Source: Chromohalobacter canadensis
Lineage (GTDB): Bacteria; Pseudomonadota; Gammaproteobacteria; Pseudomonadales; Halomonadaceae
Direction of reading: 5' to 3'
Assembly (NCBI RefSeq): GCF_034479555.1
Contig: NZ_CP140151.1
Span: forward strand, 3,224,001-3,288,000
DNA: 64,000 nt
Shown here: one piece after another, positions 1 to 64,000 of the stretch
Numbering within the stretch: the first letter of the stretch is position 1
How the letters are laid out: every line of letters starts with the position of its first letter
Made by a program: the position numbers and the translations under genes
The notes under the pieces: generated by a model
What the model saw: only the letters and a program-made list of their open reading frames with translations
Database searches by the model: none
What the model was told of the DNA's origin: nothing

Positions 1-634
1 CGTCCTCGTTGACGTTGGCGATATACATGGTGGGTTTCAGGGTCAAGAAACCGAAGCTCTTGAGCTGGCGTTGCTCGTCGTCATCGAGGCCGAAACTACG
101 TAGCGGCTGGCCCTCGGCTAGATGGGGCTGGATGCGGTCGAGGATGGCTTTGGTGGCCATGGCCTCCTTGTCGCCGCCCTTGACCACACGTGCGAGGCGT
201 TGGATGGCGCGCTCTACGGTATCCAGATCGGCAAGCGCGAGTTCGAGATTGATAGTCTCGATGTCGGCGCGGGGGTCGACCTCATTGGCGACGTGGATGA
301 CGTTGTCGTTGTCGAAGCAACGCACGACGTGGGCGATGGCCTGGGTCTCGCGGATATTGGCCAGGAACTGGTTGCCCAACCCTTCGCCTTTCGAGGCGCC
401 CGCGACAAGGCCGGCGATGTCCACGAACTCCATGGTCGTCGGAATTACTTTCTGCGGTTTGACGATAGCCGCAAGCTCATCCAGACGCGGGTCCGGCATG
501 GGGACGATGCCGACGTTGGGTTCGATGGTGCAGAAAGGAAAGTTTTCGGCGTCGATTCCCGACTTGGTCAAGGCATTGAACAGCGTGGATTTGCCGACAT
601 TGGGAAGGCCGACGATACCGCAATTGAAACCCAT
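1..634 (-). CDS. ychF: YchF/OLA1-family ATPase, N-terminal part (cut by window edge)
   Basis: Encodes the first 211 residues of YchF, an Obg-related P-loop NTPase that prefers ATP, binds ribosomes and is linked to oxidative stress responses. The protein opens [18 protein letters not shown], so the Walker A motif GLPNVGKS lies at residues 9-16, followed by the switch regions ([18 protein letters not shown]) and the start of the helical insertion. The ATG at 634-632 is preceded by a purine-rich AGGAAG. The family is about 363 residues, so roughly 150 C-terminal residues, including the TGS domain, lie left of the window. It follows pth on the same strand, the standard pth-ychF arrangement of gammaproteobacteria. 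Identity is very secure. Confidence 0.97.
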
Positions 635-745
635 GGGATCTTCCTGAATCGTATGCGAAAGGGCGTGATGAACGTGGCCCGCATTCTACCGATGTGGCGG
701 GTGTGGGGCTATGGGCGCGAGGCGGTTGCCGAAAAGAAGCCGTGT

Positions 746-1330
746 TTAGCCGTTGAAGCTATGCAGGCGATTCATGGCGCTTGCCCAGTTACCGGCGGCA
801 ACATCGGGGAGAGTGCGCAGGCATTCATCGATGGCGGCATCAATGGCGGTGCGTTCCGCCTTGCCGGGGCGTCCGAGGACATAGTGGGTCACTTGCTTGG
901 CCGAGCCCGGATGGCCGATGCCAACGCGCAAGCGATGGAAGGACTTGTCGTTGCCCAAGGCGCTGACGATGTCACGTAAACCGTTGTGACCGCCATGGCC
1001 GCCTCCGTGTTTGTAGCGTGCCGTGCCCGGAGCGATATCCAGTTCATCATGGGCGACGAGAAGCTCGTCCGGGGAGAGCTTGAAGAACTGGCAAAGAGCG
1101 GCGACAGCCTTTCCGCTACGATTCATGTAGGTGCTGGGCACCAACAAATGAAGGTCATGGCCGGCGTAATGGATCTTGGCATATTGCCCAAAGAACTTAC
1201 GCTCGACCCGTAGCGGGGTCAGGCTGTCGCGCGCCAGGGCTTCAACGGCCCAGGCGCCCGCATTGTGTCGCGTGGCATCATATTCGGAACCCGGATTCCC
1301 CAGGCCGATAATCGCTTTGACGTGACTCAT
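746..1330 (-). CDS. pth: peptidyl-tRNA hydrolase
   Basis: A 194-residue Pth that cleaves the ester bond of peptidyl-tRNAs released from stalled ribosomes in the cytoplasm. The family signature is visible: IIGLGNPGSEYDATRHNAG near the N-terminus gives Asn12 and the catalytic His22, STYMNRSG supplies the substrate-binding Asn, and HDELDIAPG plus GGHGGHNGLRD form the rest of the active-site crevice. Length matches the family. An AGGGG Shine-Dalgarno element precedes the ATG, and only 20 bases separate it from rplY upstream, so the two are probably co-transcribed with prs and followed by ychF. No anomaly seen. Confidence 0.97.
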   Translation of the reverse strand: MSHVKAIIGLGNPGSEYDATRHNAGAWAVEALARDSLTPLRVERKFFGQYAKIHYAGHDLHLLVPSTYMNRSGKAVAALCQFFKLSPDELLVAHDELDIAPGTARYKHGGGHGGHNGLRDIVSALGNDKSFHRLRVGIGHPGSAKQVTHYVLGRPGKAERTAIDAAIDECLRTLPDVAAGNWASAMNRLHSFNG

Positions 1331-1350
1331 GCGGGCCCCTCGAAAACCGA

Positions 1351-2004
1351 TTACTCGGTCTTTTCGCCGTCTTCTGCGGCAGCGTCGTCGCCTTCCTCGC
1401 CATCTTCGTCACCGTCGGTGCCGGTATCGGCACGCGTGACGCTAACCACGCCGAAGTCATGCTCCTCGCCATGGTTGAGGGCGACCAGGGACACGCCTTC
1501 AGGCAGCGGCAGGTCGGACAAGTGCAGGGTCTCGCCCAGTCCCAGAGAGGCCACATCGACTTCCAGGTACTCGGGGAGCTTGCTGGGCAGGCAGCTGATC
1601 TCGACGTCGTTGGCCAGCACGTGCAGCACGCCGCCTTCTTCCTTGACGCCCTTGCACGTGTCTTCACCGTTGACGTGCAGCGGCACGTTCATGGTGATTT
1701 CGTGCGTGGCATCGATACGCATGAAGTCAGCATGGGTCACCAACGCCTTGTAAGGGTGGCGCTGGATATCACGGATGATGACCTGCTCCGACTTGCCTTC
1801 GAGGTCGATGTTGATTACCGACGAGAAGAAGGCTTCATCCTCGATGGCCTTGTAAAAGGCGGGCTTATCGAGAGTGATCGGCTGCGGCGTCTTGTCGCCA
1901 CCGTAGATGATAGCGGCGACTTTCTGGTTCTCACGACGCAGGCGGCGGCTCGCACCTTTCCCCAGGTCGTGACGAACCTCGGCGGATAGAGTGAATTGGG
2001 ACAT
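1351..2004 (-). CDS. rplY: 50S ribosomal protein L25, Ctc (long) form
   Basis: A 217-residue bL25 of the Ctc/TL5 type, which binds 5S rRNA in the large subunit. Residues 1-95 form the L25 5S-binding domain ([35 protein letters not shown]), and about 96-190 form the C-terminal Ctc beta domain ([21 protein letters not shown]). The last 25 or so residues are a low-complexity Asp/Glu tail, longer and more acidic than in many relatives and in keeping with a halophile proteome (inference). GAGGTG precedes the ATG. It lies between prs and pth, the usual gene order. Confidence 0.96.
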
Positions 2005-2121
2005 TGATTGTCACCTCATAGGTTATGTAAGGAAAGCGGCACCGCCCGCGACCAGGCGATGCCGATTCCGTGAGGGCCTCGCGGCCCGCGTATCCGTGCA
2101 TGCTCCCTGTGGCGTATGGCC

Positions 2122-3063
2122 TCAGTGGAACATGGCACTGACGGATTCTTCATTACTGACGCGGCGAATGGCTTCCGCGATCAGACCGGCGACCGAGAGT
2201 TGGCGGATCCTGCCACTACGGGACGCCGTCTCGGAAAGCGGAATGGTATCGGCCACGACGAGTTCGTCAAGTACCGAGCCGACGATGTTGTCGACGGCCG
2301 GTCCAGACAGGATGGGGTGTGTCGCATAGGCGACGACACGCCGAGCGCCATGGCCTTTGAGCGCTTCAGCCGCCTTGCACAAGGTGCCGGCGGTATCGAC
2401 CATGTCATCGACCACCACGCAGGTGCGATCCTGAATTTCGCCGATGATATGCATGACCTGGGCTTGATTAGCCTGCGGCCGACGCTTGTCGATGATCGCC
2501 AGATCGGCGTTGAGCTGCTTGGCGATGGCGCGTGCACGGACGACGCCACCGACATCGGGGGAGACCACGACGAGATCGTCGTAGTTCTGGCGTTCGATAT
2601 CATCGAGCAGGATCGGCGAGCCATAGACGTTGTCGACGGGAACGTCGAAAAAGCCCTGAATCTGATCGGCATGCAGGTCCATGGTCATGACACGGTCGAC
2701 ACCTGCCTTGACCATCATGTCGGCGACCAGCTTGGCCGAGATCGGCACACGTGCGGAACGCACTCGGCGATCCTGACGAGCATACCCGAAATACGGTACG
2801 ACGGCGGTGATTCGTGTAGCGGAAGCACGGCGCAGTGCGTCCACCATGAGAATCAACTCCATCAGGTTGTCGTTGGTCGGTGCGCAGGTGGACTGCAATA
2901 CGAAAACGTCCTTGCCGCGAACGTTTTCATTGATCTCGACCGCGATTTCACCATCGCTGAATTGACCGACGGTTGCATGGCCCAGCCGGTTGTCGAGGCT
3001 TTCGGCCACCTTGCGGGCGAGTTCGGGATTGGCATTTCCCGCGAACACCATCAATTTAGACAC
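2122..3063 (-). CDS. prs: ribose-phosphate pyrophosphokinase (PRPP synthetase)
   Basis: A 313-residue class I PRPP synthetase, which transfers pyrophosphate from ATP to ribose 5-phosphate and feeds purine, pyrimidine, histidine, tryptophan and NAD synthesis. Recognisable elements are [12 protein letters not shown] at the N-terminus, the [15 protein letters not shown] segment, the flexible loop around [10 protein letters not shown], the metal-binding [12 protein letters not shown], and the PRPP-binding loop [13 protein letters not shown]. Length equals that of the E. coli family. It lies downstream of the tRNA-Gln gene and upstream of rplY, a conserved arrangement from which a shared transcript is likely. 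Confidence 0.97.
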
Positions 3064-3126
3064 GCGCAGCCACCTTTGGAGTCTTGAGGGATCTCGGAGT
3101 GGGATTCGTCGGGCGCCCTGAGAAAT

Positions 3127-3201
3127 TGGCTGGGGTACCAGGATTCGAACCTGGGAATGTCGGTACCAGAAACCGGTGCCTTACCACTTGGCTATACCCC
3201 A
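3127..3201 (-). tRNA. tRNA-Gln (anticodon CTG)
   Basis: A 75-base cloverleaf on the minus strand with encoded CCA. The acceptor stem pairs TGGGGTA with TACCCCA, followed by discriminator G and CCA; the T arm carries GGTTCGAATCC. The anticodon stem-loop reads CCGGT-TTCTGGT-ACCGA, giving anticodon CTG for Gln (CAG codons). The first anticodon-stem pair (27-43) would be C-A rather than C-G. The gene sits between ispE and prs on the same strand, as in many gammaproteobacteria. Confidence 0.95.
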
Positions 3202-3276
3202 GCAACACATCGACTCGTTGTTTCGTGTGTCTTATTGCCCACATAGAACACGATGTCGATATCAGGCGTCCCCGTA

Positions 3277-4161
3277 TTAGCTCATGAATGACATTTCATC
3301 GTGAATGTCGAGAGCCTCGTGGAGGGGGGATGTGTTGCAGCCGCGTGCCTTGAATGCATGCCAATGGCTATCAACACGGCGCAAAATCCTATCGGCTTGT
3401 TGCTCACTCGTCAAGGGACAGAATAGACAGCTACCTGTCCCCGTCAGCATGGCTGGGCCGAAAGCCGATAACCAGTCGAGCGCTTGCGCGACCGTTGGCG
3501 ACAGGCGTTTCACTGCTGCTTCGCAGTCATTGCGCCAGACGCGCCCCTGTTCGGCTTCCCCTCGCAGTGCGCGCGCCATACTAATGGGCGGGGTGTTGCG
3601 TGTCAATTCGGGGTGACCGAACACGGCAGGCGTTGATATTTCTTCCCCCGGGTGAAGAACCACGAACCACGGCGTTTCGAGCGTCACGGGCGTCAGGCGT
3701 TCGCCGATGCCTTCTGCCCAGGCACTCCGGCCGTATACGAAGACCGGCACATCGGCGCCGAGAGAAAGGCCCAGCTCGGCCAGGCGAGGGAGCCCCAGCG
3801 AGAGTGACCAAAGGCGGTCAAGTGCGAGCAGAGTGGTGGCCGCATCCGAGCTTCCGCCACCCAAGCCACCGCCCAAGGGGAGGCGTTTTTCCAGGTGGAT
3901 GTCGACGCCCAGCGACGTGCCGCTTTCATGCTTCAGCAGGCGTGCAGCGCGCACGATGAGGTTGGCCTCGTGATCGACGCCAGCCACCGGGGGGTGCAGA
4001 TGGATAGCCCCATCCTCGCGTGGCGCGAAGTGCAGTGTGTCGCCGCGGTCGAGGATTTGGAACAGCGTCTGCAGTTCGTGATAACCGTCGGCACGGCGGC
4101 CGACGATGTGCAACATGCGGTTGAGCTTGGCGGGCGCGGGCAGGCTGAGTCGTGCATTCAT
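3277..4161 (-). CDS. ispE: 4-diphosphocytidyl-2-C-methyl-D-erythritol kinase
   Basis: A 294-residue GHMP kinase that phosphorylates the 2-hydroxyl of CDP-methylerythritol in the MEP isoprenoid pathway. The N-terminal PAPAKLNRMLHIVGRRADGYHELQT is diagnostic, the ATP loop PLGGGLGGGSSDAAT is complete, and the C-terminal LTGTGSCLF closes the GHMP fold. The frame is open upstream, but the ATG at 4161-4159 overlaps the lolB stop as ATGA and gives the usual family length, so it is preferred over a 322-residue version. It is translationally coupled to lolB. Confidence 0.96.
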   Translation of the reverse strand: MNARLSLPAPAKLNRMLHIVGRRADGYHELQTLFQILDRGDTLHFAPREDGAIHLHPPVAGVDHEANLIVRAARLLKHESGTSLGVDIHLEKRLPLGGGLGGGSSDAATTLLALDRLWSLSLGLPRLAELGLSLGADVPVFVYGRSAWAEGIGERLTPVTLETPWFVVLHPGEEISTPAVFGHPELTRNTPPISMARALRGEAEQGRVWRNDCEAAVKRLSPTVAQALDWLSAFGPAMLTGTGSCLFCPLTSEQQADRILRRVDSHWHAFKARGCNTSPLHEALDIHDEMSFMS

Positions 4162-4802
4162 GAATCGGACACGGCTTTCCATTGATTGACGACGAGCGTG
4201 GCGCGCAGATCGCCGTAGGTCATGACCAAGCGGCGTGGTAGCCATAAGTCGTCGGCATGCGTCCAGTCACGGTACTCGATCGTCCAGCCGAGTTGTTGCA
4301 GACGCTTGGGGAAGCCCAGGTCGTCGTGCTCGAGGCGCTCGCTGGCATCGGGGGTAGGCAGGCCGCGCACCCAGTAATCGAGCGCGGAAATGGGCAACGA
4401 CCAGCCTAGCTGTTGTTCCATCAAGGCTTCCGGTGTCTCGGCGTCGAAGCGCCCTTCGCCGTTGGTCAAAGTTACCTTCCCGGGCGTTCCTTTCAGCAGG
4501 GTACGGCCAGCCCCGAAGGGGCCGCTGATCAGGATGCGGTAGGTGTCGGGACGTTGCTGCCAGTCGATATTGGCGCTTTCGGAGCCTTCATTGGTGCGCA
4601 GTCCGACCTTGCCGGCGAGACTCCAGGCTTCCAGTGCCTGAAGTCGCTCGGCTTGGGCGTCCCAATCGCCACGCTCACGGGCTTGGTCGGGGCCAGGGGC
4701 TTGGCTGGCACAACCCGCTAGCATGACGATGAGCAGCAGGCTGAGCCAAGCACGAGGAGCGGCGTAGCCATGGCGAAGGCGTAATGAGAGAGAGCGGATC
4801 AT
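4158..4802 (-). CDS. lolB: outer-membrane lipoprotein receptor LolB
   Basis: A 214-residue lipoprotein that accepts lipoproteins from periplasmic LolA and inserts them into the outer membrane. It has a basic N-terminus, a hydrophobic stretch and the lipobox LAGC, predicting lipidation on the cysteine near residue 31. The mature part contains the family pattern W...GKVGLRT, NIDWQQRPDTYRILISGPFGAGRTLL and the C-terminal LPRRLVMTYGD. It overlaps the upstream TPR lipoprotein gene by ATGA and the downstream ispE by ATGA, so the three genes are translationally coupled. This is the classic position of lolB between hemA and ispE. Confidence 0.95.
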   Translation of the reverse strand: MIRSLSLRLRHGYAAPRAWLSLLLIVMLAGCASQAPGPDQARERGDWDAQAERLQALEAWSLAGKVGLRTNEGSESANIDWQQRPDTYRILISGPFGAGRTLLKGTPGKVTLTNGEGRFDAETPEALMEQQLGWSLPISALDYWVRGLPTPDASERLEHDDLGFPKRLQQLGWTIEYRDWTHADDLWLPRRLVMTYGDLRATLVVNQWKAVSDS

Positions 4803-6577
4803 GAGCTGGCTTCCGTGTCGCGAGTAGAGTCTGGGCCGACGTTGCTGCTTGCATCATTCTCGTCGGCCGGGGCGAGTTCGGGGTGTCGGCGCAGTAATTC
4901 ATCGATGAGCGGATGCGGCGAAAAGCGCTGTAGCGCCTCTTCTACCAGGGCGCGCGCCTGGGCATCGCGTCCGGTGGCGGCGAGTACCTCGGCGAGGTGG
5001 GCAGCCACTTCCTGGTCAGGCTGGCCGCGATAGGCCTCACGCAAATAAGGTAGCGCTTCTTGCGCGCGATCGAGATGAAAATAGACCCAGCCGAGACTGT
5101 CGAGGATAGCGGGACTCTCGGGCTCGAGGCGGTGGGCTTTTTCGATCAGCGGCAAAGCCTCTTGATGACGGCTCATATCGTTGCTCAGCGTATAGCCGAG
5201 GGCATTGAGCGCTTCGGCGTTATCGGGCTCGCGTTCGATGATCGTGCGCAGGTCCGCTTCCATGGTCTCAAGGTCGCCCTGATGATAGGCGCGCATGGCG
5301 TGCTGAAAGCGTAGCTCGGTGGCTTCGGGCGTCTTGGCGATGGCTTCGTCGAGCAGTTCGTCGGCGCGTGCGCGTTGGTCCTGGGCGTCGAGTACGTCGA
5401 GCTCGAGGCGCAGCAAGGCGATACGTTGATCGGGGTGGCGAAGCCGTTCGATGCGTAAAAACGCGCTGGCGTCCTGCGCCCGATCCGCGCCGACCAGCAT
5501 TTTGGCTGCCTGCGCGCGTGCTTCGATGAAACCGTCACCGTTGGGTACCTGGCGATAGTAAAGCAGGGCGTTGTCGATGTCGCCGGCTTGCTCGGCAATG
5601 CTACCCAGCATCAGGTAGGCGGGCGTAGGCGTTTTGTCGCGATCGAGCAGGGGAAGAAGGAGGCGCCTGGCGCCATCGGGATGCGCGGCGTCGAGATACA
5701 GCTGGGCGAGCGCCAAGCGTAACGATGACGTGTCGTCATGGCGAGCAAGCAAGCGCTCGACATCCTCGTCGGCGGCTTCGATGTCGCCATCGGCGAGGCG
5801 TGCCTGCGCCTGGGTCAGACGCAGGCGGCTATCGTCCGGAAAGCGCTCGAGCCCTTGGCGGGCATAGCGCTGGGCATCGTCCAGGGCGCCATTGTTCAGG
5901 GCGATCATGCTGCGCGTCAGCCATACCTCGGCGGGCGCCTCTTCCGTATCGGCCAGGCGTGCGAGTCGAGAATCGGCGCTTTCTGTGTCGCCGTTCGCCG
6001 CCTCGAGTTGGGCAGTAGCTAGCTGGGCGTCAAGGTGGTCGGGATGACGCTCGACGAAATCCCGCAGAGGTTTCAGTAGTGGCGCGACGTCAGCATCTTG
6101 TTCGATGGCGAGCTCGGCTAGCGCGGCCAGGTCTGCCTCGGGCTCCTGATCGGCAATGCGCAAGCGTTGGGCCAGGGCAGTTTCCCAGTCGCCGCGTTGT
6201 ACCGCGAGACTGGCGAGGACGTGGCGTGGCGTGGTGGCGTCGTTATCGAGCTGTTGCCAGCGCAGTGCGGTGCGTTCGAGCAGGGCACTGTCGTCGGCGT
6301 AGCGCGCTGCGAGGGTGGCGCGCTCTGCCAGGGCCGGTGATGCGTAACGTTCGTTGACATCGAGATAGCCCTCGGCGGCGCGCCGGTAATCGCCGCGCTG
6401 CCCTGCGAGCTCGGCAATCAGCAACGATGACAGGCCTTCAGCATCGAAGCCGCTGGTCACCGGTGGTGCGTTTTCCATGGGGTCATCGAGTGAGATGGCG
6501 TTGGGCGTTGTTGGAGCGTTTTGGCAGCCCGCCAGCAGCAACGCCAGGACGGAAGCCAGGGTCAAGCGTATGCGCAT
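4799..6577 (-). CDS. tetratricopeptide-repeat lipoprotein
   Basis: A 592-residue exported protein. It begins MRIRLTLASVLALLLAGC, a signal peptide with lipobox LAGC and predicted lipidation at Cys18. The rest is almost wholly helical TPR-type repeats, clearest around residues 435-540 (ALNALGYTLSNDM, AILDSLGWVYFHLDRAQEALPYLREAY), and ends in an acidic tail. A TPR protein of this size is found upstream of lolB in Pseudomonas and relatives; its exact role is not established. A scaffolding job at the outer membrane, perhaps alongside lipoprotein sorting, is inference from context. It diverges from hemA across about 260 bases. Confidence 0.85.
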   Translation of the reverse strand: MRIRLTLASVLALLLAGCQNAPTTPNAISLDDPMENAPPVTSGFDAEGLSSLLIAELAGQRGDYRRAAEGYLDVNERYASPALAERATLAARYADDSALLERTALRWQQLDNDATTPRHVLASLAVQRGDWETALAQRLRIADQEPEADLAALAELAIEQDADVAPLLKPLRDFVERHPDHLDAQLATAQLEAANGDTESADSRLARLADTEEAPAEVWLTRSMIALNNGALDDAQRYARQGLERFPDDSRLRLTQAQARLADGDIEAADEDVERLLARHDDTSSLRLALAQLYLDAAHPDGARRLLLPLLDRDKTPTPAYLMLGSIAEQAGDIDNALLYYRQVPNGDGFIEARAQAAKMLVGADRAQDASAFLRIERLRHPDQRIALLRLELDVLDAQDQRARADELLDEAIAKTPEATELRFQHAMRAYHQGDLETMEADLRTIIEREPDNAEALNALGYTLSNDMSRHQEALPLIEKAHRLEPESPAILDSLGWVYFHLDRAQEALPYLREAYRGQPDQEVAAHLAEVLAATGRDAQARALVEEALQRFSPHPLIDELLRRHPELAPADENDASSNVGPDSTRDTEASS

Positions 6578-6834
6578 GCCATCCTCGAATGTGCGTTTGA
6601 AAGCATCAGCATACCGGCTCGATCAGGTCGGGCAAAGCGTCAGGCGGGGGAAACCTCGCGCTGCGCGGCAACTTGCCGCCCCATGCCCAAATGTCTCAGT
6701 CCTATGCTAGGATATCGATCCTGCAGCGCATTAGGCGGGGCTAGTATTCCGGCTTCGTCACCCCCACATTGTCCGCCGCGCCCGAATGCAAAGGCCGGAC
6801 GCTGCCGATAGACCGATGTGATGACTGTGATTTC

Positions 6835-8109
6835 ATGACGCTTCTCGCCCTGGGAATCAACCACAAGACAGCGACCATCGAGGTTCGCGAGCAGGTCGCC
6901 TTTACGCCGGCCGAGCTGGCGGGCGCGTTGGCCGAACTCAAATCGCTGCCCGGCGTCAACGAAGCGGCGGTGCTGTCGACCTGTAATCGTACCGAGCTCT
7001 ACTGTGTGACTGACGCTCAGGGAGAGCGCTCGGTGCTCGACTGGTTGGGGCGCTTCCACGGGCTGCCGCCCGAAACCCTGATGCAAAGCGCCTATCATTA
7101 CCTCGATGGCGAGGCCGTTCGCCATTTGATGCGTGTGGCGGCGGGGCTTGATTCCATGGTGCTGGGCGAGCCGCAAATCCTGGGCCAGCTCAAGGAGGCT
7201 TATCAGCTCGCACGGGACAACGCCGGTTTAGGGGGCGAGCTGGAGCGGCTTTTCCAACATACCTTCTCCGTGACCAAACAGGTGCGCAGCGAGACAGGTA
7301 TCGGCGAAAACCCGGTCTCGGTGGCGTATGCTGCCGTCAATTTGGCCAGCCATATCTTCGACGATTTCGGGCGCGCACGTGCGTTGTTGATCGGGGCGGG
7401 CGAAACCATCGAACTGGTCGCGCGACATCTGCGTGAGGCGGGTATTCGCGGACTGACCGTCGCCAACCGTACACGTGAGCGCGCCGAGACCTTGGCCAAT
7501 GCCTTCGATGCCGAGGCAATTTCACTGGGGGAGATCCCCCAGGCGTTGACGCATGCCGATATCATCATCTCTTCCACGGCGAGCCCATTGCCTATTCTCG
7601 GCAAGGGAATGGTCGAGAGCGCACTGAAGAAGCGCCGCCATCGCCCCATGTTCATGGTCGATATCGCCGTGCCTCGCGATATCGAGTCCCAGGTCGGCGA
7701 GCTGGACGATGTCTTCCTGTATAGCGTTGACGACCTGCAGGAAGTGATCGAGGAAAACCGCAAGCAGCGTGCCGTTGCCGCGGCTCAGGCTGAGTCTTTG
7801 ATCGAGAATGGCATCCAGCATTGGCAGCGTGAGCGACGCGTGCGTGGCGCCGGCGACTTGATTCGCCGTTACCGCCAGCAGGGAGAGGCGCTACGTGAAG
7901 AAGCCGAACGCCAAGCGCTGGCGCAACTCGCCCGCGGCGAGGACCCCGAGAAAGTCCTGCAGCGGCTGTCGCGTCAACTGACCAATAAATTGCTGCACGG
8001 CCCGACGCTACGCTTACGCGAAGCATCGGGCGAGGAGCGGCACGATATCCTCCAGGCGGCCGATACGTTGCTGATCGATCCGGCCGCATCGACACAGGAC
8101 CCTGCATGA
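6835..8109 (+). CDS. hemA: glutamyl-tRNA reductase
   Basis: A 424-residue GluTR, which reduces Glu-tRNA(Glu) to glutamate-1-semialdehyde with NADPH, the first committed step of C5 tetrapyrrole synthesis. The N-terminus [19 protein letters not shown] is typical, the catalytic Cys50 sits in [11 protein letters not shown], and the Rossmann segment [19 protein letters not shown] and C-terminal dimerisation helix are complete. The frame stays open for 22 codons upstream, but 6835 gives the conserved N-terminus; the ribosome site is weak. The stop overlaps the prfA start (ATGA at 8106-8109), the classic hemA-prfA-prmC operon. Confidence 0.97.
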
Positions 8110-9191
8110 AAGCGACTCTGCGCACACGTCTCGATGCCTTTCAGGAACGCTTCGAAGAACTCGCTGCCTTGCTGGCCGAGCCAGACGTGATCGCCGATCA
8201 GGCCCGCTTTCGCGATTACTCACGCGAATATGCCGAGCTCGAGCCCTTGATCGAAACCTGGCGGGTCTATCGGCGTACCGAGGGCGATATCGAGGCGGCC
8301 GAGCAGATGCGCGAGGACAGCGATCCCGAGATGCGCGAGCTGGCGGAGGAAGAGTCGCGTCTGTCGCAGGCGCGACTCGAGGAACTGGATGCGGAGGTCA
8401 AGCAGCTCCTGGTGCCCAAGGATCCCGACGATGGCAGCAACGTGTTTCTCGAGGTTCGTGCCGGTACCGGCGGTGACGAGGCGGCGCTATTCGCCGGCGA
8501 CTTGTTTCGCATGTATTCGCGTTACGCAGAACGCCAGGGCTGGCGAATCGATGTGATCAACGTCAGTCATGGCGAGCAAGGCGGCTACAAGGAAATGATC
8601 GCCCGGGTGCGTGGCGACAATGTCTACGCGCGGCTCAAGTTCGAGTCCGGCGCGCACCGCGTGCAGCGGGTGCCGGCCACGGAATCCCAGGGGCGTATCC
8701 ATACCTCGGCGTGTACCGTGGCGGTCATGCCCGAGGCGTCTGCCGTCGGTGATGTGGAGATCAACAGCAACGACCTGCGTGTGGATACGTTCCGCTCCAG
8801 TGGCGCTGGTGGGCAGCACGTCAATACCACGGACTCGGCGATTCGCATCACGCACTTGCCGACCGGTGTAGTGGTGGAGTGCCAGGAAGAGCGTAGCCAG
8901 CACAAGAATCGCGCCAAGGCGATGGCGTTTCTGGCAGCGCGTCTCAAGCAGTCCGCCGTGGACGCACAGCGCCAGGAACAGGCCGATACGCGCCGTTCGC
9001 TGGTCGGCTCGGGTGATCGTAGTGAACGCATCCGGACCTACAATTTCCCTCAGGGGCGCATCACCGATCATCGCATCAACCTGACGCTTTATAAGCTGAG
9101 CGACGTGATGACGGGCGAGCTCGATGAAGTGATCAATCCCTTGATTCATGAGTACCAGGCCGAGCAGCTCTCGGCGCTGCAGACGGACTGA
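8106..9191 (+). CDS. prfA: peptide chain release factor 1
   Basis: A 361-residue RF1 that terminates translation at UAA and UAG. The codon-recognition tripeptide of the PxT class is seen as PAT in [12 protein letters not shown], and the catalytic GGQ lies at residues 235-237 in [15 protein letters not shown]. Length and domain order are standard. It overlaps hemA by four bases and the downstream prmC by one base (TGATG), so the release factor and the methyltransferase that modifies its GGQ glutamine are translated together. Confidence 0.98.
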
Positions 9192-10045
9192 TGACCTACG
9201 ATACCTTGCTGACGCGCGCGGCGCGGCGGTTGCAGGCAGCGGACAGTGCCTCACCGCGCCTGGATGCCGAAGTGCTGATGATGCATGCGGCCTCGGTGAC
9301 CCGTGCATGGCTATATACTTGGGGCGACCGCGAACTCGCAGGCGTGCCCCGGGCACGTTTCGAGGCGCTGGTGGCGGCACGGGCGCTGGGCCATCCCGTG
9401 GCGTATCTCATCGGCGAACGCGAGTTCTGGGGGCTACGTCTGCGGGTCGATGAAGCGACCCTGATTCCGCGGCCCGATACCGAGTGCCTGGTTGAAACAC
9501 TGTTGGCAAAGATGCCGCATGGGCCAGGACGAGCGCTCGACCTGGGGACGGGGACGGGCGCGATTGCCCTGGCGCTGGCCTCCGAGCGACCGGCATGGCA
9601 TGTCACCGGCGTTGATCGGGAGGTGGCTGCCGTGGCCGTGGCCAAAGATAATGCCCAGCGTTTGGAGATCGCGAACACCACCTTCCTCGTCAGCGACTGG
9701 TTTGCCGCGCTGGGGGACGCGACCTTCGACGTCATTGCCGCCAATCCGCCTTATATCGCCGAGGGTGACCCACATCTTGCGCAAGGTGATGTGCGCTTCG
9801 AGCCACGCTCGGCGCTGGTGGCGAGCGATGCCGGGCTGGCCGATTTGCGTTATCTGGCGATGACGGCGCGCGGACACCTTGTGGCAGGAGGCTGGCTGGC
9901 GCTGGAGCATGGCTGGGAGCAGGCCTCACGGGTTCGTGAGGTGCTCGCGCAGGCCGGGTATGAGGATGTCTTCAGCGCGACCGACCTCGGGGCACGTGAG
10001 CGCCTCACGCTGGGGCGAGCGCCAGTGATGCAGGGCCAACATTGA
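9191..10045 (+). CDS. prmC: peptide chain release factor N5-glutamine methyltransferase
   Basis: A 284-residue SAM-dependent methyltransferase that methylates the glutamine of the GGQ motif in RF1 and RF2. The substrate-binding NPPY motif is present in VIAANPPYIAEGDPHL, and the SAM loop is ALDLGTGTGAIALALA. The N-terminal helical domain (DAEVLMMHA... YLIGEREFWGLRLRV) is typical, followed by PRPDTECLVE. The start overlaps the prfA stop by one base. This is the third gene of hemA-prfA-prmC. Confidence 0.97.
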   Translation: MTYDTLLTRAARRLQAADSASPRLDAEVLMMHAASVTRAWLYTWGDRELAGVPRARFEALVAARALGHPVAYLIGEREFWGLRLRVDEATLIPRPDTECLVETLLAKMPHGPGRALDLGTGTGAIALALASERPAWHVTGVDREVAAVAVAKDNAQRLEIANTTFLVSDWFAALGDATFDVIAANPPYIAEGDPHLAQGDVRFEPRSALVASDAGLADLRYLAMTARGHLVAGGWLALEHGWEQASRVREVLAQAGYEDVFSATDLGARERLTLGRAPVMQGQH

Positions 10046-10200
10046 CTGCGGTAAACAACACCGTTGGCTGCCTGGAGGCGCGGGCGGTGGTTGTGGTAGT
10101 AATACGTCTCGCACCGAGGGCCCTGTCTGGATAAGCCTTACTTGTCATAGGGGCCGGTTGCGGTTTCTCCTGTCATTCATTGTCTCGGAACAACAATATA

Positions 10201-10698
10201 ATGAAAGCCAAGACCCGTTCGTTGGATCGTATCGATCTCAATATCTTGCGTTGCCTGCAGGACAACGCGCGTATTTCCTATGTCGACCTGGCGTCCCAGG
10301 TCGGCTTGTCCACGACGCCCTGCCTGGAGCGCGTCAAGCGTCTGGAGAAGGCCGGTATCATTCGCGGTTACAAGGCGTTGCTCGACCCCAAGGCGCTCAA
10401 GGCCAACTTGCTGGTGTTCGTCGAGATCAGCCTGGAGACCCAGTCGCCGGCGGTATTCGACGAATTTCGCCGGGCCGTGGCCAAGCTACCGCAGATTCAG
10501 GAATGTCATCTGGTCTCCGGGCAGTTCGATTACATTCTCAAGTGCCGGATTCCGGAGATGTCCGCTTATCGTCAACTGCTTGGCGATGTCGTGTTGACGC
10601 TGCCCGGGGTCAAGGAATCCAAGAGTTACGTGGTCATGGAAGAGGTCAAAGAAGATGTCTCATTGCATGTGCCCGATACCGAGCAGTTGGACACCTGA
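10201..10698 (+). CDS. lrp: leucine-responsive regulatory protein (Lrp/AsnC family)
   Basis: A 165-residue feast/famine transcription regulator. Residues 8-60 form the winged HTH (LDRIDLNILRCLQDNARISYVDLASQVGLSTTPCLERVKRLEKAGIIRGY) and the C-terminal RAM domain keeps the Lrp hallmarks QECHLVSGQFDYILKCR and ESKSYVVMEEVKE. Similarity to E. coli Lrp runs over the full length, so an Lrp orthologue is more likely than an AsnC-type specific regulator. The ATG at 10201 is preferred; an in-frame TTG at 10180 is an alternative, and neither has a strong ribosome site. It separates prmC from moeB, which are adjacent in many relatives. Confidence 0.88.
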   Translation: MKAKTRSLDRIDLNILRCLQDNARISYVDLASQVGLSTTPCLERVKRLEKAGIIRGYKALLDPKALKANLLVFVEISLETQSPAVFDEFRRAVAKLPQIQECHLVSGQFDYILKCRIPEMSAYRQLLGDVVLTLPGVKESKSYVVMEEVKEDVSLHVPDTEQLDT

Positions 10699-10746
10699 CG
10701 GGCGCATGCCGGGAGGCGCTCTTCACGCGGGAGGCGATGGACTCAC

Positions 10747-11511
10747 ATGAAGGAAATGGACGATACCGCGCTACTGCGCTATAGCCGCCAGATCATGCTC
10801 GAACAACTCGATGTGGACGGCCAGCAGCGCTTGTTGGACGGTCATGCGCTGATTGTCGGTGCCGGCGGCCTGGGCTCGCCGGCGGCGCTGTATCTGGCCG
10901 CTGCGGGAGTGGGCCGGTTGTCGATCGCCGATGACGATGTCGTCGAGCTTTCCAATCTGCAGCGCCAGATCGCGCATGGTGAGAGCGACATAGGACAGGC
11001 CAAGGCGGAGTCGGCGGCGGTGGCGGCGCGGCGCCTTAATACTGGCTGCGAGGTAGAGGTCATTGACTCGCGTCTCGAGGGAGAAAGGCTCGAGCGCGCG
11101 ATAGCGGCGGCGGATGTGGTGCTCGACTGCACGGACCGTTTTTCCAGTCGCTACGCCATCAATCGTGCCTGCGTTGCGGCGAAGAGACCGTTGGTCTCGG
11201 GGGCGGCAATCCGTTTCTCGGGGCAACTGGCGGTCTTCGATGCGCGTGATGCGGCCTCGCCCTGTTATGCCTGTCTTTACGGCGAGGATGGCGATGACGA
11301 GGCACTACGCTGCGCCGAAAACGGTGTGATCGCCCCCTTGGTGGGAGTCATCGGTACCTTTCAGGCGCTCGAGGCGCTCAAGTTGCTCGCCGGTGTCGGG
11401 CATCCTCATCGCGGGCTGGCGACTTTCGACGCGCTGAGCGGCGAATGGCGGCGTTTCAATGTCGGTCGCGATCCCGCATGCCCTGTCTGCAGCGCGTCGA
11501 ATCCCGCCTGA
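10747..11511 (+). CDS. moeB: MoeB/ThiF-family sulfur-carrier adenylyltransferase
   Basis: A 254-residue E1-like enzyme that adenylates the C-terminal glycine of a ubiquitin-like sulfur carrier (MoaD or ThiS). Features are RYSRQIMLEQLDVDGQQRLL, the nucleotide-binding GAGGLGSPAALYLAAAGVG, the DDVVELSNLQRQI motif, and two zinc Cys pairs (CYAC near 173 and CPVC near the C-terminus). CAENGVIAPLVG is the MoeB-like segment. There is no rhodanese domain. Whether it serves molybdopterin, thiamine or both cannot be decided from sequence; moeB is the common name for this hemA-prfA-prmC-linked gene. A GAAGG-like site precedes the ATG at 10747. Confidence 0.88.
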   Translation: MKEMDDTALLRYSRQIMLEQLDVDGQQRLLDGHALIVGAGGLGSPAALYLAAAGVGRLSIADDDVVELSNLQRQIAHGESDIGQAKAESAAVAARRLNTGCEVEVIDSRLEGERLERAIAAADVVLDCTDRFSSRYAINRACVAAKRPLVSGAAIRFSGQLAVFDARDAASPCYACLYGEDGDDEALRCAENGVIAPLVGVIGTFQALEALKLLAGVGHPHRGLATFDALSGEWRRFNVGRDPACPVCSASNPA

Positions 11512-11591
11512 CGTTGGAGCTTGTCACGCCACTGCATCCGTATGCCGAAAGGTCTCATCACGAGTGGGTGTGAATTACCGAGCACATACAA

Positions 11592-11618
11592 ACGCCCCAG
11601 CTCAGTGAGCTGGGGCGT
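11592..11618 (-). terminator. stem-loop terminator between moeB and PPi-PFK
   Basis: An inverted repeat with arms ACGCCCCAGCT and AGCTGGGGCGT and a short loop lies in the convergent gap. Read on the minus strand it is followed by TTTGTATGT, so it most likely terminates the phosphofructokinase transcript; it may also stop the plus-strand moeB message. Confidence 0.75.
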
Positions 11619-11645
11619 CGTGTGTCGGGCGACCGATAAGGCTCG

Positions 11646-12905
11646 TCAGAGCTCGAAGGTGGGCAGCTTGCGCGGCACCTTGGCCTTGGTGAGCTTGGCC
11701 ACCTTGGGCAGGCCGTTTTCGAATGGTGGGAAATCTTCGCCCTGGATCAGCGGCGAGAGATAACGACGTCCCGCCTCTGTGATGCCGAAGCCATCCTCGC
11801 GAATGTACTCGCGGGGCATGAACTTTTCCTTGTTGGCCACTTCCGCCAGCGGTGCCGCCTCGATACGCCATTCGTAAGGCGTTTCGCTGACGCGTTTGAT
11901 GGTCGGCATCATGGCGTTCTTGCCATCCAGGGCTAGCTCGACGGCCTTCTGGCCCACGGCATAGGCTTGCTCGACATCGGTCTTGGAAGCCAGGTGGCGC
12001 GCCGCGCGCTGCAGGTAGTCGGCGACTGCCCAATGGTATTTGTAGCCCAGGTCCTGCTTGACCATACCGGCGAGCGTCGGCGCCACGCCGCCCAGCTGGC
12101 GGTGGCCGAAGGCATCGGTATTGCCGGCATCGGCGAGGAAGGTGCCGTCCTCGTAGCGGGCGCCCTCGGAGACGACGATGACACAGTAACCGTATTTCTT
12201 GACGGCCTCGTCGACGCGTTGCATGACCTGGGCGCGCTGAAAGGGCAGCTCGGGGAAGATGATCAGGTGAGGCGGCTCGCCCTCACCGTTACCCGCCAAG
12301 GCGCCGGCGGCGGCGATCCAGCCTGCATGGCGGCCCATCACTTCGAGCACGAAGACCTTGGTGGAAGTAGCGCACATGGAGGCGATGTCCAGCGCTGTTT
12401 CGCGGGTCGAGGTGGCGATATACTTGGCCACGCTGCCGAAGCCGGGTGAGTTGTCGGTGATCGGCAGGTCGTTGTCGACGGTCTTGGGAACGTGGATCGC
12501 GGTCAGCGGGTAACCCATCTTCTCGGAGAGCTGCGATACCTTGAGGCAGGTATCGGCGCTGTCCCCGCCGCCGTTGTAGAAGAAGTAACGGATGTCATGC
12601 GCCTTGAACACCTCGATGAGGCGCTCGTATTGCGCGCGGTGCGTCTCGATGTCCTTGAGCTTGTAGCGGCAGGAACCGAACGCGCCGCCCGGCGTGTGGC
12701 GCAGTGCGGCAATCGCCTCGTCGCTTTCCTGGGACACGTCGATCAGGTCCTCGGTCAGGGCGCCGATGATGCCGTTGTGGCCGGCGTAGACCTTGCCGAT
12801 TTTGTCCGAATGGCGACGACAGGTTTCGATGACGCCGCAGGCGCTGGCGTTGATGACGGCGGTGACGCCACCGGACTGGGCGTAAAAGGCATTGTGCTGG
12901 GCCAT
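11646..12905 (-). CDS. pfp: 6-phosphofructokinase, pyrophosphate-dependent type
   Basis: A 419-residue PfkA-superfamily enzyme. The SGGVTAVINAS phosphate loop near residue 11, GGGDSADT at 112-119 and PKTVDNDL at 140-147 are visible. The position that is Gly in the ATP-type GGDGS loop is Asp here (GGGDS), the change that goes with pyrophosphate use in the family; the preceding Asp is in turn Gly. PPi-dependent, reversible conversion of fructose 6-phosphate to the bisphosphate is inferred from this and from the length (about 100 residues longer than E. coli PfkA). It is monocistronic, convergent with moeB and divergent from mpl. Confidence 0.87.
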   Translation of the reverse strand: MAQHNAFYAQSGGVTAVINASACGVIETCRRHSDKIGKVYAGHNGIIGALTEDLIDVSQESDEAIAALRHTPGGAFGSCRYKLKDIETHRAQYERLIEVFKAHDIRYFFYNGGGDSADTCLKVSQLSEKMGYPLTAIHVPKTVDNDLPITDNSPGFGSVAKYIATSTRETALDIASMCATSTKVFVLEVMGRHAGWIAAAGALAGNGEGEPPHLIIFPELPFQRAQVMQRVDEAVKKYGYCVIVVSEGARYEDGTFLADAGNTDAFGHRQLGGVAPTLAGMVKQDLGYKYHWAVADYLQRAARHLASKTDVEQAYAVGQKAVELALDGKNAMMPTIKRVSETPYEWRIEAAPLAEVANKEKFMPREYIREDGFGITEAGRRYLSPLIQGEDFPPFENGLPKVAKLTKAKVPRKLPTFEL

Positions 12906-13047
12906 GGGACTTATGGTGCTCCTGGGTCTGGGCGCATGAATGAGCGAATGATAGCCGACATTGACCGTCGATGCCTATGCCGCGGCGCTCGGCTGGTGGG
13001 CCGCGCGGCGCCATGCTAGGCTCGCCGCATCATGGCAGGAGGCTCAG

Positions 13048-14418
13048 ATGCACGTCCATATTCTAGGGGTTTGCGGTACGTTCATGGGGAGCCTGGCGCG
13101 GTTGGCCAAGGCACTCGGACATCATGTCAGCGGTTCGGATGCCAACGTCTATCCTCCGATGAGCACTCAGCTCGAAGAGGCGGGCATCGCCCTTTGTGAG
13201 GGTTATGCCGCCGATAACTTGGTGCCACGTCCCGACCTCGTGATCATTGGCAATGCGCTATCGCGCGGCAATCCCGAGGTGGAGGCGGTCCTCAACGCCA
13301 AGCTGCCCTATGTCTCGGGGCCGCAATGGCTGGCCGAGCATGTCCTGCCTGGGCGACAAGTGGTGGCGGTGGCTGGCACACACGGCAAGACCACGACCGC
13401 CAGTTTGTTGACCTGGATCATGGAAGCGACCGGCCACGCCCCGGGATTCTTGATCGGCGGAGTGCCTCGCAACCTTGGGGTATCCTCGCGCTTGGGCGAT
13501 GCCGGCGCGCCTTTCGTGGTCGAGGCCGATGAATACGACACGGCCTTCTTCGACAAGCGTTCCAAGTTCGTCCACTACCGTCCGGATATCGCGGTGCTGG
13601 GCAATCTTGAGTTCGATCACGCGGATATCTTCGATGATTTGGCCGCCATTGAGCGTCAGTTTCATCATCTGGTGCGCACCGTTCCCGGTAATGGCCAGTT
13701 GGTCGTGGCGGCCGAAGAACCGGCGCTCGAGCGGGTGCTGGCACAAGGCTGCTGGAGCTCCGTCGTGCGTTTTGGTGACACTGACGGCGCGCAATGGCAG
13801 TGGCGGCTGGAAAGCGCCGATGGTCGTCGCTTCGAGGTGCGCCATGGCGAGCGTGCCGCGCGTGTCGAGTGGCCGCTGAGCGGGCGTCACAACGTCGCCA
13901 ACGCGGTGGCTGCCCTGGCCGCGGCGTCGGCCTGCGGCGTCACGCTGGAAGAAGGCGCGGCGGCGTTGGCACGCTTCGAATCGCCTCGACGGCGTCAGGA
14001 GGTGCGTGGTGAGGTCGGTGGTATTCAGGTCATCGACGATTTCGCCCATCATCCCACGGCCATCGCCGCCACGCTCGAGGGTCTGGCTGCGTCGAGCGAT
14101 GCGGGACGGCTGTTGGCGGTGATCGAGCCGCGATCCAATACGATGCGCCTGGGCAGCATGCGCGAGCGGTTGCCGGAAAGCGTGGCGTCGGCGGACCGCG
14201 TGTGGTGGTATCGGCCACCGGAGGTGACATGGTCGCTGGATGCACTGGCAGCGGCCTGCCCGGTGCCCGTGACGGTGAGCGACGATATGCCCGCCTTGGT
14301 CGAGGACATCGTGGCCGAGGCGCGCACGGGCGACCGAGTCGTGGTGATGTCGAACGGAGCGTTCGGTGGCATCCATGAGAAATTGTTGGCGGCACTGGAG
14401 GCTCGGCATGGCGGATGA
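13048..14418 (+). CDS. mpl: UDP-N-acetylmuramate:L-alanyl-gamma-D-glutamyl-meso-diaminopimelate ligase
   Basis: A 456-residue Mur-ligase-family enzyme of peptidoglycan recycling; it joins recovered murein tripeptide to UDP-MurNAc. The N-terminus [21 protein letters not shown] is typical of Mpl, the ATP loop is [16 protein letters not shown], and the central [19 protein letters not shown] and C-terminal [16 protein letters not shown] segments match. AGGAGG six bases before the ATG at 13048 fixes the start, although the frame is open further upstream. It overlaps ubiX by 11 bases. Confidence 0.95.
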
Positions 14419-15034
14419 GACGACGTTCGAGAAGCCCGTGACGGTGGCGTTGACGGGCGCCTCCGGTGCCCAATACGGGCTGCGACTCATCGATTGCCTG
14501 GTGGCGGCACGCCATCAGGTCTTGGTGCTGGTCTCCAAGGCAGCACAAATGGTGATCGCCACCGAAACCGATGTGAGCTTGCCATCGAATCCCGAACGTC
14601 TGAGTGAGGCGTTGAAAGAGCGAAGCGGCGCCGCGCCGGGCCAGATTCGCTGCTTCGGCCGCGAGGACTGGATGGCGCCCGTGGCCTCGGGCTCCGGCGC
14701 ACCGAGCGCCATGGTGATTTGCCCGTGCTCGACGGGAACGCTGTCGGCGGTCGCCACCGGCGCGAGTAACAACCTGATCGAGCGTGCCGCCGACGTGGCG
14801 CTCAAGGAGCGGCGTCAGCTCATCCTCGTGCCTCGCGAGACGCCGTTTTCGGCGATCCATCTCGAGCACATGCTGACGCTGACCCGGATGGGCGCGGTGA
14901 TACTCCCCGCCGCGCCCGGGTTCTATCACCGTCCGCAGACACTCGATGACATGATCGACTTCATCGTGGCGCGCATCCTCAATCAATTGGGCATTGCCCA
15001 TACCCTGATGCCGCGCTGGGGGGAAACGACATGA
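14408..15034 (+). CDS. ubiX: flavin prenyltransferase UbiX
   Basis: A 208-residue flavoprotein that attaches dimethylallyl phosphate to FMN, making the prenylated cofactor used by the UbiD decarboxylase in ubiquinone synthesis. The signature [19 protein letters not shown] is near the N-terminus, with the [30 protein letters not shown] core and [19 protein letters not shown] later. The ATG at 14408 lies inside the end of mpl and is preceded by GGAGG. The stop overlaps the following exporter gene (ATGA). mpl-ubiX adjacency is common in gammaproteobacteria. Confidence 0.95.
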
Positions 15035-15654
15035 TCAGCCTGTCGGTATTGTCGGTCTTCGTGCCGACATTCTTCATGGTCTCGTTGACGCCGGGCTTGT
15101 GCATGACGCTTTCCATGACGCTGGGCATGACGATCGGCGTACGCCGTGCCATGTGGATGATGCTCGGTGAGCTGGTGGGTGTCGGCCTGGTGGCAGTATC
15201 GGCAGTGATCGGCGTGGCAACGCTAATGCTGCGGTATCCCGAGGTCTTCGCGGCCTTCAAGTGGCTCGGGGGCGCCTACCTGATCTATCTCGGGGTGATG
15301 ATGTGGCGCTCCAAGGGGCGCATGGCGATTCCCGACGCCAGCGATGCCGCGCCCAGCGTGACGCCGATGCAATTGATCGTACAAGGCTTCGTCACGGCGG
15401 TCGCCAACCCCAAGGGTTGGGCGTTTTTCATCGCTCTGCTGCCGCCTTTCCTGGACGCTGGCCGGCCGATGGCACCGCAACTGGCGGTCTTGGTGGGGAT
15501 GATTCTCACCCTGGAGCTGACTTGCTTGCTGATCTATGCTGGTGGCGGTCGTACCGCCAGTCGCTTCCTGCGCCGCGACGGCAATGTTCGCTTGCTGAAT
15601 CGAGTGGCGGGGAGCTTGATGGTTGGTGTCGGTGTCTGGCTGGCGCTGGGCTGA
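15031..15654 (+). CDS. LysE/RhtB-family amino-acid exporter
   Basis: A 207-residue inner-membrane protein with about six hydrophobic segments. The start [32 protein letters not shown] resembles the PGP...G...G conserved region of RhtB-type exporters, and the middle [21 protein letters not shown] is a hallmark of the family. Such proteins export amino acids such as homoserine, threonine or leucine; the substrate here cannot be told. It overlaps ubiX by ATGA, so it is the last gene of mpl-ubiX-exporter, and it converges on the DedA-PAP2 gene with a 25-base gap. Confidence 0.88.
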
Positions 15655-15679
15655 ACGTTATCCGTCGCGGGTGCTTGGC

Positions 15680-17083
15680 CTAGACGTAGGGTAGCCAGAC
15701 AATACGTGCCGCTAACAACAGCAAAGAGGTAACGACCAGCGGTGGCCATGGACAGGGGGGGAGTGGTACGTGTACGAAGCGTTGATAGCTGAGGCGCGTA
15801 ATGGCGCACACCACCAGGCCGAGAAGTGCGCCGCCGATCAGGTCGCTGGCCCAATGCACGCCCAGAACGAGGCGTGACAGGGCCATCGGCAGGCATACCA
15901 GTGTCGCCCCCCAGTATACCCACATCCGCCGTTTCACGGGCAGAGCCTCGGCCGTAAACGCTGCTGCCAGGCCAATCAGCACGATACTCGTCGAGGTATG
16001 GGCGCTGGGGTAGGAAAATGAACCCATGAGGTAGTCCGGCGTATCGGGGCGAGCGCGACCGGCGAGATGCTTGAAGACCAGGTTGGCGAACCCTACACCC
16101 ACCAACGCGCTACTGATATGCAGGAAGGCCGCGATACGCCGCGAAAAAAGCAGCCACACCAGCCATGGCATGGCCAGTGCGATGATACCCAAGACATCTC
16201 CGCTCAGGGCCATGAAGTTGCTGAATTCGCCTAGCCAGCTATCCGCGAGAGGCGCCAGCAATGCCTGAATTTGTCGGTCCATCGGCAACGAGGGGGCAGG
16301 GTGCTCGAGTACCCAGAGCGTCCATCCGCACAGGGCGACTAGGCTGGCCACGAGAAGAGCGAGTGACGCCAGCGGTATTTCGTTGCGCGGGTGAGCGGCG
16401 CCCAGGGCGAGCCATAGGCGTCGCCGCCGCGGCGTCGTGCGGGAAAAGCGGGCCAGGCGCATGTAAACCCAGCCGCCGCGCCCGAGATGGTGACGAAACC
16501 AGGAAAACCCTACCCCTAGCATTATCAGCATGAGCCCCAGGGTAACGAGCCATCGTTCGCTGCTTGCAGGCAAGGCGAGGAGCTTGTCCCATGAATGGCC
16601 GAGTAGATAACCGGGCAATAGGTAGGCGGGAGCCCAAAGCAAGGCGGAAGCGATATTGACGGCGGCAAAGCGCCATGTCGGCATGTGCAGCATGCCAGCG
16701 ACCATCGGTACGATGGGGCGTACCGGACCCACGAAGCGACCGATGAGGATGGACAGATCTCCATAGCGCTTGAAGAAATCGACGCCGCGGGCTAGCCATT
16801 CGGGGTGGCGGGTGAAGGGCCACATTCGATGCACGCGTTCGCGCTGAGAGTAGCCTAGCCAAAAGCTTAGACCATCACCGAGGGTCGCTCCCGCAAAGGC
16901 CGCCGCCAACAATAACGGCAGGGAAAGGTGCTGATGCCCCGCCAGTGACGCGGCGGCAGTCAGTAGCACGATGCCGGGCACTAGCAGACCAATCACGGCG
17001 AGCGACTCAAGCAGCGCCACCAATAGCACGATCAAGATCAGTAACGCCGGTGAGGGAGAAAATTGATACAGCCACTCGGTCAC
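15680..17083 (-). CDS. DedA - PAP2 phosphatase fusion membrane protein
   Basis: A 467-residue polytopic membrane protein. Residues 1 to about 200 are a DedA/SNARE-associated domain (LLESLAVIGLLVPGIVLLTAAASLAG, GATLGDGLSFWLGY, GRFVGPVRPIVPMVAGMLHM), a family now linked to undecaprenyl-phosphate or phospholipid translocation. Residues about 270-440 are a PAP2 lipid phosphatase with all three motifs: KHLAGRARPD, PSAHTS and SRLVLGVHWASDLIGG. A lipid-carrier phosphatase joined to a flippase-like domain is inferred. The GTG at 17083 is chosen because it lies two bases after the stop of the upstream gene; an ATG 69 bases upstream would overlap that gene. Confidence 0.87.
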   Translation of the reverse strand: MTEWLYQFSPSPALLILIVLLVALLESLAVIGLLVPGIVLLTAAASLAGHQHLSLPLLLAAAFAGATLGDGLSFWLGYSQRERVHRMWPFTRHPEWLARGVDFFKRYGDLSILIGRFVGPVRPIVPMVAGMLHMPTWRFAAVNIASALLWAPAYLLPGYLLGHSWDKLLALPASSERWLVTLGLMLIMLGVGFSWFRHHLGRGGWVYMRLARFSRTTPRRRRLWLALGAAHPRNEIPLASLALLVASLVALCGWTLWVLEHPAPSLPMDRQIQALLAPLADSWLGEFSNFMALSGDVLGIIALAMPWLVWLLFSRRIAAFLHISSALVGVGFANLVFKHLAGRARPDTPDYLMGSFSYPSAHTSTSIVLIGLAAAFTAEALPVKRRMWVYWGATLVCLPMALSRLVLGVHWASDLIGGALLGLVVCAITRLSYQRFVHVPLPPCPWPPLVVTSLLLLAARIVWLPYV

Positions 17084-17085
17084 GT

Positions 17086-18021
17086 TCAAGTATCGGGCTC
17101 CAGCAGGTTGAATCCACGCTTGATCAGCCGTTGCTCGAAACGTTCGGCGCACTCGTCATCTGCCAGGTGGCAAATACGTGCCTGGGCCTCGATGGCACCG
17201 ATGTCGCGAAGCGGGGCTTCCCCGAGCGCATGCGTCAAGCGCTCACGGACGATGAGAGCGCCGGCTTCCCCAGCGTCGGCAAGCAGCAGCCAAAAGACGC
17301 TATGGCGATGCCGCCCCATGGCGTCGCCACGTCGAGAGTTGCGTTGTACCACCTGATAGAAGGTCGTCAATAGCGTGTCTTGTGTCGTTTGGCCGAACTG
17401 CTCGTTGGCCATGTCGAGTTGGGGTAAATGAATGACTAGCGCGCTTAGTGATTGGTTCAATGCACGGGCGCGAGCGACCTCGGCGATAAGCCGCTCGCTG
17501 AGCGCATCGCGCGATAGCATACCGCTTTGCGTATCGAGTTGATCGGTAGTCTTGAGTAAGCGGGCCTGTTGCATGTACCACCCGAGAGGCAGTATTGAGA
17601 TGATGACTAGCGTGAAGTACTGCAGGCCACCCGCGGGCGTCGATAGAACAGAGTTGATCAGGAATAGCCATATGGGGGCGAGCAGTACATTGAGAAGTAG
17701 CGCGGCACCAGGCGGTAAGAGCAGCGTGGCGAGTATCGGCGGGACCCCCATCCAAAGTGCGCCGGACGCCTCGAGGTAGGGTGCTTCCACGGCAATCGCC
17801 AGATAGCCGCTGATCAGCACCAGGTAGGCAGGTAGTCGACGAGCGTAAGCGTTTTCTGCCATCAGGGCGGCGATAGACACCATGATGGCCAGGATAGTGA
17901 CCGGCAGGATGCGCGGGTAATGGCCCATCAGGTAGTGCCAGGCCGCGAGACTAGCGAGCACGAGCGCCCCGCAGGCATACGCCATGGCGTGGAGGCGTGA
18001 CGACGAGAGACGTTCAGGCAT
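17086..18021 (-). CDS. membrane protein with degenerate GGDEF domain (1)
   Basis: A 311-residue protein with five or so hydrophobic segments in residues 1-155, followed by a cytoplasmic domain laid out like a diguanylate cyclase (DTQSGMLSRDALSERLIAEVARARALN... SALVIHLPQLDMANEQFGQTTQDTLL... RGDAMGRHRHSVFWLLL). The signature loop that should read GGDEF is RHRHSVF, and the catalytic acidic residues are missing, so cyclase activity is not expected. A sensory or scaffold role is possible. It overlaps the stop of the neighbouring similar gene by eight bases and ends two bases before the start of the DedA-PAP2 gene, so the three probably form one operon. Confidence 0.75.
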   Translation of the reverse strand: MPERLSSSRLHAMAYACGALVLASLAAWHYLMGHYPRILPVTILAIMVSIAALMAENAYARRLPAYLVLISGYLAIAVEAPYLEASGALWMGVPPILATLLLPPGAALLLNVLLAPIWLFLINSVLSTPAGGLQYFTLVIISILPLGWYMQQARLLKTTDQLDTQSGMLSRDALSERLIAEVARARALNQSLSALVIHLPQLDMANEQFGQTTQDTLLTTFYQVVQRNSRRGDAMGRHRHSVFWLLLADAGEAGALIVRERLTHALGEAPLRDIGAIEAQARICHLADDECAERFEQRLIKRGFNLLEPDT

Positions 18022-18883
18022 GGTCGGTTGTCTCCTGTCGGAAATGCAGGCCGCTGGCTTGCAGCGAGAGTTCATGGCCCAGCGTGATGGGGTCTAGATG
18101 GGGAGTGACGGGCGCGATGCGTATACGACAGTGCTCCTGAAGCTCGGTTGAGATCGCGTCACGACGTAAGGCGGCGTGTTGCTCGTCCTTTGAAACCAGC
18201 AGTACCGCAAAGGTCTGTGCATCCACGCGGTAACAACCCTCGAAGGCGTAGATAAACGCGGCCAGGCGCTCTTTGAGACGCCGCCGAACATTGTGGCCGC
18301 GTTGATGTGGGCGTACCACGAGCAGCTCCGCGTAGACGTTTTCGCGCTGGCGCCGCGACCATTCGACGGCTAGGTCCTGGCGCAGACGATTGAGTGACCA
18401 GAGCGAGTCCTCCGGGGTGAGACGGTGGCGACGCTCTAGCTCTTGACGTAGCCGGCTATGCTCGATGGCCTTGGCAATCCCCAAGGCCATGAGGGCGGCC
18501 AATAACGCGCCACTCAACGCAGCTTGCGCCATCCCGAGGGGCGCTTGAATGTGCCACCAGCCGAGTGCGGCAGCCACCAGGAGCATGTAACGCATGGGCC
18601 GTGGCTGAGGTGCGAGCAGCATGATCGGCCACAGCCATACGCTGATGGCGTACGCCATGGGGGCTTGCCAGAGTAGCGCCAGTAAAAGCAAGGCACACAA
18701 TGGGATCGTCAATGTCCAGGCGCGACGTGATAAGTGACACCACGCAAGCGTCGCCAACCCGATGATGGCGGCGATGAGCAGGCCTTGTGTGATCGAGTCG
18801 TCTTCCTGCCAGGCGGTGATCGTCATTAGCCCCGCGCCTAGCAGGAAAAGCCCGGTTAGAGGTGTTTTGTATTTGCTCTGCAT
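18014..18883 (-). CDS. membrane protein with degenerate GGDEF-like domain (2)
   Basis: A 289-residue protein with about five hydrophobic segments in residues 1-135 and a soluble C-terminal domain that follows the diguanylate cyclase layout (SLWSLNRLRQDLAVEWSRRQRENVYAELLVV... RLKERLAAFIYAFEGCYRVDAQTFAVLLV). The GGDEF loop is replaced by RVDAQTF and the D-L-T-G-L start is lost. It looks like a diverged sister of the downstream gene, with which it overlaps by eight bases. Function unknown; the domain call rests on the pattern of hydrophobic and charged positions and is less certain than for its partner. The ATG at 18883 was preferred over an upstream in-frame one that would run into the proA promoter region. 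Confidence 0.65.
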   Translation of the reverse strand: MQSKYKTPLTGLFLLGAGLMTITAWQEDDSITQGLLIAAIIGLATLAWCHLSRRAWTLTIPLCALLLLALLWQAPMAYAISVWLWPIMLLAPQPRPMRYMLLVAAALGWWHIQAPLGMAQAALSGALLAALMALGIAKAIEHSRLRQELERRHRLTPEDSLWSLNRLRQDLAVEWSRRQRENVYAELLVVRPHQRGHNVRRRLKERLAAFIYAFEGCYRVDAQTFAVLLVSKDEQHAALRRDAISTELQEHCRIRIAPVTPHLDPITLGHELSLQASGLHFRQETTDHA

Positions 18884-19009
18884 GGTGCCGTATAGTGATT
18901 CCTTTCCCAACGGTGCCGGCAGTATAGCCGTTGTGCCTCTGCCGTCATGCTTCGGAAAGCACCGATTATCATATGCTTCCCGGCGGATACCCAGGAGAAA
19001 ATTGCCCGC

Positions 19010-20296
19010 ATGGCCCTTGAAACTTCCGAGTCCGAGATCGTCGACGTCGATGCTTACATGCATGCGATGGGCGAACGGGCGCGTGGTGCGTCACGTGTGT
19101 TGGCCCGCGCCACTACCGCGCAAAAGAACCGCGCGCTACTCGCCATGGCGAGTGCCCTGGACGAGGCGCGCGATGCATTGGACACCGCCAATCGCCGCGA
19201 TCTCGAGGCGGGGCGCGACAACGGCCTCGCCGAGTCGCTGCTGGATCGTCTGGCGCTGACGCCGGCGCGTATCGACACGATGATCGAAGGCTTGCGTCAA
19301 GTGGCTGCCTTGTCCGACCCGATCGGCGAGATTCGTGACATGCGCTATCTACCTTCGGGGCTTCAAGTGGGCAAGATGCGCGTTGCGCTGGGCGTGGTAG
19401 GCATCGTCTACGAATCGCGCCCCAACGTGACCGTGGACGCCGCCAGCCTGTGCTTGAAATCAGGCAATGCCACGATCCTGCGTGGCGGCTCCGAAGCGAT
19501 CCATTCCAACCGGGCCATTGCGGATTGTATCCGACAGGGGCTCAAGGCGGCAGAGCTCGACGAGGCCTGCGTGCAAGTCGTGGCGACGACCGATCGTGCA
19601 GCGGTCGGCGCATTGATCGCTATGCCGGAGTTCGTCGATGTCATCGTGCCGCGCGGCGGGAAGGGGTTGATCGAGCGCATTTCGAGAGACGCGCGCGTGC
19701 CAGTGATCAAGCATCTCGATGGCATCTGCCATGTGTATGTCGACCAGGCCGCCGATCCGGCCAAGGCGGTGGCCATTGCCGACAACGCCAAGACCCAGCG
19801 TTACTCGCCCTGCAATGCCATGGAAACGCTACTGGTACACGCCGAGGCGGCGCCTTTTGTACTTCCCGAGTTGGCCGATATCTATCGCCGCAAGGGGGTT
19901 GAGATGCGTGCGTGTGAACGGACACGGGCCTGGGTAGCGGACGCCATCGCCGTAACGGAAGAAGATTGGCATAGCGAATACCTTGCGCCGATCGTGGCCA
20001 TTCGCGTGGTCGATACGTTGGAAGATGCGATCACGCACATCAATACCTATGGCTCGCACCATACCGATGCCATCGTCACCGAGAATCTGACTGACGCACG
20101 GCGCTTTCTGACCGAGGTCGACTCCAGTTCGGTCATGGTCAATGCGTCGACGCGTTTCGCCGACGGCTTTGAATATGGGCTAGGGGCGGAAATCGGCATC
20201 TCCACCGATAAGCTGCATGCGCGCGGACCCGTCGGTCTGGAGGGTCTCACCAGCGAGAAGTACATCGTATATGGCGATGGCCATGTGCGCAGCTGA
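19010..20296 (+). CDS. proA: gamma-glutamyl phosphate reductase
   Basis: A 428-residue aldehyde-dehydrogenase-fold enzyme that reduces gamma-glutamyl phosphate to glutamate-5-semialdehyde in proline synthesis. The family features include [22 protein letters not shown] N-terminal sequence, [34 protein letters not shown], the active-site Cys in [16 protein letters not shown], and the C-terminal [27 protein letters not shown]. The ATG at 19010 agrees with the family N-terminus, though the AGGAG element lies somewhat far upstream (12 bases). nadD follows with a short overlap. Confidence 0.96.
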
Positions 20297-20939
20297 GGCC
20301 CCACCGCGTGTCGCGATGCTGGGGGGTACCTTCGACCCCGTGCACGTGGGTCACCTGCGTAGCGCTATCGAGTTACGCGAAGCCCTGGTACTCGATCGCG
20401 TTCACATGGTCCCGGCACGGGTGCCGCCGCACCGCGCCACGCCTGGCGTCGATGCCGAACAGCGCGCGATCATGCTGGCGCTGGGCATCGCCGACACGCC
20501 GGGTCTCTACGTGGATGACCGTGAGATTCGCCGCGAGGGGCCATCCTATTCTACCGCGACTCTGGCGTCTCTGAGAGAAGAGCTGGGCACGCACGCGCGC
20601 CTGGTCATGGCGTTGGGATACGACGCCTATCTGCACTTGGCCGAATGGCACGAACCTCAACGGTTGTTCGAGTTGGCGCATGTCGTCGTCGTCGATCGCC
20701 CCGATCATCAACAGCCGCTTCCGACGGCGCTCGAAACGCTGATCGAAGGCCGTGAAGTGACGAGTGTCGAGGCATTGATGCAGTCGCCTGCAGGGGGGGT
20801 GCTGCATTTGAGTCTGCCCACGCGCATGGCGATTTCGGCTACAGCGATAAGGGAGCGATTGCAGCGCGGTGCAAGCGTGCGCTATTTGCTGCCCGATGCC
20901 GTGGAACGCTATCTCCTAGCGCATCGTCTTTATCGATGA
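20283..20939 (+). CDS. nadD: nicotinate-nucleotide adenylyltransferase
   Basis: A protein of about 218 residues that adenylates nicotinate mononucleotide in NAD synthesis. The nucleotidyltransferase signature [19 protein letters not shown] (GxFDPxHxGH) is close to the N-terminus, and the C-terminal motif [28 protein letters not shown] carries the SxTxxR signature. Start choice is uncertain: ATGs at 20271, 20277 and 20283 are in frame and all lie within the end of proA; no clear ribosome site distinguishes them. Order proA-nadD-rsfS-rlmH is conserved. Confidence 0.94.
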
Positions 20940-21032
20940 TGTCATCATCCATCAATGAAAGGGACCTGGCGAGTGGTGGTGCCACCTAAAGGCCTTTTTA
21001 ACCTTGCCCCTGGCGGTTTGGTGTCAGCGCGG

Positions 21033-21054
21033 TAGAATGCGGGCCTTGCCCGCA
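21033..21054 (+). promoter_or_regulatory. possible -10 element and start-site hairpin before rsfS
   Basis: TAGAAT at 21033-21038 resembles a sigma70 -10 box, though the -35 is poor (CTGGCG at 21010). It is followed at once by an inverted repeat with arms TGCGGGC and GCCCGCA (21038-21054), which would fall at the 5' end of the rsfS message. Confidence 0.35.
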
Positions 21055-21080
21055 GGGGTATGACATATGAACGAGGAGCT

Positions 21081-21452
21081 ATGCAGACTGAAGCACTCAA
21101 AACGCTGGTAATGGACACGCTCGAGGAACTCAAGGCACGTGATGTTGCCGAACTCGATGTCGCCTCGCTGACCAGCGTCACCGACACCATGATCGTCGCT
21201 AGCGGTACATCGAGTCGACACATCGGCGCCCTGGCCGAGAGCGTGGTGGAGAAAGTCAAGGAAGCGGGGTGCCGCCCCTTGGGTATCGAAGGGCACCAGG
21301 GGAGCGATTGGGTCCTGGTCGATTTGGGCGATCTCGTGGTCCACGTCATGCTGCCCGAGACTCGTCAGTTATACGATCTCGAGCGCTTGTGGTCGGATCT
21401 GCCCAGCGATGGGGTATCCGTTGAGGGGGCGCTTGGCGAGGTGCGTGGATGA
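21081..21452 (+). CDS. rsfS: ribosome silencing factor RsfS
   Basis: A 123-residue Iojap/YbeB-family protein that binds ribosomal protein uL14 and blocks subunit joining when nutrients are short. The conserved body [37 protein letters not shown] and the C-terminal [31 protein letters not shown] are unmistakable. GAGGAGC six bases before the ATG at 21081 selects this start over an ATG seven codons earlier. The stop overlaps the rlmH start (ATGA), the usual coupling. Confidence 0.96.
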
Positions 21453-21916
21453 AGCTTCGCGTGCTCGCCGTGGGCACTCGCATGCCCGACTGGGTCACGC
21501 AGGGAGTCGATGAATATCTCAAGCGGCTGCCGCGTGATTTCAGCGTGGACATCGTCGAGATAGCGCCCGGCAAACGGGGCAAAAACGCCGATGTCGCCCG
21601 TGCGATTCAGAGTGAAGGCGATGCCATGCTGGCGAAGCTGCGCGATCAGGAGCGTGTCATCGCATTGGATGTCGAGGGTCGAAGTTGGAGTACCGAACGA
21701 TTGGCCGCCAACGCCGATCAATGGCGCCAGGACGGTCGCAACGTCGCGTGCCTGGTGGGCGGGCCGGACGGGCTCGACTCACGCCTTCTGGCGCGGGCCG
21801 AGCAACGTTGGTCGCTTTCGGCATTGACGTTGCCTCATCCGCTGGTGCGTATTCTGTTGGCCGAGCAGTTGTATCGTGCCTGGACCGTGTTGGCTGGTCA
21901 TCCCTATCACCGATGA
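21449..21916 (+). CDS. rlmH: 23S rRNA (pseudouridine1915-N3)-methyltransferase
   Basis: A 155-residue SPOUT methyltransferase that modifies pseudouridine 1915 in helix 69 of 23S rRNA on assembled ribosomes. Features: N-terminal [47 protein letters not shown], the SAM-binding knot [16 protein letters not shown] and the C-terminal [20 protein letters not shown], which is nearly invariant in the family. Overlaps rsfS by ATGA. Confidence 0.97.
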
Positions 21917-21979
21917 GCGAGGGGGCTCGACACCTGCTCAGCGGCTACCTTCCACCTTCCCGCCTGTTAACGGGGACCC

Positions 21980-23881
21980 ATGCGTAAACGACGCGACCCA
22001 ATCAAGGATACCGCTCGAGAAGTCCGTGTATTCCGGGCTCGCTCGCTACTGGCGGCGTTACTCGTATTATTGATGGCCGGGGGGCTGGGCGCTCGTCTTT
22101 TCTATCTTCAGGTCGTTGAGCATGATGTCTTCACCACGCGTTCTGAGAAGAACCGTGTGCGCGTCGAACCGTTGCCGCCGACGCGTGGGCTCATCTACGA
22201 CCGACAAGGGGAATTGGTCGCTGAAAACCGCCCAACCTATAACCTGACCATCGTACGCGAGCGGGTCCAGGATATTGATGCCACTCTCGACCGATTGGTC
22301 GATATCCTGGGGCTGGACGAAACGCAGGTCGAGGCGTTTCGTAAGCGGTCGCGTCAACGTCAAAGACCCTATCAACCGGCATTGTTGATGAGCGACCTCA
22401 GCGAACGGCAAATCGCGCGCTTAGCCGTCAATCGTTACCGGCTTCCAGGGGTCGAGGTCGAAGCACAGTGGCTGCGTCACTATCCCTCCCCCAAGATCAT
22501 GGCGCATGTGCTGGGCTATGTCGGGCGAATCAACGAGCAAGAATTGGCCTCGCTTGATAGCGGCAACTATGCGGGCACGCATTATATCGGCAAGACCGGC
22601 ATCGAGAAGCAGTATGAAGAAGCGCTGCACGGGAAGGCGGGTCTGCGTAAGGTGGAAACCAACGCCCGAGGTCGTGTGCTACGCGAGCTCGAGCGTACAC
22701 CACCAGAACCGGGCAAGGACTTGACGCTGACCATCGATACGCGGCTTCAGCAGATGGCTTACGATTTGCTGGATGGTCGGCGCGGCTCCATCGTCGCGAT
22801 CCAACCCCAGACCGGTGATATTCTAGCGATGGTTTCTGCGCCGGGCTTTGATTCCAATAAGTTCGTGACCGGTATTTCATATGAGGATTACCGTGCGCTG
22901 CGACAAAACCCCGATTTACCCTTGTTCAATCGTGCCGTGCGCGGCCAGTATCCGATCGGCTCCACCATCAAGCCATTCGAAGCTTTGGCGGCGCTCCAGA
23001 ACGAGGTTGTAACGCCCCAGGAAGTTATCTATGACCCCGGGTATTACAAACTGCCTAATGGGACGCGCCGTTACCGCAATTGGTTGCGTTGGGGGCATGG
23101 TCGTGTCGATCTGGAGCGCGCGCTTGCCGTTTCCAACAATACCTATTTTTACACCATGGCACATCGCTTGGGCATCGATGCCTTATCCAGCTTCATGTAC
23201 AAGTTCGGGTTTGGGGAAGTCACCTCATTGGATGTGCAAGGAGCCTCATCGGGGACCGTGCCTTCGCGTGAGTGGAAACGCGAGAAATACGGCCAAGTGT
23301 GGTATCCCGGTGAAACGCTCTCGGCGGGTATCGGGCAAGGCTATTGGATGGTGACGCCGTTGCAGCTCGCAACGGCGGAGGCAACGCTGGCCAACCGTGG
23401 GGATTGGGTGCGTCCACATTTGGCCAAGCGCGTCGGTGAGACCTCGGTCGAACCGCCTTTCAAGAATACCAAGCCTGACGTGAAGCTCGATAAGGATGTC
23501 TGGTGGGATGACGTGTTCAACGGCATGCAGAAAGTCGTCAGTGGCAGAGAGGGCACTGCACGCCATATCGGTAAGGGGCTGAAGTATGACATGGCGGGCA
23601 AGTCGGGTACGGCACAGGTGTTCTCCTTGGGGCAAAATCAAAAATACGATGCCGATGAGCTCAAGGAGCGCTTGCGTGATCACGCCTTGTTCACGGCGTT
23701 CGCTCCAGTGGACGATCCGCAGATAGCCATCGCCGTGATCGTCGAAAACGCTGGGGGAGGTAGTTCGCATGCTGCGGGCCTGGCGCGCGCCCTGGCAGAC
23801 GAATGGCTCCTGCCCGATGACGAGAACACCCACCAAGCCGAAGAACTCATCGAGGAGGACGTCGAAGTTGAAGGGACTTGA
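21980..23881 (+). CDS. mrdA: penicillin-binding protein 2 (elongasome transpeptidase)
   Basis: A 633-residue class B PBP that cross-links peptidoglycan during lateral growth with RodA. One N-terminal membrane segment lies at about residues 22-42, followed by the pedestal domain (VEPLPPTRGLIYDRQGELVAEN) and the transpeptidase domain with the catalytic Ser328 in GSTIKP, the SNN triad near residue 385 and KSGTAQ near residue 540. The C-terminus is acidic. The next gene, rodA, begins inside its last codons. Confidence 0.97.
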   Translation: MRKRRDPIKDTAREVRVFRARSLLAALLVLLMAGGLGARLFYLQVVEHDVFTTRSEKNRVRVEPLPPTRGLIYDRQGELVAENRPTYNLTIVRERVQDIDATLDRLVDILGLDETQVEAFRKRSRQRQRPYQPALLMSDLSERQIARLAVNRYRLPGVEVEAQWLRHYPSPKIMAHVLGYVGRINEQELASLDSGNYAGTHYIGKTGIEKQYEEALHGKAGLRKVETNARGRVLRELERTPPEPGKDLTLTIDTRLQQMAYDLLDGRRGSIVAIQPQTGDILAMVSAPGFDSNKFVTGISYEDYRALRQNPDLPLFNRAVRGQYPIGSTIKPFEALAALQNEVVTPQEVIYDPGYYKLPNGTRRYRNWLRWGHGRVDLERALAVSNNTYFYTMAHRLGIDALSSFMYKFGFGEVTSLDVQGASSGTVPSREWKREKYGQVWYPGETLSAGIGQGYWMVTPLQLATAEATLANRGDWVRPHLAKRVGETSVEPPFKNTKPDVKLDKDVWWDDVFNGMQKVVSGREGTARHIGKGLKYDMAGKSGTAQVFSLGQNQKYDADELKERLRDHALFTAFAPVDDPQIAIAVIVENAGGGSSHAAGLARALADEWLLPDDENTHQAEELIEEDVEVEGT

Positions 23882-25013
23882 ATGGCGTCGCTTCAGTCGA
23901 GCACCGGCAGATGGCATGGGGCGCAAGCGTTCCCTTTGGTCACGCCTGCATCTCGACCCTTGGCTGCTTTTGCTGCTGCTGAGCCTAATGGGAGCGGGGT
24001 TGGTCGTATTGTACAGTGCCAGTGGCATGAGTCTCGCCGTCACGCTGGGGCAGGCGTCGCGTTTCGGTGTGGCCTTGCTGGCCATGTTCGTGATCGCTCA
24101 GTTTGCTCCAGACACCTTGTATCGCTGGACGCCCCTGGCTTACTGCCTAGGTGTGGCGATGCTGCTCGCCGTTGAGATCATGGGCGATATCGGCATGGGG
24201 GCGCAGCGCTGGCTCGAAATTCCCGGGTTGCTTCGCTTTCAGCCTTCCGAGCTAATGAAGTTGGCGGTGCCCATGATGGTCGCGGCGTACCTCTACAAGA
24301 GGCCGTTACCGCCGAGCATGCGCGATCTGCTGGTCTGTGCCTTGATCATCGGTGTGCCGGTGATGATGATCATGCGTCAGCCCGATCTGGGTACGTCATT
24401 GTTGGTGGCCTGCGCGGCGGTGTTCGTCATCCTTCTTGCGGGCCTGTCATGGCGGGTAATCGGCTTACTGGCGGTGCTGCTTGCATCTGCCTTGCCATTG
24501 CTCTGGTTCAACATGCACGAATATCAACGCCAACGCGTATTGACTTTTCTCAATCCTGAAAGCGATCCGCTGGGGGCCGGTTGGAATATCATCCAGTCGA
24601 AAACGGCCATTGGCAGTGGCGGCGTCTTCGGTAAGGGATGGGGCTTGGGGACTCAATCTCAGTTGGAATTTCTTCCCGAGCGCCATACCGATTTCATCGG
24701 CGCCGTACTGGGGGAGGAATGGGGGTTGGTCGGGATGCTGGTCTTCCTGGCCCTCTACGTGCTCATCGTGGGGCGCGGGTTGTTTCTCGCCAATACCGCC
24801 CAGGACACCTACGGGCGTCTGGTCGGGGGCAGCATCGTGCTGACATTTTTCATCTATGTGTTCGTCAATATCGGCATGGTCAGCGGCATTTTGCCCGTCG
24901 TCGGTGTGCCGCTTCCACTGGTCAGTTTTGGCGGCACGTCCAGCGTGACCTTGCTGGTCGGTTTCGGTATCCTCATGTCCGTTCATACCCACCGACGGTT
25001 GTTGCCGCGCTAG
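23868..25013 (+). CDS. rodA: rod-shape peptidoglycan glycosyltransferase RodA
   Basis: A SEDS-family integral membrane glycosyltransferase that polymerises lipid II with PBP2. About ten hydrophobic segments are seen, with the family signatures LDPWLLLLLLSLMGAGLVVLYSASG, RWLEIPGLLRFQPSELMKLAVP, RQPDLGTSLLV, FLPERHTDFIGAVLGEEWGLVG and the C-terminal GILPVVGVPLPLVSFGGTSSV. The TTG at 23868 has a strong GAGGAGG nine bases upstream and gives 381 residues; the first in-frame ATG (23916) would give 365. The TTG start overlaps mrdA by 14 bases, consistent with coupled synthesis. Confidence 0.93.
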   Translation: MKGLEWRRFSRAPADGMGRKRSLWSRLHLDPWLLLLLLSLMGAGLVVLYSASGMSLAVTLGQASRFGVALLAMFVIAQFAPDTLYRWTPLAYCLGVAMLLAVEIMGDIGMGAQRWLEIPGLLRFQPSELMKLAVPMMVAAYLYKRPLPPSMRDLLVCALIIGVPVMMIMRQPDLGTSLLVACAAVFVILLAGLSWRVIGLLAVLLASALPLLWFNMHEYQRQRVLTFLNPESDPLGAGWNIIQSKTAIGSGGVFGKGWGLGTQSQLEFLPERHTDFIGAVLGEEWGLVGMLVFLALYVLIVGRGLFLANTAQDTYGRLVGGSIVLTFFIYVFVNIGMVSGILPVVGVPLPLVSFGGTSSVTLLVGFGILMSVHTHRRLLPR

Positions 25014-25071
25014 GTAGGGCGAGACGCGGAAAGGAAGCGACGACAGCCCAGGGTCAAGGAGTAAGAGCCTG

Positions 25072-26100
25072 ATGAAATGGAATAGTGCACGGTCCCATTG
25101 GCGAGGGCTCTCCCCGGTAGCGTTGTTGCTGTGCGGGATGGTCCTGTTTCCGTCGGCGCATGCAGCCGAGGAATTCGATCCGGCCTCGCACGCTGATATC
25201 CGCGCGTGGGTCGATGACGTATCGGGAGGTGGCATTTCTCGCGATGACGTGACTCAGGCATTGCGGCACGCCCGGTTTCGCCAGGAAGTGCTGGACGCCA
25301 TGCAAGGGGCAGCCGAGCGTCGCTTGAGTTGGCACGAATATCGCGACATTTTCGTGCAGCCCAAGCGTATTCAAGAAGGCGTGGCGTTCATTCGTGAGCA
25401 TCGTGATGCCTTCGCGCGTGCCGAACGCGAATACGGCGTGCCGCCTGCCTACATTGCCGCGATCATCGGTGTCGAGACGCGCTATGGCCAGTATAAGGGA
25501 AAGCATCGCGTACTCGACTCGCTCGCGACGCTGGCTTTTCATCACCCTTCACGCGGCGAGTTCTTTCGTGGCGAATTGGCGGCGTTCCTCGAGATCACCT
25601 TGGATCAGGGGATTTCGCCGGAGGCCCCTAAAGGCTCTTATGCCGGTGCCATGGGTTACCCGCAGTTCATTCCGACCAGTTATCGCGCTTATGCCATCGA
25701 TTTCGATGACGATGGACGGCGGGATCTATGGGACGATCCCGTGGATGCGATCGGTAGCGTGGGCAATTACTTCGCCGAGCATGGATGGCGCCGGGGCGCG
25801 CCTGTGGTGACGCCTGCCGATGGTCCCGCTACGCCGCCACAATCGGTTGACTTCAACCGTACGCGTGAGCCTTACGCAAAAGTATCGCGGTTGGCCGATG
25901 CCGGCGTGTATCCACGTGGTGAGCTCGAGATATCAAATGTCATTCCCTTATCCTTGGCACTCGAGTCGGGCGAGTACCGTTACGCGCTGGGACACGACAA
26001 CTTTTATGTCATCACGCGTTATAACCACAGCTATCTGTATGCGATGGCCGTCACCGAGCTTGCGTCGCGTATTCAGGCATCTCTAGACGAGGTGGATTGA
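25072..26100 (+). CDS. mltB: lytic murein transglycosylase B
   Basis: A 342-residue SLT-type lytic transglycosylase of the MltB family, which cleaves the glycan between MurNAc and GlcNAc with formation of the 1,6-anhydro product. The first 32 residues form a signal peptide ending ...FPSAHA; there is no lipobox cysteine, so unlike E. coli MltB the protein may be soluble in the periplasm. The catalytic Glu sits in AAIIGVETRYGQYKGKHRVLDSLATLAF, and AMGYPQFIPTSYRAYAIDFDDDGRRDLWDDPVDAIGSVGNYF is a family hallmark. It overlaps rlpA by one base. Confidence 0.94.
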   Translation: MKWNSARSHWRGLSPVALLLCGMVLFPSAHAAEEFDPASHADIRAWVDDVSGGGISRDDVTQALRHARFRQEVLDAMQGAAERRLSWHEYRDIFVQPKRIQEGVAFIREHRDAFARAEREYGVPPAYIAAIIGVETRYGQYKGKHRVLDSLATLAFHHPSRGEFFRGELAAFLEITLDQGISPEAPKGSYAGAMGYPQFIPTSYRAYAIDFDDDGRRDLWDDPVDAIGSVGNYFAEHGWRRGAPVVTPADGPATPPQSVDFNRTREPYAKVSRLADAGVYPRGELEISNVIPLSLALESGEYRYALGHDNFYVITRYNHSYLYAMAVTELASRIQASLDEVD

Positions 26101-27014
26101 TGCGAGTCGGTGGGGTGTTGGCGTGTGCCTTGATATTGTTGATAGCAGGTTGTGCGAGTGACCGTAGTGGCCGCTATGCGCAGCAAAATGACGCGTATCC
26201 GGACGCGCCACCGGATGTGTCTCAGGTGCCGGATGCGGTTCCCAAGGTCGAGCCGCTGGCCGAGAGCGGTAATCGCGCCACTTATGAGGTGTGGGGTGAA
26301 ACCTATCATGTCTTGTCCGACGCCAGTGACTATGAGGCGGAAGGCAAGGCTTCTTGGTATGGCACCAAGTTCCAGGGGTATGACACCGCCAGTGGCGAGC
26401 CCTACGATATGTACAAGATGTCGGCGGCCCACCGAACACTGCCGCTGCCGACCTATGCGCGCGTGACCAATCTCGACAACGGGCGTGACGTTATCGTGCG
26501 GATCAATGACCGAGGCCCGTTTCATGGCGATCGATTGATCGACCTCTCCTATGCGGCGGCGGCGCGCCTCAAGATTCTCGATGCCGGTACGGGGCATGTG
26601 CGCGTTGAAGCTATTGACCCTAGGCAGTGGGCCGAGCAGCATAAGCGCACTAAGTCCTCACCTGGCAAAAGGGATATGGCTAGGGCGGCTGCAGGCATAC
26701 CGGTTCAAGGCACAGTACAAAAAGCAGAGAATAAAGCCCCGGTTGCTGAAGCGCCTGGACAAGGTCGTGTCACCAAGCGTCAGGGGAGCATGCAGTATGT
26801 CCAGGTCGCAGCACTGAGTTCTGCGGCTCGGGCCAAGGCGCTGGAAAAGCGCTTGCAAGCACAAGTATCGCGTCCCGTACGCATACGCAGGAAGGCGTCA
26901 TTGTATCGCGTCCAGGTAGGCCCTGTGCGTGATACTTCGCAACTCGATTCCATCAAAGCGGAATTGCAGGCGGCGGGATTTGACCAGCCGTTTGTGGTTT
27001 CCGCTACCGAGTAA
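26100..27014 (+). CDS. rlpA: septal ring lytic transglycosylase-like lipoprotein RlpA
   Basis: A 304-residue outer-membrane lipoprotein with lipobox IAGC at about residues 15-18. The double-psi beta barrel follows (GKASWYGTKFQGYDTASGEPYDMYKMSAAHRTLPLPTYARVTNLDNGRDVIVRINDRGPF), containing the conserved catalytic-type His and Asp of RlpA glycan-strand hydrolases that act on denuded glycans. A C-terminal SPOR domain (about 225-304, YVQVAALSSAARAKALEKRL) would target it to the septum. The start codon overlaps the mltB stop (TGATG). Neighbours mrdA-rodA-mltB-rlpA-dacA are all peptidoglycan genes. Confidence 0.95.
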   Translation: MRVGGVLACALILLIAGCASDRSGRYAQQNDAYPDAPPDVSQVPDAVPKVEPLAESGNRATYEVWGETYHVLSDASDYEAEGKASWYGTKFQGYDTASGEPYDMYKMSAAHRTLPLPTYARVTNLDNGRDVIVRINDRGPFHGDRLIDLSYAAAARLKILDAGTGHVRVEAIDPRQWAEQHKRTKSSPGKRDMARAAAGIPVQGTVQKAENKAPVAEAPGQGRVTKRQGSMQYVQVAALSSAARAKALEKRLQAQVSRPVRIRRKASLYRVQVGPVRDTSQLDSIKAELQAAGFDQPFVVSATE

Positions 27015-27038
27015 CCCCGCTTAGCGAGAAATGTTGTC

Positions 27039-28241
27039 ATGAGAGTGTTCGCTCAATCGTCACTGTTACGCGTTGTTCTACTGGTCACGCTATGTATCGG
27101 CGTCCTCGCGCCAACGGCACATGCCCAGAATCCACCGGAACCGTCGCCGGTACCATCTTCCATGGTACCGTCCGCGCCGGAGCTGGCGGCGTCGGCATGG
27201 GTATTGATGGACGCCGATAGCGGCAAGATCCTGGTCGAGCACAATGCCGACAAGGAACTGCCGCCGGCCAGTCTCACCAAGATGATGACGGCCTATATCG
27301 TCGAGCGCGAAATCGATGCCGGCAACATCAGTGGCGACGACGAGGCCACGATCAGCGAAAACGCCTGGCGGACCGGCGGCTCGCGGATGTTTCTCAATCC
27401 GGGCAGCAAGGTGAGCATCGACAATCTGCTCCGGGGCGTGGTGATCCAGTCGGGTAACGATGCCAGCGTGGCGCTGGCCGAGCATATCGCGGGCAGCGAG
27501 GACGCCTTTGCCGATCTCATGAATCAGCAGGCGGCGCGGATGAAGCTCGAGCACACGCATTTCATGAACCCCACCGGGCTGCCCCACGAGGAACACTACT
27601 CCTCGGCGCACGATCTGGCGGTCATCGCTCAGCACATCATCAAGGACTACCCCGACCATTACGAGGTCTATTCCGAAAAGTACTTCACCTGGAACGACAT
27701 TCGCCAGCCGAACCGCAACCGCCTGCTATGGCGCGACCCGAACGTCGATGGCTTGAAGACGGGGCACACCGAGGCCGCCGGCTATTGCCTGGTCGCGTCC
27801 GCCAAGAAGGACGGTACGCGTTTGATTGCGGTGGTCATGGGCACCGACTCCGACGAGGCGCGGGCTCAAGAAACCCAGAAGCTGCTCAGTTATGGTTTTC
27901 GTTTCTTCGAGACTCAGAAACTCTATAAAAGTGGCGCAGTGCTCAACAAGCCGCGTGTCTGGGGCGGCGAACAGGATACGCTGCGCTTGGGGGTGGCCAA
28001 TGATGTCTTTATAACGGTGCCGCGTGGTCGTATCGATGAACTGAATGCTCAGTTGGATATCCGTAAAACCATCAATGCGCCGGTCGAGCAAGGAGAGCGG
28101 CTCGGCACATTGAAGATCAAGCTCGATGGAAAAGTACTCGATGAACGGCCCCTGGTAGCATTGGAACCAGTACCTGAAGGTGGTTTTTTCAAGCGGCTAT
28201 GGGATAGCGTGCTGCAATTCGTGTATGGATTCTTCGACTGA
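27039..28241 (+). CDS. dacA: D-alanyl-D-alanine carboxypeptidase (PBP5/6 family)
   Basis: A 400-residue low-molecular-weight PBP that trims the terminal D-Ala of peptidoglycan stems. It carries a signal peptide cleaved near residue 29 (PTAHA), and the three active-site motifs SLTK (Ser78-Lys81), SGN (138-140) and KTG (240-242). The PBP5 C-terminal beta domain follows, and the last 20 residues (GGFFKRLWDSVLQFVYGFFD) form an amphipathic helix that anchors the protein to the outer face of the inner membrane. Last of the cell-wall genes before a strong stem-loop. Confidence 0.97.
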   Translation: MRVFAQSSLLRVVLLVTLCIGVLAPTAHAQNPPEPSPVPSSMVPSAPELAASAWVLMDADSGKILVEHNADKELPPASLTKMMTAYIVEREIDAGNISGDDEATISENAWRTGGSRMFLNPGSKVSIDNLLRGVVIQSGNDASVALAEHIAGSEDAFADLMNQQAARMKLEHTHFMNPTGLPHEEHYSSAHDLAVIAQHIIKDYPDHYEVYSEKYFTWNDIRQPNRNRLLWRDPNVDGLKTGHTEAAGYCLVASAKKDGTRLIAVVMGTDSDEARAQETQKLLSYGFRFFETQKLYKSGAVLNKPRVWGGEQDTLRLGVANDVFITVPRGRIDELNAQLDIRKTINAPVEQGERLGTLKIKLDGKVLDERPLVALEPVPEGGFFKRLWDSVLQFVYGFFD

Positions 28242-28258
28242 CCAGGGATGGGTTCTCG

Positions 28259-28293
28259 CCAAGGGTGAAGCGGTTCGGCGGCTTCACCCTTGG
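28259..28293 (+). terminator. stem-loop after dacA
   Basis: A perfect 13-bp stem (CCAAGGGTGAAGC / GCTTCACCCTTGG) with a 9-base loop begins 18 bases after the dacA stop. It lacks a T run, so termination may be partial or factor-assisted. Confidence 0.6.
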
Positions 28294-28318
28294 TCGTAAA
28301 GTCAAGGTTGAGTAGAAT
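28290..28318 (+). promoter_or_regulatory. possible sigma70 promoter for ybeD-lipB
   Basis: TAGAAT at 28313-28318 stands 17 bases after TTGGTC at 28290-28295. The -35 overlaps the right end of the dacA stem-loop and is only a partial match; the position 40 bases before ybeD fits. Confidence 0.35.
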
Positions 28319-28359
28319 ACTTGGAAATATCATGCCGTGCCCATGTGAGGCCGTTCTCC

Positions 28360-28656
28360 ATGCAACAGACTTCACCAACCGAGCAGGGTGCGTCGCAACA
28401 AGCGCCCAAGATTGAATTTCCCTGCCAGTATCCTATCAAGATCGTCGGTGACGCGGCCCCGGACTTCAAGGTCACCGTGGTCGATATCGTCGAGCAGCAT
28501 TCGCCTGGCTTCGACCGTCGCAGCGTGCGCATGGTCGATAGCCGCAATGGTCGCTTTCAATCCGTGCGCGTGGTGATTCGCGCCACCGGGCAAGATCAGC
28601 TCAATGCACTGTTCCATTCGCTGAAAGCGACGGGGCGTGTGCACATGGTGCTATAG
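28360..28656 (+). CDS. ybeD: YbeD/DUF493 family protein
   Basis: A 98-residue protein of the YbeD (DUF493) family, an ACT-like small fold always found between dacA and lipB in enterobacteria and relatives. Core features: KIEFPCQYPIKIVGDA near the N-terminus and RNGRFQSVRVVIRATGQDQLNALFHSLKATGRVHMVL at the C-terminus. A regulatory link to lipoate synthesis is suspected from context only. The start at 28360 leaves out a 13-residue in-frame extension. Confidence 0.92.
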   Translation: MQQTSPTEQGASQQAPKIEFPCQYPIKIVGDAAPDFKVTVVDIVEQHSPGFDRRSVRMVDSRNGRFQSVRVVIRATGQDQLNALFHSLKATGRVHMVL

Positions 28657-28662
28657 GTGGCG

Positions 28663-29319
28663 ATGAGCGAAGAGCGCCCGTCGGTGCAGTTGCATCGCCT
28701 AGGGCGTCGCGCCTATGAGCCGGTGTGGCAGGCCATGCGCAAGCTCACTGACGAGCGTGATGCTGCCACGCCCGATCAATTCTGGTTGGTTGAGCACGAA
28801 CCCGTATTCACGCAGGGACAGGCCGGCAAGCCCGAGCATCTGCTCATGCCCGGCGATATTCCGGTCGTCGCCACCGATCGTGGCGGACAGGTGACGTATC
28901 ATGGGCCGGGCCAGGTCGTGCTTTATCCGTTGATCGACGTACGTCGTGCCAAGCTGGGCGTACGGGAGTTGGTATCGGCGCTCGAGAACACGGTGATCGC
29001 GTTGCTGGCCGAGTATGGTGTGGAGGCGCATGCGCGCCCTGACGCGCCGGGTGTTTATGTCGGCGAGGCCAAGATTGCCTCGCTCGGCTTGCGTATTCGA
29101 CGCGGCGCCAGCTTCCATGGCGTCGCGCTCAATGTCGATGGTGACTTATCTCCTTTCCAGCGCATCAACCCCTGCGGCTATGCCGGCATGACCATGACGC
29201 GGCTTGCCGATCTGGTCGACGATTGTCCGGATAGCGATACGGTCGCCGTCGAGTTGGCCGAGCGTCTGGCGCGAACGCTGGAGCGAACGCTCGTGCCAGT
29301 TGCCACCGTCGGCGTCTGA
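28663..29319 (+). CDS. lipB: lipoyl(octanoyl) transferase
   Basis: A 218-residue enzyme that moves octanoate from acyl carrier protein to lipoyl domains of target dehydrogenases. Family motifs: [42 protein letters not shown], the active-site Lys in [26 protein letters not shown], and the catalytic Cys in [10 protein letters not shown]. The ATG at 28663 has AGGTGG five bases upstream; a GTG two codons earlier is an alternative. Convergent with lipA, so the two lipoate genes share a terminator. Confidence 0.96.
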
Positions 29320-29367
29320 CGCACCGTCGTTCAGCGTCCTTCGACACCGAGCGGCGCGTCCCAATGA

Positions 29368-29406
29368 AAACGGCCCGCCGTGGACTCAGTCCACGGCGGG
29401 CCGTTT
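29368..29406. terminator. bidirectional terminator between lipB and lipA
   Basis: Long perfect inverted repeat: AAACGGCCCGCCGTGGAC and its complement GTCCACGGCGGGCCGTTT around a TCA loop, flanked by A-rich and T-rich ends on each side. It serves both converging transcripts. Confidence 0.9.
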
Positions 29407-29436
29407 GTCTTGGGGCACTGAGGCCTAGCGTCACGC

Positions 29437-30489
29437 TCAGCCGACGTTGACGGCCGCAATGCGGTCGGGATCGGGCGACTGACCGGGTACCTCAGCGGGT
29501 TCGGCCAGTCCCAGGTTGTTCTTCTCGAACACGCGATCGGCGCGATAGCTGGAGCGCACCAACGGCCCCGACGGCACTTCCATGAAGCCTTTAGCCAGGC
29601 CCTGCTGGCGGTAATGCTCGAATTCGTCGGGCGTCACCCAGCGTTCCACCGGCAGGTGGTTGCGGGTCGGTTGCAGGTACTGGCCCAGTGTCACGATGTC
29701 GACGCCGATGGCACGAAGGTCATCGAAGGTCTCGAGGATCTCTTCTTCGGTTTCGCCAAGTCCCAGCATGATACTGGTCTTGGTGATCACCTCGGGACGG
29801 TGACGCTTGGCATGTGCCAGCACGTCGAGGGTCTTGCGATAACCGGCACGTGGGTCGCGCACGCGTTGCGTCAAACGCTCCACGGTCTCGACGTTCTGGG
29901 CGAATACTTCCAGGCCGGAATCGACGACTCGCTCGACGGCACTGGGGATACCGTCGAAGTCCGGCGTCAGGGCTTCCACCGCCACCTGAGGTGTGCGCGC
30001 CTTGATCGCGCGAATGCAGTCGGCGTAGTGGCTAGCGCCAGCGTCAGGCAGGTCGTCGCGGTCCACCGAGGTGAGTACCACGTAACGCAGTCCCATCAGT
30101 TCCACCGACTCGGCGGTGTTCGCCGGTTCCTCTGGGTCCAGCCAGCCACGCGGGTTGCCGGTATCGACGGCGCAGAAGCGACAGGCCCGGGTGCATACCG
30201 ACCCCATCAACATGATGGTGGCAGTGCCATTGCTCCAGCACTCACCCATGTTCGGACAGTGGGACTCAGCACAGACAGTGCTGAGCCGATGCTCCTTCAC
30301 GTTGCGCTTGACCGCCTCGAAGCGTTCGCCGCCGGGCATCTGGACGCGTAACCATGATGGTTTGCGACCGCCGACGCCATCGCCTGAGGATTGCTCGCGT
30401 GACTTCATGCCATCCTTGATGGCGGCGATGCCCTGGTCGTTGCGGTATTTGTTGCCGCTGGTGACGCGTTGGGTAGGAGTGTCGCTCAT
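29437..30489 (-). CDS. lipA: lipoyl synthase
   Basis: A 350-residue radical-SAM enzyme that inserts two sulfur atoms into octanoylated proteins. The auxiliary cluster ligands lie in [12 protein letters not shown] and the radical-SAM cluster in CTRACRFC; the RSSY motif is present near the C-terminus (VRSSYRAD). The ATG at 30489 is preceded by AGAGAGG and gives the family length; the frame is open upstream for 77 more codons but that stretch is Arg/Pro-rich and unlike the family. Confidence 0.97.
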
Positions 30490-30692
30490 AGCGTGAGCCT
30501 CTCTGCAAGCCGGCCGACGGCGCCGAGGCGACGCTACCACAGAAGGAGGGGAAGGGCGTCGGTCGACGTTTCCGGGGGGCCTGGCACGTCTGATGATGCG
30601 TGAATTGATACGTCCAACATACCACAAAAGGCGTAGTGCTGGACAGGCTGGCAATGGCGCGTCAGTGTCAAGGAGAGCGCCTGGCTGCACGC

Positions 30693-30726
30693 GACGCCAC
30701 GCCCGGCTGATGCCGGGCATGGCGTC
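30693..30726 (-). terminator. stem-loop downstream of the dehydrogenase gene
   Basis: Arms GACGCCA-C-GCCCGGC and GCCGGGC-A-TGGCGTC pair with one C-A mismatch around a TGAT loop, about 30 bases after the stop of the minus-strand dehydrogenase gene. No T run follows. Confidence 0.55.
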
Positions 30727-30756
30727 TTGTGCAGGGCTGTCTCGGTTATGGGAAGG

Positions 30757-31779
30757 TTACGCCTCGGGCATGGCGCTCAACACCAGTTTGCCCGTGGTAT
30801 GACCGGTTTCGAGGCGGCGATGGGCTTCCCCGAGATTGGCCGGGGTCAAAGGGCCGACGATATCGCTGAGCGTGCTGTGCAGATGGCCGGCGTCGAAGTG
30901 CTCGGCCAACGTGGCCAGGATACTGCCCTGGTGAGCGATGTCGGCGCCGTGCAACGGCCGTGCGAACATGAACTCCCAACTGAACGTCACCGCCTTGCCT
31001 TGCAGAGCATTGAGGTCCACGGGCTTCTGGGTCTCGGCGATGGCCACGATGTGGCCCAAGGGCCGAATGAGCGTGGTCATGTTCTCCCAGTGGTCGCCGA
31101 TATCATGGCAATTGAAGATGTAGTCGACCTGCTCGTGGCCGGCCTGCTGCATGTTCGACACGAGGTCGTGGTGATCGACGACTTCATGCGCGCCCATGCG
31201 CCGGCACCATTCTACGGACGTATCGCGCGACGCCGTGGCGATGACCTTGATGCCGGTGAGCTGGCGGGCCATTTGCGTCGCGATCGAGCCGACACCGCCG
31301 GCGCCGTTGATGATCAGCAGGGTCTGCTCGCGATGGGTGTTTTTGCCCTGTGACAGCTTGAGCTTGTCGAACAGGGCCTCCCAGGCGGTCAGGGAAGTCA
31401 ACGGCATGGCGGCCGCTTCCTCGGCGCTCAATTTGCTCGGTGCCTTGGCGGCCAGGCGCGCATCGACGAGTTGGTATTCGGCGTTGCAGCCGGGACGCTC
31501 GACCTCGCCGGCATAGTACACGCGATCTCCCGGGGCGAAATGCTCGACGTTGGCGCCGACGTGCTCCACCCGGCCCACGGCATCCCAGCCGAGGACGTTG
31601 TGCTGGTCGCTGGGAAGGAAGGCGCCCTGGCGAATCTTGGTATCCACCGGATTGACCGACACCGCGTCGAGGCGCACGAGAAGGTCCCATTCTCCGGGGC
31701 TCGGCATCTCGCGTTCATGGAGCTCGAAAGCGTCCAGGGGCGCTGCCTGAGGCTGGCCGGTGGTGGCGACTACTTGCAT
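30757..31779 (-). CDS. zinc-type alcohol dehydrogenase-like / quinone oxidoreductase-like protein
   Basis: A 340-residue medium-chain dehydrogenase/reductase. An N-terminal GroES-like domain (GEWDLLVRLDAVSVNPVDTKIRQG, GWDAVGRVEHVGANVEHFAPGDRVYYAG) is followed by a Rossmann domain with LLIINGAGGVGSIATQMARQL. The zinc-binding Cys cluster of true alcohol dehydrogenases is absent, so it is probably an NADPH-dependent quinone or enone reductase; substrate unknown. AGGGA lies eight bases before the ATG. It is downstream of, and on the same strand as, the LysR gene at 31868, 88 bases away, and could be co-transcribed with it. Confidence 0.8.
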   Translation of the reverse strand: MQVVATTGQPQAAPLDAFELHEREMPSPGEWDLLVRLDAVSVNPVDTKIRQGAFLPSDQHNVLGWDAVGRVEHVGANVEHFAPGDRVYYAGEVERPGCNAEYQLVDARLAAKAPSKLSAEEAAAMPLTSLTAWEALFDKLKLSQGKNTHREQTLLIINGAGGVGSIATQMARQLTGIKVIATASRDTSVEWCRRMGAHEVVDHHDLVSNMQQAGHEQVDYIFNCHDIGDHWENMTTLIRPLGHIVAIAETQKPVDLNALQGKAVTFSWEFMFARPLHGADIAHQGSILATLAEHFDAGHLHSTLSDIVGPLTPANLGEAHRRLETGHTTGKLVLSAMPEA

Positions 31780-31867
31780 GACTGACTCCCTGTAAAAAGT
31801 GGAACGTGATGGTGATACCCCTTAGATGAGGGCCTTCCAGGTCGGAGTCAAGTCAAGCGTGGCTGAT

Positions 31868-32842
31868 TCAGGGCGTACAGGCGAAGCTGGGGCCGGGTGC
31901 GGGCACCAGCGGCGCCTTGAAGTGATCGTTCAGCTCAGGCAACAGCTCGCGGACGAAGCGCAGGAAAAGCTCGGTCACGGGCGTTGGGTAACGATCCTTT
32001 GGATGCACGGTGCACCAGGAGCGGCGTAGCGGAAAGCCGGGCAGTGTCGGTGACGCCAGCAGCCCCGAAGCAAGCTCGAGCTGGACCGCCAGGCGTGGCA
32101 GCACAGCGACCCCGAGATGCGCCATGACTCCCTGTTTGATCGCCTCGTTGGTACCAAGCTCCAGGGTATGGCGTAGCGATACCCGCTCGCGAGCGACGAA
32201 ATCCTCGAACGCCGTGCGTGTCCCTGAACCGGGCTCGCGCATCAGCACGTAATAGCGTGTGAAATCCTCGAGCGTGGGCGAGTCTGCCGTCAACAGCGGA
32301 TGCCCGGGCCACACCACGGGAATCATTTCATTGTCGAGAATCGGCATGAAGGCGAGATTGGCGTCCTCGGGGACCATGCCCATGATCACCAGGTCGTCGC
32401 GGCGCTCGGCGAGACGTTCCAGCGCCTGGCCGCGATTGCAGACGCGCAGGCGCACCTGCACCTCCGGGTAACGGGCACGAAAGCGGGCCAGGATATGGGG
32501 CACGACATACTGCGCGGTGCTGACGGCCGCGAGATTGAGCTCACCGCGAATGGTCCCCGCCAGCTCGGAAAGCTCCATCTGCAGGCTGGAAACCTGACCG
32601 AAGATCGACTGTACCGAGGCGGCCAGCGCATCGGCCGCCGGCAGCACGTGCAGCGTCTTGCCCGCGTATTTGAACAGCGGCTGCTCGAGCGCCTGCTCGA
32701 GTTGGCGGATCTGAGCGCTGACGGCGGGCTGTGTGAGGCCGAGCTGTTCGGCCGCCCGCGAATAGGACTGCTGCCGGTGCACGGCCTGGAAGACCTGCAA
32801 TTGGCGAAAGGTCAGACGGTTGAGCAGATTGGGTCGTGACAT
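31868..32842 (-). CDS. pycR: LysR-family regulator, divergent from pyruvate carboxylase genes
   Basis: A 324-residue LysR-type regulator with the HTH at residues 10-67 (LTFRQLQVFQAVHRQQSYSRAAEQLGLTQPAVSAQIRQLEQALEQPLF) and a periplasmic-binding-protein-like effector domain after residue 90, of the CbbR-like subgroup (MGMVPEDANLAFMPILDNEMIPVVWPGHPL). It diverges from pycA-pycB exactly as PycR does in Pseudomonas aeruginosa, and a perfect LysR-type palindrome lies between them, so control of pyruvate carboxylase is likely (inference). Confidence 0.85.
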   Translation of the reverse strand: MSRPNLLNRLTFRQLQVFQAVHRQQSYSRAAEQLGLTQPAVSAQIRQLEQALEQPLFKYAGKTLHVLPAADALAASVQSIFGQVSSLQMELSELAGTIRGELNLAAVSTAQYVVPHILARFRARYPEVQVRLRVCNRGQALERLAERRDDLVIMGMVPEDANLAFMPILDNEMIPVVWPGHPLLTADSPTLEDFTRYYVLMREPGSGTRTAFEDFVARERVSLRHTLELGTNEAIKQGVMAHLGVAVLPRLAVQLELASGLLASPTLPGFPLRRSWCTVHPKDRYPTPVTELFLRFVRELLPELNDHFKAPLVPAPGPSFACTP

Positions 32843-32862
32843 GACGCCCCCGGCGTGGTCAT

Positions 32863-32881
32863 AAGCTATTACTTATAGCTT
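32863..32881. promoter_or_regulatory. LysR-type operator between pycR and pycA
   Basis: A perfect inverted repeat AAGCTAT-TACTT-ATAGCTT (7-5-7) with a nested ATAAG-N6-CTTAT, 21 to 39 bases upstream of the pycR ATG and about 140 before pycA. Symmetry, size and position fit the recognition site of the adjacent LysR regulator, which usually represses its own gene. Confidence 0.65.
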
Positions 32882-33018
32882 GGCAAAAAAATATCAATTT
32901 TTCTATTGATCCTTCGGTGGGTAGCGTGAGAGTACGATAATGACAAGCACTCAGCGACCCAGAGGGCGCCACGATGACACGCTGTGTCAACGCGACGTCC
33001 GCAACCGGAGGGCAGACG

Positions 33019-34434
33019 GTGTTCAAGAAACTTCTCATCGCCAATCGTGGCGAAATTGCTGTACGCATTGTACGCGCCTGCGCTGAGATGGGCATCCGCT
33101 CGGTAGCGATCTACACCGAGCCCGATCGCTTCGCGCTACACGTCAAACGCGCCGATGAGGCGCATTTCGTCGGTGAGGACCCGCTGGCGGGCTATCTCGA
33201 TCCGCGGCGTATCGTTGACCTGGCACGCGAGACCGGCTGTGACGCGATTCACCCCGGCTATGGCTTCCTCTCGGAAAACGCTGACTTCGCGCGCATCTGT
33301 GAAGAAGCCGGGGTGGCCTTTGTGGGGCCAGACGCCGAGGTGATCGCGCGGATGGGTGACAAGACAGCGGCGCGCGCGGCGATGCGCGAGGCTGGTGTGC
33401 CCATCACACCCGGCTCGGAAGGTAACCTGGAGACCTGCGAGGAAGCCTTGTCGCTAGCCGATACCATCGGCTACCCGGTGATGCTCAAGGCGACCTCGGG
33501 CGGTGGCGGGCGCGGCATTCGACGTTGTGACACGCCGGCGCAACTCGAGCAGGCCTGGGAGCGCGTGATTTCCGAAGCGACCAAGGCGTTCGGCAGTGCC
33601 GATGTGTTCATGGAGAAATGCGTCGTCGAGCCGCATCACATCGAGGTGCAGATCCTGGCGGACAGCGTCGGCAACGTGATCCATCTCTTCGAGCGGGACT
33701 GTTCGATCCAGCGCCGCAACCAGAAGCTCATCGAAATCGCACCCAGCCCCCAGCTGACGCCCGAACAACGGGCCTACGTCGGCGAAATGGCGGTCCGCGC
33801 GGCCAGCGCGGTGGGCTACGAAAATGCCGGCACCGTGGAGTTCCTCGTCAAGGGTAACGAGGTCTACTTCATGGAGATGAATACCCGCGTGCAGGTCGAG
33901 CACACTATTTCTGAGGCGATCACCGGGGTGGATATCGTGCGCGAGCAATTGCGCATCGCTGCGGGGCTCAAGCTCGCCTATCGCCAGGAGGACATACGCC
34001 ACCACGGCTATGCCATCCAGTTCCGCATCAACGCTGAAGATCCCAAGAACGATTTCCTGCCGTCGTTCGGACGCATCACACGTTACTACGCTCCGGGCGG
34101 GCCAGGAGTGCGCACCGATACCGCGATCTACACCGGCTATACGATCCCGCCGTACTTCGACTCCATGTGCCTGAAGCTGATCGTATGGGGCATGAGCTGG
34201 GAAGAAACGCTCGATCGAGGGATTCGCGCCCTCAACGACATGCGTCTGCAGGGGGTCAAGACCACCGCGCCTTATTACCAGGAAATTCTTCGCCATCCCG
34301 ATTTCCGCAGCGGGCACTTCGATACGGGCTTCGTGCCCAACCACCCCGAATTGCTCAATTATTCGGTCAAACGCAATCCCGAGGAAGTCGCCTTGGCGAT
34401 TGCCGCCGCCATCGCCGCTCACGCCGGTCTATAA
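33019..34434 (+). CDS. pycA: pyruvate carboxylase subunit A (biotin carboxylase)
   Basis: A 471-residue biotin carboxylase that carboxylates biotin on subunit B with ATP and bicarbonate. Domains: N-terminal FKKLLIANRGEIAVRIVRAC, the ATP-grasp with KATSGGGGRGIRRC, ERDCSIQRRNQKLIEIAPSP, and the catalytic MEMNTRVQVEHTISEAITGVDIV. The GTG at 33019 with GGAGGG six bases upstream is chosen; it gives the length of the P. aeruginosa subunit. The neighbour is a carboxyltransferase/BCCP subunit rather than accB, so the pair is the two-subunit pyruvate carboxylase that refills oxaloacetate. Confidence 0.94.
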   Translation: MFKKLLIANRGEIAVRIVRACAEMGIRSVAIYTEPDRFALHVKRADEAHFVGEDPLAGYLDPRRIVDLARETGCDAIHPGYGFLSENADFARICEEAGVAFVGPDAEVIARMGDKTAARAAMREAGVPITPGSEGNLETCEEALSLADTIGYPVMLKATSGGGGRGIRRCDTPAQLEQAWERVISEATKAFGSADVFMEKCVVEPHHIEVQILADSVGNVIHLFERDCSIQRRNQKLIEIAPSPQLTPEQRAYVGEMAVRAASAVGYENAGTVEFLVKGNEVYFMEMNTRVQVEHTISEAITGVDIVREQLRIAAGLKLAYRQEDIRHHGYAIQFRINAEDPKNDFLPSFGRITRYYAPGGPGVRTDTAIYTGYTIPPYFDSMCLKLIVWGMSWEETLDRGIRALNDMRLQGVKTTAPYYQEILRHPDFRSGHFDTGFVPNHPELLNYSVKRNPEEVALAIAAAIAAHAGL

Positions 34435-34447
34435 GGAGATACCCATC

Positions 34448-36262
34448 ATGAATGCCGTATCATCTTCCCAGGTAAAGATCACCGATGTCGTGCTGCGCGA
34501 CGGCCACCAGTCCTTGATCGCCACGCGTCTGCGCACCGAGGACATGCTGCCCGCCTGTGCCAAGCTGGACGCTATTGGCTACCATTCGCTGGAAGTCTGG
34601 GGCGGGGCGACCTTCGATGCCTGCGTGCGCTTTCTGAAGGAAGACCCGTGGGAGCGCTTGCGTGCCTTCAAGGATGCGATGCCCAACACGCCGCTGCAGA
34701 TGCTGCTGCGTGGCCAGAACCTGCTGGGATATCGCCATTATGCCGACGATGTCGTCGAGCGTTTCGTCGCCAAGTCGGCGGATAACGGCGTCGATGTGTT
34801 TCGTGTTTTCGATGCGCTCAACGATCTGCGCAACCTGGAAACCGCCATGCGCGCGGTCAAGGCCAGTGGCAAGCACGCTCAGGGCACGATCTGCTATACG
34901 GTCAGCCCGGTGCATACTCTGGCGATGTACGTGGACCAAGCCAAGCGCCTGGTCGACATGGGCGCCGACTCGATTGCCATCAAAGACATGGCGGGTCTTT
35001 TGACACCGTATGCGACGGGTGAGCTGGTGGCGGCCCTGGTCGAGGCCGTTGACGTGCCGGTCCATCTGCATGCACACGCCACCTCCGGGCTGGCGCCGAT
35101 GTGTCATCTCAAGGCAGTGGAAGCCGGGTGCCGGCATATCGATACCTGCATTTCGGCGTTTGCCGGCGGTACCAGCCATCCATCGACCGAGTCCATGGTC
35201 GCCGCCTTCCAGGGCACTGAATACGACAGTGGCTTGGATCTCGAGGCGCTCAAGGAGATCGGCGACTATTTTCGCGGCGTGCGCCAGAAGTATGCCGCCT
35301 TCGAAAGCGAGTTCACCCGTGAGGACGTCTCGGTACAGATCAACCAGGTCCCGGGTGGCATGATGTCCAACCTCGCCAATCAGCTCAAGGAACAGAACGC
35401 GCTGTCCAAGATCCGTGACGTGTTCAACGAGATTCCGCGTGTGCGTGCCGATCTCGGTTATCCGCCTCTGGTCACGCCGACCTCGCAGATCGTCGGCACC
35501 CAGGCGGTCATGAACGTACTTACCGGTGAGCGCTACAAGACCATCACCAACGAGGTGAAGCGCTATCTTCAGGGCGGTTATGGTCATCCGCCAGCGCCAG
35601 TGGACGACGACGTGCGTCGTCAGGCCATCGGCAACTCCCCGATGGAAGAAGGGCGCCCCGCCGATCGGCTCAACCCCGAGATGGAGCGCTTGACGAAGGA
35701 CATCGGCGACCTGGCCGAGAGTGAAGAGGACGTGCTGACCTACGCCATGTTCTCCGAGCTGGGGCACGATTACCTGCAGGGGCGGCGCGACGGGTCGCTG
35801 ATCTCGGAGCCGGTCCCCGCTCCCGATGCAGGAGACGCTAGCCGACCGGTGACCGAAGGAGTGCCCACCGAGTTCGTCATCGACGTGCACGGCGAGTCCT
35901 ATGAAGTGCAGATCACCGGCGTGGGTGGCAATAGCGGGGGCAAGCGTCAGGTCTATCTGACGCTTGACGGCATGCCGGAAGAGGTCGTCTTCGAGGCCAA
36001 AGACGCCTTCGTCGGCGGCGAGACCTCGGGCCGGGCACGTGCCTCGCAGCCGGGCCATGTCACGACGTCCATGCCAGGCAATATCGTCGATGTCTTGGTC
36101 GCCAAGGGTGATCGCGTCGAAGAAGGCCAGGCGGTCTTGATCACCGAAGCGATGAAGATGGAAACCGAGGTCCAGGCGCGGGTCTCGGGCACCGTCGAAG
36201 CCGTCCACGTCGCCAAGGGCGACCGCGTGACGCCGGGCGAGGTATTGATCGAGATCACCTAA
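34448..36262 (+). CDS. pycB: pyruvate carboxylase subunit B (carboxyltransferase and biotin carrier)
   Basis: A 604-residue subunit that transfers the carboxyl group from biotin to pyruvate. Residues 8-280 form the TIM-barrel carboxyltransferase (ITDVVLRDGHQSLIATRLRTEDMLP, the metal-binding HLHAHATSGLA), 280-470 the conserved helical region, and the last 80 the biotinyl domain with Lys570 in EAMKMETEV. Homologous to oxaloacetate decarboxylase alpha, but no membrane subunits (oadB, oadG) lie nearby, which favours anaplerotic pyruvate carboxylase. AAGGAG precedes the ATG. Confidence 0.93.
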   Translation: MNAVSSSQVKITDVVLRDGHQSLIATRLRTEDMLPACAKLDAIGYHSLEVWGGATFDACVRFLKEDPWERLRAFKDAMPNTPLQMLLRGQNLLGYRHYADDVVERFVAKSADNGVDVFRVFDALNDLRNLETAMRAVKASGKHAQGTICYTVSPVHTLAMYVDQAKRLVDMGADSIAIKDMAGLLTPYATGELVAALVEAVDVPVHLHAHATSGLAPMCHLKAVEAGCRHIDTCISAFAGGTSHPSTESMVAAFQGTEYDSGLDLEALKEIGDYFRGVRQKYAAFESEFTREDVSVQINQVPGGMMSNLANQLKEQNALSKIRDVFNEIPRVRADLGYPPLVTPTSQIVGTQAVMNVLTGERYKTITNEVKRYLQGGYGHPPAPVDDDVRRQAIGNSPMEEGRPADRLNPEMERLTKDIGDLAESEEDVLTYAMFSELGHDYLQGRRDGSLISEPVPAPDAGDASRPVTEGVPTEFVIDVHGESYEVQITGVGGNSGGKRQVYLTLDGMPEEVVFEAKDAFVGGETSGRARASQPGHVTTSMPGNIVDVLVAKGDRVEEGQAVLITEAMKMETEVQARVSGTVEAVHVAKGDRVTPGEVLIEIT

Positions 36263-36274
36263 CGGGAACGTTGC

Positions 36275-38485
36275 TCATGCCTGCGGCGCCTCGTGATTCG
36301 GCGCTGCAGGCCTGGCTTTCTCGAACAGGGTGCGAACGCGCTCCAGGCGCTTTTGCACATGCTCGCTTTGTGGCCCGCTGGCGTCGAGGATGTGGGTGAT
36401 GTGGGTCAAGTAGTCATCGACCTGCGTGGCGTCGCTACGTGCGATGAGCGTGGGAAGCGCCTCGAGCGCCTCGCGCACGTCGAGCTTGAGAATGAAGAAC
36501 TGCTCGCGGACCAGCATCTTGAACTGCTGAAGGTCCAGGCTCTTGCCGAGTTCCTCGCGCGTGGCCTTGAGGCGCTTGAAATTGCGCTCATCGGTGGCCG
36601 GCGCCCCACCCAGTATGTAGATCAAGGCTCGCACCACCGCCTCGCGTGCGCCACCACTGGAGATGCGTTCTCGCAAGGCGGCTCGCCGCGTGCGCAGGAA
36701 GTGTTGATGCTCCGGTGCGCGTCCAGGGTGAGGACGTATGCGTGCTGTGTCCGGGCCGATACCAGCGAATGCCTGAAGCCAGGGCTGACCATAAACGTTC
36801 ATGAACAGAGCTTCACTGATACGGTCGCGCCATTCGCCATAGGCCTCGAGGTTTTCCTCGATACGGGTGGCCACGCTGCGTTCCCATTGCGCCAGTGGGT
36901 TGTTCGGTGAAAGCGGTTGGCGCTGGCGACGAATTTGCTCGGCCAGCACCGGCACGGTGGACATCAGTGGATTGCGATCGGAAAGCATTTTGTAGCCGAG
37001 GCGAATGGGGTGCAATCGGCGTAGCCAGCGCCCGGCTTCGGGCGTCATCACGGCCTGCATCCACGGTTGGGCGTATTGCTGATAGAGTGCCAGGCCACTT
37101 TCGGAAAGGCGCGCCACGGTGGCGAAGCGGCGCTCATCGTCATCGCGACGCTGCACGAGCGGCTGCAGGTCATCGACGCCGCGCGGGCGAAATTCGAGCA
37201 GATAGTCGCCGTCGGTGGCATCCTCGGTCGCAGCGCGTGGCGTGATGGCGGTTTCGTACAAGCCGGGCGGCAGAACGTCGATATAGTCCATGTTGGCGGT
37301 GAATTCGGTGTGCTCGCGTCGGGAAATGCTGCCCGACACGAAAATACCCAAATGGCCGGTCGAATCGTGGACGCAATACACGATGGTTTGCTCGTTGGCG
37401 ACGATGTCCTCCACGCCGTCGTAAAGGTCGGATATCCAACCCAGCGCCTGGGGCGGTGGGGTGATGTTATCCCCTTGCGAACAAAACACCACGATGGGCG
37501 AGCGCACGTTGCGAAGGTCGACGCGACGTCCGTCACGGGTGATCAACTGGGCGGTGCTCAAACGGTTGCCGATGAATAGGTTGTCGACGATGTACTGGAT
37601 TTCCTCGGCATTGAGCACGATATGCCCGCCCCACCAGCGCTCGAATTGCAGATAGCGCTCGCTTTCATTATCGACATCGGCATACAGCCGGTATTGCTTA
37701 CTCCAGAGCGTGTTGGCTGGATTGAGGCGCTCGAAGTTCTGCACCAGCCACGCGCCGTCGAAAAGCCCTGCGCCCAGATCGCCGGCAAGGGCGGTCGACC
37801 AACTACCGCCGAGCAGGCCGCCGCTATAGCGCATGGGGTAACGTCCGCGCTCTCCAGCCCAATAGGACAGCGGTGCGCCGGCGACGAGAATCGGCCCAAA
37901 GGCGTCCGGCTCAAGGGCGGCGGCCATCATCAATTGCCAGCCCGCCTGACAGTTGCCGATCACCACGGGCTTTTCATTGGCCTCGACATGGCGAGCCCCT
38001 ACCTCGCGGATGAAGGCGATCTCGGCGTCGACGACATCTTCGACGTGCTGTCCCGGCACCGGAAACGGCAGAAAGCCGATGAAGTAACACGGGTGGCCGG
38101 CGCGCATGGCGACGCCGATCTCGCTATCGGGCTTGAAGCCACCGATGCCGGGCCCATGGCCGGCTCGCGGATCGACGATGACGAAAGGGCGCTTGAGCGG
38201 GTCGATCATTACGTCGGGCGGAGGCAGGATGCGCATCAATTCGTAGTTGACCGGGCGCGGCAAGTCGCGGCCATCCACGAGCACCTCGGCCTCGAATCCC
38301 AACACGTTGGGCTTGGTCTGCGCCATGTGCTCGAGATATTGGTTGCCACGCTGACGCATGACATCCCAGTAGAGCACGCTACGTTCGAAGGTATCCTGCC
38401 AGTAGTCCTGCGTGGCACGAATCAGGCCGAAGGGATCGAGAACGGGGCTGGCGGCTTCCAGCCAAGCGGCGTGCATGGGAAACAT
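36275..38485 (-). CDS. DUF3141 family protein, PhaC-like alpha/beta hydrolase
   Basis: A 736-residue protein of the DUF3141 family. Its N-terminal two-thirds follows the polyhydroxyalkanoate synthase plan: a lipase-like box with cysteine nucleophile, GNCQAG (Cys179), an acid in CSQGDNITPP (Asp339) and a histidine in HDSTGHLGIFV (His378), together a Cys-Asp-His triad. The N-terminal helical segment DYWQDTFERSVLYWDVMRQRGNQY also recalls PhaC. The C-terminal 300 residues are family-specific and helical. Polymerising or hydrolysing activity is not established. It is convergent with pycB, 12 bases apart; an AGGAG precedes the ATG. Confidence 0.8.
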   Translation of the reverse strand: MFPMHAAWLEAASPVLDPFGLIRATQDYWQDTFERSVLYWDVMRQRGNQYLEHMAQTKPNVLGFEAEVLVDGRDLPRPVNYELMRILPPPDVMIDPLKRPFVIVDPRAGHGPGIGGFKPDSEIGVAMRAGHPCYFIGFLPFPVPGQHVEDVVDAEIAFIREVGARHVEANEKPVVIGNCQAGWQLMMAAALEPDAFGPILVAGAPLSYWAGERGRYPMRYSGGLLGGSWSTALAGDLGAGLFDGAWLVQNFERLNPANTLWSKQYRLYADVDNESERYLQFERWWGGHIVLNAEEIQYIVDNLFIGNRLSTAQLITRDGRRVDLRNVRSPIVVFCSQGDNITPPPQALGWISDLYDGVEDIVANEQTIVYCVHDSTGHLGIFVSGSISRREHTEFTANMDYIDVLPPGLYETAITPRAATEDATDGDYLLEFRPRGVDDLQPLVQRRDDDERRFATVARLSESGLALYQQYAQPWMQAVMTPEAGRWLRRLHPIRLGYKMLSDRNPLMSTVPVLAEQIRRQRQPLSPNNPLAQWERSVATRIEENLEAYGEWRDRISEALFMNVYGQPWLQAFAGIGPDTARIRPHPGRAPEHQHFLRTRRAALRERISSGGAREAVVRALIYILGGAPATDERNFKRLKATREELGKSLDLQQFKMLVREQFFILKLDVREALEALPTLIARSDATQVDDYLTHITHILDASGPQSEHVQKRLERVRTLFEKARPAAPNHEAPQA

Positions 38486-38607
38486 GAAGGGCGCTCCTGG
38501 TCACGAATTGCTGCACTGCAATATTGAGCGTAACCCGAAAACGCATATCTGGCATGTGAAATCGACGCATGCCGCAAATACGCAGCATGCGTCTTAGTGC
38601 TTCAAAG

Positions 38608-38631
38608 CGGCAAGCTGCGTGCAGCTTGCCG
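38608..38631 (-). terminator. stem-loop after pyk
   Basis: Perfect 11-bp stem CGGCAAGCTGC / GCAGCTTGCCG with a 2-base spacer (effective loop of four), 15 bases downstream of the pyk stop; a short CTTT follows on the minus strand. Confidence 0.65.
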
Positions 38632-38645
38632 GCACAAGATGCTAA

Positions 38646-40115
38646 TCAATCAATATCGTCGCCGACTTGAATGATCTTCATGGTGTTGGTACCGCCATGC
38701 GCATTCATATGATCGCCGCGTGTCAGGATGACGTGATCGCCCTGCTTGACGATGCCCAGAGAGATGAGGTTGTCCACGGCGTAGCGGTTGAACTCGGTGG
38801 GCGCGAGACGTTGTGTGTCGAAGGGCAGAGAGACGACCCCGCGATACAATGCCATGCGGCGCTGGGTGATTTCGGTATGCGCCAAGGCCACGATCGGCAA
38901 ACCGGAACGGATGCGTGAGGCGATCAGCGGCGTGTACCCGGTGGCGGTCATGCAGACGATCGCGGAGACCCCGTCGAGATGGTTAGCGGCGTACATGGCC
39001 GACAGCGCCACGGTTTCATCGACCCGGGTAAAGCCTTCGTGAATGCGATGCTGCGATTGCTGTGCGGCGCGCTCACGCTCGGCGCCCAGGCAGAGACGTT
39101 CCATGGCCTTGATGGTTTCCACGGGATAACCGCCGGCGGCAGTCTCGGCAGAGAGCATGACGGCGTCGGTGCCATCAAGCACTGCATTGGCCACGTCGAA
39201 GACCTCGGCACGGGTCGGTAGCGGCGAGTCGATCATCGACTCCATCATCTGCGTCGCAGTGATCACCACTTTGTTGAGGCTACGGGCATGCTGGATGATG
39301 CGCTTTTGCACACCGATCAGCTGGGCGTCGCCGATTTCCACGCCAAGATCGCCACGCGCGACCATGACCGCTTCGCTGGCGCGGATGATGTCGTCCAGGG
39401 TGTCATCGTCGGCGACCGCTTCAGCGCGTTCGACCTTGGCGACCAGGCCGATCTCGCTGCCCGCTTCGCCGAGCAGGTCGCGGGCCAGGCGCATGTCGTC
39501 GCCATGGCGTGGGAAGGACACGGCCAGGTAGTCGACACCGATGTCGATGGCGGTCTTGAGGTCCTCGCGGTCCTTGTCGGTCAGAGCGGCTGCAGACAGG
39601 CCGCCGCCTTGCTTGTTGATGCCCTTGTTATTGGAGAGCTTGCCGCCGACCTTGACCGTGGTATGGATAGCCGGGGCGTCGACGCGCTCGACCTGTAGTT
39701 CCAGACGGCCATCGTCGAGCAGCAGGACATCGCCCGGGGCGACATCATCGGCCAGGTCCTGATAATCGCAGCCTACCCGCTGTGCATCGCCGGCATCACG
39801 TTCGAGGGAAACATCGATGACGAAAGCTTGGCCTTGCTCGAGCGTGACCGCCTCGTCCTTGAAGCGTGCGATGCGGATCTTCGGGCCTTGTAGATCGCCC
39901 AGAGCGGCGACGGTGCGCCCGACGCGTGCGGCAGCGTCACGTACCGCCTTTAGCCGCCGCCGATGATCGTCCGCGGAGCCGTGGGAGAAGTTGAGCCGTA
40001 CCACGTCGACGCCCGCGGAGATCATGTCTTCGAGGACCCCGTCGCGGTCGCTGGCCGGGCCCAGGGTCGCGACGATCTTGGTGCGGCGAATCGGACCGTG
40101 AAACGCATTCTGCAT
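38646..40115 (-). CDS. pyk: pyruvate kinase
   Basis: A 489-residue pyruvate kinase making pyruvate and ATP from phosphoenolpyruvate. Features: RRTKIVATLGPASD at the N-terminus, VVRLNFSHG, LGDLQGPKIRI, the catalytic Lys in LVAKVERAEAV, MVARGDLGVEIG, and TQMMESMIDSPLPTRAEVFDVANAVLDGTDAVMLSAETAAGGYPVE. The sequence resembles the PykA (type II) branch. It stands alone, with a HexR-like operator overlapping a TAAAAT -10 candidate 52-67 bases before the ATG. Confidence 0.95.
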   Translation of the reverse strand: MQNAFHGPIRRTKIVATLGPASDRDGVLEDMISAGVDVVRLNFSHGSADDHRRRLKAVRDAAARVGRTVAALGDLQGPKIRIARFKDEAVTLEQGQAFVIDVSLERDAGDAQRVGCDYQDLADDVAPGDVLLLDDGRLELQVERVDAPAIHTTVKVGGKLSNNKGINKQGGGLSAAALTDKDREDLKTAIDIGVDYLAVSFPRHGDDMRLARDLLGEAGSEIGLVAKVERAEAVADDDTLDDIIRASEAVMVARGDLGVEIGDAQLIGVQKRIIQHARSLNKVVITATQMMESMIDSPLPTRAEVFDVANAVLDGTDAVMLSAETAAGGYPVETIKAMERLCLGAERERAAQQSQHRIHEGFTRVDETVALSAMYAANHLDGVSAIVCMTATGYTPLIASRIRSGLPIVALAHTEITQRRMALYRGVVSLPFDTQRLAPTEFNRYAVDNLISLGIVKQGDHVILTRGDHMNAHGGTNTMKIIQVGDDID

Positions 40116-40548
40116 GGAATTCTCCTTGGCCTCATGAAAGGTTGTAGCGGCTCCGTGCGAGCCATGTCGTTATTTTACTACATTGTGCCTCATCGTCTCG
40201 ACAGGTGCGATGACCCCCAGGTCGTGAACGTCAGATTATCACTTTTCGCATGATGGACATGCCCCTAGGTTGGATGACTCTGAAGGTGCTTGCCAGTGAC
40301 ACCACCATGGAAAGTATGACGATTTGGATTCGGGTTTTGCTTGCCGGTGGCAAGGCGTCGCGTCTAGTGTTTTGCAAGCCAGTGGCGTAAAGATCGTCAT
40401 GGACCTGGCTTAAAGGCCCGTGTCGCGACGGACTGGCGCGCAACGAGGCGCTAAGGTAGGGTAGGCGCATTTTTCGCCGGGGGTTCCTCGGTCATGATAT
40501 CACTGCCGACGCCCTGACAGGGCGCGTTGGCCATTCGAGCGGAGCGTT
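40116..40548. other. divergent intergenic region between pyk and topA
   Basis: About 430 bases with no convincing gene on either strand. It holds the HexR-like site near pyk (40168-40182) and a small hairpin CTTGCC-GGT-GGCAAG at 40340-40354; no clear sigma70 promoter for topA was recognised. Confidence 0.6.
40168..40182 (-). promoter_or_regulatory. HexR-like operator upstream of pyk
   Basis: Minus strand TGTAGTAAAATAACG against the HexR consensus TGTARTWWWATTACA of gammaproteobacteria: 13 of 15 positions agree. It overlaps the best -10 candidate for pyk (TAAAAT), a position suited to repression released by 2-keto-3-deoxy-6-phosphogluconate. Confidence 0.55.
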
Positions 40549-43182
40549 ATGGGCAAGTCACTGGTCATCGTGGAGTCGCCGGCCAAGGCCAAGACGATCA
40601 ACAAGTATCTCGGCAACGATTTCGTGGTGAAGTCGAGTGTCGGGCACATCCGTGACTTGCCGACAAGTGGCAGCGGCAAGAACGCCACCGATCCCAAGGA
40701 GCGAGCCCGCCAGGCAGCGGCGACACGCAAGATGTCGCCCGATGAGAAAGCCACCTATAAAAAGCACAAACAGTGGAACCAGTTGGTGCGGCGCATGGGG
40801 ATCGACCCTGAGCATGGCTGGGACGCCAATTACGAGATTTTGCCGGGCAAGGAAAAAGTCGTCGCTGAGCTCAAGAAGCATGCCGAGAAGGCCGACGCCG
40901 TCTATCTCGCGACTGACTTGGACCGCGAAGGGGAGGCCATCGCCTGGCACCTGCAGGAAACCATTGGCGGCGATGCGTCCCGCTACCGTCGCGTGGTCTT
41001 CAATGAGATCACCAAGAATGCCATTCAGGAGGCGTTCAAGACGCCCGGCGAGCTGGACCTGTCACGCGTCGAGGCGCAGCAGGCACGGCGTTTCCTGGAC
41101 CGTGTCGTAGGTTTCATGCTGTCGCCATTGCTGTGGAGCAAGATCGCACGTGGGCTGTCGGCGGGCCGGGTGCAATCGGTGGCGGTTCGTTTGATCGTCG
41201 AACGTGAGCGTGAGATTCGCGCTTTCGTTCCCGAGGAGTTCTGGGATGTCCACGCCGACCTCGTGCCTGAAAAGGGCGATACGGCGCCAGTTCGCTTCGA
41301 GGTGGCGCGTCATAAAGGCCAGGCGTTTCGTCCCACCTCCGAACAGGAAACGCTAGAGCGCATCGCGCCGCTGCGCGAGGCGGCGTTGGCGATCACCGAT
41401 CGTGAAACCAAGCCGACACGCTCCAAGCCCAACGCCCCGTTCATCACCTCGACACTGCAGCAAGCCGCCAGCGGGCGCCTCGGGTTCTCGGTGAAGAAGA
41501 CCATGACGCTGGCGCAACGCCTCTACGAGGCGGGGCATATTACCTATATGCGTACCGACTCGACCAATCTGTCGCAAGACGCGGTTGAGAGTGCCCGAGC
41601 ATATATCGACGAGCGTTTCGGCCAAGCGTACCTGCCCGAATCGCCCAACCGTTATGCCAGCAAGGAGGGGGCGCAGGAAGCGCACGAGGCGATTCGTCCC
41701 ACCGAGGTGGCGCAAAACGGCGACGAGCTTGCGGTGGAGCGCGACGCCCAGCGTCTCTATGAGTTGATCTGGCGCCAGTTCGTGGCCTGCCAGATGGTGC
41801 CGGCGGAATACCTGGCGACGACGCTTACCGTCGAGGCCGAAGAGTTCGAGCTCAAGGCGCGTGGCCGAGTGCTCAAATTCGATGGTTATACACGGGTGAT
41901 GAAGCCGGCAGGCAAGAAGGAAGAGGATCAGGCGCTGCCGGATCTCGAGAAAGGGCAATCGATGACCCTGCAAGCACTCGATCCTCAGCAGCATTTTACC
42001 AAGCCGACGGCGCGTTATACCGAGGCGAGCCTGGTCAAGGAGCTCGAAAAGCGGGGAATCGGGCGACCTTCCACCTATGCCTCGATCATCTCCACGATTC
42101 AGGATCGCGGTTACGTCAAACTTGAGAGCCGTCGTTTCTATGCCGAGAAGTTGGGCGATATCGTCACCGACCGGCTGGCCGAATCGTTCAGCGACCTGAT
42201 GGATTACGGCTTCACCGCACGCATGGAAGATCACCTCGACGAGATCGCCACCGGCAACCGGGAATGGCGTGAGCTGCTTGACGCCTTTTACGCCGAGTTC
42301 AAGACCAAGCTCGAGCATGCCGAGGCCGAAGAGGGCATGCGGCCGAATCAGCCGGTGCCGACGGACATCGACTGCCCCACTTGTGGCCGCAAGATGCAGA
42401 TTCGCACGGCATCGACCGGTGTCTTCCTGGGGTGCTCGGGATACAACCTGCCCCCCAAGGAGCGTTGCAAGACGACCATCGACCTTATCCCCGGTGACGA
42501 AGCCGTGGCGTCGGATGCCGATGAGGAGGCCGAAACCGAAGCCTTGCGGGCCAAGCATCGCTGCCCGGAATGTGGTACGGCGATGGATAGTTACCTGATT
42601 GACGAGACACGCAAGCTGCATATCTGCGGCAATAGTCCCGATTGCAGCGGGCATGAAATCGAGCAGGGCAAGTTCCGTATCAAGGGGTACGACGGTCCGG
42701 TCATCGAGTGCGACAAATGCGGCAGCGAGATGCAGCTAAAGTCCGGGCGTTTCGGCAAGTACTTCGGCTGTACCAACGAGAACTGCAAGAACACCCGCAA
42801 GCTGCTCAAGAGCGGCGAAGTCGCACCCCCCAAGATGGACCCGATCCCCATGCCCGAGCTGGCCTGCCAGAAGGTAGAGGATCATTACGTCTTGCGCGAT
42901 GGCGCCAGTGGCCTGTTTCTGGCGGCGAGTCAATTTCCCAAGAACCGTGAAACGCGTCCCCCCCTGGTCAAGGAACTCAAGGCGCATCGCGACGAGCTAC
43001 CCGAGAAGTACCATTTCCTGCTCGACGCGCCGGATGAAGATCCCGAAGGGCGTGACGCGCAGATTCGGTTTTCACGCAAAACCAAGAGCCAGTACGTGAT
43101 GAGCGAGCGCGACGGCAAGGCCAGCGGCTGGCGGGCCGAGTTCGAAGACGGAAAGTGGCGGATCGAGGATAAGCGCAAATGA
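40549..43182 (+). CDS. topA: DNA topoisomerase I (type IA)
   Basis: An 877-residue type IA topoisomerase relaxing negative supercoils. The N-terminal Toprim domain starts [21 protein letters not shown] with [13 protein letters not shown]; the catalytic tyrosine is Tyr333 in [14 protein letters not shown]. Three C-terminal zinc fingers are visible, CPTCGRKMQ...CSGY...C, CPECGTAM...C...C and CDKCGSEMQ...CTNENC, followed by topoisomerase C-repeat sequence ([18 protein letters not shown]). The stop overlaps the next gene by ATGA. Confidence 0.97.
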
Positions 43183-43640
43183 CGCCAAGAGGCCGTACCA
43201 ACCAACTGCTCTATCATGCTCAGTTGTTATTGGATACCTCCTGGGCCGACGACGAGCATACCGATGCTCGTCGTATGGCGCATGAAGAAGGTGCTCTGGC
43301 CACACTGGAGTTGGCGCTTAATGCGGCGCTGCGAGAGTTGACCGAACACGCGCAACTCTCGCGACACGATTGGCGCGAGCTGCTGGCCGAGCAAGGCCCG
43401 GCATTAGCGGGTGTCGTGCAGTTGCGAGAGCTGGCGCGACGAGAAGACAGCTGGCTGGAGCGCTTGCTGGCGCATCTCGAGTATTTGCATGATATCGAGG
43501 GCGCGTCGCGTCGCCGTGTCGTCGGCTCGAGCATGATCGCCAGCGCCTCGGGGATATCCTTATCCGAGGAGCTCGACGCATGTATCACGGCGTTCAAGGC
43601 TCAGCTTGACGAACTGCGCCAGACCAGCGAGGAGTGGTGA
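43179..43640 (+). CDS. DUF6586-like conserved protein
   Basis: A 153-residue, largely helical cytoplasmic protein that starts with [13 protein letters not shown] and has no membrane segment or known catalytic motif. Proteins of this type follow topA in Pseudomonas (the PA3010 position) and are named DUF6586; function unknown. It is translationally coupled to topA by an ATGA overlap and ends before a strong terminator, so it is part of the topA transcript. Confidence 0.72.
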
Positions 43641-43680
43641 CGTCGCCTGCATGCGGTGGTATCCTGCAGGCAATGAAAAG

Positions 43681-43713
43681 AAACGACCATGGCGTTTGCC
43701 TTGGTCGTTTTTT
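43681..43713 (+). terminator. rho-independent terminator of topA operon
   Basis: Stem AAACGACCA / TGGTCGTTT with a 12-base loop, ending in a run of six T. The small gene that follows begins 26 bases later, so it needs read-through or its own promoter. Confidence 0.85.
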
Positions 43714-43738
43714 ATTGGGACAGACGGGAGAATATAGC

Positions 43739-43984
43739 GTGTCCGATACCGCGATTCTGGAAATTGTCGAGCTCGCCGATGGCGAAGTCGTGCTTCGGCC
43801 TTCCGAAGCCGAGGGTGAGCCATTGGTAAGCATTCGCTTCTCGGAGGAAGCTCTGGACTTATTGCGTCAGAGCCGCTTCGAGGTAGCGCGTCAGATGATC
43901 GACCATGCGATCACGCGCACGCGCCTGTGGGAAGGCAGTGACAATGAGGAAGAGTCGCAGGAGGCTCCGGAAACGGTGCATTGA
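43739..43984 (+). CDS. small conserved protein of unknown function (topA-linked)
   Basis: An 81-residue acidic protein. GTG at 43739 is chosen because GGGAG lies just upstream and the sequence before it runs through the topA-operon terminator. Body: SDTAILEIVELADGEVVLRPSEAEGEPLVSIRFSEEAL, then a helix with DLLRQSRFEVARQMIDHAITRTRLW and an acidic tail. A similar small gene lies between the DUF6586 gene and sulA-lexA in Pseudomonas; sulA and lexA are not in this window. Function unknown. Confidence 0.7.
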   Translation: MSDTAILEIVELADGEVVLRPSEAEGEPLVSIRFSEEALDLLRQSRFEVARQMIDHAITRTRLWEGSDNEEESQEAPETVH

Positions 43985-44021
43985 TGCGCTTTGCTTGAGG
44001 GTCGATGATAGTGTTATCGCC

Positions 44022-44064
44022 ATGACGTCCGGCTGCCGATAAGGCGCCGGGCGTCATTATTTAT
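44022..44064 (+). terminator. stem-loop after the 81-residue protein gene
   Basis: Arms ATGACGTCCGGC and GCCGGGCGTCAT (12 pairs including one G-T) with a 12-base loop, followed by TATTTAT. Confidence 0.75.
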
Positions 44065-44071
44065 GGCATCA

Positions 44072-44084
44072 TGAATTTCCTTCA
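44072..44084 (+). promoter_or_regulatory. MetR-like box 1
   Basis: TGAA-TTTCC-TTCA, an exact match to the MetR consensus TGAA-N5-TTCA, within a larger perfect repeat ATCATGAA-N5-TTCATGAT (44068-44088). It lies 90 bases before the methionine-synthase-like gene. Confidence 0.68.
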
Positions 44085-44092
44085 TGATCACT

Positions 44093-44105
44093 TGAATGAT
44101 ATGCA
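44093..44105 (+). promoter_or_regulatory. MetR-like box 2
   Basis: TGAA-TGATA-TGCA, seven of eight consensus positions, 21 bases (two helical turns) downstream of box 1. Tandem boxes at this spacing suit cooperative binding by a LysR-type regulator such as MetR. Confidence 0.5.
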
Positions 44106-44173
44106 GTGGTCATGGCCCCTATGGCGCGGCAAAGTGAGCGCCCTAATCTTCGAGCCGAGAGTCGAGAAACGCT

Positions 44174-45286
44174 ATGAGCCAGTATCAGCCTCCATTTCGT
44201 GCCGACACCGTGGGCAGCCTGTTGCGTAGCGACGAGCTCAAGCAGGCGAGACGCCGTTTCCAAGCCGGGGAGAGTGACTACTCGGCGCTACGTGCCGTTG
44301 AAGACGCCGAGATTCGACGTGTCGTCGCCAAGCAGGAAGCGTTGGGCCTCAAGGCGGTCACCGATGGCGAGTTTCGCCGCGCCTGGTGGCATTTCGATTT
44401 TCTCGAAGGCCTTCAGGGCGTAGAAGGCTATAGCTCGGATCAGGGAATCCAGTTTCAGGGGCGTCAGACGCAGGCGCGCAGCGTGCGTGTGACCGATAAG
44501 CTGGGGTTCGATCCCGAGCACCCGATGCTGGGACACTTCCGTTTCTTGGCAGAGACCGTCGACAAGGCGACGCCGAAGATGACGCTGCCGAGCCCCAGTG
44601 TGCTGCACTTCCGTGGCGGTCGCCGCAATATCGATACTAGCGTCTATCCCTCTCTGGATACTTTCTTCGCCGACCTGGCCGACACCTACCGTGACGTGGT
44701 CAAGCATTTCTATGCGGCGGGCTGTCGTTACCTTCAGCTCGATGACACGGTGTGGGCGTATTTGTGCTCCGAGAAGGAATTGGCGGCGGCGCGTGAGCGT
44801 GGCGAGGACGCCGACCGTCTACAACACATCTATGCTGAGGTGCTCAACCACGCGCTGGCCGATCGCCCCGACGATCTGCACGTCAGCCTGCACGTCTGCC
44901 GGGGTAACTTTCGCTCGACGTGGATCAGTGAAGGGGGCTATGAACCGGTGGCCGAGACGCTACTGGGACGCGTCGATGTCGATGCCTACTTCCTCGAATA
45001 CGACACCGAGCGGGCGGGCGGTTTCGAGCCGCTGCGTTTCCTGCCAGAAGGTCACAAGCAGGCTGTCCTGGGGCTGATTACCAGCAAGAGCGGCGAACTC
45101 GAGCCCGCCGATACGGTTAGCGCTCGCATTGCCGAAGCGTCGCGCTACGCGCCGCTCTCCCAGCTTTGTTTGAGCCCGCAGTGTGGCTTTGCCTCGACCG
45201 AGGAGGGCAATTTGCTCAGCGAAACGCAGCAGTGGGACAAGCTGCGCCACGTCGTGGATATCGCCAAGGCCGTCTGGCAAGACTGA
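44174..45286 (+). CDS. MetE-core (YxjG-type) zinc-dependent methyltransferase
   Basis: A 370-residue protein equivalent to the C-terminal catalytic barrel of cobalamin-independent methionine synthase; the N-terminal half of MetE is absent. It begins PPFRADTVGSLLR like Bacillus YxjG/YxjH. All four zinc ligands of the MetE site can be placed: His and Cys in LHVCRGN, Glu in FLEYDTE and Cys in LSPQCGFAS. It likely methylates homocysteine, but the methyl donor is unknown; a MesD-type, folate-independent enzyme is possible although no DUF1852 (MesX) gene is adjacent. Two MetR-like boxes lie upstream, supporting a role in methionine supply. Confidence 0.83.
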   Translation: MSQYQPPFRADTVGSLLRSDELKQARRRFQAGESDYSALRAVEDAEIRRVVAKQEALGLKAVTDGEFRRAWWHFDFLEGLQGVEGYSSDQGIQFQGRQTQARSVRVTDKLGFDPEHPMLGHFRFLAETVDKATPKMTLPSPSVLHFRGGRRNIDTSVYPSLDTFFADLADTYRDVVKHFYAAGCRYLQLDDTVWAYLCSEKELAAARERGEDADRLQHIYAEVLNHALADRPDDLHVSLHVCRGNFRSTWISEGGYEPVAETLLGRVDVDAYFLEYDTERAGGFEPLRFLPEGHKQAVLGLITSKSGELEPADTVSARIAEASRYAPLSQLCLSPQCGFASTEEGNLLSETQQWDKLRHVVDIAKAVWQD

Positions 45287-45310
45287 GTTTCGCCATTCTG
45301 GTCTGGTATT

Positions 45311-45338
45311 CGCCCTCGCATACTCGTATGTGGGGGCG
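45311..45338 (+). terminator. stem-loop after the MetE-like gene
   Basis: Arms CGCCCTCGCATAC and GTATGTGGGGGCG pair over 13 positions (two G-T), 25 bases after the stop codon, followed by TTCT. Confidence 0.6.
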
Positions 45339-45551
45339 TTCTATCAGGTGGGGCTCGCGTTGAACTTCAATGAAGATGCTCCTGAGGGAGCGTTAATCGC
45401 TGACTTCTCCTGCCATGTAACGGTAAGTCATCGCTTCTCCAAGGGGTGCTAACGGCGTCGCTGGTGTGTCCATTCGGCGACGATTAGGAATCTCTGGACC
45501 CTTTGATCATGGGCAGCGTGGGAAAATTTACCGTGTCTCAGGCAATTGATA

Positions 45552-45579
45552 TTGGCGATATTAGCGGTATTCGTATTAT
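45552..45579 (+). promoter_or_regulatory. sigma70-type promoter candidate for oprI-like gene
   Basis: TTGGCG (45552-45557), 16-base spacer and TATTAT (45574-45579); start of the lipoprotein gene follows about 80 bases on. The surrounding stretch is notably AT-rich, as expected for a highly expressed lipoprotein. Confidence 0.45.
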
Positions 45580-45657
45580 CCTGTGGGCGGTACATGAGGG
45601 ACCTGATGTATCAGGGCTTCATCACCACACACAGAAAGGTTTTCAAGGAGAACGCAG

Positions 45658-45921
45658 ATGTTGTCCAACAGCAAGAACACGCTCAAGCTTCTGGTTGCCG
45701 CTGGCTCGCTGGCCGTGTTGGCAGGTTGTGCCTCTGGCCAGGAACAGATGAAGAGCGATATCGATCAGGCGCAGGCTGACGCGTCTGAAGCCAAGAGCAT
45801 GTCTCAGCAGGCAATGAATGCTGCCGAGCAAGCTCAGCGTGACGCGCAGGCCGCTCTCGAAGCGACTCAGCGTAACCGTGCCGAGATGGACCGTATGTTC
45901 GAAAAGTCCATGCGCAAGTAA
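45658..45921 (+). CDS. oprI: OprI/Lpp-like alanine-zipper murein lipoprotein
   Basis: An 87-residue outer-membrane lipoprotein. The signal peptide ends in lipobox LAGC (Cys24), and the mature part is a single heptad-type helix rich in Ala (QAQADASEAKSMSQQAMNAAEQAQRDAQAALEATQRNRAEM), the alanine zipper that forms a trimer as in Lpp/OprI. The terminal KSMRK ends in lysine, the residue used for covalent linkage to peptidoglycan by L,D-transpeptidases. AAGGAG precedes the ATG and a strong terminator follows, the layout of a highly expressed single gene. L,D-transpeptidase genes lie immediately downstream. Confidence 0.88.
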   Translation: MLSNSKNTLKLLVAAGSLAVLAGCASGQEQMKSDIDQAQADASEAKSMSQQAMNAAEQAQRDAQAALEATQRNRAEMDRMFEKSMRK

Positions 45922-45965
45922 TGCGTAGGCAAGTATAGGGCCGGCGTTTCAGCGTCTGGTCCAGG

Positions 45966-45996
45966 AAAGGGCCCCACCATTTGGTGGGGCCCTTTT
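45966..45996 (+). terminator. strong rho-independent terminator of oprI-like gene
   Basis: Perfect 14-bp stem AAAGGGCCCCACCA / TGGTGGGGCCCTTT with a 2-base spacer and terminal TTTT. Confidence 0.92.
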
Positions 45997-46077
45997 CGCT
46001 TGCAGCTGATGGGGATGACGCCCCGGGGGGCTTTCGGTGTACGCTAACAGCCTTGTCACGATCATTCGGAGTGGAAC

Positions 46078-46719
46078 ATGAGGCGATGGGCGCGTGCGTT
46101 GGTAATGACCTTGAGTGTGTTGTCGTTAGCGGTCTGGAGTGGGTCATGCGCGCTGGCGAACGCCGATGACGAGGTGTGGATCTTGATCGACGACAATGAT
46201 TCCACGCTGGATATCTATCGCGGCGATACGCGCATCGAACGTTATGAACCAGTGGCGTTGGGGCGGGGAGGTACGGCGCGCGTGCGTGAGCAAGGCAGCA
46301 GAATGACGCCTACCGGCGAATTTCATATCAACCGCATCAACCGCGACAGCAAGTTCAATATCTTCCTGGGACTGGATTACCCCAAGCTCGATACGGCACG
46401 CGAGGCGATGCAAGCCGGGTTGATGTCGCCGACCGAATACGCCGATTTCCAGGATGCCTATTATCGTGATGGTGCGCCACCGCAAGATACCGTACTGGGC
46501 GGTTATATTGGCATTCACGGTTTAGGCGCCAGCGATCCCGATATTCACCGGCGTTTTAACTGGACGGAAGGGTGTGTGGCCGTCACCAACCCTCAGATCG
46601 AAGAATTGACGCGTCTGGTCTCGATCGGCACACGCGTCGTGATCCGAGGGGACGACGATGCGCCGATCGCGGCCTTGCATGACAAGCCTCAGGTCGATTC
46701 TAGAACCTCGACTGACTGA
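46078..46719 (+). CDS. L,D-transpeptidase (YkuD domain), short form
   Basis: A 213-residue exported protein with a signal peptide ending near residue 28 (CALANA). The YkuD domain spans about 33-190: WILIDDNDSTLDIYRGD, MTPTGEFHINR, IGIHGLG (His147) and NWTEGCVAVTN with the catalytic Cys166. The residue before GC is Glu rather than the His of the SHGC form, as in the WTxGC subgroup. Such enzymes make 3-3 cross-links or join lipoproteins to murein; which applies is not clear. Its last 31 bases overlap the end of the convergent L,D-transpeptidase gene. Confidence 0.87.
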   Translation: MRRWARALVMTLSVLSLAVWSGSCALANADDEVWILIDDNDSTLDIYRGDTRIERYEPVALGRGGTARVREQGSRMTPTGEFHINRINRDSKFNIFLGLDYPKLDTAREAMQAGLMSPTEYADFQDAYYRDGAPPQDTVLGGYIGIHGLGASDPDIHRRFNWTEGCVAVTNPQIEELTRLVSIGTRVVIRGDDDAPIAALHDKPQVDSRTSTD

Positions 46720-47810
46720 TAAAGCAGATGCGGCGGCATCGGCAAGGCGTCGTACAGGCTGCCGGGCAGCGGTTCACGCGGCGCCTTTTCTTCTGGCTCG
46801 ACGTTCAGTGCCACTGCTGCGCCATCGGGAATCAACACCGCGTCCGCTAGGCGCCGGTGATCGATATCGGTGTCGATATCGTGGCGTTTCAAGGTGGCAA
46901 CAAGCGCTTCATCGGCGTCGAGGACACGCTTGATCACCGGCGACCGACGGTCTTCCTCGAGTAACGGGAAGGACTGTACGTAGAGCGTCTTGTCGCGCCA
47001 GCCGAACTTGGTCGGCTCGCTGACCAGGTTCACTTGGGTGCCCACCGGGAGCTTGCCGAAGAGATGCTCCACGTCCTCCGGGAACATGCGAATGCAACCA
47101 TGCGTCACGCGCATGCCGACACCTTGCGGGCGATTGGTGCCATGGATCAGGTAGCCGGGAATGCCCAGCCGCATCTTGTACTTGCCCAACGGGTTGTCGG
47201 GGCCGGGCGGCACGACGTCGGGAAGTTCACGGCCGTCCTCGGCATGCTCTTCGATGATTGACTGGGGCGGATACCAGGGTGGGTTTGCCTGCTTTTCGGT
47301 AATCCGTGTCTCTCCCAATGGCGTCGACCAGTCCATGCGCCCGACGCTGATGGCGTAGGTTTCCACTCGTGCCGGCTCTCCCTCCTTTTGCTCGGGATAG
47401 TAATAGAGGCGCATTTCGGGGATGTTGACCACGACACCTTCGTAGTCGGCATCGGGAAGAATGAAGCGCGTGGGGACCGTGACCTTGGTGCCTTCGCCGG
47501 GGTACCAGACACTGACGCCGGGATTGGCGCGGCGCATCTCCTCATAGCCGATCCCATATTGGCGACCGATATCGAGCAGCGTGTCTTCCTTTTCGGCTTC
47601 GATGACGCGCGCTTCGCCGACGATATTGCTGTTTTCGTCGATCTCGAAGCGCGTGACACGTTGATCGTGGGGAGCCGCTTCGGTCTGCGGCAAGTTGGCC
47701 GCTTCGGGGTCGATCACGGGGCCTGGCGCGGGATCGGCCAGCGCCAGCGTGGAGAGAGAGAGCAACGGGGCCAGCAGTAAAGGCGATAGGCCACGAAAAG
47801 TAACCGGCAT
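46689..47810 (-). CDS. L,D-transpeptidase with LysM domain (ErfK/YbiS family)
   Basis: A 373-residue exported protein. The signal peptide ends ...LSTLALA near residue 26, a LysM-like peptidoglycan-binding segment covers about 72-115 (EKEDTLLDIGRQYGIGYEEMRRANPGVSVWYPGEGTKVTVP), and the YkuD domain follows with IHGTNRPQGVGMRVTHGCIRM, giving the canonical His and catalytic Cys. This is the ErfK/YbiS/YcfS class that attaches Braun-type lipoprotein to peptidoglycan, and the OprI-like lipoprotein gene lies close by. ATG 47810 is preferred; an in-frame ATG 18 codons earlier would spoil the signal peptide. Confidence 0.9.
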   Translation of the reverse strand: MPVTFRGLSPLLLAPLLSLSTLALADPAPGPVIDPEAANLPQTEAAPHDQRVTRFEIDENSNIVGEARVIEAEKEDTLLDIGRQYGIGYEEMRRANPGVSVWYPGEGTKVTVPTRFILPDADYEGVVVNIPEMRLYYYPEQKEGEPARVETYAISVGRMDWSTPLGETRITEKQANPPWYPPQSIIEEHAEDGRELPDVVPPGPDNPLGKYKMRLGIPGYLIHGTNRPQGVGMRVTHGCIRMFPEDVEHLFGKLPVGTQVNLVSEPTKFGWRDKTLYVQSFPLLEEDRRSPVIKRVLDADEALVATLKRHDIDTDIDHRRLADAVLIPDGAAVALNVEPEEKAPREPLPGSLYDALPMPPHLLYQSVEVLEST

Positions 47811-47942
47811 GGATATGGACTCTTTTTCATTCAGGCAAGTGGCGGACGCCACGGTTACCTGCATTCTGGCGTATTTTCATGCCGACACAAGCCTTCAGCG
47901 TGCTTGTGGCGCGCATCCGTGCGTTTGTACGAGCGGCTTGGA

Positions 47943-47964
47943 AGCACCCGCATGGGCGGGTGCT
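47943..47964 (-). terminator. stem-loop after mfd
   Basis: Perfect 9-bp stem AGCACCCGC / GCGGGTGCT with a 4-base loop, five bases downstream of the mfd stop. Confidence 0.65.
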
Positions 47965-47969
47965 GCCTG

Positions 47970-50900
47970 TTACGCTGCTTCTGTCTTGCGGTTGAGTTGT
48001 TCGAGTAACGCTTCGAGCAGAGAAAAGCGCCGTTCCTCGTCGCTCATGTCGCCTTCAAAGCGTAGCGTGTCCGCGCCGTCCAGCCGGTAGTGTGCTGGGT
48101 CCTTCTGAATCATCTGGACCAACGTCATGGGGTCGACGGCGGTGTGCGTGCCGAAAGTGAGGCGGCCACGCTCGGCACCGGCTTCAAGGCGCACGATGCC
48201 CAAGCGTTCGGCACGCTGGCGTAGCCGGGTCTGGCGGAAAAGCGTCTTGAGCGGCCCTGGTAGCAGCCCGAAACGGTCGATCATCTCGACCTGCAATTCC
48301 TTGAGCTCGGCTTCATCCTCGGCGTTGGCGATGCGCTTGTACATGATCAGGCGCTGCTGCACGTCAGGCAGGTAATCGCTGGGGATCAAGGACGGCAAGT
48401 TGAGGCTGATTTCCACGCCATCGTCCAGCGGAGACTCGATATTAGGCGTCTTGCCGCTTTTGATCGCCTTGACCGCGCGGTCAAGCATTTGCATGTAAAG
48501 GCTATAACCGACCGTTTCCATCTGCCCGCTTTGTTCATCGCCCAACAGTTCGCCGGCGCCGCGAATCTCCATGTCGTGACTGGCGAGGGTGAAGCCGGCT
48601 CCGAGATCCTCAGCCAGGCCGATCGCCTCGAGTCGCTTGAGCGCATCCTTGGTCATGGCCTTGGGCGGTGGCGTGAGGAGATAGGCATACGCCTGATGGT
48701 GGCTGCGACCGACACGCCCACGGAGCTGGTGCAACTGGGCGAGCCCGAACTTGTCGGCGCGTTCGATGATGATGGTGTTGGCGCTGGGCACGTCGATGCC
48801 GGTTTCGATGATCGTCGAGCACACCAGCACGTTGAAGCGCTTGTGATAAAAGTCCGACATCACGCGTTCCAGCGCACGCTCGGGTAGTTGGCCGTGGGCG
48901 ACGGCCACTCGCGCCTCGGGCACCAGCTCGGCAACGTGCTCGGCCGTGGTTTCTATCGTCTTGACTTCGTTGTGGAGGAAGTAGACCTGGCCGCCGCGCA
49001 GGATTTCGCGTAGCAGGGCTTCCTTCAGGACGCCTTCGTTGCGCTGCTGCACGAAAGTCTTGACCGATAGGCGGCGTGCCGGGGGCGTGGCGATGATCGA
49101 GAGGTCGCGAATACCGCTCATCGCCATGTTCAAGGTGCGTGGAATCGGCGTCGCTGTGAGCGTCAGGATGTCGATCTCGGCACGCAGCCCCTTGAGCTTT
49201 TCCTTCTGCGAGACGCCGAAGCGGTGCTCCTCGTCGATGATCAAAAGCCCCATGTTGGGCAGCGACATCGACTTGGACAGCAGCTTGTGGGTGCCGATGA
49301 CGATGTCGGCGCGCCCCTCGGTGATGCGGTCGAGCGATGCCTGCTGCCCCTTGCCGGCGGAGAAACGCGAGAGCAGCTCGATCTGGACTGCGGTATCCGC
49401 GAAGCGGTCGCGGAAATTGTCGTAGTGCTGCTGAGCCAGCAGGGTAGTGGGGACCAGCACCACCACTTGGCGACCGGAATGCACGGCGAGAAAGGCCGCG
49501 CGCATGGCGACCTCGGTCTTGCCGAAGCCCACGTCGCCGCAGACCACGCGATCCATCGGACGCGGCGCGGTCATGTCGCCGATGACCGCATCGATGGCAG
49601 CGTGTTGATCAGGGGTTTCCTCGAAGGGGAAGCTGGCCGTGAAGCGTGCGTATTCCTCACCGGGGGCGTCGCAGGCGAAGCCTTCGCGTGCCTCGCGTCG
49701 GGCATAGGTATCCAGCAGCTCGGCGGCAGTATCACGGACCTTCTCGGCCGCCTTGCGCTTGGCCTTGTCCCAGGTTTCCGAGCCGAGTTTATGCAGCGGC
49801 GCCAGTTCATCGGTGGCGCCGGCATAACGCGAGATAAGATGCAGGCTGTCCACTGGAACATAGAGCTTGGCGCCGCCGGCGTATTCCAGTGCCAGAAATT
49901 CTGCGGCTTGACCGCCGGCTTCAAGTGTCTCAAGCCCTTGGTAGCGGCCCACGCCGTGGCTCTGGTGGACCACCGGAGAGCCGGGACGCAATTCCGCGAG
50001 GTGGCGTACGGCGAGTTCGTTGTCATCGGTCACTCGGCCACGGCGACGTGCCTGGCGAACGACATCGCCGTACAGCTCGGTTTCGGTGATGACGCAGGTG
50101 GCGGGGCTGTCGAGCCATAGCCCTTCATCGAGGCCGCCCGCGCAAATCGCCAGCGGCGCACTGCCATCCAGGAAGTGTTGCCAGCCATCGGCCACGGCCA
50201 GAGGGCGCCCCAAGGGGGCGAGGGTTTCTTCCAGTGCTTCGCGGCGCCCGCTCGACTCGGCGACCAGCAAGACGCGTGGAGCGTCGGGCGCACCGAGAAA
50301 TGCCTCCAGTTTGGCGAGGGGGTGATGACCACGTGCGTGAATGGCTACATCCGGGAGGGGATGCGTAGCCGGTAGCTTGGCATGAGGATGCGGTTCGTCG
50401 TCGTCGACCAATGCCACGCGCGGGTGCTGCTTGATGGAGGCGAATACCTCGGGCACGGGCACGAAGGCATGTGCCGGTGGTAGCAAGGGCCGCGTGGGGT
50501 CGACGCCAAGATTGTCGTAGCGACTCTCGATGGCGCTCCAGTGATGTTCGGCCGCGTCGTGGACACCGGGCATCAGCGCAATGCGCGTATGCGCATTCAG
50601 ATGCTCGAACAGGCTTGCGGTTTCCTCGAAGAAAAGTGGCAGGTACTGCTCCAACCCGGGAGATGGAATGCCCTTGAGCGCGTCGTTGTACAGCGGGCAT
50701 TGGCGCGGGTCGACATCGAACAATGTCTCGAATCCCTCGCGGAAGCAGGCGATTGCCGAGCGCGACAGCGAATATTCGTGTGCCGGCAGCAACTCTACGC
50801 GTTCGACCTTATCCAGGGAGCGCTGAGAGTCAGGATTGAAATGCCGCAACGTATCGACTTCGTCATCGAAAAGATCGATGCGCAGGGGATGTTCGCTGCC

Positions 50901-51434
50901 CATCGGATAAAGGTCGATCAATGCGCCACGCAGCGCGTATTCACCGGGTTCGTACACGGTCTCCACGGCACGGTAGCCCGCTCGCGAGAGGCGTTCCCGA
51001 AAGCCTTCCCGGTCGAGTTGCATGCCGGTGTGCAATGTGAGGACACGACCGGCGATGTAATCGGTGGGTGGCAGGCGTTGCATCAGGGTGTTGATGGGCA
51101 CCACGACGATGCCGCGCGTCCCTTCTTGCAGCTGACGCAGCGTCTTTAGACGTGTCGAGACGATGTCCTGGTGCGGAGAAAAGCTATCGTAGGGCAACGT
51201 CTCCCAGTCTGGGAACGACAAGATGGGATGATCGGCGAAGAATTGCAGCGCGCCTTCGAGCCGTTGAGCGCTGGAGGTATCGGGGGTCACAACCATCAGC
51301 GGAGCATCGTCGGCGAGGCGCGCCAGCGCCAGGGCGCTAGCGGCTGCATGTGGGCGTTGCCAGTAGACAGTGTCACGCAAGCCCTGAGGATGCGGTGGAT
51401 CGAGCGGTGAAAAATACGACATGATGCGCTTCAT
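47970..51434 (-). CDS. mfd: transcription-repair coupling factor
   Basis: A 1154-residue SF2 translocase that removes RNA polymerase stalled at lesions and recruits UvrA. The N-terminal UvrB-homology module has the PDWETLPYDSFSPHQDIVSTRLKTL segment; the RNA polymerase-interacting domain follows (PGSPVVHQSHGVGRYQGLETL, about 485-550); the helicase motor has Walker A GDVGFGKTEVA near 638 and the DEEH box near 733; the C-terminal TRCF domain (IPSDYLPDVQQRLIMYKRIANAEDE) is complete. The start may instead be the ATG four codons downstream (51422). mfd next to gap and nqr matches Pseudomonas. Confidence 0.96.
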   Translation of the reverse strand: MKRIMSYFSPLDPPHPQGLRDTVYWQRPHAAASALALARLADDAPLMVVTPDTSSAQRLEGALQFFADHPILSFPDWETLPYDSFSPHQDIVSTRLKTLRQLQEGTRGIVVVPINTLMQRLPPTDYIAGRVLTLHTGMQLDREGFRERLSRAGYRAVETVYEPGEYALRGALIDLYPMGSEHPLRIDLFDDEVDTLRHFNPDSQRSLDKVERVELLPAHEYSLSRSAIACFREGFETLFDVDPRQCPLYNDALKGIPSPGLEQYLPLFFEETASLFEHLNAHTRIALMPGVHDAAEHHWSAIESRYDNLGVDPTRPLLPPAHAFVPVPEVFASIKQHPRVALVDDDEPHPHAKLPATHPLPDVAIHARGHHPLAKLEAFLGAPDAPRVLLVAESSGRREALEETLAPLGRPLAVADGWQHFLDGSAPLAICAGGLDEGLWLDSPATCVITETELYGDVVRQARRRGRVTDDNELAVRHLAELRPGSPVVHQSHGVGRYQGLETLEAGGQAAEFLALEYAGGAKLYVPVDSLHLISRYAGATDELAPLHKLGSETWDKAKRKAAEKVRDTAAELLDTYARREAREGFACDAPGEEYARFTASFPFEETPDQHAAIDAVIGDMTAPRPMDRVVCGDVGFGKTEVAMRAAFLAVHSGRQVVVLVPTTLLAQQHYDNFRDRFADTAVQIELLSRFSAGKGQQASLDRITEGRADIVIGTHKLLSKSMSLPNMGLLIIDEEHRFGVSQKEKLKGLRAEIDILTLTATPIPRTLNMAMSGIRDLSIIATPPARRLSVKTFVQQRNEGVLKEALLREILRGGQVYFLHNEVKTIETTAEHVAELVPEARVAVAHGQLPERALERVMSDFYHKRFNVLVCSTIIETGIDVPSANTIIIERADKFGLAQLHQLRGRVGRSHHQAYAYLLTPPPKAMTKDALKRLEAIGLAEDLGAGFTLASHDMEIRGAGELLGDEQSGQMETVGYSLYMQMLDRAVKAIKSGKTPNIESPLDDGVEISLNLPSLIPSDYLPDVQQRLIMYKRIANAEDEAELKELQVEMIDRFGLLPGPLKTLFRQTRLRQRAERLGIVRLEAGAERGRLTFGTHTAVDPMTLVQMIQKDPAHYRLDGADTLRFEGDMSDEERRFSLLEALLEQLNRKTEAA

Positions 51435-51587
51435 TTTTTAGGTCGAGACGATGATAGCAGGCAAAACAAGGGTTGGGGGTGATACACGGGGATTTAAAGC
51501 CAGGTCCGGCACCGGTCTTGTAGTCGAAAATGGCTGCATAAATCGACGTTCAATGCCTGTTTTTCGCCCTGTAGTCAAGGGCCTATT

Positions 51588-51606
51588 GGTGTAGTGAAAT
51601 TACACC
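51588..51606. promoter_or_regulatory. HexR-like operator upstream of gap
   Basis: A perfect 6-7-6 inverted repeat GGTGTA-N7-TACACC; the inner 15 bases TGTAGTGAAATTACA match 14 of 15 positions of the HexR consensus TGTARTWWWATTACA. It lies about 90 bases before the likely gap start. Confidence 0.7.
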
Positions 51607-51695
51607 GCATGCGACCAAGCAAGCATTGCTTAGGGTGTGAATGGCTACGGATAATGCATTCGATTTCGTTCCCTGCTGCCGTGACGAGGCCCGCC

Positions 51696-53150
51696 GTGAG
51701 TCAAGAAAAGCTCGATACCTATTTTCAGGATTGGCAAGAAAACGAAGCATTGGCTGAGGAAATGATCCCACTGCTGGGACGCCTCTACCGCAAGTACAAT
51801 GTTGTGCCATCTCTATACGGGCGTTCGTTGATCAATCGCTCGGTCATTCGCATTCTCAAGAACCATCGCTACGTCAAGAAGGTCGAGGGTGTCGAGCTCT
51901 CGGTGCGTGATACGTTGCCGATGGTCAAGGCCATGACCGAGCTCGAACTAGGGCCGGCGCACATCGATATAGGCAAGCTGGGGGTGGCCTTCAAGCGCTC
52001 CGAGCAAGACGACATCAGGGCCTTCCTCGAAACGGAGCTGGCCGATATCGTGGGGCGTCATGCCGATACCGGTATGGGCGGCGAGCCCAAGGATGTGGTG
52101 CTTTACGGCTTCGGGCGCATCGGTCGTTTGCTGGCGCGTATCCTGATCGAGAAGGCGGGCGGCGGCAACTTGTTGCGGCTACGTGCCATCGTGGTGCGTG
52201 GCGGCGGCGATGACCTCGAGAAGCGTGCCAGCCTGTTACGTCGTGACAGCGTGCACGGGCCGTTCGCCGGCACGATCCGCGTCGATCATGAGAATGAGGC
52301 GATCATCGCCAACGGCAATTACATCCAGATCATCCATGCCGACTCGCCCCAGGACATCGATTATACCGCGTACGGGATCGACAATGCCCTGGTGGTCGAC
52401 AACACCGGCAAGTGGCGAGACGAGGAAGGTCTGTCCCAGCATCTGGCGTCCAAGGGGGCGGCGAAGGTGCTGCTGACCGCCCCTGGCAAGGGCGACGTCA
52501 AGAATATCGTGCACGGCATCAACCACGATGATATTGCCGACGACGACCGCGTGATTTCGGCGGCGTCGTGTACTACCAATGCGATCGTGCCCATCCTCAA
52601 GGCAGTCAACGATGAGTTTGGTATCGTGCATGGCCATGTCGAGACGGTGCATGCCTACACCAATGACCAGAACCTGATCGACAACTACCACAAGGGCGAC
52701 CGTCGGGGACGCAGTGCCGCGCTGAACATGGTGTTGACCGAAACCGGCGCCGCCAAGGCCGTGGCCAAGGCGCTGCCCGAACTGTCAGGCAAGCTCTCCG
52801 GGAATGCCATTCGTGTGCCCACGCCCGATGTTTCCATGGCCATTCTCAACCTGACGCTTGATAAGGCCACCGACCGCGAGGCGCTGAACGAGTACCTGCG
52901 CGATATGGCCTTGCATTCACGCATGCAAAAGCAGATCGATTACGTCGACTCGCCGGAGGTGGTGTCGTCCGATTTCGTGGGCAATCGCCATGCCGGGATC
53001 ATCGATGCTCAGGCGACGATCGCCGATGATCGTCAAGTTGTGCTCTATGCGTGGTATGACAACGAATTCGGGTATAGCTGTCAGGTCGTGCGTATTCTGC
53101 AGCACATGTCCAACGTGCGTTTTGTGTACTTGCCGCGCGAGACGCGCTGA
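51696..53150 (+). CDS. gap: glyceraldehyde-3-phosphate dehydrogenase, N-terminally extended type
   Basis: A 484-residue GAPDH. About 130 residues precede the Rossmann fold (VVLYGFGRIGRLLARIL), a helical extension (FQDWQENEALAEEMIPLLGRLYRKYNVV...) also present in the Pseudomonas PA3001-type enzyme encoded between mfd and nqrA. The catalytic Cys292 is in SAASCTTNAIVPIL, with TNDQNLIDNYHKGDRRGRSAALN and WYDNEFGYSCQVVRIL completing the fold. GTG at 51696 matches the homologues; an ATG at 51654 is an alternative. Glycolytic or gluconeogenic direction cannot be told. The HexR-like palindrome upstream suggests control by the Entner-Doudoroff intermediate KDPG. Confidence 0.9.
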   Translation: MSQEKLDTYFQDWQENEALAEEMIPLLGRLYRKYNVVPSLYGRSLINRSVIRILKNHRYVKKVEGVELSVRDTLPMVKAMTELELGPAHIDIGKLGVAFKRSEQDDIRAFLETELADIVGRHADTGMGGEPKDVVLYGFGRIGRLLARILIEKAGGGNLLRLRAIVVRGGGDDLEKRASLLRRDSVHGPFAGTIRVDHENEAIIANGNYIQIIHADSPQDIDYTAYGIDNALVVDNTGKWRDEEGLSQHLASKGAAKVLLTAPGKGDVKNIVHGINHDDIADDDRVISAASCTTNAIVPILKAVNDEFGIVHGHVETVHAYTNDQNLIDNYHKGDRRGRSAALNMVLTETGAAKAVAKALPELSGKLSGNAIRVPTPDVSMAILNLTLDKATDREALNEYLRDMALHSRMQKQIDYVDSPEVVSSDFVGNRHAGIIDAQATIADDRQVVLYAWYDNEFGYSCQVVRILQHMSNVRFVYLPRETR

Positions 53151-53171
53151 GTTTCCTCGCCTCCATCTCTT

Positions 53172-53190
53172 GCGCCCCGTTCCGGGGCGC
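53172..53190 (+). terminator. stem-loop after gap
   Basis: Perfect 8-bp stem GCGCCCCG / CGGGGCGC with a TTC loop, then TGTGTTT. Confidence 0.7.
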
Positions 53191-53239
53191 TGTGTTTCCC
53201 GTCTGCACTATCGTAAGCCTCATACTTCCTAAGGTTATG

Positions 53240-53268
53240 TAGTCATTCGGGACTTGTCTCTCTATAAT
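53240..53268 (+). promoter_or_regulatory. sigma70-type promoter for the nqr operon
   Basis: A consensus TATAAT -10 (53263-53268) lies 17 bases after TAGTCA (53240-53245), which keeps four of six -35 positions. Confidence 0.55.
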
Positions 53269-53455
53269 GGTGCCCGATTTTGGGGACGGCCCTTGGCCAT
53301 GGGCCGAAAGAAGCAATCGTCTGATAAGAAAAGAATCCGACTCCCGTGAAGATTGCCCGCGCTATTCAGCATTCTTGAGAGACGCGTGGCAAGCGCGTGG
53401 ACGTTCATGGACCCCTTTCCTTTCGAAACATCAGATCCGACAACTGGGCGAGACT

Positions 53456-54805
53456 ATGATCGAAGTCAAACGAGGCCTGGATCTCCCCATCGCCGGGTCG
53501 CCGGAGCAGCGCATACACGATGCGCCGCCCGTGCGGCACGTGGCGATCCTCGGTCCCGACTACGTGGGCATGAAGCCGACGATGGAGGTCCGAGAGGGGG
53601 ACAAGGTAAAACTGGGCCAGCTGCTGTTCACCGACAAGAAGATCCCGGGTGTACGGTTCACGGCACCAGGCGCAGGCGAGGTGGTGGCTATCAACCGTGG
53701 CGAGAAGCGACGCCTGCTGTCGGTCGTCATCAAGCTCGATGATCACGAAGAGGCCGTACCCTTTACGGCGCATGGTGCTGACGCGCTGGATCGGTTGGAG
53801 CGCCAGACGGTCGTCGATCAGTTGGTCGAGTCAGGGCTCTGGACCGCATTCAGGACTCGCCCTTATTCCCGCACGCCCGCACCCGATGCCATCCCCGCCG
53901 ATATTTTCGTTACCGCCATCGATACGCATCCTCTTTCTGCCGACCCCAGTGTAGTGATCGGTGAGGACGCCGCTGCGTTCGAGCAGGGGCTCAAGGTGCT
54001 TAAGCATCTCACGCCGGGCCAAGTGTTCGTATGCCATGGTCAAGGTGCCGAACTGCCGGGTCGCGAGCTCGAAGGCGTGCGTTTCGAGGCTTTTGCCGGC
54101 CGGCACCCTGCCGGGCTGGCGGGCACCCACATCCATTATCTCTCGCCAGTGAGTCTTGCGCGTCAGGTATGGCATCTTGGCTATCAGGATGTCATCGCCT
54201 TCGGCAAGATGTTTGCCGAAGGGCGCCTCGATACACAGCGCGTAGTGGCCGTCGGTGGTCCGCGCGCCAAGCAACCGCGTTTGCTGCGGACGCGTCTCGG
54301 AGCGAGCAGCAATGAAGTGCTGGACGGCGAGGTCGAGTCGCCCGATGACACACGCGTGATTTCCGGCTCGGTCTTCGGTGGCGAGATTGCCGAAGGCTCG
54401 CGGCGCTTCCTGGGCCGCTTCCATCGACAGTTCACGCTGCTCGAAGAGGGCAATAAGCGTGCCTTCCTGGGCTGGTTGTCACTCGGGTTGCGGCGTCATT
54501 CGGTGATGGGCATCTATGTTTCTCAGTTTCTGGGGCTCAATCAGTATTCGCCGAATACCTCCACCAACGGTTCCGAACGCGCCATGGTGCCGGTGGGCGC
54601 CTACGAGCGCGTGATGCCGCTGGATATCATGCCGACGCAGCTGCTGCGCTCATTGATCGTGGGCGACATCGAGAGCTCGATGGAACTCGGCTGTCTGGAG
54701 CTGGATGAAGAAGATCTCGCGCTTTGTACCTACGTTTGCCCCGGCAAGTACGAGTACGGCCCCATCCTGCGTGATAACCTCACCATGATCGAGAAAGAGG
54801 TCTGA
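53456..54805 (+). CDS. nqrA: Na+-translocating NADH:quinone reductase subunit A
   Basis: A 449-residue peripheral subunit of the Na+-NQR complex on the cytoplasmic side; it contributes to the quinone site. Signature start [16 protein letters not shown], then [49 protein letters not shown], a lipoyl-like barrel, and C-terminal [38 protein letters not shown] with two conserved cysteines. First gene of nqrABCDEF-apbE-nqrM; nqrB starts two bases after its stop. Confidence 0.97.
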
Positions 54806-54807
54806 CG

Positions 54808-56043
54808 ATGGGAATTCGTAATACGCTCGACAAGCTCGAGCCGCATTTTCACCAGGGTGGTAAATACGAGAAGTTCTACGCGCTGTACGAAGCGGTCGAT
54901 ACGATCTTCTATACGCCCCCGGATGTGACCAAAAGCACGGCCCACGTGCGTGATGGCATCGACCTCAAGCGCATCATGATCACGGTGTGGCTGTGTACCT
55001 TCCCAGCGATGTTCTTCGGCATGTACAACGCCGGCCTGCAGGCCAACATGGCGATCGGTGACGGCTTCGGCGCGCTGAGTGGATGGCGTGAAGCCATCAC
55101 CATGGCGCTGGCGGGTAGCCACGATCCCGGCAGCATCTGGGCCAACTTCGTGCTCGGCGCCACTTACTTCCTGCCTATCTATCTGGTGACATTCGCCGTC
55201 GGCGGGTTCTGGGAAGTGCTGTTCGCCGTCAAGCGCGGACATGAGGTCAACGAAGGCTTCTTCGTCACTTCCGTGCTTTATGCGCTGATCCTGCCGGCGA
55301 CTATTCCGTTGTGGCAGGTAGCCTTGGGGATTACTTTCGGGGTCGTGATCGGCAAGGAAATCTTTGGCGGCACCGGCAAGAACTTCCTGAACCCGGCACT
55401 GACCGGTCGCGCTTTCTTGTATTTCGCCTATCCGGCGCAGATCTCCGGCGATAGCGTATGGGTCCCTGCCGACGGTTATACCGGCGCCACTGCGCTCTCT
55501 ACGGCAGCACAGAACGGCATGGGGGCCGTGCAGCAAGCGTACAGCTGGTGGGACGCTTTCCTGGGCTTCATCCCCGGCTCGGTGGGGGAAACGTCGACAT
55601 TGGCGATCCTCATCGGCGCGGTGGTCTTGCTGATCACGCGTATCGCCTCGTGGCGTATCATGCTGGGCGTGTTCGTGGGCATGGCATTGACTGCAATGCT
55701 GTTCACCTCGATTGGCTCTGACAGCAACCCGATGTTCGGCATGCCGTGGTACTGGCATTTCGTGCTCGGCGGCTTCGCCTTCGGGATGGTGTTCATGGCT
55801 ACCGACCCGGTATCGGCATCGATGACGGACCGTGGCAAGTTGCTGTTCGGTCTCTTGATCGGGGTGATGACGGTCTTGATTCGCGTGGTCAATCCTGCGT
55901 TTCCTGAGGGCATCATGCTGGCGATCCTGTTCGCCAACCTGTTCGCGCCGATGATCGATCACTTCTTCGTGCAGGCCAATATCAAGCGCCGCCAGAAGCG
56001 TGATGCCGCGTATTCCACCGCGACAACCGAGGAGACCGCGTGA
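54808..56043 (+). CDS. nqrB: Na+-translocating NADH:quinone reductase subunit B
   Basis: A 411-residue integral membrane subunit with about ten hydrophobic segments that carries covalent FMN and part of the Na+ path. The flavinylation motif DGYTGATAL places FMN on Thr228. A riboflavin-binding role is known for the family. N-terminal [29 protein letters not shown] is typical. The stop overlaps the nqrC start (TGATG). ApbE, encoded downstream, should attach the FMN. Confidence 0.97.
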
Positions 56044-56816
56044 TGGCCAGTAATAATTCCATCAAGAAGACGCTGACGGTCGCACTCGCGCTCTGCATCG
56101 TGTGCTCGGTGGTGGTATCGACCGCCGCCGTGGTCTTGCAGCCTACTCAGCAGAAGAACCAGGAGCTCGATCGCAAGAGCAACATCCTGCAGGTGGCTAA
56201 TCTCTACGAGCCGGGGATGGACGTCGACGATGCGTTCGATGAGCTGATTACCTCGCGTGTGATCAAGCTTGAAACCGGCGAGTACAGTGATCGTTTCGAT
56301 CCGCAAAGCTACGATCAGTTCGATGCCGCCAGAGATCCTGCGACATCACGCACCCTGTCCGGTGAAGAGGACAGTGCGGGCATCGGACGCGAAGAGATGT
56401 ACTCGACGGTTTATCTGGTGGGTGACGATCCCGATGACCCCGAGCAGATCATTCTGCCGATTCGCGGACAGGGCCTGTGGGGGCTGATGCGTGGCTTCTT
56501 CGCCATTGAAGGCGATGGCAATACCATTATCGGGTTGTCCTACTATTCTCACTCCGAAACACCGGGGCTCGGCGGCGAGGTCGACAATCCTCGTTGGAAA
56601 TCGAAGTGGAAAGGCAAGGAAATTTATGCAGAAGATGGCATGAGCCCCGATATCTCCCTGGTCAAGGGCGGCGCCGACAATGAGTATGAAGTCGATGCCT
56701 TGTCGGGTGCGACGCTGACGAGCCGCGGCGTTACCAACATGCTGCATTTCTGGCTGAGCGAGAGTGGCTTCGGCCCATATCTCGCCCGCTTCCACGGCAA
56801 TTCCGAAGGAGCGTGA
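56043..56816 (+). CDS. nqrC: Na+-translocating NADH:quinone reductase subunit C
   Basis: A 257-residue subunit with one N-terminal membrane segment (residues 9-33) and a periplasmic FMN domain. The flavinylation motif [13 protein letters not shown] gives FMN on Thr224. ATG at 56043 overlaps nqrB by one base. nqrD begins two bases after the stop. Confidence 0.97.
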
Positions 56817-56818
56817 AC

Positions 56819-57493
56819 ATGGCTGCTGAGTCCGTAAAAGATGTTGTTCTCTCGCCGGTCTTCAAGAACAACCCGATCGCGCTGCAGGTGCTGGGGATTT
56901 GTTCGGCGCTGGCGGTAACCAACTCCATGAGTGTGTCGTTGGTCATGGGTCTGGCCGTTATCGCGGTCACGGCGTTTTCCAACCTGTTCGTTTCATTGAT
57001 TCGTCAGCATATTCCGTCGTCTATTCGCATCATCGTGCAGATGACCATCATTGCCTCGCTGGTCATCGTGGTCGACCAAGTGCTCAAGGCGTATGCCTAC
57101 GAGATGTCCAAGCAGTTGTCGGTCTTCGTCGGACTGATCATCACCAACTGCATCGTCATGGGTCGTGCCGAGGCCTATGCCATGCAGAACGGCCCCGCCA
57201 TGAGCTTTCTTGATGGGGTCGGCAATGGCCTGGGCTATGCCGTGATCCTGTTGATCGTCGGCTTCTTCCGTGAGCTTTTCGGCTCCGGCAGCGTCTTCGG
57301 CTTCACGGTGCTGACGCCGGTACAGGATGGTGGCTGGTACGTGCCCAACGGCCTGATGCTGTTGCCGCCCTCGGCATTCTTTGTCATTGGTTTGATCATC
57401 TGGGTCATGCGGAGCATTCGTACCGAGCAGATCGAAAAAGCCGAGTACCGGATCGTGGCCAACAGCAAGGCTAAGATTAAGGAGTCCGTGTGA
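56819..57493 (+). CDS. nqrD: Na+-translocating NADH:quinone reductase subunit D
   Basis: A 224-residue membrane subunit of the NqrDE/RnfAE family with six hydrophobic segments. With NqrE it binds a 2Fe-2S centre at the dimer interface; [50 protein letters not shown] contains the conserved Cys. The ATG at 56819 has GAAGGAG upstream; nqrE overlaps by one base. Confidence 0.97.
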
Positions 57494-58113
57494 TGTTCGA
57501 GCATTACCTGAGCCTCTTCGTCAAGGCAGTGTTCGTGGAGAACATGGCACTGGCTTTCTTCCTCGGCATGTGTACGTTTCTTGCCGTTTCCAAGAAGGTT
57601 TCCTCGGCCATTGGGCTGGGGATCGCGGTCGTGGTGGTGCTGACCATCACCGTGCCGGTCAACAACCTGATCCTGACGTACCTATTGAAGGAAGGGGCAC
57701 TGACCTGGACAGGTCTTGAAGGCGCCGAAAATATCGACCTGTCGTTCCTGGGGCTGTTGAGTTATATCGGTGTCATCGCGGCACTGGTGCAGATCCTCGA
57801 GATGTTTCTCGATAAGTTCGTCCCCTCGCTCTATAACGCGTTGGGGGTTTTCCTGCCGTTGATTACGGTGAATTGCGCGATTCTTGGCGCTTCGCTGTTC
57901 ATGGTCGAGCGTAGCTACAACTTCGGCGAGTCGGTGATCTATGGTGCCGGGGCTGGCTTCGGCTGGGCGCTGGCGATTGCGGCATTGGCGGGGATTCGTG
58001 AAAAGCTCAAGTACAGCGACGTGCCGGCCAGCCTTCAAGGGCTGGGGATTACGTTCATTACCGTCGGACTGATGTCATTGGGCTTCATGTCCTTCTCCGG
58101 CATCCAGCTCTAA
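57493..58113 (+). CDS. nqrE: Na+-translocating NADH:quinone reductase subunit E
   Basis: A 206-residue membrane subunit, paralogue of NqrD with inverted topology. It begins [35 protein letters not shown] and carries [47 protein letters not shown], with the Cys residues that share the membrane iron-sulfur centre. ATG overlaps the nqrD stop (TGATG). Confidence 0.97.
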
Positions 58114-58135
58114 GCAACGGAAATAGGAAACCGAC

Positions 58136-59368
58136 ATGGTTGATACATCCATCATCGTGATCGGCGTCGTCATGTTCACCGTGATCGTACTCGGTCTGGT
58201 GGCCGTGATCCTGACGGCGCGCAGTCGTCTGGTCAGTAGTGGCGACGTCTCCATCGAGGTCAATGGCGATCCCGAGAACACCTTGACGACCCAGGCCGGC
58301 GGCAAGTTGCTGCAAACACTCGCCGCCAATGGCATCTTCCTTTCCTCGGCGTGTGGCGGCGGCGGTTCCTGCGCGCAATGCAGATGCCGTGTGGTCGATG
58401 GCGGGGGCTCGATTCTGCCCACTGAGGAGTCTCACTTTACCCTGCGTGAGAAGAAGGAGGGCTGGCGGCTGTCGTGTCAGGTGCCGGTCAAGCAGGACAT
58501 GAAGGTCGAAGTTCCCGAGGAGGTCTTCGGCGTCAAGAAGTGGGAATGCGAGGTCACCGAAAACCCCAACGTCGCCACTTTCATCAAGGAGCTCAACCTC
58601 AAGCTTCCCGAAGGCGAGGATGTGGCTTTCCGAGCCGGGGGCTATGTTCAGCTGGTGGCGCCGCCTTACGATATCAAGTTCTCGGACTTCGATATTGAAG
58701 ATGAGTATCGCGGCGATTGGGACAAGTTCGGCCTCTTTAATATCTCCCACAAGAATGACGAGGAGATCATCCGTGCGTACTCGATGGCTAACTACCCGGA
58801 TGAAAAGGGTATTCTCAAGTTCAATATCCGTATCGCGACGCCGCCGCCCAATACCGACCATCCCCCGGGGCTGATGTCGACGTATGCCTTCTCGCTCAAG
58901 CCGGGTGACAAAGTAACGGTGATGGGGCCCTTCGGTGAGTTCTTTGCCAAGGAGTCCGATGCGGAGATGATCTTCATCGGGGGTGGCGCGGGTATGGCGC
59001 CCATGCGCAGCCATATCTTCGATCAGCTCAAGCGCCTCGAATCGACGCGCAAGATCTCGTTTTGGTACGGTGCTCGCTCCTGGCGTGAGACCTTCTACAA
59101 TGAAGAGTATGACCAGCTGGCCGAGGAGTTCGATAACTTCGAGTGGCACCTGGCGCTTTCCGACCCCCTGCCGGAAGACAATTGGCAGGGCGACACCGGC
59201 TTCATCCATAACGTGCTTTACGAGAAGTACCTCAAGGATCATCCGGCGCCGGAAGACTGCGAATACTATATGTGCGGCCCGCCCATCATGAACGCATCCG
59301 TCATCAAGATGCTGACCGACATGGGTGTAGAGCCTGAAAACATCATGCTGGACGACTTCGGCGGATGA
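58136..59368 (+). CDS. nqrF: Na+-translocating NADH:quinone reductase subunit F
   Basis: A 410-residue subunit that accepts electrons from NADH. Domain order: one N-terminal membrane helix (6-27), a plant-type 2Fe-2S ferredoxin domain with Cys73, Cys79, Cys82 and Cys114, then an FAD/NADH reductase module ([13 protein letters not shown] for [23 protein letters not shown] for NADH, and C-terminal [34 protein letters not shown]). The stop overlaps apbE (ATGA). Confidence 0.98.
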
Positions 59369-60417
59369 GGCCGGCAGCATATTGTGCAGGACCGGTCTGG
59401 AAAGGGCTGGTCCTGTTTGCGTTATTGGTGCTGGTCGGTTGCGATCAATCGCCGCAGGCGCATCGCTTTGAGGGCCCCATTTTCGGCACGGGCTATCATG
59501 TGACCGTCTATGGCGACTTCAGCGACAAGCAACTCGCTTCGCTGGAGAACGGGATCAAAGAGTCGCTCGACGAGGTCGACCACCTGATGTCGACCTATAA
59601 GTCCGATTCGGAGTTGTCGCGTTTCAATGCCGCGCCGGTGAATGAGCCGTTCGAATTGTCCTCGCCCACAGCGAACGTGATCAAAGAGGCTATCGACATC
59701 GGCGATCTCTCGAATGGCGCATTCGATGTCACTATCGGTAGCGCAGTCAATCTGTGGGGCTTCGGTCCCGAGATGCGCCCGGACGAAGTGCCAAGCGATG
59801 ACGAAATCGCCCAGGCGCTGGACAAGGTCGGCTACCAAGCACTGAAATTGAATGGCAATCGCCTGATCAAGACCAAGCCGGTGTATGTCGATCTTTCGGG
59901 TATCGCCAAGGGATTCGGGGTCGACCAAGTGGCGGCTCGTCTGGATGCGCTGGGCGTGACGTCTTATCTCGTAGAGGTCGGCGGCGAGATTCGCACACGG
60001 GGCGCAAAGCCGAATGGCGAGCCTTGGCGAATTGCCGTGGAAAAACCGATTTCTCGGGAGCGTAGCGTACAACGCGTGCTCGAACTCGAAGACGTGGCGG
60101 TGGCAACGTCGGGGGATTACCGCAATTATTATGAGGAAGATGGCCAGCGTTTTTCGCATACCATTGACCCGCGTACCGGTCGCCCGATCACGCATCACCT
60201 CGCCTCGGTGACGGTCGTGGCGGAACGTTGTTCGACGGCGGATGCCTTGGCGACAGCGTTGGAGGTTCTGGGACCCGAGAAGGGCATGGCGTTGGCTAAC
60301 CGCGAGGATATCGCGGCGTATTTCATCGTCAAAAACGATGAGGGTTTCAAGACAGAGCTCAGTGAGGCGTTTCATACCTATCTTGCGGATGAGCCATCCG
60401 AAGGGGAAAAGCAATGA
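59365..60417 (+). CDS. apbE: FAD:protein FMN transferase (ApbE), Nqr-linked
   Basis: A 350-residue lipoprotein flavin transferase that attaches FMN to threonines of NqrB and NqrC in the periplasm. Signal peptide with lipobox LVGC near residue 25; catalytic fold with [60 protein letters not shown] and [21 protein letters not shown]. It overlaps nqrF and nqrM by four bases each, coupling maturation to subunit synthesis. Confidence 0.96.
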
Positions 60418-60671
60418 CACTATGGCTTTTGGTGTTTGCATTGATGCTGTTGCTGCTGGCCGGTATGGCCATCGGCGTCATTCTCGGCCGTAAGCCTATC
60501 GCAGGCTCGTGCGGGGGGCTCAATCAGTTGGGCCTCAAGGAGGGGTGTGACATCTGCGGTGGGAATGACAAGGTTTGCGAAGAAGAGAATCAAAAGCGCA
60601 GCAAGAGTGCGCGTCGTTCCAGCGACGAGAACCGGGGCGCCGACCTCGGTTACGACGCCGTTCGACGCTGA
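60414..60671 (+). CDS. nqrM: Na+-NQR maturation protein NqrM
   Basis: An 85-residue membrane protein with one N-terminal helix (LVFALMLLLLAGMAIGVIL) and a four-cysteine cluster GSCGG...EGCDICGGNDKVC. The family (DUF539) supplies iron for the NqrD/E centre. It is the last gene of the nqr operon, coupled to apbE. A small CGCCC-TA-GGGCG inverted repeat at 60722-60733 may mark the operon end. Confidence 0.95.
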   Translation: MTLWLLVFALMLLLLAGMAIGVILGRKPIAGSCGGLNQLGLKEGCDICGGNDKVCEEENQKRSKSARRSSDENRGADLGYDAVRR

Positions 60672-60874
60672 TCGCACTCGTCAATCAATACTGACGCTGG
60701 AATCGTTGGTTGAGTCCAAGGCGCCCTAGGGCGTGTCCCGACATGATATCGCGGGAAATCCGGGTATGTGCCCTGAAAGCGGCACGCCTCGTCACCCCCC
60801 GCTTGCCGTGGCCAGTCTTGCGTTGAGGCTTATCGCAGCGGTTCCTCATGCATCGAGAGGAGCAGGCGAACCTA

Positions 60875-62266
60875 ATGGCAGTTCACAATTATGATGTGGT
60901 GGTGATTGGCTCGGGGCCCGCAGGAGAAAGCGCTGCGATCAACGCGGCCAAGCACGGCAAGCGCGTGGCCATCGTCGAGAAGCAGCAAGCGGTGGGTGGT
61001 AACTGCACTCACTGGGGGACGATCCCGTCCAAAGCGCTACGCCACCAGGTCAAGCAGATCATGCAGTTCAACACTAACCGCATGTTCCGCGACATCGGCG
61101 AACCGCGTTGGTTTTCCTTTCCTCGCGTGCTGGAACGTTCCAAGGTGACCATCGACCAGCAGGTCGAGATGCGCACTCAGTTCTATTCGCGCAATCGGAT
61201 CGATCTTTTCTTCGGCGTGGCGAACTTCCGTGACGAGCACACCCTAATCGTGCGGGACAATCAGGAAGGCGTCGAGGAGTTGTGCGCTCAGCAGTTCGTG
61301 ATCGCCACGGGCTCTCGCCCTTATCGTCCCGCTGACATCAACTTCCGGCATCCACGCATTTATTGTTCGGACACCATCCTGGGGCTTTCCCACACGCCCC
61401 GCACCTTGATCATCTTCGGGGCCGGGGTGATCGGGTCCGAGTATGCGTCGATATTTTCCGGGCTCGGCGTCAAGGTCGACTTGATCGATATGCGCGAGCG
61501 TTTGCTGTCGTTCCTCGACGACGAGATCAGCGATGCACTTTCCTACCATCTGCGCCAGAACGGCGTATTGGTGCGTCATAACGAAGACTACGAAAGCATC
61601 GAAGGCGATGAGTCCGGGGTCATCGTCAAGCTCAAGTCCGGCAAGCGCCTGCGAGCGGATGCGTTTCTGTGGGCCAATGGGCGTACCGGTAATACCGATC
61701 AATTGGGACTGGAAAACATCGGCCTCGAACCCAATGGGCGCGGTCAGCTACAGGTCGATGAGCATTATCGCACCATGGTGCCGCATATCTATGCCGTTGG
61801 GGATGTCATCGGTTGGCCGAGTCTGGCCAGCGCTGCCTACGACCAGGGCCGTAGCGCCAGCGATGACTTCCTGGAAGAAGACTTCCGCTTCGTCGAGGAC
61901 ATACCCACTGGCATCTACACGATTCCCGAGATCAGCTCGGTGGGCAAGAACGAGCGTGAGTTGACTGAAGCCAAGGTGCCCTACGAGATAGCGCAGGCGT
62001 TCTTCAAGGACACCGCACGTGCGCAGATTACCGGGGACACGGTAGGGATGCTCAAGATCCTTTTTCATCGCGAGACACTCGAGATTCTGGGCATTCACTG
62101 CTTCGGCGACCAAGCCTCCGAGATTGTACATATCGGCCAAGCCATCATGCAGCAAAAGGGCGAGGCCAATACTCTGAAATATTTCATCAATACCACCTTC
62201 AATTATCCGACCATGGCCGAGGCATATCGCGTTGCCGCGCAAAACGGCCTGAATCGCATATTCTGA
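60875..62266 (+). CDS. sthA: soluble pyridine nucleotide transhydrogenase
   Basis: A 463-residue flavoprotein disulfide-reductase-family enzyme that exchanges hydride between NADPH and NAD. FAD site [30 protein letters not shown]; the redox position reads [15 protein letters not shown] with only one cysteine, as in SthA and unlike lipoamide dehydrogenases; NAD site [29 protein letters not shown]-terminal interface [22 protein letters not shown] is typical. ATG at 60875 gives the family length; an ATG nine codons earlier is possible. Together with Nqr it balances the NADH and NADPH pools. Confidence 0.96.
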
Positions 62267-62327
62267 TATGAGCCGACATGGGCTCGTAGTTCGAGAGCCT
62301 TAGGCGTTCGCCGGCATGGTTCGGCAT

Positions 62328-62359
62328 GCAATGAGCCGGCACAAGTGCCGGCTCATTGC
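62328..62359 (+). terminator. long stem-loop after sthA
   Basis: Perfect 15-bp stem GCAATGAGCCGGCAC / GTGCCGGCTCATTGC with an AA spacer, 62 bases after the sthA stop and just before the next gene's ribosome site. Only a weak T stretch follows. Confidence 0.7.
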
Positions 62360-62388
62360 GTTGGTACCTATTAGCACAAGGAGGTTTC

Positions 62389-62673
62389 ATGTATCGGGAA
62401 GACAAGCAACATAGCGACGAAACGACGTTCACACTGGGGCGCGAGGAATTGGTCATCCACCGCCGTCATGAATTGGCCAGTACCGTGAACGATCTCTTGG
62501 TGGGGCTGTGGTTCACGATCGGTAGTGTCTGTTTTTTCTATCAAGGAAGTATCAAGGAAGCGGGTATCTGGTTGTTCGTGTTGGGCAGTTTGCAACTACT
62601 GGTTCGCCCGGTGATCCGTTTGCATCGTCAGCTTACTCTCAAGCAGTTGCCGTCCAGTAGTCAGGAATTCTGA
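62389..62673 (+). CDS. YrhK-domain membrane protein
   Basis: A 94-residue protein with the YrhK domain: FTLGREELVIHRRHELASTVNDLLVGLWFTIGSVCFFYQGSIKEAGIWLFVLGSLQLLVRPVIRLHRQLTLKQL, two membrane helices at about 37-55 and 63-78. Function of the family is unknown. A near-perfect AAGGAGG lies seven bases before the ATG at 62389. Convergent with the Tus-like gene, 5 bases apart. Confidence 0.78.
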   Translation: MYREDKQHSDETTFTLGREELVIHRRHELASTVNDLLVGLWFTIGSVCFFYQGSIKEAGIWLFVLGSLQLLVRPVIRLHRQLTLKQLPSSSQEF

Positions 62674-62678
62674 GGCGA

Positions 62679-63539
62679 CTATCGGTAGCGATAGACCCTC
62701 AGGCTGGGCAGGAAGGGCGTGTCCTCGAGTTTCGTGTCGGCGCGTTGGGCGCGGGTGCGCGTGCTGGGTGGTGTCGCCTTCGGGGTGTTGTGCGAAGGCA
62801 GGCGACCGTCCTCGCTGGGAATGAAGAGAGGTAACGGCAGATTCATGGCACGTCGCATGCGCCCATCCGCGAGCGCTTCGCGAAAGAACAGATTGGCGCG
62901 CATGACGGGGGCCTGGGTTTGTACCTGTGCCAATGGCTCGCTATCGGGGATGTCCGCCAAGTGACGTAGCTGAATGCGAATGTGCGGACTCTCGGTATCC
63001 ATTTCCATAAGTCGCCGTTCGGCATCTCGCACGCTCAGTCGCTTGATGGAGCGCCCGCTGGTATACCAAGCGAGACGCACACGCGAAAGCGGTGCATCCG
63101 CCACGGGTAGGTGGCGCCAGCATTGCTTGAGGTGTAGACGCGCCAAGCCTTGGCCGCGTAGATGGTCGTGTAGCGTGGGATGGCGAAAGGGTAGTACGGC
63201 CTTGATTTCGGGGAGCAGGCTCGGTGCATCCTGACGAATCTCGGCCAGTGTCGCCGCGAAGGTTTGCTTGGCGTGATTGATGTCGGCGACGTAGGCCAGC
63301 AATGTGGAGTCGGCCGCAATCAGGCCGATGTAATTGCGCGTCGCGCGACCGTCCTGGCCGTCTTGATACCAGAAGTCGAGCAGTGCATGGCGTAGCCACG
63401 CGATATCGAAAGGGATACCGCCCAGTATCCAGCCCTTCGGAGGCATGTGTTCGACATGGCCGATGAGTGCCTCGCAGGTTTCGATGACATGATCGAAGTC
63501 ATGCTCGAGCCGAGCCAAGAGGTGATATTGTAGCTCCAT
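62679..63539 (-). CDS. tus: Tus-family DNA replication terminus site-binding protein
   Basis: A 286-residue protein that aligns end to end, from my memory of the E. coli sequence, with Tus (309 residues), which binds Ter sites and blocks replication forks from one side. Matches: N-terminal YxLxxRLxxxF (Tus YDLVDRLNTTF); LRH at 49-51; INHAKQTF at 87-94 (Tus INKLKTTF); HDHLRG at 124-129 (Tus HRHLPG, holding His144 and Gly149 of the locked complex); LSRVRLAWYTSGRSIKRLSVRD at 151-172 (Tus ATLRFGWANKHIIKNLHRD); PLAQVQTQAPVMRANLFF and LPLPLFIPSEDG near the end. Lys89 appears as Arg65; Arg198 may be replaced by His186. The ATG at 63539 fits the Tus N-terminus. It is an orphan gene, well diverged. 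Confidence 0.85.
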   Translation of the reverse strand: MELQYHLLARLEHDFDHVIETCEALIGHVEHMPPKGWILGGIPFDIAWLRHALLDFWYQDGQDGRATRNYIGLIAADSTLLAYVADINHAKQTFAATLAEIRQDAPSLLPEIKAVLPFRHPTLHDHLRGQGLARLHLKQCWRHLPVADAPLSRVRLAWYTSGRSIKRLSVRDAERRLMEMDTESPHIRIQLRHLADIPDSEPLAQVQTQAPVMRANLFFREALADGRMRRAMNLPLPLFIPSEDGRLPSHNTPKATPPSTRTRAQRADTKLEDTPFLPSLRVYRYR

Positions 63540-63600
63540 ATTTATACCGTTATCTAATTTCCAATGGCCACATAATGGCAAGCCTGGTGCGTCTTCGCAA

Positions 63601-63615
63601 GTATGCCTAGCATAC
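63601..63615. repeat. short perfect palindrome upstream of tus-like gene
   Basis: GTATGC-CTA-GCATAC, a perfect 6-3-6 inverted repeat in the 139-base gap between the Tus-like gene and the amidase gene, 62 bases before the Tus-like ATG. It may be an operator; no regulator is recognised. Confidence 0.4.
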
Positions 63616-63656
63616 AACGTCGGTCGTGGGGGATGGGCAGCGCTTGCTCATGGATG

Positions 63657-63675
63657 GCGGGCCAGTGCGGCCCGC
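63657..63675 (-). terminator. stem-loop after the amidase gene
   Basis: Stem GCGGGCC / GGCCCGC with a 5-base loop, three bases downstream of the amidase stop; no T run. Confidence 0.5.
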
Positions 63676-63678
63676 TAA

Positions 63679-64000
63679 TCAACGATCGCGATAACGCTTG
63701 GTGAGATCGGCGTAAGCATCGACGCGTCGGTCACGCAGGTAGGGCCAGGCCCGCCGCACTTGCTCGCTACGTGTCATGTCGAGCTCGGCCAGTAGATGTG
63801 TCGTGTCATCGTCGGCCTGGGCCAATATCTCGCCCTGTGGGCCGCAAATGAAACTGCCGCCCCAGAAGTCGATGCCGGACGTCGCATTCGAGGGGTCTAC
63901 TTCGTGGCCTACGCGATTGGCGACCATAACCGGTAGACCATTGGCCACACCGTGTGAGCGCTGAATCAACGTCCAGGCATCCTTTTGCCGTTGCTTCTCG
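63679..64000 (-). CDS. aguB: carbon-nitrogen hydrolase, N-carbamoylputrescine amidase-like (C-terminal part)
   Basis: The last 106 residues of a nitrilase-superfamily hydrolase; the gene runs off the right edge. AWTLIQRSHGVANGLPVMVANRVGHEV followed by GIDFWGGSFICGPQGEILAQA matches the C-terminal half of AguB, which hydrolyses N-carbamoylputrescine in the arginine decarboxylase route to putrescine. The catalytic Cys and Lys lie outside the window, so the substrate call rests on this segment alone. It is followed by a stem-loop and then, on the same strand, by the Tus-like gene. Confidence 0.8.
   Translation of the reverse strand, partial: EKQRQKDAWTLIQRSHGVANGLPVMVANRVGHEVDPSNATSGIDFWGGSFICGPQGEILAQADDDTTHLLAELDMTRSEQVRRAWPYLRDRRVDAYADLTKRYRDR

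Follow-up and report, generated by a model that had tools for sequence, protein, structure and literature searches.

We report evidence for a Tus-Ter replication fork trap in the chromosome of Chromohalobacter, composed of a diverged tus gene and a set of short asymmetric sites whose orientation reverses at dif; we place the probability of this reading at about 0.92. The window that we analyzed is a stretch of 64,000 nucleotides, corresponding to positions 3224001-3288000 of the single contig of 3,595,165 bp that makes up the genome, and the features that matter here are given in Table 1.

Table 1. Positions of the tus gene, its vicinal site and the adjacent small gene, numbered within the window
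Feature	Position	Strand	Remarks
Divergent Tus homologue gene (tus)	62679-63539	minus	286 codons; uninterrupted frame, ATG at 63539
Vicinal candidate Ter site, GATAACGGTATAA	63542-63554	minus	2 bases upstream of the tus ATG
Small YrhK-like protein	62389-62673		PF14145 (Pfam); between the flavoprotein gene and tus

RESULTS

The window encodes a distant homologue of Tus

The tus gene is flanked on one side by the genes for the YrhK-like protein and a pyridine nucleotide-disulphide oxidoreductase-type flavoprotein, and on the other by that for a carbon-nitrogen hydrolase. In a mechanical listing of open reading frames, its frame runs further, to a TTG at 63617, and a promoter scan around the gene returned no more than shuffles gave. 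Elsewhere in the window, positions 54808-60671 hold an operon resembling the Na+-translocating NADH:quinone reductase, with Pfam matches for an NqrB-type subunit at 54808 and a ferredoxin/FAD/NAD-domain subunit at 58136; its remaining genes, including an ApbE-like one, were assigned by eye.

The protein has 685 matches at E <= 0.001, the best of which (97% identity) is named from Chromohalobacter canadensis (Halomonadaceae). Among the best 120 of these 685, most of those that have a name bear the name “DNA replication terminus site-binding protein”, with a few “hypothetical”. Public annotation thus already names the gene; what appears to be new is the Ter sites and the trap.

Direct searches did not reach Tus. 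The single 286-aa sequence gave no Pfam match at E <= 10, and hence none to PF05472, and no NCBIfam match; a search of the genome with PF05472 also found nothing. A phmmer search of the PDB with the single protein returned two insignificant matches, neither of them Tus, and a profile built from close relatives alone did not find Tus in the PDB. The link required bridging through Salinispirillum relatives, one of which (P0121) matches Chromohalobacter P0003 with E 1.5e-59 and PF05472 with 4e-4, its 20 bits lying slightly below the 22-bit cut-off. Because 9 of the 44 members of the protein's alignment match PF05472 (E <= 1; best 1.6e-7), we read the absent direct match as a probable limit of the Pfam model's reach. 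Profile-profile comparison with Tus by hhalign is significant (96.8%, E 2.8e-10, 174 columns), and on the strength of this profile and the intermediates the protein is considered a Tus homologue.

The AlphaFold model of the protein (pLDDT 88, pTM 0.80) is predicted to have the Tus fold, matching E. coli Tus in both Foldseek and VIA, with 256 residues aligned (model 6-286 versus 1ecr 5-309) at 15-16% identity. The full-length likeness to E. coli Tus that the first-pass annotation had claimed from the letters alone can therefore be upheld at the level of the fold, whereas at the profile level the alignment covers 174 columns; likewise, its proposed check against the Tus family failed directly and succeeded through the aligned relatives and hhalign, and its proposed structural superposition returned Tus.

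In a separate observation, other Gammaproteobacteria, some with genomes of 1.4-1.6 Mb, encode Tus-like proteins (L030-L035) that match PF05472 at 20-27 bits; one of them (L033) is 30% identical to the window protein over 279 columns.

The cytosine-lock pocket of E. coli Tus is formed by Ile79, Phe140, His144, Gly149 and Leu150, together with GC(6). Two of the equivalences first proposed for such residues, Phe140 replaced by His120 and His144 kept as His124, agree with both the hhalign and the MAFFT alignments; the His144 equivalent is retained in the Halomonadaceae rows and is Gln in the Salinispirillum type. The Gly149 equivalent is alignment-dependent, falling on Gly131 (hhalign) or Arg134 (MAFFT), and the replacements of Ile79 by Trp57 and Arg198 by His186 are unconfirmed, as both E. 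coli positions lie in or beside alignment gaps.

A 13-bp motif recurs upstream of tus

The sequence GATAACGGTATAA is common to the upstream regions of tus genes, near the start codon, and its copy in Table 1 is the sole match in the window at up to 2 mismatches. This candidate Ter is a 13-bp, asymmetric motif with the extended form A-A-GATAACGGTATA-A/T. In the flanks of 34 chosen sites from nine other genomes, A stands at -1 in 27 and at 0 in 29, and position 13 is A or T.

Its 12-mer lies at most 46 bp upstream of tus in the same orientation at 14 of 25 loci, exactly in 12 and with a single mismatch in 2, and is absent there at 11. Copies next to the tus start (<=1 mismatch in the 12-mer) were seen in five genera. 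At ten congeneric loci the vicinal 12-mer is exact in nine, the tenth (G004) having T at position 1, where all 11 sites of the Chromohalobacter genome described below have G. The vicinal copy is not universal, since only 3 of the 31 loci of named relatives have one (<=1 mismatch).

The suggestion that the protein may read a different Ter sequence has been borne out, GATAACGGTATAA standing against TATGTTGTAACTA in E. coli, and the similarity of the new consensus to E. coli TerB does not exceed that of shuffles. We rejected the E. coli pattern as Ter of Chromohalobacter: a search of the genome for the canonical core TGTTGTAACTA gave 41 matches to TNTGTTGTAACTA, all with two mismatches and none better, of which 16 have the right polarity, as background matches only. 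A conserved G(6)-N6-GTA spacing, as in E. coli, was also discarded; it is present, but shuffles match equally (p 0.32 in that register and 0.81 over all registers).

Site polarity reverses at dif

In the Chromohalobacter genome, dif lies at 59969-59990 of the contig (one mismatch), and the sign change of the GC skew coincides with it. The dnaA gene, at 1781671, is nearly opposite, 1.72 Mb away where half the genome is 1.80 Mb. The tus gene is ~368 kb from dif, about one fifth of the replichore, so that the expectation of a window near the terminus broadly holds.

The 13-mer has five exact matches genome-wide, compared with 0.03 expected from base composition, and six with one mismatch, compared with 1.2 expected. 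All 11 sites fall within a span from -624 to +201 kb relative to dif; the seven on the left are on the minus strand and the four on the right on the plus strand. Polarity thus flips at dif for 11 of 11 sites, with the G end facing dif from both sides. Matches with two mismatches (20 listed genome-wide) were dropped as background, as 10 of the 19 with available flanks have the right polarity, which is chance level. A motif-free scan of words in 380 kb around dif ranked TAACGGTATAAA first among 12-mers occurring one way only (6:0); motif words were also first at 11 and 13 bases, and among words of 9 and 10 bases other one-way words outranked them. The predicted oriented repeats are therefore found where they had been expected, flipping at dif and the skew switch, far from dnaA.

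The arrangement is shared across Halomonadaceae

We searched 38 genomes, comprising 25 from the family (including this one) and 13 from other families of the order. A protein-profile search found tus in 24 of the 25 and in 1 of the 13. Each tus-bearing family genome (n = 24) contains 2-14 exact copies of the 12-mer in this search (2-15 over all the family counts), mostly clustered near dif, and a reversed-pattern control gave none in 23 of these genomes and two in G017. The copies sum to 159, of which 46 lie on contigs without dif and were left unjudged; on dif-bearing contigs, the expected polarity is seen at 113 of 113 sites in 22 genomes. Because congeners share sites by descent, we recounted with one genome per genus, which gave 87 of 87 sites in 13 genera. 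In the 20 genomes with both sides on the contig, the innermost opposed sites are 23-104 kb apart with dif inside, and in all seven judgeable genomes tus lies 173-368 kb from dif on the matching strand.

A few sites are outlying, at +850 and +2142 kb in G018 and at -960 kb in G023. In G014, dif sits on a contig without sites, and in G010, where dif was not found, the 12-mer occurs exactly three times and the variant G[TC]TAACGGTATA six times. The 12 other-family genomes without tus by profile have 0-2 exact 12-mers each, two of them (G030, G031) having a distant homologue found in the order-wide search below. The only genome outside the family whose polarity was fully judged, G029, has four exact sites, all of which flip at the skew switch, used in place of dif, which was not found with up to 3 mismatches genome-wide or up to 5 in 400 kb.

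Two family genomes deserve separate mention. The one without a tus match (G012) has dif, one exact 12-mer and 29 one-mismatch copies, scattered, with a reversed control of 7; the one-mismatch copies are possibly remnants or word bias. On the chromosome of G023 (L021 / L027), the tus frame is broken near its 3' end, the last ~35 positions matching in another frame, through either sequencing error or recent decay; the genome has 12 oriented exact Ter copies despite the interruption.

The motif follows close homologues across the order

Across 293 genomes of the order, at least three exact copies are present in 37 of 42 genomes with a close tus homologue (E < 1e-50), in one of the 29 whose homologue is distant (G433) and in 2 of 222 without a homologue (G404, G466). 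The five exceptions among close homologues (G328, G362, G395, G495, G528) have 0-2 copies each. Outside the family, the close-homologue class alone gives 25 of 30. Copy number and homologue class are associated with Fisher p = 3e-37 and 1e-13, in statistics that ignore phylogeny. In two genomes of other families, the sites read four minus then two plus (G468) and two minus then one plus (G335, contig C2). Genera encoding relatives include Marinospirillum, Amphritea, Marinobacterium, Thalassolituus and Natronospirillum.

Distant homologues were observed beside other vicinal motifs. Those of group f186 (L153-L157; G519, G480, G435, G459, G558) have TTGATAACG[AG][CT]TTATTAAGTG in 5 of the 6 loci fetched, which has GATAACG in common with the halomonad Ter. 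We looked for a further Ter array in 400 kb of G519; the motif matched exactly once, at the vicinal position, and no array emerged. A loose 14-mer core matched seven times there, each time on the minus strand and left of dif, and never in the 109 kb on the other side. In G390, G323 and G561 (L167, L169, L170), GGGG[AG]TGGTATA was seen by eye before the homologues, with GGTATA in common with the halomonad Ter; in G561 a further copy, inverted, lies some 90-100 bp upstream.

DISCUSSION

Mechanism and alternatives

In the mechanism that we propose, the Tus homologue would bind the 13-bp asymmetric sites on both sides of dif. Forks arriving from oriC would pass these sites, and those that have run past the terminus and are now bound for oriC would meet the G end and be stopped. 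In E. coli, TerB lets Tus repress its own gene; the copy directly upstream of tus may similarly allow the homologue to repress its own. The analysis establishes the homology, the predicted fold and the motif with its polarity, its placing around dif and its occurrence together with the gene; site binding, polar arrest and autoregulation, and any base-flip lock like that of E. coli C(6), are what we infer. The two E. coli Ter cores that we checked, which we take to be TerC and TerB, both lie right of dif and on the plus strand, and one of them, presumably TerB, is directly upstream of tus. The site layout is the same as in E. coli, because the G end faces dif as the GC(6) end does, the latter being given as the blocking end in the part of Toft et al. 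2021 (PMC8707476) drawn on here. Several observations count against a trap: the protein lacks Pfam and NCBIfam matches, its Ter is no closer to TerB than shuffles are, and pocket positions are partly changed or ambiguous; many loci have no vicinal copy and that of G004 has T at position 1; other words outrank the motif at 9-10 bases; G018 and G023 have outlying sites; and exact copies are few beside 28 of 29 distant and five close homologues, G519 showing no exact repeat of its own vicinal motif.

The oriented motif could instead belong to another terminus system, such as that of a different polar DNA-binding protein or of KOPS-like words guiding FtsK, with the Tus homologue using one copy as an operator. 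KOPS-like words are also oriented about dif, and the 11 of 25 loci without a vicinal copy would fit such a system. However, the handful of exact copies per tus-bearing family genome, mostly near dif, are not spread chromosome-wide, copies stand beside the tus start in five genera, and motif presence tracks a close tus homologue and not dif, as G012 illustrates. We regard this explanation as very improbable. Slightly less probable still is a role for the protein as a transcriptional repressor with the Tus fold, or as a mobile-element factor, in either case without fork-trap function, for which one might cite the scattered “mobile” tus genes described in the portion of Galli et al. 2019 (PMC6549158) used here and the conserved vicinal motif of some distant homologues, unrepeated nearby in the one genome checked; against it, nearly all family genomes have tus, together with oriented arrays, and the gene is 173-368 kb from dif and on the matching strand wherever this can be judged. 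Chance or strand-composition effects are in effect refuted: although leading-strand word bias exists, many GC-rich words run one way in the same scan, some outranking the motif at 9-10 bases, and ~1.2 of the six one-mismatch sites are expected by chance, the excess of exact copies, the uniform polarity in the family, the nearly empty reversed control and the lack of polarity among two-mismatch matches all speak against them.

Implications

Tus-Ter is the model for polar fork arrest. In the portions available to us, Galli et al. 2019 (PMC6549158), searching with PF05472, report resident tus in three groups only (Enterobacterales, Pseudoalteromonas and Aeromonadales) and propose three recent domestications from plasmids; a 2023 review (PMC10331603) repeats the three-group picture; and Toft et al. 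2021 (PMC8707476) draw on IPR008865 for Enterobacterales, using Pseudoalteromonas as the outgroup. In a provisional search of the open-access literature, we found no paper with GATAACGGTATA, none tying Tus to Halomonadaceae, a Halomonas terminus or an Oceanospirillales fork trap, and none pairing the annotation name “DNA replication terminus site-binding protein” with Halomonas.

A narrow distribution of tus is contradicted by the putative trap in nearly every Halomonadaceae genome examined and the motif in other tus-bearing Oceanospirillales, and the fork trap, described from few bacterial groups, is probably more widespread. More broadly, we consider it somewhat more likely than not that a chromosomal Tus-Ter trap with a distinct Ter code, and probably a re-built lock, operates in a large branch of Oceanospirillales centered on Halomonadaceae, and that distant Tus branches have other vicinal motifs, Tus and Ter having co-evolved into several specificities. 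If so, chromosomal fork traps would be older and commoner than three recent plasmid domestications. With the diverged pair one can ask if the C(6) base-flip lock is a general feature or one specific to enterobacteria, and the pair may provide an orthogonal polar barrier for fork-arrest experiments.

Comparison with known systems

RTP-Ter of Bacillus, a system of polar terminus barriers, is a functional analogue of the proposed trap. RTP belongs to a different protein family: a Pfam search of the Chromohalobacter protein gave no match to the RTP domain, and a structure comparison with RTP and other structures gave no comparable rows and alone excludes nothing. As in the type I and type II traps of Enterobacterales, in the part of PMC8707476 consulted, several Ter sites are found per arm with dif inside; their vicinal Ter is given there as 74-83% identical to TerB with C(6) kept, whereas the halomonad sites are not detectably similar. 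The tus genes of Pseudoalteromonas, Aeromonadales and plasmids are also non-enterobacterial but, in the sections of PMC6549158 used, were found with PF05472; that of Pseudoalteromonas is placed there by the origin of the second chromosome, and that of Chromohalobacter is chromosomal and terminus-proximal. Compared with E. coli Tus-Ter (PF05472, IPR008865), the Chromohalobacter protein is only 15-16% identical by structural alignment and is missed by PF05472, the Ter core looks unrelated and the pocket positions are partly changed. What the two systems have in common is the predicted fold, a vicinal site that precedes the gene and is on its strand, and the direction in which the sites point with respect to dif.
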